64,000 nucleotides of DNA. Source: Ailanthus altissimus (lineage: Eukaryota > Streptophyta > Magnoliopsida > Sapindales > Simaroubaceae). Below, in pieces: positions 1-64,000 of the stretch. The notes beneath the pieces were generated by a model that was not told where the DNA came from, ran no database searches, and worked only from the letters and a program-made list of their open reading frames with translations. The stretch is from positions 8,928,001-8,992,000 of the forward strand of contig OX327686.1 in assembly GCA_946807835.1 (NCBI GenBank), given 5' to 3'. The position numbers were made by a program, and so were the translations under genes. How positions within the stretch are numbered: the first letter of the stretch is position 1; every line of letters begins with the position of its first letter.

Positions 1-1340
1 GCGTTGTTTTTAAGCGTTCATAATAAAAGTTGGGTTGGCTTGTTAAAACAATTTATATTCTCATCATTCTTGTAATTTTTTTTTTTTCATGAGATCTAAA
101 TACATACTTTGCGCATATTATTACTCTAAATAAAAGTTGGCTCGGTCTACTATACAACAGTTGCATCAATTCTTCGCATTAATATGGGGGAGAATTATGA
201 ACCATTGGATTGGATTGCCTTTCTATAGATCTAACGACTGTGCATTGGGGGGGTGGGGGGGTGGGGTGTGGAATGGTATGGAATAGAGGCAACTGTTATA
301 GTCAGTTGTGCGTTAACAAATGTCGAAGTTCGACGAAACAATTGTTGAGAAGCCATACTTATCCATGATTTCACTGAATCCATAAGAAATGTCTCATCCA
401 AAAATTGTTTTGAGAAGGCATACTTACCCTCCATGCAAATATATTGTAATCGCTAAAATCTCTTATCTATATAATTGAATAGATCAAAGTTCGGGGTAAG
501 ATCGTTTAGAAAAATGCCATGGTAGCGTAAGGGGTAAGCAAAATTTTGGTTGAATCGATTTGGTAATGGTTATTGTGTTTCATGATGCAGACGATGTGGG
601 TTTTACAGGGCGTAACTTCCAAAGGAGGGGAAAATATATAGGTATTTAGACGACGGGAGAATGGACGACCCGACGACGAAGATGATAGTCCAACGAGAAA
701 AGGCATTGAAATAGGGAAGATATGTAGAGAAATTGGCAAGGAAAATGATACTGGAAGCAGAAGTACTGATTGGAACGAGGAAAGGGCCCATCAAGTGAAT
801 AAGGGAATTTTATATCGACCAAAATTTTAAATATTAATTTTTTTTTATTATAGTCAAATTTTTTATATTTGAATAACTAAATATATATAATTTTTATTAC
901 TTTTATTTTTGTTTGTGTAATTTACATAAAAAAATATAAAGATCTCAAGTCTAATTCCTCCATCTCTCAGATTAAATAAAAAATAATTATCCCTTTATCT
1001 TACAAACATATTTAATTATCTCTTTTTGACCCATGTATTATTTATCCTTTTAATTAGAAATCAATTATCTATTCATTAAAAAGAAAAAAGTGGATATTCT
1101 TGAAAAATATTTAAAAAAATAGTAACTAATTTAAAAATCAAAAGAAAATTAATATTTTCTCGATAATATGATATAAAATTTGCTTTGAACCTTTTACTAG
1201 ATAAGATGAGAGAGAAAGCTCCAAATTAAACCCGCACAATAAGTAGCTGTAAGTCTTGGACAAGTTTTTTTGTTTTATTTTTCTTAAAAAAAGAAAAGAA
1301 AAAGAAAAAGCACAAAGCAGAAGCATAAGAAAAAATAAAA
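1..1340. other. AT-rich intergenic sequence, no gene recognised
   Basis: No reading frame here resembles a protein family I know. The short open frames on the minus strand lack recognisable motifs. A G-rich tract lies at 247-266. Bases 800-1340 are very AT-rich with poly-A/T runs and are the far downstream flank of the heat-shock gene. Confidence 0.6.
247..266 (+). repeat. G-tract, candidate G-quadruplex
   Basis: The plus strand reads G7-T-G7-T-G4 followed by TGTGG. Because each seven-G run can supply two runs of three, the tract meets the usual four-run requirement for an intramolecular quadruplex. It lies in gene-free sequence about 1.2 kb beyond the stop codon of the small heat-shock gene. 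Confidence 0.6.
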
Positions 1341-1513
1341 ATATATGCTCACTTTTTATTCATACAATATCGAGGCTGATACAAGACACAACCCCGGTTA
1401 CAAAGCAAGACAAGACACGCATTCTTCCAAGATCAAATAACCAAAATGTTTCAATTTCATGACTATCCACCACAAGACTATGTATGATTCAACATTCAAC
1501 AAGACAGAATCTC

Positions 1514-1999
1514 TCACACAACTTGAACTTGAATGGTCTTCGGTTTCTTTGGCTCCGGTGGCGGCAGTTTATCCACAGTCACCGTCAAAACACCGTTCTG
1601 ACACACCGCCGATATCTTATCCATATTGGCATTGTCAGGCAGCACAAACTTCCTCATAAACTTGCCAACTCTCCTCTCCATTCTCACATACTTGACGCCA
1701 TCTTTATTATCTTTCTCCTTGTAACGCTTTCGCTCTCCGCTAACTACAAGCACATTCTCGCTCTCTACTTGAACCTTGATCTCGCTGGCCTTTATGCCTG
1801 GCATGTCAACAACGAACACATAGGAGCTTGGATACTCCACCACATCTGCTGGCGTTGCCGCCATGGCTTTTGCGTCACGGACGTAGGCTCGAGATGGGTT
1901 GTTTCGGGACTTCTCCTGCTGATCTTCACGGAAGTCTAGCATGTCTTCGAGGATTGAGAAGAAGAGAGAATCCAGACCAGCTAAGCTTCTGAGATCCAT
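1514..1999 (-). CDS. Class II cytosolic small heat-shock protein (HSP20 family)
   Basis: An intact 161-aa single-exon frame. The protein is an ATP-independent chaperone that binds unfolding proteins in the cytosol as oligomers. Residues 1-45 form the variable N-terminal arm, opening [10 protein letters not shown]. The alpha-crystallin domain runs from about 46 to 145 and contains [10 protein letters not shown] (61-70), [10 protein letters not shown] (83-92) and the closing GVLTV (136-140). The C-terminal tail ends PKTIQVQVV, matching the short tail of plant class II members. There is no transit or signal peptide and no ER-retention end, so the cytosolic class is favoured over organellar classes. 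Length, absence of introns and start context (aaaacATGG) fit the family. Upstream there is a TATA box and a heat-shock-element-like motif, consistent with heat induction. Class assignment is from memory of the family, not a search. Confidence 0.95.
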
Positions 2000-2145
2000 G
2001 TTTTAGATGTGAAAACAGAGTTGCCTCTAGAGGTCAAAAAGAGGTTTAATATGCAGCGTGTTTGTTATTGGTAGTGTTTTGATGAGAATAGAAGCAGGAT
2101 TGCAGGGTATTTATAAAGAACGTGAGCGTTCTGGATTAAAGTGGA
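2000..2145 (-). promoter_or_regulatory. Heat-shock promoter and 5' leader of the small HSP gene
   Basis: Read on the minus strand, a TATA box (TTTATAAATA, plus positions 2108-2117) lies about 110 bp before the ATG. Just beyond it, plus 2118-2135 contains GAA and TTC half-sites (GAACGTGAGCGTTCTGGA), resembling a degenerate heat-shock element. The 5' leader would be roughly 80 nt. Core promoter confidence is good. The HSE assignment is tentative because the three-unit spacing is imperfect. Confidence 0.6.
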
Positions 2146-2149
2146 TTTA

Positions 2150-4130
2150 ATACCTTTTTTATAATGTTTTCTATCAGATTAATTCTCTGGAACAAAGAAG
2201 AAAACGATGGATTGGAACCTGCACTTTAATTGTTATTTTTTAATTTTTTTTTTTTTTACTTTCCAATCCTCTATTTAAATTGGTACGGCCACAGCCGTCA
2301 ATGGGTTTTTTTTTTTTTCTACCAAAAGATGATGTTTTCTTAAATATATAATTTTATTAATGGCAATTCTCAATCAATCATACAAAAAGTGACCAATCCT
2401 GGTTTGACAAGTCCCAAGAGAATGAAAAGTATCGACATACAAATAATATATATATAAATAAAATTAAACTTAAAATTTCTATTAAAATAAAACGATATAT
2501 TATCAATTCTTTATGATTAAATTATTAATACAAGTATTAAAAATAATATATTTTAAAATTATACTTTTTATGATCTCTTAATACTATATTTGTTGCGCTT
2601 TTTAGATTGTACTCTAAATTTTTATAAATCGTGCAAAATTTTACTCATAATTAAAATATGAATAAAAACATATTATAATAAAAAGATAAAATAATTATAT
2701 AATTATATATATAAATTACGTAATTCGACAATAAATGCTTATATCAATAATAAATTATGAGATTTTAATTTTTATTATTTAATTTATAAAGAATACAGAT
2801 CACAAATATCTATTATAAGATATAATCAAAGAATATAATTAATAAACGAACTTTTAGGAATCTATTTGTGTTTTCTTAATCACTTAGATCTCAAGCACTA
2901 TCATGATATTCTCTTACACATTTAACACTCAAGACTCTTTAGTTCTTTATTCTCTTTCTTGGAGTTTTTATAATACTTTAATAATTTTAAAGGGTTATAG
3001 GAATTTATATAGTGTTTTAAAATATTCAAAAAACCTCATTATTTAGTTGGAATAAGAGTCCATATGTATACGAATCTAAATCTCACTCAAAGAATTTGAT
3101 TAGAGCTATAAACAAAATTTTCCAAAAATTGGATGCTAAAGGACTACATTTCCAATGCTGTGACGTTGGTGTGATCTCGTACTATTGCCGCAACATTACA
3201 TTTTCAGCGCCATGGCGCTAAGAATTCTGACGCTAGTTCAAGGGCGCTCAAAATCTAGCGCTGCATCACTCATACTTGAGAATATCTCCACTTATGCTTG
3301 TGTGCCTATCCTTACTTTGAACTCTTCGTTTATTATACGTTCGACGCGCATTTAACATTGTGTTGACTTCTCATTGGTCTTTAACTCAAAGTCATGCACA
3401 AATATAATTTTAAATCATCAAATTTTTAATAATATTATATACAAATTTAGCCTTTGAGTAACACTATAAATTTTTTATACAATGTTTTTATTTGAATTAA
3501 TGTGACAATATAAGCATTGGTTGAATAAAACATAAAAATTAATAAAATAAACTAAAATAAATAATGTGGGCGAATACTTTTACGTCACGTCAATTTTTAT
3601 AAATAATTTATATAAAACAAATTTACATTTAATATAATTATTCTTAACCTCTATAGCCCAAAATAAGCTCTGCAAACTTCAATTAAAGGCATTACAACTA
3701 TATTAATTCATTCAATCGGTGCTACAGTTGACAATTTATTAAGATCGATGAGATACTAGAATCTATGTCAAAAAAAACTTTAACAAAAGAAAAAATTTAT
3801 GAGAATAATAATTTATACATAAAAAGAGTGAAACTATCCAACCTACTAATTATCCTATAAACCCCACCCATTATTAACATTGTTTCCATAAAACACTTTG
3901 TAAACCTAATCCCTTCTCATTATTCAAAAAGCATATACTATGTTTACAATTTTAAGATTAAAACTTTTAAAGAAGATAAGACATACTTCAAAACAAAGAA
4001 AGGTCATCTTTGAATTGGTTTGCTCAAGTAATTCCAACTACTTACAGATTACGATAAGTTATTCCTCCATTAGTTTGTTTTGTCAACTCTTTACGATCGA
4101 TACAAAAGCAGTGGTTTCTTGCTTCTAAAA
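2150..4130. other. AT-rich intergenic sequence with a GC-rich palindromic patch
   Basis: No gene is recognised. Most of the stretch is A/T-rich with poly-A/T runs. A GC-rich island at about 3185-3290 holds a perfect 14-bp palindrome (AGCGCCATGGCGCT, 3206-3219) and further GCGC repeats. The same style of patch recurs in retroelement sequence elsewhere in the window, so 2440-3560 is probably decayed LTR material, but I could not find its ends. Confidence 0.4.
3206..3219. repeat. Perfect 14-bp GC palindrome
   Basis: AGCGCCATGGCGCT is its own reverse complement. It belongs to a loose set of GYGCCRYGGYGCY palindromes that recur at 8650, 23221, 31449 and 32707 inside different repeats. Confidence 0.7.
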
Positions 4131-6110
4131 TGCTCTTTGCCTCTCTAGCTTTAAAACTCTACTCTCTATTTTGGCTCTCCTAATCTTGAAGGCCTCAACA
4201 TGAGCCTTCAGCACCTTAGCCTCATCGCAAGCCTATTGGGCCCCATGCCTAACTTTTGTTAGGCCTCATGCCTAGCTTTGGCCAAATTCTCCTTAAGTTG
4301 CGGAGTACTTAGCAGCCTCTGAATCACATCTTTTTGGCACCAGGCATAGGTTGCCTGAAAAAGCAATACAAATACATAATCTGTGTCTTACCATGTTGGC
4401 TAAAAAGATAAAAAAAAAATAGATGAGTTGCAGGAAACTCACATCATTGCCTTTCGAAACCAATGTGGAACGCAATGATCATGTCCAGGTCAGCCACCTG
4501 ATCAAGCTAGGCAGAATCTATGGACCTCTCCTCCTAACGCAACAAAAGGATCAAGAACTCAAGTTAGGCACGCCTTTCAGGGACTAGGTCCGTAGGTGTT
4601 AAGTTAAGAGGAGACAAGCAGGAGCTGCAGACTGAACGATCTTCCCCATGCTCACAACTCTCTCCTTTTTTAGCTTTAGCCTTAATGCTGATTCTAAGCT
4701 CCGTCTTGAGGTGATTCCTGAATTGGCCATCTAGGTGTTGCACCATCCCTCGAGTTATCTTGCCCCTGTCACCCCTTTAGCTATCTCGCCCCTTACCACC
4801 TCCCGAGCTCCTTCGGCCCTTACCTTGAACCCCAGAGGAAGTGTTCGTGCAAAAAGTAGATTGAAAACATCCTAAGGGTCCAAGTCTTTATTCCTTGTCC
4901 TTGAGCTGGGGTCTAAACCATCATGGCGTGCCTTCTTTTTGCTTTGGTCGCCCCTTTGGTCTGGCATTCTTAGAAAAAAGAGAATGAGATCAGCATAAAC
5001 CCATGATAAGTACCTAAACCGCCATAGCTTGTGAAGGGACCTAGCTAAACTTACTTTTTCTCTAGGTTATGTACGAGGTAGTTTTAAGATCAAGTTAGCG
5101 TCTCTCAAGCTCTCTGTAGAGAGAAGGTTTGGGAAGTTGGTAGTATGTGCTAAATCCCCCTTAATCCTAGTCTGATACACCTTAGATACATCCAGAATAA
5201 TCGCCCAAGTTTTTGAAGCGGGAAAAGAAAGCTACCAATATTGAGTAGTTGACAATAGATAAAGATGAAGGAAACAAATAAAATAGTTATACATAGGAAT
5301 AACCTGCTTCTAAAGAAAATATAATGGGAACAGTCCAAAACCCCCTACTTGAAGATAAGTAACTTCTTAGCCCCATTCACTATCAGTAAAAACTAATTTT
5401 CTTTCCAACCCTTGTTGATAGAAGAATGATTCTGAACAAGATTATGAGCCGTATGGCTCGAAAATTAGTAAAAGCACATGTGCTTCGTAGCACTATGCCT
5501 GAAATGGTATAAATATTGCAGCTCTTAAAAGTGGAGTGTGAATTTTCCTGCCTTTGCCCGTAAAACAAAAAGCCAGCCATAACTCACCATGAGTTTGGAC
5601 CCAATTAGGATTGGGCTATCCCTAAACAGGCTAGCTTTATGGAAAAGTAGGGCTATAAGGGAGCCTAAGTCTTAACTTAAGGAATTCGACATGAAGAGCC
5701 ACCTCATCAAAGTCAGATCGGCTTGGGAAATTATCGGGGTTCCAAATTTTTAAGGTCACCGAATCGGGAATGTTGTATCTATCTTAAGGCTAACTAAGTC
5801 CTCATCAATCATATGAAACCTTTAATACCTAAGGTTCAAATAAAATTCAAGCTCTTTGGGGTCAAGGTTAGAGTCTTTAAGTAATTTTTAATTTCCAACC
5901 TCTTCAATTGTCTCATAGGCAAATTCACCCGAAGGCTAAGTACCTTTCCCCATTTTCATAGACTTAAAAATGGCTAAGTTCGGCTCAGGCACCCCACATA
6001 CCCCCTAAAGTGGAGGATCTACTCTTAGAACCTCATCTCTTAGACCTATAAGTCCTCTTAATAAGAAGGACTTCCTCTATTCCATTTTACTCTTTCATGT
6101 CTATCATTAA
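4130..6110 (-). pseudogene. Relic of a gypsy-type transposon protein (PF04195-like extra ORF)
   Basis: On the minus strand scattered fragments in changing frames resemble the plant 'putative gypsy type transposon' protein: a hydrophobic fragment, then the family's hallmark region read as NKGWKEN in one frame and VFTDSEWG in another (about 5345-5425). A charged fragment follows (4564-4746, QFRNHLKTELRISIKAKAKK), then a helical C-terminal part. In plant Ty3/gypsy elements of the Tat lineage such proteins are encoded by extra, often antisense, ORFs. Many stops and frame changes show it is dead. No LTRs were found at its edges. The family match is from recollection and is moderate at best. Confidence 0.45.
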
Positions 6111-6124
6111 GAAACTAATGTTCA

Positions 6125-7080
6125 AATCACATGACTTCTATTGATTTGGGAAAAGAAAAAAATGAATTTACTAATATAATGGTAGAGAAAATTGTTGACA
6201 ATATGGATGCTTTCACCAAACATTACTCTAATCATTCGAGTCTTATTTTGATTACCAAAATGCTTGAAGGAGACAACTACAGATAATGGAGCCGCGTGAT
6301 GCGTATAATTATAAGTGTCAAGAACAAAATTTGAGTAATTAACGGGCGATACAAGCACCACCTCAATCTGACCCTAAGTTTCCAACATGGAAACGGGGCA
6401 ATAATATGGTATTATTCTGGATTTTGAATTCAATTCATTCTAGTATTGCGAGAAGTCTTATTTATACAGAAATTATGAATGAATTCTTGGACGACTAGAA
6501 AAATAAGTTCATTCAAGGGAATGACTCTTGGATATATCAAATTTGACAAGAAATTGTCGAACAACAACAAGAGACTTAGTTCGTTTTAGACTATTACACC
6601 AAAATGAAGTCACTTTAGGATGAGTTGGCTTCTTATCATAATCCGATCACTTGTAATTGTGAGGGTCTAAGAGGCCTTGTCGAATAAAAGAAAAAAAAGG
6701 GTCATGCAGTTTTTAATGGTACTAAATGAATCTTTTGTTAGCGTGTGAGGTTTAATTCTCATGATGAGTCCTCTTCCAGACTCATGTAAGGTTCATTCCT
6801 TGATACTCTAATAAAATAGACGAACTGAAATAGCCATTCAGAGAAAGAGAGAGAGAGAGAGAGAGCCAATTATGCTGCGATTTAAGTTTCAAACACTTTA
6901 AAAACTAAGAAGCGAACATCAAAGAAAAAGAGTTGTACTTATTACGAAAAAAAAATCATACCATTGATCGTTACTACTTTCTTAATGATTTTCTGTCTTG
7001 ACACAAGATACATGGTAAGGATGTGAAGCCAAGAGGAAAGAAGCCTAATGTTAATAACTCGATGGTCGAAGAAGAATTTG
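6125..7080 (+). pseudogene. copia gag relic
   Basis: Translated fragments include SLILITKMLEGDNYR followed by a stop and WSRVMRIIISVKNK, matching the N-terminal 'L.G.NY..W' block of copia gag, and later VMQFLMVLNESFVSV, matching the UBN2 region. At least a dozen stops and several frame changes separate them. A (GA)n microsatellite sits at 6847-6866. Confidence 0.6.
6847..6866. repeat. (GA)n microsatellite
   Basis: A run of about ten GA units inside the decayed gag region. There is no sign of function. Confidence 0.8.
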
Positions 7081-7244
7081 AGAGATAATTTTATCAACAT
7101 TACTTTCACTCTCGAAGAGTATAAATCAACTCAAAACTCTACTTTGAAAGAATAATTACTACTTTACCTTTTGTAAACATTATAGGTATTCGTTCATCTT
7201 TCTGTTATAAGATTATATCTCTATATATATTGAATGAATTATTG

Positions 7245-7916
7245 ATAGTAGGGCTACCGACCATGTTTCTAATATTCAACTAATATTGCATAAGACAACT
7301 TCTTTCCACAATTCTATTCAATTACCAAATGGAGGCCAAGCTAAGATTGAGTGTTTTCGATCAACAATGTTGTCTGATAATGTCACTCTAAATGATGTTC
7401 TCTATTTACCAAAGTTTAGAATTAATCTGTTATCAATTGGTAAATTTACTAGAACATTGGATTGTAATATAATATTTTATCCTAATTTTTGTTTAATTTA
7501 ATATTTTATCCTAATTTTTGTGTAGTGTAGGATATAGCTACGAAGAAGACAATTGGTCTGGCAAGCAGCTTAATGGGTTATACTATTTCAAAGCTAGCCA
7601 AACACCATCCACCACCCACTACACACCACATCTAATGCAATCTTCATATTTAGCATCAACAATTGGGTCATCCTTCTATTGTGCCCTGTCGATACTCTTT
7701 AAGACCAATCCTGAAATCTCTTTTGATTCTGCTTTATTTTGTGATGTTTGTTCTTTAACTAAACAAACTTATTTATCTTTTTTCAATAGTTCTATATGTA
7801 CTAGTGCACATTTTGATTTAATTCATTGTGATATTTTAGGACCTCATAAAATTACTTTTCATATGGAAGCTTATTATTTCTTATATATTATTAATGATTA
7901 TTCTCGTTATACCTAG
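7245..7916 (+). pseudogene. copia gag-pre-integrase and integrase N-terminus relic
   Basis: The fragment at 7286-7501 reads VTLNDVLYLPKFRINLLSIG, the conserved end of the protease/gag-pre-integrase join. After a short break, 7518-7916 reads LNGLYYFKASQ, then CDVCSLTKQTYLSF (the CxxC half of the integrase zinc finger) and FDLIHCDILGPHKITFHMEA followed by YFLYIINDYSRYT, the start of the integrase core with its first catalytic Asp (HCDILGP). A stop follows at about 7914. Confidence 0.7.
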
Positions 7917-8649
7917 ATACATTTGATAAATTTTAAATTCGAAACTTAATCACTAATAAATTTTTTTTTCGAACTCAATTCCATTGTGGGATTAAAACTT
8001 TATGGTATGACAATGAGAAATATTTTTATCTTTATAAGCCTTTTTTATAAATAATGATACCTCTTTCTAACATACTTATCCATACACAACCCAACAAAAT
8101 AGAGTTGTAGGGCATAAGCATAGACATCTTTTAAATGTGAGTCATTTACTTCATTTTTAAGCCAACCTGCCTTTGCAATTTTAGAGGGAGAGTCTATAAA
8201 TAGCCTGCTACTTAATCAATTACCTTCCAACACCCATCTTATCCAGCCAAACACCATATCATCAATTTTACTATAAACCTCTAATATACTCTCATCTCCA
8301 CACATTTGGTTGTTTATGTTATGTTACCAACCTTAAACCAAATCATAAATTTGACACTCAAACTCAAAAATACATATTTCTTGGTTATCCACTTAAACAA
8401 AAGAACTACCATGTCTATAACATCTAGTCTCATCAAACCTTGATCTCTCGTGATGTGTTTTTCACGAATCCATATTTTCATAATTCAATGACTCTAATTC
8501 AAAACCTTGATGACCATATAGACACATTAACTCTACCCTTACCATATGATACCATAAATAATGCTAAAAACCCATAAAATGATCAAACACAACACCCATA
8601 GTTGCAGCGCCAACCTTTTCACACCACGATATTGAAAATCAGAACTTGA

Positions 8650-8662
8650 GCGCCGTAGTGCC
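8650..8662. repeat. Imperfect GC palindrome (GCGCCGTAGTGCC)
   Basis: One of several GYGCCRYRGYGCY motifs in the window, preceded by AACTTGA, a context that also occurs before the GC palindrome at 23261. Confidence 0.5.
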
Positions 8663-9458
8663 ATCTTAGCAAAAACTTAGGAACCATTCTAGAAGCTCAG
8701 CACTGCGACGCCACCTACCCCATGCTGCAATGGCATCTCAATAGAAATTTAAGAGCCAATCTAGAATATTAGCGTTGTAGCGCCACCCATCCCACATTGG
8801 GGTGAGACCTCAATTTTACCCAAATTTGAGATACTCCTTAATTGTTATCTACCTCAACGTTCTTCTTACCCCACAAAGCTCTCAGTCCATCTCTAAGATT
8901 ATGAGATAAACTATTCCAAACTTCTCACTATATGTCTTTCTTGTTCTTTAGTTACATCTGTCATGCGCTACCTAATTTCAAGGTATGTCTGTTGTACCTA
9001 TCTCTCTCATTCACACTAAACTTTTTATCAATACTGTTTCTCACCTGGTTGAATGAAAAACATATAAATAGGCTTGCCACAATTTATATTATAATGCCAC
9101 CATGAATAAAGAGATCTCAACTTTTAAAATAAATCATACCTAGAGAATTGTCTCATTGCCTTCTAGTCATTGACCTATCAGTTGTAAATCGATCTAAAAA
9201 ATCAAGTATAACTTCAATAATTCTATTGAGCGTTATAAAGCACACCTCGTAGCTAAAGGGTTTACTCAATGCGATGGTATTGACTACACTAAGACTTTTG
9301 CTCTTGTAACTAAGTTAATTACTTTTTCAATGTCTTTTGGATATTAGTTTCATTCGTCATTGGCATATTTATTAGCTGGATGTTCAAAATGCTTTCCTTT
9401 ATGGAGATTTAACTGAGGAGGTCTATATGACTCCTCCTCTAGGTTTTTGTTAACGGGG

Positions 9459-9463
9459 AGAGT
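9459..9463. repeat. Target-site duplication (left), AGAGT
   Basis: Five bases AGAGT immediately before the solo LTR, repeated exactly at 10857-10861 after it. Confidence 0.9.
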
Positions 9464-10856
9464 TGATAAGGGCAAATTTGTCATATATTTTCTCATGTTT
9501 TTATTATTGATATTTTATGATTTTATGAGAATAGATGGCTATTTATGTGCATTATTGGTATATATAGGGACTTGAGAATAGATGGCGAAAACAGGGACTA
9601 AAATGCAAAGTTTTCAAAGTATGTGTCCATCGCCCCCGCGCCACAAGTATTGTCGCCCCAGCTCTGAAATAGTGATCGAAATAAGAAAAACGACTTGCTT
9701 AAGTCGCGTCTAGCGCCCCAGCGCCATACAGTCACCGCCCCAGCGACAAGACAGCGCCCCAGCGCTATCATCCCACCGCTCCAGCGGTGAAGGCTTTTTC
9801 ACGCAGCGCGCTAGCGGTAGTGCGAGTCCTAGTCCGACGAGAATTGAGATTTTCAAGCTCATATCAACCCCTATAAAAAGCTACTCGTTCCTAGCCTTCA
9901 AGAAGGACTCCAAGACGACCCAAGAGCACCAAGAATACATTGCACGAGTCTTGGAGAGCAATAGGAGCTTAATTGAAGCAACTTTAGAGAGAGATACAAG
10001 ACGTTCTTCGGCATCAAGAGTTCCTAGGCAGCGCAATTAAGAGCAATTCGACGTCTATATCGGTTTGCTAATAATTGTATCATGATTTATAATTATTTTT
10101 ACTGCTGTTCTCTTGTAGCCATGAGCTAAACTTGTTTTCTAGGGTTAATACTTGAACTCAATATGTGTGCTTAATTGTCATATCTTTCGAATATTTAATA
10201 AACTTAGTCATTTATTATTTAAATTACTTGTGTTTAATGCTTCAATATATCTGGCCAATATATGGTGAATGAATTGGTAATATTTTGATAAACTCGGAAG
10301 AGGAATCAATATATTTAGACCTAGGTAATTTGATGCATGATTGTAGAGTAACATTCAATGTTGCATATGCAAGTTTCAATTTAGGATAGGAATATACCTA
10401 ATTGGCATGTATGATCAATAAGACCTAATCTTAATGAATCTTAGTTTATTACAAGTACCATAGGAATATAGGTATTTGGTAAATTAAGGTATACTTGCAT
10501 GACCTTGGAAGAGGCTTGTGAATACATTAGTGTCTTGATCAATAATAAAGACTAAGTGAGTTAAATATTAGAGGATTAATCATTAGAAACATATTGAGGG
10601 ATAATATTAATCCTAGGTTTTCCCTACATTGCTATCACCTAATTTTCATTGCATTGTGTTTTGCTTTTATATTTCTAACATTCATTCTTAGATTTTTATT
10701 TTTCTGAATAATTATTAGGAAGATATAATTTTAGTAATTGGTTTAAAAGAAGAAATTATCCCTGTGGGTTCGACATCCGACTTAATTAGTCTCTTTATTA
10801 CTTGCATACGATAGTGTATACTTGCACTTAATTTATGATATAGAAATATCGCATCA
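9464..10856 (+). mobile_element. Solo LTR, probably Ty3/gypsy, 1393 bp
   Basis: The sequence begins TGATAAGGGC and ends CGCATCA, so it has TG..CA termini with TGAT/ATCA inverted ends, and is flanked by identical 5-bp AGAGT duplications. Removing it plus one duplication rejoins the reverse-transcriptase motif KSIYGLKQAS of the host copia relic. A TATA box (CTATAAAAAG, 9871-9880) lies in the middle. A GC-rich patch of GCGCCCCAGCG-like repeats lies at about 9640-9830. The 3' end (GTGGGTTCGACATCC, then TATACTTGCA) is of a style I associate with Ty3/gypsy LTRs. No internal domain remains, so this is the product of LTR-LTR recombination. Confidence 0.85.
9871..9880 (+). promoter_or_regulatory. TATA box of the solo LTR
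   Basis: CTATAAAAAG in the LTR, followed by a less AT-rich transcribed-like segment. It marks the plausible U3/R boundary on the plus strand. Confidence 0.5.
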
Positions 10857-10861
10857 AGAGT
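10857..10861. repeat. Target-site duplication (right), AGAGT
   Basis: Exact copy of 9459-9463. Confidence 0.9.
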
Positions 10862-11880
10862 AGTACTTAGTTTGTTGACTTCATAAATCTATCTACGGAT
10901 TGAAGCAAGCCTCATGAAGTTGGTTTCATAAATTCTTGATGAAATTCAAAAGTTTGATTTCTGATAATCATAGGCAAACTATTCTTTATTCACCAAGGGG
11001 AATAATAATTCGCTTACTGTTATACTTCTTTATATCAACGACATGATCATCATCGGCGACAATGAAAAGATGATACAAGAGGTAAATGATTTATTGGTTA
11101 GTTATTTTTTGGATTAAGGATCTCGGTCATTTGAAGTGTTTTCTTGGAATAGAACTTGCTCAATCCAAAGCATGAATTTTTATTGACCAATGAAAATACA
11201 CACTTGCATACTAGAGAAGGCTGGACTTCTAGGTGCCAAACTTATAAAGCTCCTCATGAAACAAAATCTCAAGCTTGCTTCGAACGAGGGAGAGTTGCTT
11301 AATGATCCAAGTCATCATCACATGTTTATTGGAAAGTTGATATATCTTACCATCACTAGACGAGACATTACTTACTCAATCAACACACTTAGTTAGTTTA
11401 TGCAACAACCTAGAAAAGCGAGATCTCGAAGCAGCACATCGGGTGTTGCAGTACTTGAAAAATGATTCGGGACAAGGTCATTAGTTTCTTCATATGAAAA
11501 GTTACAATTGACGGGCTTTTGTGATGCAAATTAGGCTAGATGTCTAAATACACGATGGTCAGTTAATTAATATTGTATTTTTCTTGATAATTTACTTATT
11601 TTATGAAAAAGTAAAAAACAAGTCACAGTATCGCAGTCTTCAGCAGAACCTAAGTATAAGTTTACGGTATTGATTACTTGTAAATTAAATTAGTTGCAGT
11701 ACTTATTAAAATATTTACAAGTACCTCAATCAAAGCTAGTTCAACACTTTGTGACAACTAAGTAACAATTTATATTTCAGCTAACTCTATCCTTTATTAA
11801 ATGACAAGACATATTAAAATAGATTATTATACCGTTCGTAAATGAATACAAAAAAGAAAATTTAATACTTCTTCTCTCAA
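10862..11880 (+). pseudogene. copia reverse transcriptase 3' half and RNase H relic
   Basis: Continues the host copia relic: KSIYGLKQAS, then a broken 'LLLYVDDMI'-equivalent near 11020-11060. At 11190-11396 there is an open piece with FIGKLIYLTITRRDITYSINTLS (the 'LIYL..TRPDI.Y.V..LS' block). Beyond 11590 come RNase H fragments including TSHSIAVFSRT and, near 11800, MTRHIKIDYYTVRK (the 'TKHIEID.HF.R' block). Multiple stops and frame changes. Confidence 0.6.
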
Positions 11881-12420
11881 TTTTTCAAATTTAAAATATG
11901 TTCTTAATTTATATTTTAATTATCGTGTATTCTTAAAGATTTGACAAAAAAAAGTTTTTTAATCTAAAATTTTTTCTGTATCAATTTTCATTGAGTTAAA
12001 AAAGTTTAAAAATTTAACAGTAGATTATGATGTCTTCATGTTGTTTAAACATTTATGTGCTTTTTTATTTTTTAAAATATTTTTTTTGATATAAAGAATT
12101 TAAATTCAAAATTTTTATTAAAATAGAGGTAAAAATATTTTGTCAATTCTTTATCATTAAATTATTAATACAAATACATACATTTTATAATTTTATTAAG
12201 AAAAAAATCTATTATTAATTTTTTTGTAAAAAAAATCCGAATGGCTGCACTTTACAAGAGTTTGTATTCGAAGAACGCGTGGCCATTAATTTATATTTGT
12301 GACGAGAAAACTACCCAAATGCGACTTTTCCCTAAGTCGATTGCCTCGAAATCGATGTGAGAATGATGCTTAATCCAACCTAACGTTTCAATAAGCTCAA
12401 AAGTTGAGTTCAATTAATAC
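11881..12420. other. AT-rich spacer, nothing recognised
   Basis: Poly-A/T-rich sequence between the copia relic and the LINE relic. A segment near 12117-12180 resembles 2478-2540 (shared CAATTCTTTATSATTAAATTATTAATACAA-type wording), suggesting both are pieces of one old repeat. Confidence 0.4.
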
Positions 12421-13800
12421 TGCCTTATTTGGAGAAGTCTACTCTGGGGTAGAGATGTATTGTTGTTGGGTACCAAATGGTGCTTAGTCTCGGGGAACTC
12501 GATCCAGGTTGATCATGATAGGTGGCTGCCGAGACCCTCTTTGTTTAAGCCTATCTCCGATCAATTCCTCCAAAATGATGCTGTGGTGGCGGACTTATGT
12601 TTAACTAATGGAGAATGGAATGAGCATCTTATCAAAGAGGCTTTTGTTGTGGAAGATGCAGCCCTTATCTTGAAATTTTCGAAACTAAATCCTGCCAAAG
12701 AAGATAGACTATGCTGGCATTTCGATAAGAAAGGACTTTATTCGGTTAGGAGCGGGTACAAAGTAATAGTGGAACAGAAAAGGAAGGCTCAACAGTCAAA
12801 AGATGAAGCAGTTGCGGCGTGGTGGAGGAAAATCTGGAAGGCATTGGTCCCAATCAAAATGAAGATCCTATTTTGGAGGTCCTACAATAGTTGGCTGCCT
12901 GTTTCTGATAATTTATGCAGACGAAGGATGGTAGTCAATGCGAGATGTATTTTTTGCAGCTGTTCAGGAGAATCGGTAGCTCATGTGATGTGGGTTTGCA
13001 AAGCAGCGAAAATTTTTTGGAGAGCAGCGGCAAGCTTGTTGTCAATGGAGGATGCAGATGCGTTGACAGAAGCAGCTGGTAAAGTTACAGGGTGTACTGA
13101 GTTTGGAGATATAGCTTTTGTTTTGATTGAGAATGCATCAGCAGAGAGCGTGAGATGGGTTGTGGCTGGGTTCTGAGCTCTTTGGCAGACTCGTAATGCA
13201 TTGCTCCACAATAAGCTGCATCGGCTACCTCAGGACCTGGCACTTTGGACAAATGGGCTACTAGATGAATTTGGAAAAGCAAACTCTCAGGACGCCGAGA
13301 ATGTGATCTGCGGCCACCCGGGGACTCAATGGTGAAGATTAATTGTGATGCCGCTTATAACAAGTCCCTTAACAGGGCTGGCGTGGGGGGTGATTATTCG
13401 CAATCAGTTGGGTTCCATTTTAGCTGTTATGGCATCCCTCACAACTTTGCTAAACACAGTTGAGATGTTCGAAGGATTAGCTTGTGCAGAGGGGCTTAAA
13501 TTAGCATTGAGTTTGGGGTACTCTCAGATTGTATTGGAGAGTGATTCCCTGTCAGTTATCAACATGATTCATTCTATAGATCAACAGAGATCTGAAATTG
13601 GTTTTATTATAGATGACATCAGAGCGTATCCAAGTGCAGCAGAGGTGGGTATTTGCCAGTATAAGAATAGAAAAGCCAATACTGTAGCCCATGTAATAGC
13701 TCAAAAATCTTTGAAGCTAGATAATCAGGTAGTTTGGCTTTCTAATTTCCCTGAAGATATTGTATATTTTTACTTTTTTTTTGTTATATATCTTAAATTT
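12421..13800 (+). mobile_element. 3' fragment of a LINE (zf-RVT plus RNase H)
   Basis: A long frame (about 12421-13176) begins IWRSLLWGRDVLLLGTKW and carries the plant LINE reverse-transcriptase zinc-binding domain: WRKIWKALVPIKMKILFWRS, then LPVSDNLCRRR, then CIFC...GESVAHVMWVCKAA..FW with its Cys/His ligands. A TGA at 13174-13176 interrupts ALWQTRNALLHNK. The RNase H-like domain follows: KINCDAAYNKSLNRAG in one frame, then after a G-run at about 13385-13390 GVIIRNQLGSILAVM, EGLACAEGLKLALSLGY, VLESDSLSVINMI and YKNRKANTVAHVIAQ in another. The polymerase and endonuclease parts are missing, as expected of 5'-truncated copies. It is dead. Confidence 0.85.
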
Positions 13801-14717
13801 TTACTATTATAAAAATACGTTTCACTGATATTAATTCTACATCAATAAAATTACTCGACATAATTTTAAAATACTAATATTACTTGAGTTAGAAAATTTT
13901 TGAAACTAACAAAAGTTTCAGTAATTTACTAATACATTAATATCAAAAGATCATTAATACTATGTTATTAATATTTTTTTTTATATGATAATATCAAAAG
14001 ATTATTAATACTATGTTATCAACGTTATTTTTTTGTTCCGTATTATTTTTTAAAATTTATTTTAATATTTAAAACCTAAAATGTATTCTTTAAGAATAAT
14101 ATAACATTCATCCAACTAGAATATAAATTACATCGACTGCAACTCCAAATGTATAGATTGACTAATACTTTCTCCTACACTAAATAGGGGTTCACTCTCA
14201 TAAGTTAAAAAAAAAAAACTGTTATCTTCATCAACACTGCAACTGTAATTCGTCTCTTGAAGGCATCTTTTGAGCTTTTAAATCTCAAATTTTGCTTTGT
14301 AAAAAAACCTGTTAAAGCAACTAACTGAATTGAAGAAAATGCAAACAAAAAATTATAAGAATGAATAAATAAAAAAGAAATAGCAGATTACTTACTATAC
14401 CAATATATCATTCTTGGGCTTCACCAGAAGTTCTAAGATTCGCATCCTAATTTAATAAAAACTTAAAAGTGGACTCATAACCTTAATTTATTCAACAATA
14501 AGATAATATTCATTTAACTAGAATAAGAATTACATTAATTACAGTCGAAATGGATACAAAATATAAAATAATTAAAAAATTCACCCTTAAAGTCCTTCCA
14601 ATCCAATCTCCAACAAGTGATTTGTATCTATAATCTTCACGTAGACAACCATTTCTTGTATCCATGACCATAAAAAGAAATCATTTAACTACTTTAGAAT
14701 ATCTACCAACTAACAAA
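13801..14717. other. AT-rich spacer with short direct repeats
   Basis: No gene. ATATCAAAAGATYATTAATA occurs twice (about 13939 and 13991). Segments starting near 14097 and 14505 are diverged direct repeats, sharing the wording AACTAGAATA..AATTACAT. The origin is unknown. They may be remnants of a small element. Confidence 0.45.
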
Positions 14718-14722
14718 ATAAT
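14718..14722. repeat. Target-site duplication (low side), ATAAT
   Basis: Matches 18004-18008 exactly and brackets the internally deleted copia element. Confidence 0.8.
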
Positions 14723-15168
14723 CGTTATGCAAATCAATACCAGGTTTCCCAATGTCAAACCACTAATTAAACTATAATTAAAAAGAAGCCAAATCTAGCA
14801 AATCAAGAATCAAAATACAGTAATCAAGAAATACAAAAAACAGAGAGAGAATAACTTACGTGGTTTGGCTGTAAAGCCTACAAACATGGTCGAAACAACT
14901 AACACCAAAAGATTTTATTAATAGATATCAAAAGCTTAAATTACAATGAGCACACAGCCTTTTACATAACATAATTTAATTAGGAAATCACAAAATTATT
15001 AGCCCGTGAAGGAGAGTAGATCGTCAGCCTCTTATATACTGAAAAATGCAAAACTTGAGCTAGTTATTGTCTAACTCTGGACCCCATCAGGCTACGTCAG
15101 CATAGCCACTGTCAGCACTTCAGACTCCAACAACCTTAATTGATTTTTGAATCAATTTTTCTTCCACA
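14723..15168 (-). repeat. 3' LTR (446 bp) of the deleted copia element
   Basis: Minus strand begins TGTGGAAGAAAA and ends GCATAACG (the expected CA end mutated to CG). It aligns along its length with 17571-18003, with visible substitutions. Confidence 0.8.
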
Positions 15169-17570
15169 AATCTCCATCCAGTTCAAAATCACATCTTAGT
15201 ACTGATTGCGTTAACAACAAATTATCACTCAGCATCATCAACTCCCACTAAGTTCAAACACAACTTGAACTTAATGAGTGGTAATGGTTTTATAAGCATG
15301 TCAGTAGGGTTGTCTTCAGTATAGATTTTCTCAAGAATTATAGATCTTTCGGCAATCTCATCTCTCATAAAATGGAATCTTACATTAACATACTTGGTTC
15401 TCTTATGGAACATTTAATTTGTGCACAAATAAAGTGCACTTTGAATATCATTGTGCACATATACTACCTTTTGAATCAAACCAAACTCTAAAATAAGTCC
15501 ATTTAACTAGATTACCTCTTTTATAGCCTCTATAATTACTGTATACTCTAATTCAATAGTAGACAAAGCAACCACAGGTTATAGTGTTACTTTTCGGTAG
15601 ACACATCCACCAAACAACTTAAATACCTAGCCTATTATAGATATTCTCCTATCAATATCTCCTTCAAAATTAACATCAACGAAACTAAGCAACACATTAA
15701 TTTCCATATCACTCTTTTTTAACATTATTCTATGGTTTACTATTCTATTCAGATATCTTAATATCTATTTAACTGATTTCTAGTGTTTCCATTGTTGTTT
15801 CCCATGAATATGCTAACATCACTCAATATATGCAATATTATTCAATGTTGCATATATATGCAATATATGCAACATCAAGCCCCTCACCACACTTACATAG
15901 GGTACTCTAGTTATTTCACTCTTCTTTTGATCAATTCAGCCTTATCATAACTTACCATCAGTATATCATCAATATAAAGCAACAAATGCACAAATTTTTT
16001 AGCTGTACTCTTTAAAGTACATACAGCTATCATAACTGGTTCTGAAATACTCATGTTTTATCATGAAGTTATCAAACTTTATTACCATTGCTTGGTGATT
16101 GTTTGAGTCTATACGAACTATTTTGGAATAGACATACATAACTTATTTTCTTGAAACCTCAAAGCCTTTTGGTTGGTGCATTAGAATCTCTTCTTCTGGG
16201 TTACTATACAAAAAAAGCTGTTTTGACATCCATCTATTCCAATTCCAAATCCTTGGCAACAACTATTGACAGAAGAACTCTTATAAAGGTATGTTATAAA
16301 TGGTGAAAATACTTTATTGAAATCTAACCCCCTTCTTCTGTGTAAACCATTTTACCACTAATTTAGCTTTATATCTTGTTAGTTCCTCTTCTAGTATTCC
16401 TTTCTTCGATTTGTAAACCTATTTGCTGCCAACAATCCTTCTATTCTTTGGTTTTTAAACTAAAATTCATGTATAACTCTTATTTAAAGAAGCAATTTCT
16501 TCTTGTAACTAGCCAAGACTATGATCACTTTTTCTTACTTCTTTATAGATCAATGACTCATCACCAATAACTATAAGAGCATAATAAATTAGATCAACAT
16601 ATCCATACCTAATAAGTGACTTGATATGTCTTCTTTCTCTATCTTTAGCCAACTTGTAAGAATCCATAACTGATAAAAGTTACTGGCTTTGGACTTTCAT
16701 CATTCAGAACTATATGATCAGCAGGATCTTTACTCTTCCATTCAAATCTCATCCTATTACTTGAAGTATTTGAATTTCTAGCATGTACATCGACATGTTA
16801 TGGTCTTTAAGTAATACATCTTTATTAAATACCACATCTCTATTGATTATGCACTTAGGAGGCTACATATCAGTACATCAAAGCTTGTACCCCTTAAAAT
16901 TTTTAGGATATCCAATAAAGATACCCTTTAGTGCTCTAGCCTCGAGTTTTCCTTGATTTATTTGTGCATAAGATGGACAAACAAAGAACTTCAAATGATT
17001 CAAATTTGTTACATTTCTAAACCAAAACTTCGTAGAGGTTTTGTTTTTAATTGTGATAAGGAGCTTTTATTCACTAAGTAGTTTGTTGTGGAGACTACCT
17101 TAGCCCAAAACTATTTTGGAAGACTTATAAAGAATGGCATGCATTTGACCTTTTTCTATTTTAAAGTCAAGTATAATTCTATTAAATAAATCTAAATGCA
17201 CCTTAATTTAAGAGTTATCACTCATGCTTATAATATCTTTTTCATATAAATTCTATTAGCAAGAGATCTAGTCACAAAGAGAGCATCAAGTTTATTTCGG
17301 ATCTCTTTGTAGTGGTTTCTTTAGATATTTCTTTGAGAACTTTGTCGCCAAGAAAGTAGCATCTTGCTAGTTGATGATCTAGATTTTTTATTATCACTAG
17401 CCTCTTTCTCAGTGTCGTCTACTTCATCTAGTGCAAATTCGAGGCATTGGGATATAAAAACAACCTTTATTTTCATTTTTCGTAAAAATGAAGTCATTAT
17501 CACCATTAAAATTTTCCAACCTTAGTCTTTATATTAGCCATTATCAAAGATTAAAACTCTGATACTAATT
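15169..17570 (-). pseudogene. Truncated copia gag-pol interior
   Basis: Read 5' to 3' on the minus strand. About 17500-17210 is gag: LGDKVLKEISKETTTKRSEI and SLANRIYMKKILYA in different frames. At about 17190-17170 the sequence switches to the integrase end. Then NLNHLKFFVCPSYAQINQGK, LEARALKGIFIGYPKNFKGY and CIINRDVVFNKDVLLKDH (about 17010-16800). RT fragments include SKKGILEEELTRYKAKLVVK and the LMHQPKGFEV block (about 16420-16180). RNase H ends with FHKRTKYVNVRFHFMRDEIA and TEDNPTDMLIKPLPLIKFKL (15413-15225). Stops and frame changes throughout. Confidence 0.8.
17557..17568 (-). promoter_or_regulatory. Primer-binding site, initiator-Met tRNA type
   Basis: Minus strand TTAGTATCAGAG, one mismatch from the copia consensus TTGGTATCAGAG, two bases inside the 5' LTR. 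It fixes the element's orientation. Confidence 0.75.
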
Positions 17571-18003
17571 TGTTATGCAAATCAATCTCAAATTTCCTAA
17601 TCTTAAACCACTAGTTAAACCCTAATTGAAAAGAGCTAAATCTATCAAATCAAAAATCAAAATGCAGTAATTGAAGAAATGTAGAAAATAGAGAGAACAA
17701 CTTATGTGGTTTGGCTATAATACCTACATCCACGATCGAAACAACTAACGCAAAATGATTTCATTAATAGAGATCATAAGTTCAAATTACAAGGAGCACA
17801 CAATATTTTATAGAATACAATTTGATCAAGAAATCATAAGGATGTCAACTTGTGAAAGAAAGTAGATCATCGGCCTTTTTTATACTAAAAATTATAGAAT
17901 TTGAGTTAGTTACTACCTAACTAACTTTGTACACTACTAAGCCATATCAACACTCAGACTCTAAAAATTTTATCTGATTTTTGAACAATTCTTTTCCTCC
18001 ACA
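17571..18003 (-). repeat. 5' LTR (433 bp) of the deleted copia element
   Basis: Minus strand begins TGTGGAGGAAAAG and ends GCATAACA, giving TG..CA ends. Adjacent to the primer-binding site on its inner side and the ATAAT duplication on its outer side. Confidence 0.8.
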
Positions 18004-18008
18004 ATAAT
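18004..18008. repeat. Target-site duplication (high side), ATAAT
   Basis: Exact partner of 14718-14722. Confidence 0.8.
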
Positions 18009-18438
18009 ATATGTAAATATAACCTATCAAAGAGAGAAAATATTTTTACCAATTGTTGAAAAAGAAAAGAAAACAAAAAAATTCCTACAGAGTATCACCA
18101 GAAGGATCTAAAGTGCATTGAAGCTCATTCATAAGTTCCTATGAAAAAATTATGGGATCATTCTTGTACCTTATGTTTAAGAAAGTATTGGGTGTGTTGA
18201 GCACAGTTTACATTGAAAAAACATCAAAAGAGAGAAATACACTTTAGTATTGTTGTTAAAATACAAGAATTGCTAATTTTCAAAAATTTCTATATAAATC
18301 TTTCTATTCATAATTGACTAAAAGAGGACAGTCACAGGTACCATATGTTTAAGTTTGATTTTATGTTTACTTCAACTAATATAAAATGGTCACCTAATAT
18401 TGGTTGTGCAGTAGTTTTTAAGTGTTGGCTGAGAGAAG
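18009..18438. other. Spacer, nothing recognised
   Basis: AT-rich sequence without coding signal. It may continue the repeated 14-kb spacer sequence interrupted by the copia insertion, since phrases like TCACCAGAAG occur on both sides (14421 and 18097). Confidence 0.4.
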
Positions 18439-20521
18439 TATTGGAATATTTACTTACATGACATCCTATTTTGTAAGAATATTTTATTTTATAATATTTA
18501 TACAGTACATTTTATTAAATTGCTAATTTTATTAATTAAATGGTACAATGCTTATTACGCTACAGACATTGTATGATTTGAAAGAGTTCAGATCTGGTCT
18601 AAAGGAGTTTAGTCTAGCTCTAAGAGTTAGCAGCGCTGAGAATTATAATTTCTAATAGTTAGCGCTACTAAGAGTTAGTAAGTTATAAAAGTCAGTAAAA
18701 TCTAAGAGTTAGGATCTTATCTGTAACGAGACATAGACCCGAGAGTACATTAGTAATAACATAGTTGCAATAGGTACTAAGAAATGTTATTATGCATGTG
18801 TATTCTTAAACATGGTGTTCCTAATCTAATTCACCGATGCGAGTCTATCGGTGAAATTCTTAATTATAGATCAATGTATGACCATATCTAGATGGTCTAG
18901 ATAGTTGTTCTTAGCTGACCATGGGCTTACCGGAAAGCTCATATGGCATACAGGTATTTAGTGAGGACTGAATACTGAACCGACTCAATAAGGACCCCAA
19001 TAGACATCCCATGAAGCCGTCATGGTTAGTACTCTCGAGTTGATTAGTGTACATGGTCCTTTAACCTGAGCACCACGGTGGACTTGTGAGTGATCCACCA
19101 TACTTTGGTTCATACATATATCAGATACCTTTCATGATCTGACCGTTATGTGTCGTTGGGTATGGTCCGATGCTCATAGAGTCCCGTGTGCGCAAATATA
19201 AAATCCGTCTATTCACATGAGTGAGTTACATATCTAGATGCTTCGAAACTGTATCTCAAAAAGACTTATGGTCATAAACAATGAATTCAAAAAAAGAGTT
19301 TCTCATAGGGTTAAATAATATCGCAAAGGTATTTGGATGTATTATTTATCGAGATATGTGTCTAGATATAAATTCACGGATGAACGTGTGAGAATTTGAC
19401 GGTGATGATCTATATCCCTACCTTTTCGTGATTAAATGGCAGAAAGATTATACGTATGTGCGATGACCTCAACTTGTATAGTTTACTGCGCTGATTTATA
19501 ATATCTGTGATATGTGCGTAGGGCGTCGATCATGGACTCACGTAACAGTTCCGTTTAAAAAATTGGGCATGGACCTAGAGAGTCCTGCAATATGAAGTGT
19601 ATTCGTTGTGCACAGGGGTAGCGTACCGAATTGAATAGTTCAATCCAGTAAATTCCAACAGACCGGACATTTACTTCTATATCCCTCGGGATGTGCACGT
19701 ATTAAGACTTAAGTGTTAAGTCCATCAATTAGTTAACAATAGTTATTGACCAATATGATAATGACACGTGGCATATTATAGGTCAATATTGTTTAACTTA
19801 GAAATTACCAAAATAACCTTACTTGTTGGACAAGCAAGGTCCTTATTTTATTCATTAAATTATTTATTAAATATAATAATAATAATAATAATTGATATTA
19901 TTACTTAAATAAAGTCAAACAACTATTTTTTATTACATAACGCATGTGTTTCTAATTGTTTTAATATGATTAAAATAAAGAGATGAAATATGAATGCATA
20001 GCTAATGAAATTTATGGGACCAAGATGTGTTAAACAAGCAAGTGGAGAAATTATTTCTTTTATTTGCTTTCATTCTCTCGGTCAACACTCTACTCTTATT
20101 AGTTTTTTTATTTTGTTTAATGTAAGCAAATACAAGAAACACTCATGCATGGACAAGTCGATGGTGGGACCTTGTGAATTCATGAAATGAGAAAGAGTTT
20201 CTCCATTTGGTTGCTTAATCGGCCAAGTTCATGCAAGCATTTTATTTTTTGCAATTTTTTAATTTGATTAAAGAATTAACAAATCAAACAAGAGCATATG
20301 GGCAAGAGTTATGTTCCATGTTTTGTGGGGCTATGAAATGTTCATTATTAAAGGGAAAGCAAAACAAATAAAATAGTAAAAGTTGCTCATTTGAGAGGGA
20401 GTATGATCCGGCCATTCAAAGTAGAGAGAGCCTTTTGTTTTTCTTCAAACATTGAAAAGTAAGCAAAAACCTCATTCTCTCATTTTGTTCATCTATTTTT
20501 CTTCTTGTTGACCAAACATAC
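18439..20521 (+). repeat. LTR related to element A (LTR type E), about 2.08 kb
   Basis: Begins TATTGGAATATTTACTTACATGACATCC, resembling TGTTGGGATTTGTGCTTACGTGCC of the other LTRs, and follows the same order of blocks: ACATTGTATGATTTGAAAGAG, the TCTATCGGTGAAA block, the GCACCACGGTGGACTTGTGAG block and the CGGTGATGATCTATATC block. Its length matches the roughly 2.07-2.09 kb of LTRs C and D, so it may be nearly complete. Element A is inserted at its 3' edge. No partner LTR or interior was identified. Confidence 0.65.
20517..20521. repeat. Target-site duplication of element A (left), CATAC
   Basis: Matches 29883-29887 exactly, outside the two LTRs. Confidence 0.9.
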
Positions 20522-22940
20522 TATTGGGATTTGTGCTTACGTGCCATCCCATAATGTATAAATATATAATGATTGTATTTATACAATTATTATTTCTAAT
20601 AAAATCGTTAATATTATTTTTATTAAATGGTAAGATGCTTGTAACGTTTTAGACATTGTATGATCTGAAGGAGTTCAGATTTGGTCTAAAAGAGTTTAGA
20701 CCAGGGCTAAGAGTTAGCAACGCTAATAGTTATAAACACTAAGAGTTAGTAGTACTAAGAGTTAGCAAAATCTAATGAGTTAGAGTCTTGTCTGAAATGA
20801 GACAATGACCTGAGAATATATTAGTAATGATATAGCTGCAATGAGTTGCAGATGGTGCTAAGAAATGTCATTATGCAAGTATGTTCTTAAACATAATGTT
20901 CCTGATCTAATTTCATCGATGCGGGTCTATCGGTGAAATCCATTAATATATATTAGTGTACGTCTATATCTGGATGGTTCAGATGGTTACTCTTAGCAAA
21001 CCATGAGCTTAGTAGGAAGCTCGTATAGAGATGCAGGTATTTCGTAAGGACTGGATATTGAACAGACTCACGAAGACATCCAATAGACATTTCATAAAGC
21101 CGTCAATGGAAGGTCTTCCGAGTTGAGTAGTATTTGTGGTCCTTTGACCTGAGCGCCACGGTGGGCTTGTGAGTGATCCACCATGCTTTGGTTCCACACA
21201 TGTCAGAAACCTTTCATGGTCTGACCACTGGGTGTTGCTGGATATGGTCCGATGCTCATGGAGTTTGGTGTGCGTAGATATGGGATCCATCAGCTCATAT
21301 GAGTGGGTTGTATATCCTAATGCTCTGAGATTGTATTTCAGAAAGTCTTGTGGCCGCAAGCCTCGAAAAAGATATTCCGGAGGAATAAACAATATCACAA
21401 AAGTGTTTGTGGATATTGTTTTATGAAATATAAATCTGGAGATAAGTTCGTGGTTGAGCAAATAGAGATTTGACGGTGATGATCTATATCTCTGCTCTTT
21501 AAGGATATAAATGATAGAATGATTATACGAATATGTAATAACCTCAACTTGTATGGTCTAACATGCTAATTTGTAATATCCGTAACGTGTGTGTGGAACA
21601 TTGTTCACGGACGTATGGAGGAGCTCTATATGACAAATTAGGTGTGGACCTAGAGAGTCTCACAATATGAAGTATACTCGTTGTGCACTGGGGTAGCGGA
21701 TTGGATTGAATAGTTCGATCCAATAAATTTCAGCAAAAGAGAACGATTGTTTAGGGATCCCTCGGATTGTACATTTGTCAAGACTTAATTATTAAGTACA
21801 TCACTTAATTAATTAACAAGGGTTGTTAATTAATAGAATATTGACAAATGACAAAATTTGTTCCATGATTTGATTTTACCATTTTACCATTTAACCATGG
21901 TAGTAAAAATTAGTAACGTAAAAAGTAATTATTCAAAATTATTTTGAATAATTAAATCATATATTATTATTATATTATTAGATAATATTATAATATATAT
22001 ATAGATCATGGCATTGTATTTTAATACAATGAGGAGCCTAAATGTTGGCCATTTAATTATCCATTATAATTAAAGTAATTATAATTGTTAGGTAAAGATT
22101 AATTTTGGTGGCCATTATTCTAGTGCTTGGTTTAATTAATTTTAAATGGGAGACCAACAATAAAATTGGTGGAGCGCTTCATTTTGTTTATTTTTGTTTA
22201 ATCAAAGTATTGAATAAACAAAATGAATTTTTGCAAAACAATTGAATTCATTCATTCAATTTTGGGAGAAGAATTTGGCAATGGCAAGGAAGAGAGGTAA
22301 GAGAGAGTTCTTTGAGTTTTATTCTTTCAAGTGTTAAAAAATAAACAAACTTCTCTTCATCTCCTTCTTTAATGGATGGCCAAAAATGAATGATATGTAA
22401 GTGGAGAAAAAAATAATTATTTTGCAAAGAGTTGTTCAAAATAATTATCATGTAGAAATTGTTTCTAAGATTAATATACAAGAGTTGTATGTTAAAGATT
22501 TTTGATTAATACAAGAGTTGTATAGAAAATATTTACCATCTCCATTTAGGAAACAAAAATTGTATTCAAAGAAGTTGAATACAAGTTGCTGAAAAATTCT
22601 AAATACTAAGCTACCATTCTAGCTCCTTAATCCCACCAAAAGTTATGGACTAGAATTGTTCAACATATACTTCAAGGTGAGCTCTTCACATGGATTATTG
22701 AAGAACTTGAAGAATTTGTAAAGCTACCTTCATTAAGTGAGTATTTTACATTATATTTTTAGTACAATATTGTTCATCATATATATTTTGTATAATTGTT
22801 ATACTTGTGCATATATATGATATATATTGAATTTGTTAAAATGTGTGTATTTTGTTATATGCTTCCGCTGCGCATATGGTAATTTTTGAAATTACGTATA
22901 CACTCAGATTATCACACACTCTATAATACAACACCCAACA
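20522..22940 (+). repeat. 5' LTR of element A (2419 bp)
   Basis: Begins TATTGGGATTTGTGC (the intact copy at 62920 begins TGTTGGG) and ends ACACCCAACA. It is rich in exact hairpins: 20663-20669/20674-20680, 20682-20690/20695-20703 (9 bp, loop AGAG), 20836-20841/20846-20851 (loop TGAG), 20910-20920/20929-20939 (11 pairs, one G-T), 21808-21819/21823-21834 (12 bp, loop GGG) inside 21772-21781/21841-21850 (10 bp), 21927-21938/21942-21953 (12 bp, loop TTA), 22064-22072/22076-22084 (9 bp, loop AAG), 22178-22192/22213-22227 (15 bp), 22413-22424/22437-22448 (12 bp), 22560-22569/22575-22584 (10 bp). Confidence 0.9.
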
Positions 22941-22942
22941 AA

Positions 22943-22954
22943 TGGTATCAGAGC
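22943..22954 (+). promoter_or_regulatory. Primer-binding site of element A
   Basis: TGGTATCAGAGC two bases after the 5' LTR, the standard plant copia site complementary to the 3' end of initiator methionine tRNA. Intact, so minus-strand DNA synthesis could be primed. Confidence 0.9.
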
Positions 22955-23220
22955 ATGTTAAATTGAGTATGTGATTATTCTTGTTGTTGAATATGTTAAC
23001 ATGGTGATGTTGTATATTTAAACAACTTGGTGATGTTTAAATTTGAACATGGTGATGTTTGATATTTAAGCATGATGATGAACATATTGTTGTATGCTTG
23101 AACATGTTAGTGTTTAGAATTGAAGTATGATGATGTTTGGAAATGATGCCCATGAGAAAATAGTAAAAATTGGGGGCGGAAAACAGTGTCTGAACGGTCG
23201 AAACACTATTACCGTGTCCA

Positions 23221-23276
23221 GTGCCGCGGCGCCTAAATCTGGGCGCTGAGGTTCTGACTTGAGCGCCCCGGCGCTC
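23221..23276. repeat. GC-rich patch with two palindromes in the element A leader
   Basis: GTGCCGCGGCGCC at 23221-23233 and GAGCGCC-CC-GGCGCTC at 23261-23276 (7-bp arms, perfect), in otherwise AT-rich sequence. The wording CTGACTTGAGCGCC before the second copy is close to that before 8650. Confidence 0.6.
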
Positions 23277-23445
23277 AGCAAAAAAAAAATTAAATTTTTT
23301 TTTTTTTTGCAGAATATTTTATAATGTTAGAACCTTCAATTTTTAACGCTAATCATTCCAAACATAATACTTGTATTTTTAATTTTTGCAAATAGAATAT
23401 TTAATACAATTATAAGTGTTATATTATTGTATTAAAATTACAAAT

Positions 23446-23516
23446 AATTTGTTTACGTTGTTAAGCACAATGAGAGGCCTATTTATAGGGGTTAGTTGTG
23501 CTTACGTAAATAAATT
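23446..23516. other. Extended 71-nt hairpin with a palindromic TATA-like tip
   Basis: Outer arms AATTTGTTTACG / CGTAAATAAATT (12 pairs, one wobble), a four-base bulge, inner arms TAAGCACAA / TTGTGCTTA (9 perfect pairs), then the self-complementary CCTATTTATAGG (23478-23489) at the tip. The minus strand of the tip reads CCTATAAATAGG, a good TATA box. Either a structural RNA hairpin or the arms of a tiny inserted element. Confidence 0.5.
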
Positions 23517-23703
23517 TTCTAATTATGAATTAGATTCGTATGAGATGCGAAAAGTTATTATTATTATTATTATTACTAATTTATTAACAAAATAATAATT
23601 AAAAATTAAATCTCTCTTAATCAGATTGAATAAGTATTATATTATGAGATAATATTATACAATGATCCGCCTTGTCAATACGGTATTAGACGGGTCATTT
23701 CGG

Positions 23704-24020
23704 TCACTCCTAAGATCGCTAAAGTGTGAGGGATTGGTCGGGGTGATTCGGGCTATGCCGGTTAAAATATGAGATGAGGCAAATATATGCGAAAATACTA
23801 TCTTAGATCACTAAAGTGTGCGGATAGTATCGGTAACATATATTTGATGATTGACAAGTTAATCTGAAATACAATTATCTTAGATCGCTAAAGTGTGCGG
23901 ATAATGTGTATTTAGGATCAGTAATAAGAGTTGTATGAGATACAATTGGCAAGAGTTGTCTACCTTTTGGGTTTACAAATGCCAAAATCGCTAAAGTGTG
24001 CGGCTGGAGTAAAATGTCAA
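23704..24020. repeat. Four stem-loops with a shared loop and different, pairing stems
   Basis: The core GATCGCTAAAGTGTGCGG or close variants occurs at 23714-23731, 23806-23823, 23883-23900 and 23986-24003. Spacings are 92, 77 and 103 bases, not multiples of three. Copy 2 is flanked by ATACTATC / GATAGTAT (8 perfect pairs). Copy 3 is flanked by AAATACAATTATC / GATAATGTGTATTT (13 pairs, one bulged G). Copy 1 is flanked by CGGTCACTCC / GGATTGGTCG (9 of 10 pairs, two of them wobbles). Copy 4 is weaker (TTTAC, internal loop, GCC / GGC, internal loop, GTAAA). The loop is kept while both stem strands change together. Confidence 0.7.
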
Positions 24021-24660
24021 TGGGGTCTACTTCCCGTTGTACAGTTTAAAAGATTAAACTGTCATTTTTCCTTTTGAGAGATTTAAGGAATTATGTAAAG
24101 CAGTGGGAGGGCATCTTTAGATTAAAAATTGTATAAAAGTTATATCATGATCTAAAGCATTATTTATTAACGATTAGAAATATTTCGCTAAACATCTCCA
24201 AAATTTTATCTTATAGTGATAAGATAAGTAACTTATAGAGATAAGAAGACTATGAGCAACCCGTTAATATACTTGATTAAGCACATAATCTATAAGGTAG
24301 CGAAAATTATTAAGACTTGCTTATAATCTAAGAATTGTTCTAGATTAAAAGAAATATATAGATATATAAAATATCAATAGATAATACAAGAGGTGTTTCT
24401 GATAATGTCTTTTAAGAAGAGACAGTAGATTATCAGAAAAGGATTAAGAATAATTTAAAAGTCAAATTATATATCCTGACCTATCTAATGATCTTCAGTG
24501 GGAACATATGCACATGAGATGTACAAATAGTATAATGCTTCATCTGAATTTTATTTTATATATCTATGACAAATATAGAGAATGTTATGCAATGGAAAGT
24601 GTTTCCATTATTAATAAGGTTTTAATAATAAGAGTTATTATTCATAGAACCTTAACTAAG

Positions 24661-27450
24661 AAAGGATAAAACTCTTAGACATCTGTTTACCGATAAATGA
24701 CATTTCATATGCAAATGATGTATAGAAGTATAAGGATATGAGATATCGCCCATCCTTCTCACAACTGCAAGATGTTGTATAATTTAAGGAATACTAAAAA
24801 ACGATAAAATGAGAAGTACAACTACACGTAGGAAATAGAGATTACCTATACGTGGTAGCTGTTAGGACTTTTAAGTCACTTCTCCATTCTAGTAAAAGCC
24901 TTATGTTGTATTGTTGTTATTTTATGCCATGAATACTAAGGCAAAATATGTGCTCTCTGTTAGACAGAGAGGGCTATCATACATACAATAAGAATAGTTC
25001 TTTATGTTTATATGATAATAATAATATTTTGTTAACTGAATGTCAGTGAATTAAATGGCCTTTATATATGACATACAACGAGTAATGCATAAAAATGTCT
25101 AGGTGAACAAAACTAATAATAGTTCAAAAACTTTGAATAATGACGAATTATGGCATAAGTGATTAGGTTAAGTAGCCATAAGATGACTACCCCGACCAGT
25201 TAAGGATGGTCAAATGTTTGATCTGACCATAGAACCTTGACCAGTTTATGAATCTCGTATTCAAGGGAAGTTGACTAAATAATTTTTATTGGTGTTAGAC
25301 ATCAAGCCACTGGTTTATTAGAACTAATACATAGCGATGTATATGATCTAATGAATCATACTGCCATTGGTAAGTTTCAATACTTCAATATCTTTATCGT
25401 GATTTGTCACGATACAGACATGTGTTTCTAGAAAAATATAGGTCGATAATTTTGAAGTGTTCAAAGAATATCGACTAGAAGAAGTATGTTAAACACCTTT
25501 GATTAGATCGAGGCTGTTTATACATAAGTAGTAAATTCACGAATTATTTAAAAGAGAATAAGATTCTAGCTTAATATAGTTCTCTAGATATCCTTAACAT
25601 AAATATGTTTTAGAAGTATAGAGAAATCGGACTTTATTAGATATAGTTTGATCGATATTAAGCTTTATCGATCTTTTAAAATATCTAAAGGGTTATGCTC
25701 TAGAAACTGTTACTCATCTATTGAATAAGGTTCCATTGTAAATTATTCCGTCTACTACATATGAGATATGAATTAGAAGGAAAGAGAATCTTAAGTATGT
25801 TAAGATTTGAGGTTATTTTACTTGCATAAGAGTTATGCTATAATATATACTTGGACCCAAGGGGTACAAGTATCGGTTCAAAGGATATCCCAAATGTTCT
25901 ATGAGATATCAGTTCTATCAATCAAAAATGGAACTTAAAGATCAATTGAGTTAAATACCTTTAACACACTTTACCATAGGTCATATAAAAAATATAAAGA
26001 CCACTTGTTAGGTATATTAGATACCTAAAATGTATTTTTAATGTTTTTCTTAGTTGAAGAAAAAGGATTTTATGACTTACAGTTAAACGATATTAGATAT
26101 CGTTTAAGAAAATTGACAATACGCCAGAAAATTCAAAATTAACTTTTAGCATGAAAATCAAGTCTAAAACTTGGTTATAATTTATATAAAAATTGTTCTT
26201 ATTGGTTGTAAAAGAGTTTACGCACGGAAGTGTGGGCCCAAAAGTAGGTAAGAATCTTTAAAAGCCCTATTGACGTAAAAGGTTACCCTCAACGGTCTGA
26301 GATCGATTATGAGGAAACCTTTCACTAATAAACATGCTAAAGTTAATTCAAATTTATATTGGATATTGTAGTATGCTAAACTCTTCATTTTGATGAGATA
26401 ATCAAATAATCTAATTTGATTAAGAATGAAGAGAGAGCATGTGTGTTTAGAAAAGGTAGTGGGAGCATGAATTATCTTTCTAATTCTCTATATATAAAAA
26501 CATTCTCATTGTCACAAATAAAGACAATGGTATGTTGCAAGTCAGTCAGTTAAGAGTTAACTGAGTAAGAACATTTCATAAAAGATTTGGTAGATGCTTC
26601 CTGTATACTGGGTATAAGGCGTTATACAGATAAAGTTGGGAAGTAGATAGGACTCTCCAAATCTCCGTACATAGACTAAGTCCTGAAAAGGTACAATTTT
26701 AATAACTATAAAATAGTTCATGTATCTTTCAGACATGGAGTTGATTTTTCTAAAAAGAAGTGTCCTCAAGTAGAAAATGAAAAGGTTAGTGTGTCTAACA
26801 TTTAATATACATCAACTAGAGATAGCTTGATGTATACCATGTTATGTACGAGACCTATATTATGATGACTGTAAATGTTATGAGCCGACACCAGTTTAAT
26901 CTAGGTAACGACTATTGGATAGTCGTGAAATATATCCAAGTTATACCTGAGAGGTATAAAGGACAAGTTTCTAATTTATGGAGAAAGTTGCTTACAAATG
27001 AGAGGATACGTATAATCAGACTTCTAATCTGATCCAGATGATAGAGAGTCTACATCTGATTACGTACTTTTTCTCAATGGTACCAAAACCTTGTAGCATA
27101 AGTGCAATTTTTTAAATGTCCACATTTGATTCTATTGTAAAGATAGAATTTGTTGCAGCTTAAGAAGCCTGCAAAGGAATTTCTGTGGATATTCAAGTTA
27201 GTTGCAGAGTTCAGAATACGTTCTAAGCTTAATGAATCCTATCACATTATAATACAACGTCAGCGGGGTAATTGCTCAAGCCAAAATACCATATAATTAA
27301 ATATATATTGGCTAATGGAGATGTATAAGATAATCTAGGAAAACATCCTTACAGATTATAGCGGACCCGCTTTCTAGAGCCTTAACTCTTAAAAGTGTTT
27401 GAGAAACACATAGAGTCAATGGATATGAAATACCATCCTGAATGGCACTA
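24661..27450 (+). pseudogene. Dead copia pol of element A
   Basis: Order is preserved but no frame is open for long. Integrase start near 25300-25400 reads RHQATGLLELIHSDVYDLMN then HTAIGKFQYFNIF. Integrase later gives TNYLKENKILA near 25540. RT opens with RSEIDYEETF near 26300 and continues DASCILGIRRYTDKVGK and KSPYID.VLKRYNFNNYK around 26600-26720. The 'SLMYTMLCTRP' block lies near 26850. RNase H shows EACKGISV near 27160 and ADPLSRALTLKSV near 27365. No YVDD-equivalent box was recognised. Perfect inverted repeats run through it, for example 25787-25794/25800-25807, 26008-26015/26021-26028, 26083-26093/26097-26107 (11 bp, loop TAG), 26546-26553/26557-26564 (loop GAG), 26908-26915/26919-26926 and 26941-26948/26952-26959. 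Confidence 0.75.
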
Positions 27451-27464
27451 GAGCAAGTGGGAGT
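27451..27464 (+). promoter_or_regulatory. Polypurine tract of element A
   Basis: GAGCAAGTGGGAGT directly before the 3' LTR. The copia element at 55.9 kb has the near-identical AGCAAGTGAGAGT in the same place, supporting a common lineage. Confidence 0.8.
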
Positions 27465-29882
27465 TATTGGTATTTGTGCTTACGTGTCATCCCATAATGT
27501 ATAAATATATAGTGATTGTATTTATACAATTATTATTTCTAATAAAATCGTTAATATTATTTTTATTAAATGGTAAGATGCTTGTAACGTTTTAGACATT
27601 GTATGATCTGAATGAGTTCAGATTTGGTCTAAAAGAGTTTAGACCAGGGCTAAGAGTTAGCAACGCTAATAGTTATAAACACTAAGAGTTAGTAGTACTA
27701 AGAGTTAGCAAAATCTAATGAGTTAGAGCCTTGTCTGAAATGAGACAATGACCTGAGAATATATTAGTAATGATATAGCTACAATGAGTTGCAGATGGTG
27801 CTAAGAAATGTCATTATGCAAGTATGTTCTTAAACATAATGTTCCTGATCTAATTTCATCGATGCGGGTCTATCGGTGAAACCCATTAATATAGATTAGT
27901 GTATGTCTATATCTGGATGGTCCAGATGGTTACTCTTAGCAAACCATGAGCTTAGTAGGAAGCTCGTATAGAGATGCAGGTATTCCGTAAGGACTGGATA
28001 TTGAACAGACTCACGAAGACATCCAATAGACATTTCATAAAGCCGTCAATGGAAGGTCTTCCGAGTTGAGTAGTATTTGTGGTCCTTTGACCTGAGCGCC
28101 ACGGTGGGCTTGTGAGTGATCCACCATGCTTTGGTTCCACACATGTCAGAAACCTTTCATGGTCTGACCACTAGGTGTCACTGGGTATGGTCCGATGCTC
28201 ATGGAGTTTGGTGTGCGTAGATATGGGATCCATCAGCTTATATGAGTGGGTTGTATATCCTAATGCTCTGAGATTGTATTTCAGAAAGTCTTGTGGCCGC
28301 AAGCCTCGAAAAAGATATTCCGGAGGAATAAACAATATCACAAAAGTGTTTGTGGATATTGTTTTATGAAATATAAATCTGGAGATAAGTTCGTGGTTGA
28401 GCAAATAGAGATTCGACGGTGATGATCTATATCTCTGCTCTTCAAGGATATAAATGATAGAAGGATTATACGAATATGTAATAACCTCAACTTGTATGGT
28501 CTAACATGCTAATTTGTAATATCTGTAACGTGTGTGTGGGACATTGTTCACGGACGTATGGAGGAGCTCTATATGACAAATTAGGTGTGAACCTAGAGAG
28601 TCTCACAATATGAAGTATACTCGTTGTGCACTGGGGTAGCGGATTGGATTGAATAATTTGATCTAACAAATTTCAGCAAAAGAGAACGATTGTTTAGGGA
28701 TCTCTCGGATTGTACATTTGTCAAGACTTAATTATTAAGTACATCACTTAATTAATTAACAAGGGTTGTTAATTAATAGAATATTGACAAATGACAAAAT
28801 TTGTTCCTTGATTTGATTTTATCTTTTTACCATTTAACCATGGTAGTAAAAATTAGTAAGGTAAAAAGTAATTATTCAAAATTGTTTTGAATAATTAAAT
28901 TATATATTATTATTATATTATTAGATAATATTATAATATATATAGATCATGGCATTGTATTTTAATACAATAAGGAGCCTAGATGTTGGCCATTTAATTA
29001 CCCATTATAATTAAAGTAATTATAATTGTTAGGTAAAGATTAATTTTGGTGGCCATTATTCTAGTGCTTGGTTTAATTAATTCTAAATGGGAGACCAACA
29101 ATAAAATTGGTGGAGCACTTCATTTTGTTTATTTTTGTTTAATCAAAGTATTGAATAAACAAAATGAATTTTTGCAAAACAATTGAATTCATTCATTCAA
29201 TTTTGGGAGAAGAATTTGGCAATGGCAAGGAAGAGAGGTAAGAGAGAGTTCTTTGAGTTTTATTCTTTCAAGTGTTGAAAAATAAACAAACTTCTCTTCA
29301 TCTCCTTCTTTAATGGATGGCCAAAATCGAATGATATGTAAATGGAGAAAAAGATAATTATTTTTGCAAAGAGTTGTTCAAAATAATTATCATGTAGAAA
29401 TTGTTTCTAAAATTAATATACAAGAGTTGTATGTTAAAGATTTTTTATTAATACAAGAGTTGTATAGAAAATATTTACCATCTCCATTTAGGAAACAAAA
29501 ATTGTATTAAAAAAAGTTGAATACAAGTTGCTGAAAAATTCTAAATACTAAGCTACCATTCTAGCTCCTTAATCCCACCAAAAGTTATGGACTAGAATTG
29601 TTCAACATATACTTCAAGGTGAGCTCTTCACATGGATTATTGAAGAACTTGAAGAATTTGTAAAGCTACCTTCATTAGGTGAGTATTTTACATTATATTT
29701 TTAGTACAATATTGTTCATCATATATATTTTGTATAATTGTTATACTTGTGCATATATATGATATATGTTGAATTTGTTAAAATGTGTGTATTTTGTTAT
29801 ATGCTTCCGCTGCGCATATGGTAATTTTTAAAATTACGTATACACTCAGATTATCACACACTCTATAATACAACACCCAACA
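27465..29882 (+). repeat. 3' LTR of element A (2418 bp)
   Basis: Collinear with the 5' LTR throughout and nearly identical. Several hairpins are kept exactly (for example the 9-bp TGGTCTAAA stem and the 12-bp AATTATTCAAAA stem, whose loop is TTG here instead of TTA). The 10-bp stem at 22560 is damaged here at about 29503. Ends CACCCAACA, then the CATAC duplication. Confidence 0.9.
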
Positions 29883-29887
29883 CATAC
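29883..29887. repeat. Target-site duplication of element A (right), CATAC
   Basis: Exact partner of 20517-20521. Confidence 0.9.
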
Positions 29888-30214
29888 TACTTGCAATAAC
29901 AAAGATGTTTTTGTTGTTTAAATGTTAAACTTGAACAAAAATAATCATAGCTTATAATAGTCTATAAGCTTAAGGTGTTGAGCTTTAGTTTAAAGAGCTA
30001 AAGTTGGATTTAAGGTGTTAAGCAAAATCAAATAGATAAAATGCCACAAAGAATAGCTAAGTACCCACGAAGAAATTCACCTTAAGGAGGAAATATGGGA
30101 GAAAAAATGAGGTCTCCCCCTAGAGTGGTCAAAGTACAAAGATAGATATATATTCCCTTAATAGTTCTATTAACAGTAATGTTTAATGCCATCAAATAAA
30201 AAGATCTACTTGAG
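29888..30214. other. Spacer after element A
   Basis: Should be the continuation of the sequence that element A interrupted (the end of LTR E or its flank). I recognise nothing coding in it. Confidence 0.4.
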
Positions 30215-31560
30215 GAGATGTTTAGAATTTTGTATGTATAAAAATTTAATGCGAGTGCATGTTATCACAACAAGTAATATATGATGAGTAAAGTTTCGTT
30301 CCCACGAGAAATTGTTATTACTACTTGCTAAGTACTAAAATTGTGCCCTCCTACTCTCATCCATACTAATGGTATTTCAATGTGTTGATAATTAGATAAC
30401 AATAATTAACTAATGATAAAGACAGCAATAGAATGATCATAAACACTCCAAATTATCAAAGGTCTAGGATTACAATTATCACTCAATATACTACACCTGA
30501 ATTCAATTGTTACCCTTAATATATCAATATGAATTGTTAACCAAAAACTCTAATGTATTAGCAAGCCTCTTTCGATTGTCTAGTAATTATACCTCAATCA
30601 ATCAATTATATATATATATATATTCCTATGATAATTATGCTGAATTGAGATTCATTAAGAGTAGGTTTCATATGTGGTTATATATGCCATTTGAGTATAT
30701 TCCTGTCTCATATGGAACTTATGTTTTTACACAATGATCATACATCAATCTATTAATGTGTAACGCAAAAATCCTTTCCAAGTTCATTAAGGTTCCTAAA
30801 TCAATCTAATACATTGTCATATAATTAGAAGCATTAAACACTCAATAGATTGAACAATTCAACACTGGCATAATGAATTAGGATAAACAATGAATTCAAG
30901 CTACGTATTGAGTTCAAATCATAATCCTAGTTATAAGAAATTAAGCCATGATAATAAAATAGTCTAGAACAATAATCAACAAGCATAAAGAAGAAATACA
31001 TATGAAATAAACTGTAAATATAGAAAGATGGAGAAATCATTTGTTCTATAATTCTGTTCTTGGTTAGTGTAGAAATCCTTTCTTTGAGCTCTTAAATGTT
31101 GATCCAAACTATAAAATGAAGTGTTAATCTCATCCCAAGTTGCTCTTCTTCAAAATGGTTGAATAGTAATCATTTTATAGGTTTATGGCAACAAAATAAT
31201 ATGGCCAATTTTGCCCTTAAAAAGTCAGCAATTTCTGCCTTTAAAAGACATGCACTTTTGATGAATAATGACCCATAATACTGAGTATAATACTTTTTAA
31301 ATGCACTGTTCATAGTCACTATTCATAAATATTATTTATAGTCACTGTTTATAAATATTGTTCATAAGCACTGTTAATACATACTATATAAGACTGTTCA
31401 TCAAATCTAGAAATGTTTTAGAATTAGGCGCTACAGTACTGAATTTTGATGCCGCGGTGCTAGGACCTAGATTTCTAGATGAACAGTACCTAAAGTACTG
31501 TTCATGTGTAAGGTACACTAAGCAATATTCATAATCACTGTTTACACCACCTAAGTGCAG
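30215..31560 (-). repeat. LTR-like sequence related to the 9.5-kb solo LTR
   Basis: On the minus strand its 3' part (GTAGTAATAACAATTTCTCG then GGGAACG and a TATTACTTG..GATAACATGCAC stretch, plus 30235-30340) resembles the end of the solo LTR at 9464-10856. Its 5' part has the same kind of GC patch (ATGCCGCGGTGCT, 31449-31461). I could not define exact ends or a target duplication, so boundaries are approximate. Confidence 0.45.
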
Positions 31561-31569
31561 AAAGAAAGA

Positions 31570-32510
31570 CAAAAAATGTGAGTTCCACCATGACTACAAC
31601 TATACCACCAATGAATGCATAACTTTATGATTTCAAATATATCAACTAATAAGGAACAAGTAATTGAAAGAGTTTAAAGCCAACATAGGACCAAAGAAGC
31701 CTCAACCTAAGGAGAAACAAGAACTCAAGGACTCTTTACTACAAGAATCTCCCATGATCATCTCGGGGGTCCCATGCTATTTGAAAACTCGAACAGACAG
31801 GAAAAATTACTCTTGTTACTCATTAATAGGACATTGAGTGACGTGTAACACCTCAACTGCTAAAAAACCCTGAGTTTAGTTAATAACTATCATGTTTATT
31901 GAAGATGATGCACATGGTGTCAATTACCCGCACGATAATGCACTGGTCGTGATTATCCAAATAGCTGAAATAGAAGTAAGTCAAGTACTCATCAACATAA
32001 GGAACTCAGTAAACATAATATTGAAAGAAACAATTAATGAGCTTAGCATTAAAGATTTAAAGATCTATTAGGCATAGACTTTCCTCTATAAATTTGGTGA
32101 TAGTTATATCATGTCACTTAGAGTCATAAGGTTACCTATATCTATAGGAGAAAGGTTCTACGTAAAGACTATGATGGTAAACTTTGTGGTAGTCGATCAA
32201 GTAATGGCATATAGGGTTATGTTGGAAAGACCCTTAATGAGAACTCTAATGCTGCCATATCAATCCACTATCCAAAGCTTAAGTTTCATGCCATAGATGG
32301 GGTATGGATCATCATCAGTGATAAAAACGTAGCTAGGAGCTGTTATGTGACCACATCTAAAAGAACTATCTACATCACTTGGTAGATCTAAAAGAAGAAA
32401 CCAAATTAAAATCCCTAAAACTAATAAGAGACTTACTATTAATACTTGTCCGACCATGATTTTCCAAGAAGCCCGTAAAGATAGACTCATAATAAGGGCT
32501 CAAAAACACT
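31570..32510 (+). pseudogene. gypsy gag zinc knuckle and protease relic
   Basis: Near 31570-31620 the translation reads KCEFHHDYNYTTNECITL, a C..H....T.EC zinc-knuckle-like end of gag. Later AHGVNYPHDNALVVIIQIAE and, at 32111-32296, SLRVIRLPISIGERFYVKTM followed by VNFVVVDQVMAYRVMLERPL match the plant gypsy protease block (PHDDALVI.., LP...G.....T..V.FLVVD....YN.ILGRP). Stops and frame breaks intervene. Confidence 0.65.
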
Positions 32511-32518
32511 AATATGAT

Positions 32519-32840
32519 TTGTGATTAATTTTTATATTTTTTTCTAAATCATAATTATTTGGCTATTTAATTGTATTTTTTTATCATAAATAGTTGCATG
32601 ACGAAATGGAAGGCAAATCGGACGTAAAAAGAAGAAGTTGCGTTCAAAATACGAGAACACCCAAATACAGGCCTGAGCACTGTAGCTCCCAATTTCTAAA
32701 TGTGGTGTGCCACGGTGCCCACTGCCTAGCGCTGCAACGTTTAGCACGATAATGAAAAATACACCAGATATAAACATACATTGATCTATATAAAAAGGTT
32801 TCAGTAATGACAGGCAACGGTAAAAATAGATTAGAAATAA
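32519..32840 (+). repeat. LTR-like fragment with GC patch
   Basis: Similar in wording to the first part of the 9464 solo LTR (long AT start, GGCTATTTA, then a short GC-rich zone). Holds the palindrome-like GTGCCACGGTGCC (32707-32719). No ends resolved. Confidence 0.4.
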
Positions 32841-33211
32841 GGTGTTCGAGAACATACTGTATAATGATATTTTCTAGTACCATTTGCAACTCTTTGAAAT
32901 TATGTCATTACTATATATTCTTAAGTCTTTGTTCCACTTCAGATAAGGCTATAACTTTTAGATTTCGCTAATTCTTATAACCTACTAACTTTTAGCACTT
33001 ATAACTCTTAGCATTGCTAACTCTTAGTACTGATATAAACTCATTTATATCAAATCTAAACTCCTTTAGATCATACAATGTCTAAAAGGTTACAAATATT
33101 TTACCATATATTTTTAATATTAACGATTTTATTTGAAATGTATATTGTATAAATATTAAACAATTAATATTCTTACAATATTAAAATGACACGTAAGCAC
33201 CATCTTCAATA
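32841..33211 (-). repeat. 5'-end fragment of an element-A-related LTR
   Basis: Minus strand begins TATTGAAGATGGTGCTTACG, continues through the ACATTGTATGATCTAAAGGAG block and the repeated CTAACTCTTAGC-type phrases, and stops after the block corresponding to the first ~370 bases of LTR A. A truncated copy inside the gypsy relic. Confidence 0.65.
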
Positions 33212-33249
33212 GATATGTTAACAGAATTTTTGTGGCTTTTAGAACTATT

Positions 33250-33660
33250 AGTAAGTCAGCCACTAAAGAGACTCATTTCTCTTTAGCTTTCCGTTATGAA
33301 GTAGTGATAGTAGAAGTAGAGATGCCTACTCACAGAGTGCATAACTTTTGACAAAGATAAAAATAAGGAGCTCATGCGAGAGAACTTAGATCACAGAGAG
33401 TAGAATAGGGGGCTTGTCAAAAATTGAACCACATTCTATCAGCAAAAGGTTTCTTAATACTACAAGTGAGTTCAAGCTCAGGAGTTTTAAGAAGAGGACC
33501 TGGTTCTGAGAAAAGTATTACCAAATACGATGGGCCTAACTGAAGGGTTCCCCGAACCAAACTAGGAAGACCCTTATAAAATGCTAAAAAGGTATAACTA
33601 TGAGTATATGAGCTTAAGCACGCAGATAAAAGAATTGTTAGGAAGCCATAGAATGCAAAA
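33250..33660 (+). pseudogene. gypsy integrase C-terminal relic
   Basis: Frames with stops read KIEPHSISKRFLNTT, FKKRTWF and EKYYQIRWA, corresponding to the '..RVRPR.F..GDLVLRK' and following '.GPY.I' region that ends plant gypsy polyproteins. Confidence 0.5.
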
Positions 33661-33999
33661 TTGTTGAGAAAGTACTATCTTTCATTTTATTTTTGTATTC
33701 GTTATAAAATTTTATCAATAAAAATCCTTTTTTAAAAAAAAAATAAACACGTGTGCTCCTACACTACATAGTAAGAAAGATCTTGGTCAGAGAAAAACAT
33801 CTTTGATAATCGAATAGAATAAAACTAGAGACTTCCTTAAAAAAACTTTCCTATCAATAAAAGTAAAAAAGCCATCCATCATCTTTCAGATCAATAAAAA
33901 AAAATTAGTCGTATTATATCTGTAAAAAAAGTCAAGATATCCAAACAGAAAAAAGGTTATACAAATCTTTATAGAAGAATATTACATAAAAAAAAATGA

Positions 34000-34440
34000 T
34001 GATATCAAGAAAGGGAAGAAGTTCGATTATCAAGTGCCACCAAAGAGTCATCGGCTTAAAAGTTATCTTTATCCTCCTCATCATCGGAGACATTTAGAGT
34101 GTCATCTAGACATTAGAGGTCAAAATCCAGATAATGCTTTATTAAGAGGAGAACACCTCTCTTATATCCTTGCTTGCCCCATGAGGCAAACACATGCTCC
34201 TCAGCATTAGCAAACTTATTAGCATGCTCTTCAACCTCGTGAGCTTGAGCATGCAGATGTCAAACTCCTCCTTCAAAGAATTAACATGCATCTTTAAAGT
34301 TTTCATTCGCTCCTTTAAACATTTGTTCTGCTTTGTCAACTCAGAAACCTCACTTTTAGTAGAAATACAACTTCTAGTGTCCTCATTACAGCTAACTTTA
34401 GTTTAGTGCACTAGTTTAGAGACACGGCCCTCAGCAATGG
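34000..34440 (-). pseudogene. Antisense coiled-coil ORF relic of the gypsy element
   Basis: Minus strand reads EVSELTKQNKCLKERMKTLK and MHVNSLKEEFDICMLKLTRL (34142-34380), a heptad-rich helix, and further on an acidic tail near 34120-34030 (LDDTLNVSDDEEDKDNF). A coiled coil followed by an acidic end fits the C-terminus of the gypsy-type transposon proteins encoded antisense in Tat elements. The N-terminus is missing. Confidence 0.45.
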
Positions 34441-34460
34441 CTAAATGCCATATATAGGGT

Positions 34461-35564
34461 AAAAAAAAAAGATCATTTATGGTCAATGTAGATGGATCTC
34501 AAATGTTTTGAGTATGGAGTAAGTCTAAAATTTTAGGTTATAAGAATCCTAATTTGGAAGGTTATACAGAACCCTCCTCTTAAACCTTGACTATATGGAT
34601 TAATAATATGTTTATACAGATATGAAGCTCTAGAATAGGTACAGAACTGTTGTTCTAAATGATGTTGTTGTTGAAGAGGGAAGAAGATGACAATGGGCGA
34701 GGTGTCATGCTTGTTAAAGGAGAAAATAGAACAAAGTATGGTCTTGTACTCTAGGGTTTTAAGGTTGTGAATTGTGATGCATTATAAAAGGGTTTAGTTT
34801 AAGTGTTTAAAAAGTGCCGAATGACAATGTATAATCTTGAAGGCGTCAAATACAATAAAAGTGTGATGATGGATGCTTGAAGATGATGAGAGGATGTTGA
34901 AAGATAAGTTAGGATCATGAGTGATGCCTTTTACATGTGTCACAAGGTTTTTTTTTTTTTATAGGGTTTGGATTTTATATTAGGTTAAAACTTTTATTTG
35001 TCTCTTTATCCTCTTAAAATCTTACTTGTTTAATAACTTATAATCTTATTAAAAGAGGGTAAGATACCCATTTTATTCTGAATAAGAAAATTTAACTAAT
35101 TCGATTATTAAATAAAATAAGAAAATTATTAGTTTCAATTTTTGAAAGATCTTACGGGTCAAATAAGATTTTATTATGCTTGTTTTTTTAATTAATAACA
35201 TAAATTTACCCTAATTTAAACTAAGTATCCATCAAATAGATTTTAACTTAGGGTTCCACATGTTTTGAGCATTCTTTAATACAATCTTATACCTTTCAAC
35301 TATGACTCACAAGTTAAGGCCCGTAAAATAGTTTAGGCTCGTGTGCGCACTTAGATATCCATATGGACATAAACTTAGGACTTTGTTTATTTTTGTATTG
35401 TTGCAAAATTATTAGTAAAACATAATATTGGATAAGGTAAATAAAAATAGAAATATATATTTATAATTTAATAATCGTATAACAATGCCAAACTTAATAT
35501 TATATTAAATTTGATAAATTTTATTATAGTTTAATTCAATTTTGATTGTAGACGTCTAGTACAA
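34461..35564. other. AT-rich intergenic sequence
   Basis: No coding or repeat signal that I can name. Confidence 0.5.
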
Positions 35565-35572
35565 CTTAGCAC

Positions 35573-36581
35573 TAAGGGTTGGCAAAAAAAACTAATAATC
35601 GAAAAACCAAACCGAATCAGTTGATTTGGTTTGGTTCGGTTCGATTTTTATATCTACAAAAAAATCAGTTCAATTATATTTTTGAGAAAATTGACCGGTC
35701 CAATTCAGTTCCAATTTGATTTTTTCAAAAGTATAACCGAATTAAAAAATTAAATTTTTTTGGTAAACTTAATAACATTGCCACGTGACACTAAATAATT
35801 GGAGGTTTAAAAATACAAATATATATTTACCAACACATAATTTCACTCACTCACTATTAAAATAAAAAATTGTAAAAACAATAATTGTAATTTCATTAAA
35901 TAGGAGAATTTTATTTTATAAATATTCTTTAAAATTAGTATATTATTAATAAATAAAAAGTTTAAATTTATCTCAAACTAAGCAAATTGTAATTATATTA
36001 ATATAAATAGACCCAAAAATTAGGTCAAAAAATGATATACTAAATTATTTAGATAAATGAATTAAAAAAGCCTGACCTAAAATCGGAATATATAATAATT
36101 TAGTTAATTTAACTTCTTTTTTTTAACTTATATAATATATATGAATAAATTTAGTGACTTATATAATGTGTAATGAAATTTTTTTAAATTATATAATATA
36201 TAATGTGTAATATATATTAATTTAATAAGGTTAATTTTTTTAAAAATTTATATAATATACAAGAATAAATTTAGTAACTTATGTAACGTGTAATAAAATT
36301 TTTTTATTATATAATATATAACGTGTAATGTAACATATGAAATAAAGTTAATTTAATTTTTTTTTAATTTATATAATATATAAGAACAAATTTAATGAAT
36401 TATATAATGTGTAATGAAAAAATAAAAATAAATTAAAATGATCCATTAAATTATTTGAATAAATAAATTAAAAAAATTTACAATTTAAAATTTAAAAATT
36501 TAATTTAATTTTTTAAAAAACTAAATCAGACCGGATTCGATAAAAATCAAACCGAATCAAATTAAACAGTATCTAACCTTG
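35573..36581. mobile_element. Non-autonomous hAT-type element (MITE), 1009 bp
   Basis: Flanked by identical 8-bp CTTAGCAC duplications (35565-35572 and 36582-36589). Ends are imperfect inverted repeats: TAAGGGTTGGCAA at the left and CAAGGTTAGATAC on the reverse strand at the right. Sub-terminal repeats of AACCGAA/GGTTCGGTT lie near both ends and the middle is very AT-rich with repeated TTATATAATATAT phrases. It has no transposase frame. 8-bp duplications and a TAGGG-like end are typical of hAT elements. Confidence 0.75.
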
Positions 36582-36589
36582 CTTAGCAC

Positions 36590-37562
36590 CCAACGCCACC
36601 TCCATCTAAAAAATAAAATTGAATGTAAAATACATACAAGGTAAGAAGCGTCCAAATTCAGAGTGCAGGTAGGAGTAGCGGCATGAATGGAGGACAAGTG
36701 GTAGGGTTGTTCAAAAACTAGCAGCCCAACCCAGTGACTCTAGATGTTGATCACCCACGGTTATTTACTCGCTAAGTGGCGGTGCAGGTTGTGGGTCACC
36801 AGACTCTTAACCTTTTTACAACAAAGGCAAGGCGAATATCTCGAAAAGTTCTCGAGCGTTTACGGGCACGTGTCCACTCTCCTCGATCCACAAAACCCTC
36901 ACTTAAATCCATACTGTTCTCCTATCTTTCCGTTAAAAGGCTACCCTCTCCCCTCTTATTCTCTCTAATTTTACAATCCACTTCGCTTTCTCTGGTATCC
37001 ATTTTACTTTTTATCCCTCTGTAGATTCTCTTCACTTCACATCTATCCCTCTTCCTCTTTGTCTGAAACCCAACACGATAAACGATTGGGATTTCCTTTG
37101 TTTTGTTTTGTTTTCTTATTTTTTATTTTGCAGATATGGAGTGATCAAGTTGTTGTGTCCAGTCGTATCTTTTGAGTAAGGTTTTTGGTGTCTTATAAAT
37201 TCATGTTCGACCCATTTATGCTGGTCCACGTTCGCTCTCAAATCTGGTTGCGCAAAAGAAAAAGGTCAAAATCCAACAACACCCTTATCTGATTTTCTCT
37301 TATAACCCCTTTGTCTCATACCTCATATCTTCAATTTTCCTATTTTTATATTACTTCAAAATATTGCTCTCCATAGACTATAATACTGTTGGTCTTGTTC
37401 TTGCTTTCAATTTCCAGCTACAGCTTGTAATTGTATATACTGAGTTATAGCTAAGCTAATTAGATTAAGCTTCTATTAGGTTGAGTTTGACATAGGTGGT
37501 TTTTTTTTTCTGAACATCTAAAAGAGAGTTAAATTTGGTAATTTTTGTCAAAAGTGGCTAAA
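36590..37562 (+). promoter_or_regulatory. Promoter and 5' leader of the mitochondrial carrier gene
   Basis: A G-box/ABRE-like site GGCACGTGTCC is centred at 36867-36872. Downstream 36890-37060 is strongly pyrimidine-rich, typical of plant transcription starts and 5' leaders. A leader intron is plausible: a GTAAGG-like donor follows at about 37173 and several pyrimidine-AG acceptors precede the ATG. The exact splice sites are not determinable here. Open frames within 36744-37024 show no family resemblance. Confidence 0.45.
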
Positions 37563-38618
37563 ATGAGTTTAGGTGCGGCTGAGGATGATTCGGCATCAGA
37601 GGTTCATTTACCAGCTGATGTAGATTGGCATATGCTTGATAAATCCAAGTTCTTCTTTTTGGGCGCCGCTTTATTTTCTGGGGTATCTGCTGCACTTTAT
37701 CCAATTGTTGTGTTAAAAACCCGTCAACAAGTTTTGGCTACTCCAGTTTCTTGCTCCAAAATGTCATTTGCCATCATGCATTATGAAGGTTTTAGAGGGT
37801 TTTACAGAGGATTTGGTACCTCATTGACAGGAACTATCCCAGCTCGTGCGCTTTACATGGCAGCGCTTGAGATTACCAAGAGTAGTGTTGGGACTGCAAC
37901 TTCTAGATTAGGATTTTCAGATACTACAGCCACGGCCATAGCTAATGCCGCAGCTGGGTTGAGTTCGGCTATGGCTGCACAGCTAATTTGGACCCCAATT
38001 GATGTTGTGAGTCAAAGACTTATGGTTCAAGGATGCGTCAATAACAGTAGCAAAAACATAGTTCCAAATGTAAGTGCATGCAGATATAATAATGGTCTTG
38101 ATGCTTTTAGGAAAATTTTGGTTGCTGATGGTCCAAGAGGATTATATAGGGGATTTGGGTTATCAATATTGACATATGCACCATCAAATGCAGTTTGGTG
38201 GGCTTCCTACTCTGTTGCCCAGAAGCTCTTTTGGGGTGGTTTTGGGTGCTATATGAGTGAGAAAGATGAAAATTCTGCAAGTAGTGGGTGTGCTTACAGG
38301 CCTAATTTGAAGGCAGTAGCGGCAGTGCAGAGTTTAAGTGCAGCCATGGCTAGTGGTGTTTCAGCATTAATCACTATGCCACTTGATACAATAAAGACCA
38401 GGTTACAGGTCTTGGATGGAGGAGAGAACGGACACAGAAGGCCACTTACTGTTCTGCAGACAGTTAGGAATTTGGTAAAGGAAGGTGGATTTGCTGCCTG
38501 CTACAGGGGGGTGGGGCCAAGGTGGGCATCAATGTCTATGTCTGCAACAACCATGATCACTACCTATGAGTTTCTGAAACGGCTTTCTGCTAAGACTCAA
38601 GGGAGCTTGACATCATGA
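37563..38618 (+). CDS. Mitochondrial carrier family protein (SLC25A44-like)
   Basis: Intact single-exon frame of 351 aa from the ATG at 37563. The frame stays open 18 bases further upstream but with no ATG there, and plant relatives begin at MSLGAAEDDS. Three tandem carrier repeats are visible. Signature motifs are PIVVLK (47-52, Asp replaced by Val), PIDVVS (145-150, Lys replaced by Ser) and canonical PLDTIK (273-278), each followed by helices and a GFRGFYRGFG / GPRGLYRGFG / GGFAACYRGVG loop. Such proteins sit in the inner mitochondrial membrane with six transmembrane helices. Human SLC25A44 imports branched-chain amino acids, but the substrate of this plant group is not established by sequence. 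Degenerate first and second signatures are typical of the group. Convergent with the Alfin-like gene. Confidence 0.93.
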   Translation: MSLGAAEDDSASEVHLPADVDWHMLDKSKFFFLGAALFSGVSAALYPIVVLKTRQQVLATPVSCSKMSFAIMHYEGFRGFYRGFGTSLTGTIPARALYMAALEITKSSVGTATSRLGFSDTTATAIANAAAGLSSAMAAQLIWTPIDVVSQRLMVQGCVNNSSKNIVPNVSACRYNNGLDAFRKILVADGPRGLYRGFGLSILTYAPSNAVWWASYSVAQKLFWGGFGCYMSEKDENSASSGCAYRPNLKAVAAVQSLSAAMASGVSALITMPLDTIKTRLQVLDGGENGHRRPLTVLQTVRNLVKEGGFAACYRGVGPRWASMSMSATTMITTYEFLKRLSAKTQGSLTS

Positions 38619-40255
38619 CATGTTCCGACCTGTTAAACCCTTTAGTTTCTTGTTTTCTTTCTCCTTCGATGGCTTAATTGGCCTGCTTGCCAAGAAGGCT
38701 GATGATTGTAAATACCTTGTTCTTTTTCTTTTTTCTCTATTTGTTTTGTTAATTATGTTGACGATCTCTGGAAATTAATGTATCCTTGTACAATAGTAGC
38801 AGGATTTCTACTCCCCTTGTCTGTGATAATGTATCTCTCAACCCTCGTCTGTCTTAATACTGTGGAAGTATGATGTTTTAGTTGAGAAGAAGAATGAAAT
38901 GGAAGGTTCTGATTGAGATCAAAATGTGTTACTCAAACATTATGGCCTTCAAGAGTACCTAAGATCTTATTATTTAACTATCTAAAGTGGAATGTGCCTG
39001 TCTGTTATAGACTGCCTGGACTGATCGGTAGAGCTAATGTAACAGAATGAATAACATCTGTAAATCCCGATGATCACGCTATGCATTATCGAGTGAAGCT
39101 GTGAGTCACCAGCCTGTTGCCTTGCAACAACTATATTTTACTTCTGAAATTGGATTAAATTATCTCAGTTAATGAGGATGTCACCATGTCAGTTGTCTTC
39201 AAGGGATTTGTTGATGTGAGACACTCATGCCTCTTAGCAATATAATTATGTTTACACACCTAAATACATCATTTTAGAGAAGGGGGGCAAAGTGGTTGTG
39301 CCGCTTCTCACTCTGTAAGGCCGAATATGGGACTCTTTTGTCCTAGATAAAAACAAATCTTAGGACCACTTCTAAGTTGGACGATCCCAAGAAGCCGCAT
39401 AATGAATCAGTAGTTTACTTATTTGTCTAGGGACATGACATGGCTCAAGTCATTTTTAAATAGCACGAGCCCGATACAGTCACAATCACACGATGTGTAA
39501 CAGCCTAGGGGCGGCTTTATGACATGCGCAAGAATTCGAGGGGACCGTTACATCTTCGCGATGGTTATATCATATTATCTTTTGAGTTTTAGCATTATGC
39601 TGAAACTGCCGTTACCTAATATTGTAAGACTATAGGACCATGCCAAAATGTGACCAAGCATACATGTCAGAAGTGTTATGCCTTCTAATCCCTCTTTTCA
39701 TTTGAGTTGAAATTATTTAGAAGATCGAGCAGTTAGCCGATGATGTGAAAAACAGGAAGCTGTGCCTCTTTCTCTTGAGACAAATTGGAGACCAAAACCT
39801 AACTCGATCCACGTCTATCATTTCTCTTTATGAGAAACTGCAAGTAGCCTAATATTCCAAGGACAGAATGTGCGTTACTCCAAAGTAACCAATTTCCTTC
39901 CTTTTTTTTTTTTTTGGCTTCTTTCAGATGCTGAAGCCAATGTTCTAAACTACTAAGATTTATGAAAATAGCAAGCTAAGGCTGTAATCAAAGAGGATAT
40001 ATACTTCAAGAATGGGCATAGATTGCATATAAACACATGAAAATTCAAGTCACTAAACTAGTTTTCTCCCTATGCGGTGGGAAAACAATTCCCATGTGGA
40101 GCATAAAGACTCTAATTTGCAACTAAAAACAGCAAACTTTGACCTACATAACATCTCACAGATATCCTAAAAGGAAGCCTGACTAAGAACAACCTACTAG
40201 ACAGCTAGAAATCCATAATGCCAGAATACACATAGAGCTACTGGCCCTGCCGTAA
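38619..40255. other. Convergent 3' flanks of the carrier and Alfin-like genes
   Basis: 38619-38900 is T-rich with AATTAATG/AATAATG-like poly(A) signals and is the carrier 3' UTR. About 40020-40255 is the Alfin-like 3' UTR. The stretch 39200-39700 is less AT-rich and may be an old repeat. No frame is recognisable. Confidence 0.5.
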
Positions 40256-43200
40256 TCAAGGCCTTGCTCTCTTGTTGCTGCAAGATGGGCATTTATATTG
40301 TTTAATATGCTCAGCCCTTGCTGGTGTGATCTTAACACACTTTCCATGGAACCATTTCTCACAGATATCACAGCATATCCAGAATTCATCGGCTGCATAG
40401 TTCTCCCCACAAGCCCCACATAATGTCTCCCCATGTTCTTCCTCTTCTTCCTCTTCTAAATCATCATCTTCATCTTTCGATTGCACATCCTTTGAATACT
40501 TGACCTGAGATTCAGAGCCTCGCTGCATATGCCAATTAAAAGTTGAGATAATCCAAGGTAATTTTTGCAAAGAATACACATGATGTTTTTTCTAGGTCTA
40601 ATGTTGGCATGTAAAAAATGATACATTTTAAAATACTCATTCAACTAGACCATATAAATTTTTTCTTGCCAAATACTAACAGGCACAATTTTATTCACTC
40701 TTAACATCAAGTTGATAATATTTGATTTCTCACTTTAAATTTTACTAGGCCAAAGGCATCCAAAATTATGCTGTATAGAAAAAGTTGTGCAAAATCAGGT
40801 TAGCTCTAACAATTCATGCAAACACCAGGCCCAAATCACACATCCAGTAATTTCAATTACTATGAGACTGATAAACTAGGTCAGCTGAAGTTCCATGTAC
40901 CTTTGAATTAGATTTTGATTTGCTGCTACTGTGATTTGAGACTGAAGATTTTTCTTTTGTCTGTTTCTTGGATGTTCCTATCACGACCTCAAATATTGTT
41001 GGAAGATCATTTATCATGTTAAAGAGCCGTTTCCTGCACCACATTTACAAACACAATATCATTAAAGAATGTGAAAGTCAGAAATAAAATGAACTCTTCG
41101 CAAAGCTGCAAAGAATATGCTACAAACAACTGCAACATAGGCCTTGAGGCCACAGTTACTGAACTTCAGAGAAAACCAATTAAGAAAGACTTGCAAGAGC
41201 CTATTTGGAGCGTGGAGTTATAAATAAGACCATAAATTCATTGGCCCTTCTACTTTGAAGAAATATAACATCCATCCATATGATTAGTATATGTATGACT
41301 AGGAAGTTACAAAGTGGAACACAAATTTCACTCTAAACAGTCTTCAACCTACAAGTCATGAAGAAAACAAAGTTCTTGGACATCAGATGTGTGGAAAAGT
41401 AAAATTTAATCAATCGGAAAGCCCAAATGAAAAGAGGATACAGAGGCAAGAAAAACAAATAAAGAAGGAAAGAGGAAGAGTGGTATCCCACTGACAACTT
41501 GTAGGAGAATCAAGCTGCAAAGTCTCAGTGGCCTGGATACACTCTTGAAGCTTCAAATACTGCAATTCACAATCCTTGAAAACACTCATATAACCCCTCC
41601 ATGCATTCACAAGGAATAGATAGGTAAAAAAACAGAAAGATCAAATAGTGGAATGGGGAGAAGTTTGATACTATTGGTTGACAATTCACTTGTGAAATTA
41701 TAAAGGAAAAAAAAAGGTGAGAGGGAAGGAGAGAAAGCAAATATCCTTACTAAGAATTCTCAAAGAAATTAACCAATCATTGCCACTAAAACTATAGCCA
41801 ACTAATTAATCTTCAAGGTAAATGGGTTATACCTCAATTGATTGTCTATGAATCATGGTCTAAGATAATGGTTATGAATCAAATTTGGCCAAGGTTTGCT
41901 GAGCTAACAAATATCTACTACTGCTCAAATTAAGACATTTTCTACTCTAGAACTTCATTCAACAAGAACATACCATAAAACAAGAAAAGAACTTCACACA
42001 AAAAGATAACATACCAAAATATACATTAGATAATTTGTTGATCAGGGTTTAGACCATTACAGACACAAAAGAAAATTTCATGGGAAGGGAATAGAATGAG
42101 CAGACAATGTACAACATCAGTAAAACTGGGTACAACCATACCGAACTGCCACCAAAATCTTAACTCGTATTACACTTTAAGGCCATTGAAAAAGTTAAAC
42201 CAAGCATCAACAACTTGGCAAAGATACAAGCATCAATAATTTGGCAAAGATACAAACATACCTATCAGCTTTATCAAACCCAAACCTAGCACCAAAGTAG
42301 AAGGCCACGGAAAGTAACCAAGCATCACTGTGGACAGCAACCAAAGACAACCAGTCCTTTTCTTGCATCCCGTCCCTGGCAAAATTGATACCCAATGCAG
42401 GCTCCGGAAGCTCTGGAGGCACCTCTTCAGCAGGTAAATTTACCTCCCACTGCTCACTGGGAAATCCATAAAGGCAAAGATTTTCCTTCTCTACAATCAA
42501 AAAGTGTCAAACTTTTGTCAAAATGACACCATTGTATCAATAAGTTACTAGATTTTACAATGGGATTGTCATCTGCAATTTCAAAAGAATTCTGCCAAGT
42601 AACTCTGACATGTTCAAGACAAACTCATATTCATTATGGAGATGCAGAACCATCAAATATATTTCTTCTCTAGTGATACATAAAAGACAGAGAAGTAGTT
42701 CTGCCAGGATTCAAGGCCTTCAACAATAAGAAAGGCCATTCTATATTATAAATATTTCATGAAAATATGCCCATTTGATAAATTACTAAAGCATTTTCAA
42801 CTATTCAATTGATGTATCTACTTTCAAGCACACACGTAAAATGAAAGAAAAAGGAGTGAGATAAAAACTCAACTAAACTATTCGTAAACTAACTCCATCA
42901 AATTATTCAGAACTGCCAATCATATTCATAGTTAAACAACAGATTGTAGAGACCAACTAATTAAACCCCAAATACTAACAACATTAGCTCTACAGAATAA
43001 ATAACTATCCATACATGATAAATCTCTTAGTTAGGGCTAGGCATCAATTCGATTGAACTGAAAACCGAACTGGAAATTTTCAGTTCAGTTCGGTTTGGTT
43101 TAGAGTTTGGTTTTTGGTCGATTCTATTTATTTAGGACCGATCAGTTCAATTCAATTCAAACTAAAAAAATACACTTAAAATAGAATAAATTTTTTTAAA

Positions 43201-44615
43201 AAAAATGAAAATCAAACCAGTTCAATTCAGTTCGGTTTTTTATGATTGAACAGAAAAAAATGAAAATCAAACCAGTTCAATTCAGTTCGGTTTCTTATGA
43301 TTGAACAGATCAGTTTCATTGATATGAAACTGACTGGTTCGGTTCAGGACCAAACCGAACCAAAACCAGATTTTGCCCACCCATACTTTTAGTGCAATCA
43401 AACAATTATGTGTAAATCTTTGAGGACGGCCAAACAGCTTTTCACATCCAAAAAAAAAAAAAGACAAAAACTATAAATGACTTCTTGAACTATCTGACAT
43501 TCAATAAATGCTAATATGATATGCATGAAACATGATGATATAACATTTTCAATATGCTTCCATATCATGCCACATCAATTTGTGGAATTTTTTTCTTGTA
43601 AATGAATTAGTATGTATCATACTTTCCATTTCTAGAACCCAACAGAAAATTAGAAACAAGGTAGTATAAGTGTTGTCCAAATTTTTCAACCCAATTCAGA
43701 ACGTTTCAATAAAAGCTCTAAGAAATTATCAGAATCCCACACATCCAAGCATTGATGAATAATGAGTTGTTAATTTTTGTTAACCAAAAAGATAATTTGC
43801 AAACTACATAACAAAAGAACTTGTTAATCAATAATGACAATACATTTTAATGTGAAAAAAATATGATGACACGCCAATCATAAAGTAACAACTTCACGAA
43901 AATCAACAGTAATTCCAAATGTACTTAGTAATACAGAACAGTTGACAAATCAAATAGTTTATGGGTTATCAGTTGCACGTGAAATAATAAAGCATGCAAA
44001 AACAAATTTCAAAACCCAAGTCCCAAGAACAGCTATAGCCCTTTTAAAAACAAAAGTGTAAAGGTTAAATAAGTAATAACTCCTAAAAAGAAATAGAATA
44101 GTTAAAAATAACCATAAAACTTCTTTAGTGTACCAAAATGGAAAAAGAGCTTCAAATGACATTACATACCAAAAAAGAAAAACTCTATCTTTGTTTGGTT
44201 GCCAAGAAAATTATTGATAAAGTTGAAATTAAGAAGAACCATGTCAATAATCAGCAAATTAAACATTCACTTCAAGTACTTACTTATCACAAAACAGAAA
44301 AAACAAATATTAAGAGCAAAAAAGAATTAAAAATGCAAGAATTTGAATAACTAAAAAAAAAAAAAAGCTTACCGGGGTCACACTGGTGGTAAAACTCTTC
44401 AACCTCTACAAAACCAACAGAGATTTTCCATAAGAGTCAGGCTATATATAGTTAAATAAAACAAAATCGCCGATAATGAAAGATAAAAATTGAAAAAAGT
44501 GGTAAGAAATAAATATACCACTGGTAAGGGCTTTAATCATGCCGGCTCTTCTGCCCTTAAAATCCCTAAACACCTCTTCCACTGTTCGTGGATTGTAACC
44601 TGCCCCTCCGTCCAT
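40256..44615 (-). CDS. AL: Alfin-like PHD-finger histone reader (five exons)
   Basis: Spliced by eye with GT..AG junctions that keep frame: exon 1 44615-44519, exon 2 44405-44373, exon 3 42490-42262, exon 4 41033-40901, exon 5 40522-40256; 759 nt, 252 aa. The N-terminal Alfin domain spans about 7-135 ([20 protein letters not shown], then [20 protein letters not shown], then [20 protein letters not shown]). A Ser/Lys-rich and acidic linker follows (145-195). The C-terminal PHD finger is at 199-245 with C4HC3 ligands (CGACG, CCDIC, WFHGKC, YKCPSC). Family members bind H3K4me2/3 in the nucleus and act with Polycomb or other complexes in transcriptional control. The GFDKADR wording and the KRARP end place it with the AL3/4/5 group. 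Length and exon number match the family. Intron 2 (between exons 2 and 3) carries a hAT MITE. Confidence 0.93.
43032..43385. mobile_element. Small hAT-type MITE in intron 2 of the Alfin-like gene (354 bp)
   Basis: Left end TAGGGCTAGGCATC, right end on the reverse strand TATGGGTGGGCAAAA, so terminal inverted repeats are about 10 of 12. Flanking 8-bp sites are CTCTTAGT (43024-43031) and CTTTTAGT (43386-43393), one mismatch. The interior is full of AACCGAAC/GTTCGGTT wording. A 55-bp unit (43206-43260) is repeated in tandem at 43261-43309. Confidence 0.7.
43206..43309. repeat. Tandem duplication (about 55-bp unit) inside the intronic MITE
   Basis: The unit starting TGAAAATCAAACCAGTTCAA occurs at 43206 and 43261, with the second copy ending at TTGAACAG and a single visible substitution in the T-run. 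Confidence 0.85.
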
Positions 44616-45130
44616 TACCCCTCCCCTATCAGAATTCTCAAACTATTTTCTTTTTTTTTTTTCTTTTATTATAGATTTTCAGAAAGAGAGAGAAAGTAAA
44701 GGAGGGAAAGATGTGAAAATAATTTGACCTCTCAAGGAGAGAGAAGGTTGAGCGTGTAAAAGTGAGAGAGCGAGTGAGGAATTTGAATCGGACTGAAAGT
44801 GGTTTAATTAACCGGATTTGATAAATGAAGGAAGAATCCGTGAACCGGATGTCATTCGGTTTAAAAAGGAAAACCTAAAGTAGTGGGCTGATGTCTATAA
44901 TTGTACCCACTTGGATGTTGACGCGTGGTGGGTTGCATCGAGTCTATGATGCGACCTGCGGGAGTTTGCCATCCAGACTTTGGCACGTCAGCTCTACGTG
45001 GGGCTCACTTAATGGAGCATTTGCTGAGGTGGCACCAACTTGCCAGAGTCGAAATTTAGCAGCGATGTAGACTAGAGGAGGTTTTGGTAAGAACAATTTT
45101 AGCCTTACAAGCCTAAGAGATTGGTGCCAA
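44616..45130 (-). promoter_or_regulatory. 5' leader and promoter region of the Alfin-like gene
   Basis: On the minus strand the 150 bases before the ATG are pyrimidine-rich (CT repeats facing the GAGAGAGAGAAAG tract at 44682-44698), typical of plant leaders. Further upstream ACGT cores occur (CACGTCAGCTCTACGTGG, near 44984-45001), potential bZIP sites. No clear TATA box was found. Confidence 0.4.
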
Positions 45131-45134
45131 ACAC

Positions 45135-45194
45135 TGATTTATTAAATGACTTTTTGTTATCGAAAATGATTTATTAAATGACTTTTTGTTATCG
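45135..45194. repeat. Tandem 32-bp duplication
   Basis: TGATTTATTAAATGACTTTT and the following TGTTATCG occur at 45135 and again at 45167, identical across 28 bases. Confidence 0.9.
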
Positions 45195-45199
45195 GGTTA

Positions 45200-47691
45200 T
45201 TATTATAAATATTTTTAAAATAAGGTCTCATTATATAAATATATACGAGTTTTAGATTTTATCAATAATATTAAAAAAAATTGAAAAAATTCACCAATAT
45301 CCTTTCGTTAAAATTTTTTTTATAAAAATTAAAAAAATTTATGTCAATGAAAATGAAATGTCTAAATTGCCTATATATAAAATAATAAGTTATGATATAA
45401 TAATTATATCTTTACCCATATTTTCAAAAGATTCATTGTTCAAAATAAATAATAACAAATATAAATTCTAAAAATTCACAAGAGCGAAGACTATTCAAAC
45501 AAACGGATAAGTTTTAGTCACAATTTCAAACTTTTAATTTTCAACATAAGTAAATTAAATCGATAAAAAATCACTTATTCAACTCATAATTAACAAATGA
45601 AAACACAACTTCCCATAAATTGAAATTGAAGCTCAAAACCCTCTATCAATAAATCAAACAAAACCCACATGTAAAAACAAGAAAAATAGAAAAACTTACG
45701 GATCAAGAATTGAATAATAACAAAGAGGGACTAAAGAGAGAATTCTCTTTAAGAGGCTCAAAAGAAAGTGTTAGCATTATAAATTTTAAGTTTGTGTATG
45801 CTTTGTGTTCAACTAGATAAAGGTAACTCGAGATTCAAAAGAAACTGAGATTTAAGAGTTTTTTATTAGCAAGTGATGTTTATCACTAAACTTGGACTGA
45901 AAAATAACAAGCGAGATCTATTACTAGACTTGGGCTATAATACAACAAGCGTGTCACAAAACTTGGGTCTTTTGTGGAGAAAGACAGGCGAAGCTTTATC
46001 AATAAGATTGTGGGATTTTTAACAAGTAAGAATGTAGAGTTCTAAGTTGAATAATAAAAATAAAATAAAATTTTGAAAAGTTTGTGTGAGTTGTGTGTAT
46101 TGAATTGCTGATCACTATAATGAGAAAAGAAGTTTATTTATAAGTTATAAAACCCCTATACAAAACCTACTTTTATAAAGAAAAAAGTTCTAATATAATA
46201 CAACTTTTTATTATATACAAAATCTTAAATAAGTTATAATACTCAATTAAGCCCAAAACCTTAAACTAGAAAACCCATTAAACACTTTTTTGGCCGGCGT
46301 CAACAGTGCCCCTTGTGAGCCAATCAAAAAAATATTTTTGTTAAGACTTGTAACACTTTATCCAACCTAAATCACTGGCTCCTAACCTAGGACTTTATAA
46401 TCGCCTAAGACTACCTTTAATATCGTTCAGTCTCAAATCATCATCTTTCAAATCTCCTTATTGAATCTTCTAGATTGGCTCGACCCATTAAGAAGTGCCC
46501 AATCATTTGATCTATTCTTGCAAATTGTCCTGGCATTCTCTTGATTTTCATACCCGTGGAATCGCCTTAATTGTTTTACTTGAAACTGCCCAGAGTCTTT
46601 TTGATATGTCTAGTCGACCGGATGGCCCCAGACCAATTTCCACTCATGAGATATTATTTAGCCTTCTAAATATCTTGTCATATCGCCTGTTTTCGATGCT
46701 TCGAGTTCTTCTTTTGTTCGCTTGTAAAAATTGTCTAGCCTCGCTTTTAAAGACATTGTCTGATTATTTTGTGTAATCGGCTAACCTCCACTGATGTTCC
46801 TTTATAGTTATGCCAAAAATGATTTCTTAGGTCGATTACTCTATGACAATTCAAATCAACTCGATGTCTATTCTACCAGCTACCTTGTATAACGTCCTTA
46901 ACCATAAACTCCCAAGTCTCTGAAATCGTCTACTTTTTGTGGATATTCATTTTCTCAAATTGAACACTTCAAACTAATTTATTACTAAAACTTTAGCCAA
47001 TCAACCAATACTTAACTGCTCTCAACATTAACTTTCCTCCTAATTTTTTGGCATTTTGAAGCTTCTTAACCAGTCTTTCTTCTTTTTTTTAACCGCTAAT
47101 TTAATGTTTCTCATGACACTATCATCTTCTTACCGTTGTCATTAAATGCCAATAACCATCTTAAATGGTTCGTCTTTACAAATACTTCAAAGCTCATTAA
47201 ATGCACAACTTTTAAGGCATGACTTTTCATTTTAACCACCTTTGGGCTATTATAAGAGGGGTAAACTATCATTTTTACTACACTCAGCTCTCAAGCACTT
47301 TTTCTCTCCAAATTTGCTAAGGTAAAAAACTCTCGAGTGTTCTTCAACCTCCATTATGATCTTATTTCACTTTCAAGGTAAAACTTCATAACTTTTAACT
47401 TTTTGATCTGAATTACTTTCCTTTTTTACTTACCACTTCTATTCCTTACTTTAATTTGTAGTTATTATAATGATATCCAAATCGACTGCTTCACGTTCCA
47501 AGAAATTCAAGTCGACTAAGGCTCAACAAACATCTTTAGACTTACTTACCAAGTCCAAACAGGTTGTGAACAGATCGTCTATAAGGCATTGTCTTACAAA
47601 GTTGACACCTCTTAGTACATTTTAGGCCCTCACAATATTCATGTAATTTCTCCGTACTTCAATTATTTTTCTACTCACCAAAATGACCCAC
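45200..47691. other. Decayed repeat, possibly gypsy LTR and leader
   Basis: 45200-45690 is AT-rich. 45690-46300 looks like LTR material, with paired phrases such as ACTTGGGCTATAATACAACAAG. 46300-47330 has no coding signal. From 47470 a plus frame reads MISKSTASRSKKFKSTKAQQ then TSLDLLTKSKQVVNRSS, which would fit the basic N-terminus of a gypsy-type transposon protein but is not diagnostic. This is the sequence that solo LTR C interrupts. Confidence 0.35.
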
Positions 47692-47696
47692 TTAGG
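47692..47696. repeat. Target-site duplication of solo LTR C (low side), TTAGG
   Basis: Matches 49768-49772 exactly. Confidence 0.85.
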
Positions 47697-49767
47697 TGAT
47701 AGTGTTGTGTGCGCGTGCGATGTGCTATGGGTGAATGTATGCATTTTAAATAACTTAAAGATTGCATGTCTCACATGCAACGCAAAGAAAATATAACACA
47801 CAATACTATCTCATTACATTAATAAAATTATGAGACTCACCCTTGAAGCGTGTTTTTAAACAAATCTAATTAGAGATGTGGTGGGCTTCCTCAAGTTAAA
47901 CTAGTATCCTTCATTTTCGAAACTATCTGAAGTAACTCTTCTTCTAGTTTATTTTTGTCTCTTAAATTAAAAATATTTAATTACTTCTGTATAATGTTAA
48001 CATTCCAAAAGCATTACAAATGAATTCGGCTTACACAAATAATTCCACTTACTTAGTCATATCAATTCATTTCTATTTCAATTGAATTCATAGTTTACTT
48101 TACACATAACAAAATGAATTTGGTCATTATATATAGCTAAATGAGCCACCATCTTAGCCAATTAATTAAAGAATGTTTACCATTTGTAAAAGGTGACAAG
48201 ACAAAGGAAAAGCTTACTATTGTTTAAATTTGGTGGCTAGGTTTTAGAAGCAAGTATTAAAATTATTTGTTCAAAACATTGCCGCCGTTTGCTTTCATTA
48301 TAAAGCTTTCCTTTTGGCCAATCAAAAACATACATATATGTATTAATTTTTAATAAGCCAATGAAATGAAAACAACAAATGGCAATTGAATTGTTAAAGT
48401 AAAGAATCAAATTCATTTTAATATAACAATAGCCAAATAATATATATATATATATATATAATGAAACAATAATTATTTCATTACTATATTTATCAATGCT
48501 CAAATTAGAGCCCTTACAAATTATTAGTATAATTTAAGGTATATACTTAGTAGATTAAAGTGTCAAGTCACACTTGGCACAATCTTAGGTTTAACACTTA
48601 AACCTTAACTATTCCTCAATAGACTTTAAAATAAATTCATATTTTTGAAAATTTCTTGGATCGAACAATTTGATCCAGTGTACTACCTACATGATCAACG
48701 AGTATACTTCATATAGTGAAACTCTCTAGGTTTATACCCATTTTGTCTCGCAAAATATTTCTGTAAGTCTATAACTGATGCCCAACACACATGTTATGGA
48801 TAATACAAAATGGTGAGTTGAACCATACAAGTTGAGGTAAATTCATATTCGTACAATCCTTCTATAATATATATCCTGAAAAAGCGGAGATGTATATCAA
48901 CACCGTTAAGTCCCTTATTGCTCAACCATAAACTCATATCTTCGATTCGTATTCCGATAATTAATATCCACAAACTACTTTGCGATATCATTTATATCAC
49001 GGGAAACTTTTTCCTAGGTTTAATGCTTATGGTTATAAAACTTCTTGAAATACAATCTTAGTGTATCTGGATATTTGACTCACCCATATGAGCTGACGAA
49101 TCCCATATCTACACACAACAGATTTCATAAGCATCGGATTACACTCAGTAACACCCAACGGTTAGACCATGAAAGGTCTCTAACATGTGTGGAACCTAAG
49201 TATAGTAGATTACTTATAAGCTCACTATGGAATTCAGGTCAAATGACCACGAATACTACTCAACTTGAGAAGATCTTGTTTTGACAGTTTTATAGGATAT
49301 CTATTGGAGGTCTTTATTGAGTCATTTTCAATATCCAATCCTTACTGAATACCTATATATCTATACGAGCTTCCACTAAGCTCATGGTCTGCTAAGATTA
49401 ACTATCTGGACAATCCAGATATAAATATACACTTATCTATATAAATAAGTTTCACTCGACAAACTTTGTATTGTTGAAAATAGATCAAGAACATACTTGC
49501 ATAATGACATTTCCTAGCAATGCTTGCAACTCTTTGCAATTATGTCATTGTTAGTATATTCACAGGTCTTTGTCCTATTTTAGATAAAGTTCTAACTCTT
49601 TAGAGCTGATTTAAACTGCTTCAGATCAATACAATGTCTAAAATGTTACAAGCATCTTACCTTATAAGAAATAATTATTGATTCAATGAATTATTTATTT
49701 ATTACATAAGTATGCAAATATAATATTCATACAAAATTAGAATGGCACATGGGCACAAATCCTAACA
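47697..49767 (-). mobile_element. Solo LTR C, element-A-related family, 2071 bp
   Basis: Minus strand begins TGTTAGGATTTGTGCCCATG and ends CACAACACTATCA, with 5-bp TTAGG duplications on both sides. It contains the shared blocks (ACATTGTATTGATCTGAAGC, the TATCTGGATTGTCCAGATA hairpin, the CCATAGTGAGCTTATAAG block, the TAACGGTGTTGATATACATC block). There is no interior, so it arose by LTR recombination. A (TA)n run lies at 48440-48460. Confidence 0.85.
48438..48460. repeat. (TA)n microsatellite
   Basis: About eleven TA units within solo LTR C. Confidence 0.8.
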
Positions 49768-49772
49768 TTAGG
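49768..49772. repeat. Target-site duplication of solo LTR C (high side), TTAGG
   Basis: Exact partner of 47692-47696. Confidence 0.85.
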
Positions 49773-51502
49773 TTTAACCAACCCCACAATATGTCTGTTT
49801 AGTGATTTTTCAAATCCATTAGATCCTGACTGAAATCGTTTAGTAATTATGTAGATTGGTTAAATCATCTTGAACTCTATTTCAAATCTATATGGAAGTC
49901 GATTGGGTTTATGATTTAATCCAACTTTTAAGGTATTAGATACCTTTATATAATGGACTGACTTTAGGTGCACTTCTATTCTGGTTTAGAGCTTTAAATG
50001 TCTTCTATTTTAAATTTATCTTTATGACCATTACCCTATATAATCTACCTGTCCATTTTGATATCCCTGTCCATAGGGTTGATATCAATGCTGATCTTTC
50101 AGTAAGTTTTATTCACCTCTATTTTTCTAGATCAAAAGTAAGTTTTGAAAAATTCATAACTTGTTTCAAGAAGAAATTAGCCACTCCCTCTAGGGTAGAA
50201 CAATCGCCTTCTTACTCTTCTGGCTAAGTAAGTATGCCATTTGCCTATATTCACAAAAAATAACTACGGAATACTTGAAGATAACAATCGCCATTACTAA
50301 TGGCACCAAACTAGCTTTATGACCATTCATTATTTCCTATCTCTATAGGAGTTTATTTGAAATCATCCCAAGTAAGGGTAAAGATACTTTTTCCATATAC
50401 AGGTGGTCCCTTTTGGATTTTATATTTTTGGATTGTTGTATATTTTCTACAATTTTTCAAAGTTACTTCTCAGCCCCCTAAAGGTCGACTCCATTGTTAT
50501 GCCCTCTAGCTAATATAATGGCAAATCGACCAAGAAAACTTTGACAGGGTCTTTTTTTTTCTTTTACTCGACCCCTTTTTTAGATAATTCTTTATTTTGT
50601 TATCTTAGGCCAGCTCTTTTTGGCCCTAAATAGACTTGTTAGGTTTATCAAAAATCATCATCTTTGAAAGACTCTGATATCGACTGGCACCAATCTTGGG
50701 TCGCTTGCCTCACTACTAGAGATCTTCATCGCAGTGTTGTTATCGCTGCTGATAATAATAATAAGTGTGGCACTGAGACTTACCATCCTTAGTGGGTAAG
50801 TCACTAATTTAAGCTTGTATAGGCTGTCCCCCACCTTAATTTGTTTTCAACATACCAAAAGTTTAGATCCCGCACAGTATTTAGGAATCTTAGCTTTGTT
50901 CAAGAGATGATCACTGTAAATAATAAACTCTAAAAGCCTCTTCAAACAGTCGATCTTCATGTCTCCCCTAGTTGACTTGAATCTTTTAATGAATACTAGG
51001 AGGTCTCCCTTTATTTTACAATGCCTTTAGACTATGTTCTTCCTTTACATGATTTTGTAGCTAACACTGGTAAAGCTTATGCTGTTCAGGTCGACTGGTA
51101 AGAATCACGGGGTAAGCTCATCCAAGAGATTTTAAATTTTGAGAAATTTTTTAACATTAAATTTAATTGTAATAAATTAGATAAGATGAAACAAATTAGC
51201 CACCCAAGAAAGAGATAATTGGTCTTAAACACAAATAGGAGGCTATTGATCACCAAACCAAATGGATTCGCAAAGGTAGCCCATGGATCTGTGAGGTGTT
51301 CTTTAAGCTTTTGTAGACTCGAGGCCATCAATCCCTTCTGTAAAATTCAATATAGCGGGTCAAATTCCTAAAAATGGGACAAATCTACCATCATGGACTA
51401 GATATTAGTTATTTAACTATTCTAAACCAACTCTAGACCTTGCACTTGTATCAGTGGTCGACAATTATTCCTTTCAAGGTAAATTTTATGCTTGTTTTCA
51501 TT
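49773..51502 (+). pseudogene. Decayed sequence, possibly gypsy-type extra ORF continued
   Basis: Continuation of the sequence split by solo LTR C. Plus-strand fragments include SLFEIIPSKGKDTFSIYRWS (near 50345-50410), whose 'K.KDTFSIYRW' wording could be the equivalent of the NKGWK..FFF block, and DSDIDWHQSW followed by TTRDLHRSV (near 50680). Both are suggestive only. Alternatively this is anonymous decayed repeat. No element ends were found. Confidence 0.3.
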
Positions 51503-53122
51503 AACGTGTTTTAGAGTGTAGGTATGTAATTGTGTACATGTTGAAAAAAAAATTAAACACATGTATCATATACATGAATTTTGTAGTGGAATTAAGCATG
51601 TAATCAATATATATATATGTAAGTTAAATCATTAACAACTTAAGATTATAGAAACATACATTTGATAACCTTCGGTAAAGATTTCAATTCCGGATTCTTC
51701 CTAATTCCAACTTTGAGCTTACCTTGAAGTGCACTTTTGTTCAATTTTAGTTCACAATAATCCGGTGGGATTGTGAAACTAGAATAACAGTAATTGAATT
51801 TTTAGCAATAAGATTTTTGTTTCTTGAAAGAAAAATAAGATGAATTTATTTTTCTTTCTCTCTAGTTTTTCTCTCAACACCTTGTTCAAAGAAAAACTCA
51901 ATAAAACTAAACTCTCTCACACTCCCTCTCACCATGCATGATTTTTGCTTCACCCTTTGTTAATTAATTATTCAAAATAATGTTTATGTGTGTTAAGTAC
52001 TTTACAAGTGGTCACAAAATTGATTAAGTTGCCAAAAACTAAAAATAATATTTGGTGGCAATTATACCTAATTAGGTATATGTCTCCCACCTAAACCAAA
52101 ATAATAAATAACTAAATAAATATTATCTTTTATTTAAATAATATTTATTCAATTATTCAAAAACTATTTGAATAATTAATTTTTATCTTATTTGATTTTA
52201 TTAAGATGATTAATGGGTGAATTCATGGTAAAACAATTTATGGAACAAAATTGTGCTACTTGTCAACATTTAATTAGTTAATAACTCTTGACAATTAATT
52301 AAATGATGTACTTAACATTTAAGTCTAGATAAGTATATAACCCGAGGAACTCTGAAATATATTTTCGGTTTACTGAAATTTCTAGGATGAAACTGTTTAA
52401 TCCATAATGCTGCCCCAATACACAACGAGTACACTTCATATTATGAGACTCTCTAAGTCTATACTCAAATTGTCATATGAAACTCTTCCATACGTCCGTG
52501 AACGATACCCCCCCACACATTATGGATATTAAAAAGCGACACATTAAACTATACAAGTTGAGGTTATAACATATTCGTATAATCCCTCTATCATTTATAT
52601 CTGAGTAGAGCAGAGATATAGATCAACACCGTTAAATCTCCATATGTTTGACAAAAACTTATCTCTAGAATTGTATTTCAATAAATAATATTTTCAAACA
52701 CATTTGTGATATTATCTATCCTTAAAGTTAAACTCTTTTTTCAAGAATTATTACTTATGGCCATAAAATTTTTTGAAATACAATCCTAGAGTATTAGGAT
52801 ATATTACCTACCTAAATGAGTTGATGGATCCCATATCTATACACACCGGACTCTATAAGCATCGGACCATACTCAACGACACCTAGTGGTCAGGCCATGA
52901 AAGGTTTTTGACATATGTGGAACCAAAGTATGGTAGATCACTCCCAAGCCCACCATAACACTCAGATCAAAGGACCACAAATATTATTTAATTTGAAAGA
53001 CCCTCTATTGACGGCTTTATGGGATGTCTATTGGAGATCTTTGTGAGTCTGTTCAATATTCAGTCCTTATTGAATACCTGTATCTCTATACAAGCTTCCA
53101 TAAAATTCATAGTCTGCTAAGA

Positions 53123-53127
53123 CTAAC
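53123..53127. repeat. Target-site duplication of solo LTR B (low side), CTAAC
   Basis: Matches 55384-55388. Confidence 0.75.
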
Positions 53128-55383
53128 TGTTAGAGTTGGTGCTTACGTGCCATCCTTGAATGTACATATACTTGTGTATTTATACAAGGGTACATTCCTA
53201 TTAAATCGCTAATACCTATTAATATGGTATTATGTAATGTAACATTACAGACATTGTAGATTTAAAGAAGTTCAGGTCAGATCTAAAGGAATTTAGATAA
53301 GGGCCTACAATTAGCCACGCTGAGAGATATAAATGCTAAATATTAGCACAACTAAATGTTAGCTGGTTATAATATTCAGTAGATCCAAGAGTTGGAGCCT
53401 TGTTTGTAATGAGACATAGACCTGGGAATATACCAGTAACTCCATAGTTATAAGAGTTACAATCGGGTGCCAGAAAATGCCAATTGCACAAGTATGTTCT
53501 CAAATAATTGTCTCTGATCTATTTCTGCCGATGCGGGTCAGTAAATGGATACCTTTATATATAGATCAGTATATGTTGTCCCTATAGGATATAGATGTTC
53601 GTTCTTAGCCAACCATGATCTTGGAGCTCGTATTAACATATGGGTATCCAGTTCGGGCTGGATATGGGACTGACTCACGAGGGTCTCTAATAGACACCCT
53701 ATGTAAGCCGTCAACGAATAGTCCTCTCAAGTTGAGTAGTATACGTGGTCTTTTGACCTGAGTGCCATGGTGGGCTTGTAAGTAATCCACCATACTTTGG
53801 TTCCATGCATGTCATAGACTTTTTATGGTGTGACTACTAGATGTCACTGGATATGATCCAATGCTTATAGAGTCCGATGCATACAGATATGGGATCCGTC
53901 AGCTCGTATAGGGAGTTCGATATCCAGATGCTTGAAAACTGTATCTTGAAAAGTCTTGTGACCACAAGCATCAAGCCAGAAAAAGAGTTCTGCCAGGGTA
54001 GAACAATATGGCAAAGGAGTTTGCGCATATTATTCAGTGAGATACAAGTCTGGATATAAGATATGGATGAGCATAAGGGGATTTGACCGTCATAATTTAT
54101 ATCCCCGTACATCCAGGATATCATGACGGAAGGACTATACGTATGTGTTGTAACCTCAGCTTGTATGGTTCAACGCGCTGATTTGTATATCCGTGACGTG
54201 TGCGTGAGGCATTGCTCACAGACTCATGGAATAGTTTCATTTAACAAATTAGGCGTAGAACCTAAGGAGTCCCGCAATATAGAGTGTACTCATTATGCAC
54301 TGAGGCAACGTGCCGAATTAAAGTGTTTAATCCAGCAATATTCAGCAGTACCACAGGAATGCGTGCATGTCTGTATTTAAGTGTTAAATACAATAATTAG
54401 TCAATAATTATTATTTACTAATTGTATAATAACAAGTGGCGCATTGTGGACTCTTGGTTAAGTTTACCCAAGTGCGGGTTTGGTGGGACCTATTTGGAGG
54501 TAAATTTGGTAACTATTCATGAGGGGCAAAATGATCATTTTATACTTTAATTATTTAATAGTTAAATACTCAAAATATATCTCTTATTTTATTATATAAT
54601 ATATTATTATATTATTATATTATATTATATTATATATATAATAATATTTTATTTAGGTGCCAAATAGTTGGCACCCATTAAGTATTTTTATTATTATTAT
54701 TATTATATTATATTATATATATAATAATGTTTTATTTAGGTGCCAAATAGTTGGCACCCATTAAGTATTTTTATTATTATTATATAATATATTATATTAA
54801 TATATATATATATATATATATTAGATATATATAAAGAGAGAGAGATGAATGAAATCAAGTGTGTAAGAGTGGTGGCCATTTTGGCCGAGAAAGAGAAGAG
54901 AAGAAATGGAGAGGAAGAAAAGAAGAAGAAGGAAAAGAAAAAAAAAAGGAAAAAAATAAAATTATTTCATTTTTTTCTATGCTTCCAATTGAAACAATGG
55001 TGGATTGCTTCAAATTCTCCATTTCTTATTTTTTTATAGAGAAAATGATAAAAATACACACTGACCATTTTGGGGTTTAAGAGGTAAACCCAGTGCTGCG
55101 TATAGGGCTGTTGTTTTAACTTACCAAGCCCACCGTGTTGGTGACTAGAACTACCATCGAGTTGGTCTCAATGCCAACTCTGAAAAATTACGTGTATAAC
55201 GTTACACGTTGAGGTGAGTTCTCTACTCTAAAAATATATTAATGCGATTAAGATATTTGATTTATTGTATTTATTGCAAATTTCACACTTCCATCAGACT
55301 TAAATATGTATTTGATAATATATTTAGGCAATAGACATCATTGCACATGCATACACCCACGTGTATTAACATCTCCGACAATA
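53128..55383 (+). mobile_element. Solo LTR B, 2256 bp, nested in LTR D
   Basis: Begins TGTTAGAGTTGGTGCTTACG and ends CTCCGACAATA (CA end mutated), between CTAAC duplications. A partial second copy is at 62024. It shares the central 1-kb blocks with LTRs A, C, D and E. Its 3' part holds an AT-rich zone with a duplicated palindrome (54656-54758), a purine-rich tract (54880-54960), and open frames there that are only low-complexity. Confidence 0.8.
54656..54758. repeat. Duplicated perfect hairpin GGTGCCAA-ATAG-TTGGCACC
   Basis: The 20-base palindrome occurs at 54656-54675 and 54739-54758, 83 bp apart, within a tandem duplication that also includes ATTAAGTATTTTTATTATTA. Each has perfect 8-bp arms and a four-base loop. 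Confidence 0.9.
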
Positions 55384-55388
55384 CTAAC
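55384..55388. repeat. Target-site duplication of solo LTR B (high side), CTAAC
   Basis: Exact partner of 53123-53127. Confidence 0.75.
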
Positions 55389-55861
55389 CATCTGGACCAT
55401 TTAGATATAGATATACACCGATCTATATATTTATTAAGGTATTCACTGACAGACTAGCATCAGTGAAAATAGATCATGAACATAATATTTGAGAACATAT
55501 TTGTATAATGACATTTCTTAGCATTATTTGCAACTACGTCATTATTAATATATTCTCTGGTCTTTGTCCTATTTCAGACAATGCTCTAACTCTTTAGATA
55601 TCATTGACTCTTATAACCTGATAGCTTTTATCAGTGCCAACTCTTAACATTTATAACTCTCAGCATTGCTAATTTTTAACACTAATCTAAACTCATTTAG
55701 ACTAGATCTAAACTCTTTCAGATCATACAATATTTGAAACTTTACAAACATCTTACGATATATAAAATATAATTAGCGATTTAATGAAATGATAATACTA
55801 GTATAAATATTAAACAAATATTCATACATAAAGGGATCGCATATAAGCACAAATCCCAACA

Positions 55862-55874
55862 ACTCTCACTTGCT
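55862..55874 (-). promoter_or_regulatory. Polypurine tract of the minus-strand copia element
   Basis: Minus strand AGCAAGTGAGAGT directly before TGTTGGGATT of the 3' LTR, almost identical to the tract of element A. Confidence 0.75.
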
Positions 55875-55879
55875 TTAGT

Positions 55880-57290
55880 GCCATTCACGATGGTATCGAA
55901 TGCCCCTTGACTCCACATATCTTTTAAATACTTTTGAAGTTAAGGCTTTTAGTAAGTGGGTATGCTATTTTATTTATAGAATCTACTATACAAACTATTA
56001 CATCTCTTTTAGCCAAGATTTCTCTAATGATATGGTATTTTCTTTCCACATGCTTAGATTTTTAGTGTGCTATCAGCTCTTTAACTTATACAATGGCTCC
56101 GTTGTTGTTGCAAAACAATGATATATAATCCATTACACTTGAAACTATTCCAAGTTCAGAGATAAATTTGCGTATCCACACCGCTTCTTTTGTTACTTCT
56201 GAAGCTGCAATATATTTTGCCTCTGTTGTGGAATCAACTGTAGAAGACTGTTTGTTGCTCTTCTAACTAACTGCAGCACCGTTGAGAATGAATACATATC
56301 CAGATGTAGACTTTCTATCATCTAGATTAGATTGAAAGTTTGAATCTGTGTATCCTTTCACTTATAAGTCACTTTCTCTATATATCAGAAACTTGTCCTT
56401 AGTACCTTTAAGATATTTGGGGACATATTTCACAGCCATCCAATGACCTTCACCTGGATCAGACTGATACCGGCTTATAACACTTACAGTTATACTGATA
56501 TCAGGTCTCGTACATATCATGGCATACATCAAGCTTCCTACAGCTGATGCATATAGTATGTTAGACATTCTAATATTTTCATCTTCACTTTGAGGACACA
56601 TCTTCCTCGAAAGATATACGTCATGTCTAAAAAGTATATTAACTAACTTACAGTTACTGAAATTATACCTTTCCAAGATATTATCTATGTACGATGATTG
56701 AAAGAGTTCTATAAGCCTCCTAACTCTATATCTATAAAGCTTTATACCCAGTATATAGGAAGCCTCTTCTAAATTCTTTATGAAGAAATTCTTATTAAGG
56801 TAACTTTTAGCTGACTGTAACATACCAATATCATTTTCGATAATGAGTATGTCATCCACATAAAGAACTAAGAAGATTACCATACTCTCACTGCTCTTTT
56901 CTTACATACATGATTCTTCTTCGTTCTTGATGAAATCAGACCCTCTAATTACTTCATCAAAACGAAGATTTCAACTTTAGGAAGCCTGCTTAAGTTCATA
57001 AATAGACTTCTTCAGTTTGTATACTAAACTAGAAGTTTGACTTGATATAAAATCTTTAGGTTGTTCCATATAGATTTCTTCTTCAAGATATCCATTTAAG
57101 AATGTCGTTTTTACATCCATTTGAAAATTTTCATAGTCATAATATGTAGCAATTGCCAATAAAATTCGAATTGACTTAAGCATCACTATTGGTAAGAAGG
57201 TTTCCTCATAATTAATCTCAAATCTCTGAGTATAACATTTTGCCACCAGTCAGGCCTTGAAAGTCTACTTTTTCATCGAGCCCATACTTT
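55880..57290 (-). pseudogene. copia reverse transcriptase and RNase H
   Basis: 57246-56977 reads RFEINYEETFLPIVMLKSIR, FQMDVKTTFLNGYLEEEIYM and KLKKSIYELKQAS. 56883-56362 reads FLVLYVDDILIIENDIG with the catalytic YVDD box, then ASYILGIKLYRYRVRRLIEL, SSYIDNILERYNF and SLMYAMICTRPDISITVSVI. RNase H continues [40 protein letters not shown] and HVERKYHIIREILAKRD down to about 55900. Only a few stops and one or two frame breaks interrupt it, so it died more recently than the other pol relics here. Confidence 0.85.
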
Positions 57291-58214
57291 CACTTGTAAA
57301 TCTATTTACAAGTGATAGGAATAATTCATTCAAGAGGCTCAACTAAGTCCCAGACTTGATTTTGATGCATTGAGTTAATTTCAGATTTCATAGCCTCTTG
57401 CTATTTTCTCAAATCGATGTTCAACATCGCCTCTCTATAATTCAAAAGATCATTTTTTTCAAGCAAGAAAACACTAAGAGCACTTTCAAATATTGAACCA
57501 TACCTTTTAGGTGACTTTGATATCCTTTCTGACCTACGTGGAGGGTGTGTCAAAGGTATTCTGCTCGATTGAGCTTGAGGTTCTATCGTTGGTTTATTTA
57601 CATCCTAATTGAGTTCATCTAATTCAATCTTTCTACAATCTCTACGATCTATGAGAAATTATTTCTCTAGAGAAGTAGCATTTCGAGCAACGAACACACT
57701 TCGTTCTTTTGGATCATAGAACTGGTACTCCATTGAATTCTTAGGATACCTAATAAACAGATACTTGTACTATTTAGGTGTAAGTTTATATTGTTACGTA
57801 ACTTTTACGTAAGTAGGATAACCTAAATCTCAACATATTTAAGACTTGATTTTTCTCCATTCCATATCTCATAAGGAGTCAAAGGAACAATTTTCGATGA
57901 AACTCTGTTCAATATATGAGTAGCAGTTTTTAGAGCATAACCCCATAGATATTCAAGAAGATCAGTGAAGCTCATCATCAATTGGACCATATCCAATAAA
58001 GTCTGATTCTTCATCTCTGAAATACTATTGTGTTGTAGAGTACTTGGAGGACTATATTGAGCGAGAATCTCATTCTCCTTTAAATAATCTAAAAATTTAC
58101 TGGTCATGTATTTACCGCCTGATTGAAGGCATTTGATATACATTTTGGTTTGTTTATCTACTTCGATTCAAAACTCTTTGAACTTTTCAAAAATTTCTGA
58201 CTTGGGTTTTATAA
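57291..58214 (-). pseudogene. copia integrase core and C-terminal region
   Basis: 58143-57823 reads YIKCLQSGGKYMTSKFLDYL, then ENEILAQYSPPSTLQHNSIS, then LLEYLWGYALKTATHILNRV and LTPYEIWNGEKSSLKYVEI, i.e. the integrase core around the last catalytic residues and the 'P..LW..KPS' motif. Between 57800 and 57290 is the usual variable linker, decayed. Just above 58143 the frame reads IKPKSEIFEKFKEF with a stop, continuing the piece on the far side of the inserted LTR. Confidence 0.8.
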
Positions 58215-58219
58215 GAAAT
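58215..58219. repeat. Target-site duplication of the gypsy solo LTR (low side), GAAAT
   Basis: Matches 60935-60939 exactly. Confidence 0.9.
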
Positions 58220-60934
58220 TGTCACGCCCCAGACCCAAAAGGTCTGACACATGACATCACTTACATTCATTCAATAATACTTAAACATTAATTTTAATTT
58301 CTTTCAGAATTATAGCAATTGAATTATGACTGGGACAATTAGTAAACCGGAGATACGCAGAGTTTTCTCAGAGATTAACACTCTACTACGTCACCAGTAG
58401 CAACTTTGTTACCGGAAGCCCAGAATATATTCATTGCAAATTCTTATTTAAAATCAATCCATTACTACACTTGGTGAAACTTAAACTAAATCCAACCACA
58501 CAATAAAATAATACATAAGTATTTATTCACTAGGGACAAATCAAATATCTTATCCCACGTGTCCCCAAATAAAACACTTAGCAACCTAACAACTTAGGGA
58601 ACCCAAGGAACAGCAGAACCCTTGCCAAATCCGCTAAGCACACATGTACCTTATTTACCTAAAATCACCATAAACTATAATGAGTATAAAACTCAGTAAG
58701 CATACTAGTTTTTCATATATCAAATACAAATACATATATGTACACAATGCATATGTATGATATGCTGTGATCAATCAAAATCATAATCTCATCAAATCAC
58801 ATATCATGTAAGCGCTTACACATTCTTTCAAAACATATTACAGGAATACCATCACTCAACTACTACTTAGTAGGACTTACACATCACATATCACATAATG
58901 AGCCAAATGTCACTCGTAGGTGACATACCGTATGAGAGGAATAGTACAAGTGAGGTCTTGAATAACACATATATAATGCCCATGCCCGAAGGTAAAAGCC
59001 AAACCCTCACCCTGATCATCGGTGAGTCCTCTCACATGCACCAATACGCCACCACACGAATGTGATAACTCACTCTTCCTTTAGGTACCAATAGGATCCT
59101 CCCTACATACGGAACACATAACATATACCTATCCCGAAGGAAAGGCCACACATAAAGGCTCCACAAATCACATAAGATGCCTACTAAGTCAACAGTGAGT
59201 TCAAGCATCCTCAAAACACAAAATCTTTCTCATGGACATATTGCACTTCAAAGCTTTCTTTGTCAAACGCATTTCATTTTGAAAGTTCACTTTCAAAAAC
59301 ACATGTATGTCCATGTTCAATGTCAATGCTCACATTCATAAACATATGTCTTTCAAATTTCATATCAAATACACTTTGGCATAACATAAACATATTTTTA
59401 AGCACATTTACAAAATCATACATAGACAATTACTATGCTTATAGTGATTTCAGTAAAAGTCTAGTATACTTACCTCTTAACACTTTCAGCTACAAGGCTT
59501 AAATCTCCTTAACCTATCAATGGAGATTAATCCTTTCATAAGCCTCACAATTCACACAAAATACTTTAAATAGCTTACAAAATTATACACAATGCATTTA
59601 TCACATCAAATTGGTCTAAATATTTGGTTTCTCAAAATCTGTCATTCTGACCACTTACACTTAACAAAAATTTATAATACATCAAATGATGTCCAATTAC
59701 TCCAAAATCAGAATATACCATTCTTGACTCATATATCCTTCTTATATATGAATATTATATCAAATTTCCTACACAATCCATTCCATACACACCATCGAAT
59801 CCAAACTACAAACCTGACAAGATCAAGATACTTACTGAATAGTATTCAATCTCCCAATTTTACAAAATCATATACTAACTCAAAAATTATAAAAATATCA
59901 CATAATTACTCTTAACACATATCTCAGTCCATGATAAATATTTCACTTCCAAATCACTGCCAAAAATATTTTAAAACTATTTTATTCCATAGCTTTAAAA
60001 ATCTGTTAATCAAATCTTGTAATGAGCGGATATACTTTAGAAAATCATAACATTTCAACCACATTGATCTAAATTCTCAATTCCGAGTATATCATATTAG
60101 ACATATAAAATTATCATATTCCATAAATTCATAATTTTTGAAGATCATTCAGTAGGAAAAAAATTATTTTTCACTGTACTATACTGTTTACACAGGAAAT
60201 TTCCAGAATTTCAGGGTCATTTTGGTAAATTCACTATAAATTCAATTTTCAGAATTTTCAATCGATTCAAAGTCTCAGATGATCCTTAACATGTCTAATT
60301 TCATATACTCAAAAGTCAAAACCAGAATCGAATCACAACAATTTATAAAATTCCTAGATCAAGAGGTTATCCAGCAGAAATTCCACAATTCATCATGATT
60401 TATCAAACTATCTTATAGATCATCATCAATTCTCATATGATCTTACGAAATACATAACAAATCCTCAATTATACATATTTTCAGAAATCAAAACTTAAAG
60501 GAATTAACTTAATTAATACCAATAAATTGAGAAATACGTATGATATACCTCTTGAAATTCAAAATTTCAATTTCTTCTTCTTTTTCTTCTTCTTCTCCTC
60601 TTTCTCTCTCCTCTATTTCTCTCTTCTCTCTCTTAAAATGGGTAGCTCGACCTAAAAATAGTAAATTAGGGTTCAAAAGTGTATTTTTATACTAAGAGGC
60701 TAATTTTTGGTATTTACGAATTTGCCCCCAAAACTTTCAAAGTATTACAATTTGGTCCCTAAAATAAATCTAAAGTCTTGCAATTAAACCCAATGCTAAT
60801 AGTATCACCTTAACCTATACAAACACTACTAATAACAATATATAAATCAAGTATCACCAACATACAAATAAAATACGTATATTTATACATATATAAATAC
60901 TTATTCTTACCAGTCGTGGATACTGGTTACTACA
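58220..60934 (-). mobile_element. Solo LTR, probably Ty3/gypsy chromovirus, 2715 bp
   Basis: Minus strand begins TGTAGTAACCAGTATCC and ends GGTCTGGGGCGTGACA, a wording common at the 3' end of plant gypsy LTRs, with GAAAT duplications on both sides. Excising it restores the integrase reading across the junction (FVIFIDDLS ... KYFLIKPKSEIFEKFKEF). A CTTCTT-rich tract at 60555-60640 (purine-rich on the minus strand) lies near its minus-strand 5' end. Open frames within it have no family resemblance. Confidence 0.85.
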
Positions 60935-60939
60935 GAAAT
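60935..60939. repeat. Target-site duplication of the gypsy solo LTR (high side), GAAAT
   Basis: Exact partner of 58215-58219. Confidence 0.9.
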
Positions 60940-61640
60940 ACTTATCCAAATTATGATAGATCATCAATAAAGATAACGAAGTATCGAAAGCCACCAATTG
61001 CAGTATGATTTATTGGACCGCATACATTATTATGTACAAGTTCTAATAAATCAGTGGCGCGGTGTCCAACACCAATTAATGGAGCTTTGGTTATTTTTCT
61101 TTGAATATAAGATTCACAAACTAGATAAGGCTCTATGGTCAAATCAGGTATCTGACTATCCTTAACTAGACGGGTTATATGTCTCACACTTATATGACCT
61201 AATCCCATATACCACAATTTCATATTATTTAAAGTTCCCGAGTTACTATCAGCATTCACCTATACATTCATGACATTTTGTCTATATCTAATATATAATA
61301 ACCATTAATCAACTAACATTCAGCTAATAAAATATTATCCAAATCATACAAATATAAGGAACGGTTCCGTACATACATATGATATCCCTCATTGTCCAAT
61401 ATAGAAATAAAAATAATTTGCTGGATAATATTTGGCACATAATAACAATTATTCAATACAACAATTTTATTACATAGAAGAAGTAAATTAAAATGCCCAA
61501 TAGTCTCGACCTGTAGGAAATCTCCATTTCTAACACAAAGTTGTACTTCTCCTAGCTGTAACAGTCTAACTTCCTTCAGACCCTACAACACATTGCATAT
61601 ATGAGAAGGATAAGCAGTATCTAATATCTAGCTAGTATTA
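60940..61640 (-). pseudogene. copia gag-pre-integrase and integrase N-terminus, with decayed protease
   Basis: 61259-60951 reads MKLWYMGLGHISVRHITRLV, then CESYIQRKITKAPLIGVGHR (one half of the zinc finger; the usual C..C is reduced to C..Y), ATDLLELVHNNVCGPINHTA and GGFRYFVIFIDDLS. The first catalytic Asp of 'HSDVCGP' is Asn here (HNNVCGP), so it is inactive. Upstream 61260-61640 corresponds to protease and is frame-broken. Confidence 0.75.
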
Positions 61641-62023
61641 GTATCAAATGTTAAAGAAATGTCAATGATAGGCAAATGCATACCTGAAGGGGTCTTCTTA
61701 AACTTGGCAAGGTATTTTGAGTAGTTCCGTTTTCAATGTCCATCCTCGCTGCAATGGAAACATTTTTCTTTTGCTTTGTTCTTATGCTAGGGCTTGGACA
61801 TGTGTTGCTTTTGAGGACCCATTTTGGGTGCATATTTTGCTTTCTTTTTATTTTTTCCTTTAAACTTCTTAGAATTCTTCAGGACAAAAGATGAAATACC
61901 TTGAACATAGAGGGTTGTGCCCCTTTGTTCATGTCTTCTTGAGCTATTTCCAGCATGTTATATAGATTAGCATAAGTAGTGGTTAATTCTTGCATATTGA
62001 AGTTCATGATGAACTGTGCAAAT
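61641..62023 (-). pseudogene. copia gag zinc-knuckle region
   Basis: Minus strand around 61770-61715 reads CFHCSEDGH, stop, KRNYSKYLAKFKKTP: a CX2CX4HX4C knuckle whose last Cys is now Tyr and where a Trp codon became a stop. Further upstream NMQELTTTYANLYNMLEIAQ (about 62000-61940) is gag. LTR B is inserted at 62024. Confidence 0.65.
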
Positions 62024-62919
62024 TGTTAGGGTCGGTGCTTACGTGCCATCCTTGAATGTACATATTCTTGTGTATTTATATAAGTTTACATTCCTATTAA
62101 ATCGTTAATACTAATTTATATGGTATTATACATGTAACATTACAGACATTGTAGATCTGAAGGAGTTCGGATCAGATCTAAAAGGTTTAGATAAGGGCTC
62201 ATAGTTAGTCACGTTGAGAGATATAAATGCTAAATGTTAGCACAGCTAAGTGTTAGTTGGTTATAATACTCAGCAGATCTAATAATTAGAGTTTTGTCTG
62301 TAATGAGACATAAACCTGGGAGTATACTAGTAACTACATAGTTGCAAGAGTTGCAATCGGGTGCTAGAAAATGCAACTTGCGTAAGTATGTTCTCGAATA
62401 ATTATCCCTGATCTATTTCTGCTGATGTAAGTTTCTCAGTGGATACCCTTATATATATAGATCAGCATATGTCGTACCTATCGGGTATAGATGGTCGTTC
62501 CTAACCGACTATGAGCTTGGAGCTCGTATTGATATATGGGTATCCAGTTAAGACTGGATATGGGACAGACTCACAAGGGCCTCCGATAGACATCCTATAT
62601 AAGCCGCCAATGGAGACTCCTCTCGAGTTGAGTAGTATACGTGGTCCTTTGACCTGAGTGCCACGATGGGCTTGTAAGTGATCCACCATACTTTAGTTCC
62701 ACGCATGTCACAGACCTTTCATAGTGAGACTGTTGGGTGTCGCTGGGTATGGTCCGATGCTTATGGAGTCTGGTGCGTACAGATACGGGATCCGTTAGCT
62801 CTTATAAGAAGTTTGATATCCATATGCTTCGAGACTGTATCTCAGAAAATCTTGTGGCCATAAGTATCAATCTCGGGAAAGAGTTCCGTCAGGGTAGACC
62901 AATATGGTAAAGGAGTTTG
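62024..62919 (+). repeat. Second copy of LTR B, 5' part, inserted in copia gag
   Basis: Begins TGTTAGGGTCGGTGCTTACG and is collinear with 53128 onward. It stops in the AAAGGAGTTTG block, where LTR A begins. The rest should lie beyond the window. The preceding CAAAT (62019-62023) would be its target duplication, not testable here. Confidence 0.8.
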
Positions 62920-64000
62920 TGTTGGGATTTGTGCTTACGTGCCATCCCATAATGTATAAATATATAGTGATTGTATTTATACAATTACTATTTCTAATAA
63001 AATCGTTAATATTATTTTTATTAAATGGTAAGATGCTTGTAACGTTTTAGACATTGTATGATCTGAAGGAGTTCAGATTTGGTCTAAAAGAGTTTAGACC
63101 AGGGCTAAGAGTTAGCAACGCTAATAGTTATAAACACTAAAAGTTAGTGGTACTAAGAGTTAGCAAAATCTAATGAGTTAGAGCCTTGTCTGAAATGGGA
63201 CAATGACCTAAGAATATATTAGTAATGACATAGCTGCAAGGAGTTGCAGATGGTGCTAGGAAATGTCATTATGCAAGTATGTTCTCAAATATAATGTTCC
63301 TAATCTAATTTCATCGATGCGAGTCTATCGGTGGAACCCATTAATATAGATTAGTGTATGTCTATATCTGGATGGTCCAGATGGTTACTCTTAGCAAACT
63401 ATGAGCTTAGTAGGAAGCTCGTATAGAGATGCAGGTATTCAGTAAGGACTGGATATTGAACAGACTCACGAAGACATCCAATAAACATCTCATAAAGCCG
63501 TCAATGGAAGGTCTTCAGAGTTGAGTAGTATTTGTGGTCCTTTGACCTGAGCGCCACGGTGGGCTTGTGAGTGATCCACCATGCTTTGGTTCCACATATG
63601 TTAGAAACCTTTCATGGTCTGACCGCTGGGTGTCGCTGGGTATGGTCCGATGCTCATGGAGTTCGGTGTGCGTAGATATGGGATCCATCAGCTCATATGA
63701 GTGGGTTGTATATCCTAATGCTCTGAGATTGTATTTCAGAAAGTCTTGTGGCCGCAAGCATAAACCTCGGAAAAGATATTCCGGAGGAATAAACAATATC
63801 ACAAAAGTGTTTGTGGATATTATTTTATGAAATATAAATCTGGAGATAAGTTCGTGGTTGAGCAAATAGAGATTTGACGGTGATGATCTATATCTCTGCT
63901 CTTCAAGGATATAAATGGTGGAAGGATTATACGAATATGTAATAACCTCAACTTGTATGGTCTAACATGCTAATTTGTAATATCTGTAATGTGTGTGTGG
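62920..64000 (+). repeat. Third copy of LTR A, 5' part, nested in LTR B, cut by the window end
   Basis: Begins TGTTGGGATTTGTGCTTACG with an intact TG end (both LTRs of element A have TATTGG). Very similar to 20522 onward through at least 63990, including the 9-bp TGGTCTAAA hairpin and the ATCTGGA-TGG-TCCAGAT hairpin. Preceded by GTTTG (62915-62919). Whether it is a solo LTR or the start of a full element cannot be seen. Confidence 0.85.

Follow-up and report, generated by a model that had tools for sequence, protein, structure and literature searches.

Four copies of a short loop sequence, set on flanks that differ from copy to copy, raise the question whether they form a nucleic acid structure kept by selection or a decaying repeat and, if selected, what might read them. 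In the window, which is the whole stretch of 64,000 nucleotides of Ailanthus altissimus DNA analysed here, the 14-mer CGCTAAAGTGTGCG occurs on the forward strand at 23717 and 23809 (one mismatch each) and at 23886 and 23989 (no mismatch), and no further site with up to three mismatches is present. Shuffled windows contained on average 1.23 such matches anywhere and reached four or more in 2 of 100 shuffles; in the real window all four loops lie inside 286 bases. Their spacings are 92, 77 and 103 bases, in agreement with the range of 77-103 given in the first-pass annotation, which had been made from this sequence alone. The reverse complement of CGCTAAAGTGTGCG is absent from the window at up to three mismatches. 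The loop does not occur only here, since the exact 14-mer was found 613 times (337 + 276) in the genome (939 Mb in 37 contigs); the reversed pattern, used as a control, had no copy genome-wide. A protein repeat, already considered improbable at the outset, is ruled out by the spacings and by the absence of a forward stop-free frame of at least 60 amino acids across the array. A search of 22501-25500 with the Rfam covariance models returned no match, be it the hammerhead of retrozymes or another known RNA; two weak hits (E 0.45 and 0.57) lay outside the array and far under the gathering scores.

The array sits in the 5' leader of an inserted LTR retrotransposon. The element is of the Ty1/copia type according to its LTR pair, the target-site duplication, the adjoining primer-binding site (PBS) and the copia-type gag of its open relatives L053 and L055. 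In the flanking sequence, the 5-bp duplication CATAC was found at 20517-20521 and 29883-29887. The 5' LTR (20522-22940) and the 3' LTR (27465-29882), both on the forward strand like all features of the leader described below, are 97.81% identical over 2420 alignment columns. Both begin with TATTGG yet end with CCAACA; LTR ends are usually TG...CA. The PBS TGGTATCAGAGC at 22943-22954 adjoins the 5' LTR and is, as we assume, of the initiator tRNA-Met type; among the 70 loci L009-L078, 54 have it with at most one mismatch. Downstream of the leader, a decayed gag region (24246-25015, forward strand) matches the gag of open copies in pieces and in several frames. The gag ATG of these copies aligns near 24246, and some of the gag-remnant counts given below (shared stops, core-versus-gag tests) took the remnant from 24225. 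The internal part of the element has no stop-free stretch of more than 93 amino acids on either strand. A promoter or nested LTR at TATTTATAGG near 23486 was considered and dropped because its letters are not kept in other copies. Further or older LTR relatives, some of them reversed, lie near the element at 18526-19660, 48778-49290, 52346-54347 and 62021-64000.

For comparison, we used the 30 best matches to 23461-24060, the window copy included (L009-L038), and 53 further loci (L039-L078 and L079-L091), which were the places listed first among the 14-mer matches on contigs 1-5, two places not being taken. All 53 have at least two loops in the spacing of the array, and all 13 of L079-L091 have four. 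A third set, 17 of 40 places, was picked for resemblance to the decayed region 24700-25300 outside the array. Twelve of these 17 carry four loops, L105 and L107 carry three, and L092, L098 and L100 carry none; from the last three stretches the 5' part is missing, as their gag-remnant match starts only 180-351 nt in.

The array is present both in copies with an open gag and in a gag-less lineage. The gag of the open copies L053 and L055 encodes Retrotran_gag_2 (PF14223), zf-CCHC with one knuckle and Pol_BBD, and in the subfamily comprising L050, L053, L055 and L068 it starts about 235-245 nt past the fourth loop. The loci L045, L064, L065, L067, L073, L074 and L076 combine the array with a recognisable gag at 55-79%. 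The window subfamily is built differently: a sense stop-free stretch of more than 99 amino acids occurs in none of the 30 copies L009-L038, 14, 19 and 24 stops in the three frames are common to at least 90% of 30 copies, and alignment of gag-less copies to the open gag yields pieces at about 30-60% in several frames. The window lineage is a non-autonomous LTR element, and the gag defect is common to the lineage. Lineage-wide stops and decayed gag therefore indicate that this subfamily multiplied without a gag of its own, presumably by using the Gag of gag-bearing copies. Relatives of this gag were found in at least 12 named flowering plants, with up to 45% identity, among 120 listed of 250 proteins; in IMG/VR, a search for the loop 20-mer gave no hits, and a search for the gag family gave 28 pattern matches, none of which was confirmed.

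Each of the four loops is predicted to crown a hairpin, designated type I, with the tip module UAGAUCRCUAAAGUGUGCG (GAG replaces GCG in HP1). Stability was expressed as RNAfold z-scores relative to shuffles. HP1 spans 23681-23760 (loop 23717-23730, z -4.58), HP2 23780-23846 (loop 23803-23822, z -4.07), HP3 23862-23918 (loop 23880-23899, z -2.91) and HP4 23963-24024 (loop 23984-24001); the z of 0.00 shows that the stability of HP4 in the window copy does not exceed chance. The complementarity of the flanks claimed in the first-pass annotation was confirmed in each case. The stems of HP2 are CAAATATATG/CATATATTTG and ATACTATC/GATAGTAT, the latter pairing exactly; AAATAC and ATTATC pair with GATAAT and GTATTT around a bulge; the stem named first is part of the longer, 80-nt hairpin HP1; and the fourth hairpin, described as weaker, has its stem (TTGG/TCAA, TTTAC/GTAAA, TGCC/GGCT) interrupted by internal loops. 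HP2, HP3 and HP4 are each predicted to form a mini-helix CRC-UAAA-GUG, and HP1 is predicted to form a related one. By eye, the only self-complementary part of the type I loop module is GATC (4 nt); dimer initiation sites are usually six-base palindromes.

The same leader contains a second hairpin class, type II, with the loop AUGAGAU. The ATGAGAT sites at 23540, 23644 and 23935 have stems of 5, 5 and 6 further pairs, the fourth site in the leader (23769) has one such pair, and the 11 other forward-strand sites in the window have 0-3. At least three further pairs were found at these three sites in 3, 16 and 14 of 22 representatives, respectively, while three representatives had no such site. 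The upstream copy (23535-23551) has 5 bp beyond AT..AT. H0 (23639-23655) has the stem TATTAT/ATAATA in the window subfamily and CATTAT/ATAATG in gag-bearing copies, and Hx (23929-23947) reads AGTTGT-ATGAGAT-ACAATT. The stems at 23644 and 23935 differ between copies with pairing kept. Two long-range helices are proposed, namely P1 (TGATCC, 23663-23668 with 23915-23920), which competes with the foot of HP3, and P2 (CTTGTCAAT, 23671-23679 with 23850-23858). Downstream of HP4 follow the hairpins H5 (ACAGTTTAA/TTAAACTGT, 24041-24062) and H6 (CTTTAGAT/ATCTAAAG, 24115-24157).

For 64 copies, RNAalifold gave a structure of -57.1 kcal/mol; double changes occur in 24 of its 114 pairs. In the structure used for testing (100 pairs, same alignment), 96.1% of the cells are paired compared to 94.2% in column shuffles, and 192 cells show double changes compared to 88.2; neither value was reached in 500 shuffles. 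Slid versions of the structure pair at only 31-45%. Two of the five shuffle measures were at chance, i.e., the 20 double-change pairs (53 of 500) and the 82 further pair types (170 of 500). Clear exchanges were AU to CG in HP3 (pair 260-291; 35 and 26), CG to UA in HP2 (pair 184-213; 34 and 24), GC to AU in HP1 (pair 72-133; 33 and 22), UA to CG in Hx (pair 321-329; 35 and 24) and CG to UA in H5 (pair 432-459; 34 and 20). Pair 19-33 of H0 is UA 37 times and CG 19 times, and pair 54-241 of P2 is GC 37 times and AU 18 times.

Because one ancestral change can look like many, changes were reconstructed on a tree. It comprised 77 distinct copies from the 83 loci L009-L091, after removal of one identical copy and of L046, L053, L062, L069 and L077, which have an incomplete array or extra sequence. 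The 107 structure pairs counted were compared with random column pairs on the same tree, matched for base and number of changes. Changes on internal branches have been passed through replication, and those on terminal branches are private to single copies. On internal branches, pairing was kept or restored in 110 changes and broken in 28, a ratio of 3.88 versus 1.98 in the null (0 of 2000 as high), whereas the terminal branches with 185:215 (ratio 0.86, null 0.83) look neutral. The stems named in the first-pass annotation, which had been defined on the window sequence alone, gave 36:8 on internal branches (2 of 2000) and 53:45 on terminal ones, slightly over the null (44 of 2000); the helices not named there gave 74:20 on internal branches (0 of 2000). 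P1 and P2 by themselves were not significant (179 of 2000).

The result was stable in five variants of sample, root and reconstruction, with 0 of 1000 for all helices in each and 0-6 of 1000 for the stems named beforehand. These variants included restriction to the 49 motif-sampled copies, a switch of the parsimony choice, rerooting of the tree, and the removal of 38 gag-less copies; among the 39 copies left in the last case, 13 were unclassified, including L082, which is gag-less. The pooled test is partly circular, as the RNAalifold result was already known when the helices were drawn; this is answered by the window-defined stems and by folds of single sequences. The minimum free energy structures of four single copies, two folds each, all passed on the ratio (0-1 of 1000), although the two folds of L065 also had an elevated terminal ratio (4 and 6 of 1000), with no fewer broken pairs than in the null. 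The covariation test with R-scape proposed in the first-pass annotation was carried out pair by pair in an R-scape-like, tree-aware version of our own, in which no single pair fell below E=1. This per-pair test has low power because two clades dominate the sample, so that the evidence rests on the pooled, branch-aware test. That test supports the initial claim that constant loops on covarying stems mark a selected structure and not a decaying repeat; instead of preserving the stem sequence and losing the pairing, other copies keep the pairing while the stem letters change. Taken as a comparative result, the view that the array between PBS and gag is an RNA-like structure kept by selection is supported.

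The hairpins lie in a conserved leader core (23640-24180) delimited by the mean identity per 60 bases among 24 representatives, which is 0.78-0.85 over 23641-24180 compared to 0.44-0.55 over 22921-23340, 0.60-0.72 over 23341-23640 and 0.62-0.74 over 24241-24960. Between the window copy and L050, identity is 0.77-0.92 in the core and 0.50-0.71 over 24241-25020. In three open copies the core ends about 65 nt upstream of the place of the gag ATG. Since the gag of open copies is under protein selection, this profile alone is no neutral comparison, and internal and terminal changes were counted within the gag-less lineage. In 21 copies not picked on the core outside the loops, with L105 and L107 dropped for missing loops, the internal:terminal counts were 87:252 in the core versus 135:223 in the gag remnant (odds ratio 0.57, p=8e-4). 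By site class, stems differed from the gag remnant with p=2e-4 and other core sites weakly (p=0.048), and the loops alone were no different from it in these 21 copies (p=0.36). For the core-versus-gag tests, stem sites were separated from other sites with helix H1d out of register by a single base, which affects two sites.

The outcome varied with the sample. The gag-sampled copies by themselves gave p=0.29 and all 50 gag-less copies, core-chosen ones included, p=2e-15; with motif-sampled copies only and loops excluded, p was 2e-10 for 8 copies and 0.054 for 10 copies including deep lineages. A contrast in 37 copies (p=2e-18; in the loops 0 internal versus 29 terminal changes) was kept out of the main evidence because 30 of the 37 had been chosen for core similarity. 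The core is under selection where gag is untranslated, best supported for the stems and more weakly for the loops.

The first-pass annotation had left it open whether the structure is RNA or single-stranded DNA. Among internal changes of Watson-Crick pairs, 51 led to G-U and 18 to A-C, an excess that is absent on terminal branches (118 versus 107; p=0.0021). In five variants, p was 0.0077, 0.055, 0.0575, 0.0060 and 0.0008, the two weak values belonging to the other parsimony choice. This bias moderately favours sense RNA over DNA or antisense RNA and, with p between 0.0008 and 0.058 in six settings, disfavours the single-stranded DNA alternative. A structure acting at the DNA level, such as a cruciform or a recombination or integration site, would agree with the good folding of HP2 and HP3 on the minus strand as well (z -4.93 and -4.15), but in view of the internal G-U excess we consider it very improbable. 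Even less credit is given to the notion that the array has no function and consists of old direct repeats whose covariation is apparent through shared ancestry. The dominance of two clades, the failure of every single pair in the tree-aware test and the two shuffle measures at chance would be in line with it; the contrast between internal and terminal branches, however, is hard to obtain from ancestry alone when the null shares the tree and has matched columns.

We estimate a probability of about 0.52 that a structured leader RNA with the array at its centre acts in cis in transcript recognition, most likely for packaging into Gag particles. Its position between PBS and gag, the RNA structure, the constant loops on free stems and the retention in gag-less copies match what a packaging signal read by Gag predicts. 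Two features of psi-type signals, a structured RNA between PBS and gag and retention by defective elements, appear to be present, and the packaging guess of the first-pass annotation fits the position and distribution of the array; these comparative data do not tell packaging apart from roles in dimerisation, export or reverse transcription. Each type I hairpin would present the same module on a stem of free letters, with the predicted CRC-UAAA-GUG tip above an asymmetric internal loop. The nucleocapsid part of Gag, which has one CCHC knuckle, might bind several type I sites at once, perhaps along with the AUGAGAU hairpins, and the gag-less lineage could spread by showing the same tag to the Gag of gag-bearing copies. 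We infer that defective copies moved in trans. More tentatively, four hairpins with one module and further hairpins with a second may form a multivalent packaging code read co-operatively by Gag; the number of units varies between copies, with five type I loops in L053 and three in L105 and L107. If such a code exists, gag-bearing elements and gag-less parasites could compete by array avidity.

Other functions of a selected leader RNA must be weighed against packaging. The leader could recruit export factors or ribosomes, through an entry site or a shunt, for gag expression. In open copies the core immediately precedes the gag start, and structured leaders of plant pararetroviruses serve export (PMC12786077) and ribosome shunting (PMC2241666) according to the portions of these papers that are available. 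A role in gag translation only, however, predicts the opposite of what is seen in the gag-less lineage, which shares 14-24 stops per frame and has preserved its core better than its gag remnant. Gag translation is therefore not the sole selected role, and we regard this explanation as rather doubtful, with export as its more viable part because a non-coding parasite needs export too. Improbable, in our judgement, is a contribution of the leader to tRNA priming, cyclisation or strand transfer during reverse transcription. Such 5' pairings near the PBS are described for Ty1 in the accessible text of PMC4974528; here, 52 of the 54 loci with a PBS have their first loop 667-986 nt further downstream (the exceptions being L066 with 304 nt and L074 with 532 nt), the stretch between PBS and array diverges freely, and the window lacks the reverse complement of the 14-mer. 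Slightly less improbable, though still unlikely, is recognition of the hairpins by the host, through a protein or a small-RNA pathway, with the effect of stabilising, localising or silencing the transcript. Constant loops on variable stems would suit any hairpin-binding protein and do not single out Gag, but retention in replicating lineages would speak against a site for purely host-beneficial silencing.

Packaging of the leader into Gag particles has counterparts in other systems. In small RNA viruses, dispersed packaging hairpins with a common loop and free stems are bound co-operatively by the shell protein; here the hairpins are clustered in one leader and belong to a retrotransposon. The retroviral psi, with SL1-SL4 in HIV-1, likewise comprises several stem-loops downstream of the PBS, as outlined in the accessible part of PMC3902901. 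The present case differs in being a plant copia-type element with four hairpins that share one long apical module, and no sequence relation is claimed. In the barley copia pair BARE1/BARE2 (PMC3735527, available text), the Gag-deficient BARE2 is packaged in the particles of the Gag-making BARE1, and signals for packaging and dimerisation are said to persist in it. Packaging is experimental there, whereas our evidence is comparative and gag is widely decayed; a loop-identical array is not mentioned in that part of the paper. For Ty1, 5'-end cis signals suffice for donors helped in trans, and Gag in competition prefers RNA with the 5' region (PMC4974528, PMC8396678, PMC5454406; accessible parts). 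The Ty1 signal differs in having a pseudoknot and kissing loops and a Gag without zinc finger, as opposed to a CCHC knuckle and a repeated loop here; the sections at hand of PMC4974528 and PMC8396678 place the signals of Ty1 and Ty3 near the 5' end and describe them as not clearly defined. The available text of a 2025 review on host factors of plant LTR elements names no plant packaging signal and contains neither "dimeriz" nor "PSI" (PMC12786077), and a literature search, made mostly in openly accessible journals, yielded no report of such a hairpin array. A chain of hairpins just before the capsid gene, kept also by a relative whose capsid gene no longer works, points to a tag that may mark the RNA of the element for recognition. 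With a defined loop module on free stems, 613 genomic copies of the 14-mer and retention by a gag-less lineage, the choice of RNA by plant particles becomes directly testable, and the contrast between internal and terminal branches offers a simple way to find cis-acting RNA in multicopy elements.

Some observations concern single loci. L053, which has an open gag frame, carries its five loops at locus positions 1409-1770 by way of a duplicated 77-nt hairpin unit. L105 and L107, with spacings of 92/103 and 92/85, look as though a portion of the array had dropped out between units. In L062 (1585-3258), the distance between two adjacent loops is 1673 bases where about 103 would be expected, probably owing to a nested insertion. 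Elsewhere in the window, 37545-38618 contains an open frame of 357 amino acids of the mitochondrial carrier family (PF00153, three stretches), likely a host gene near the retroelements.
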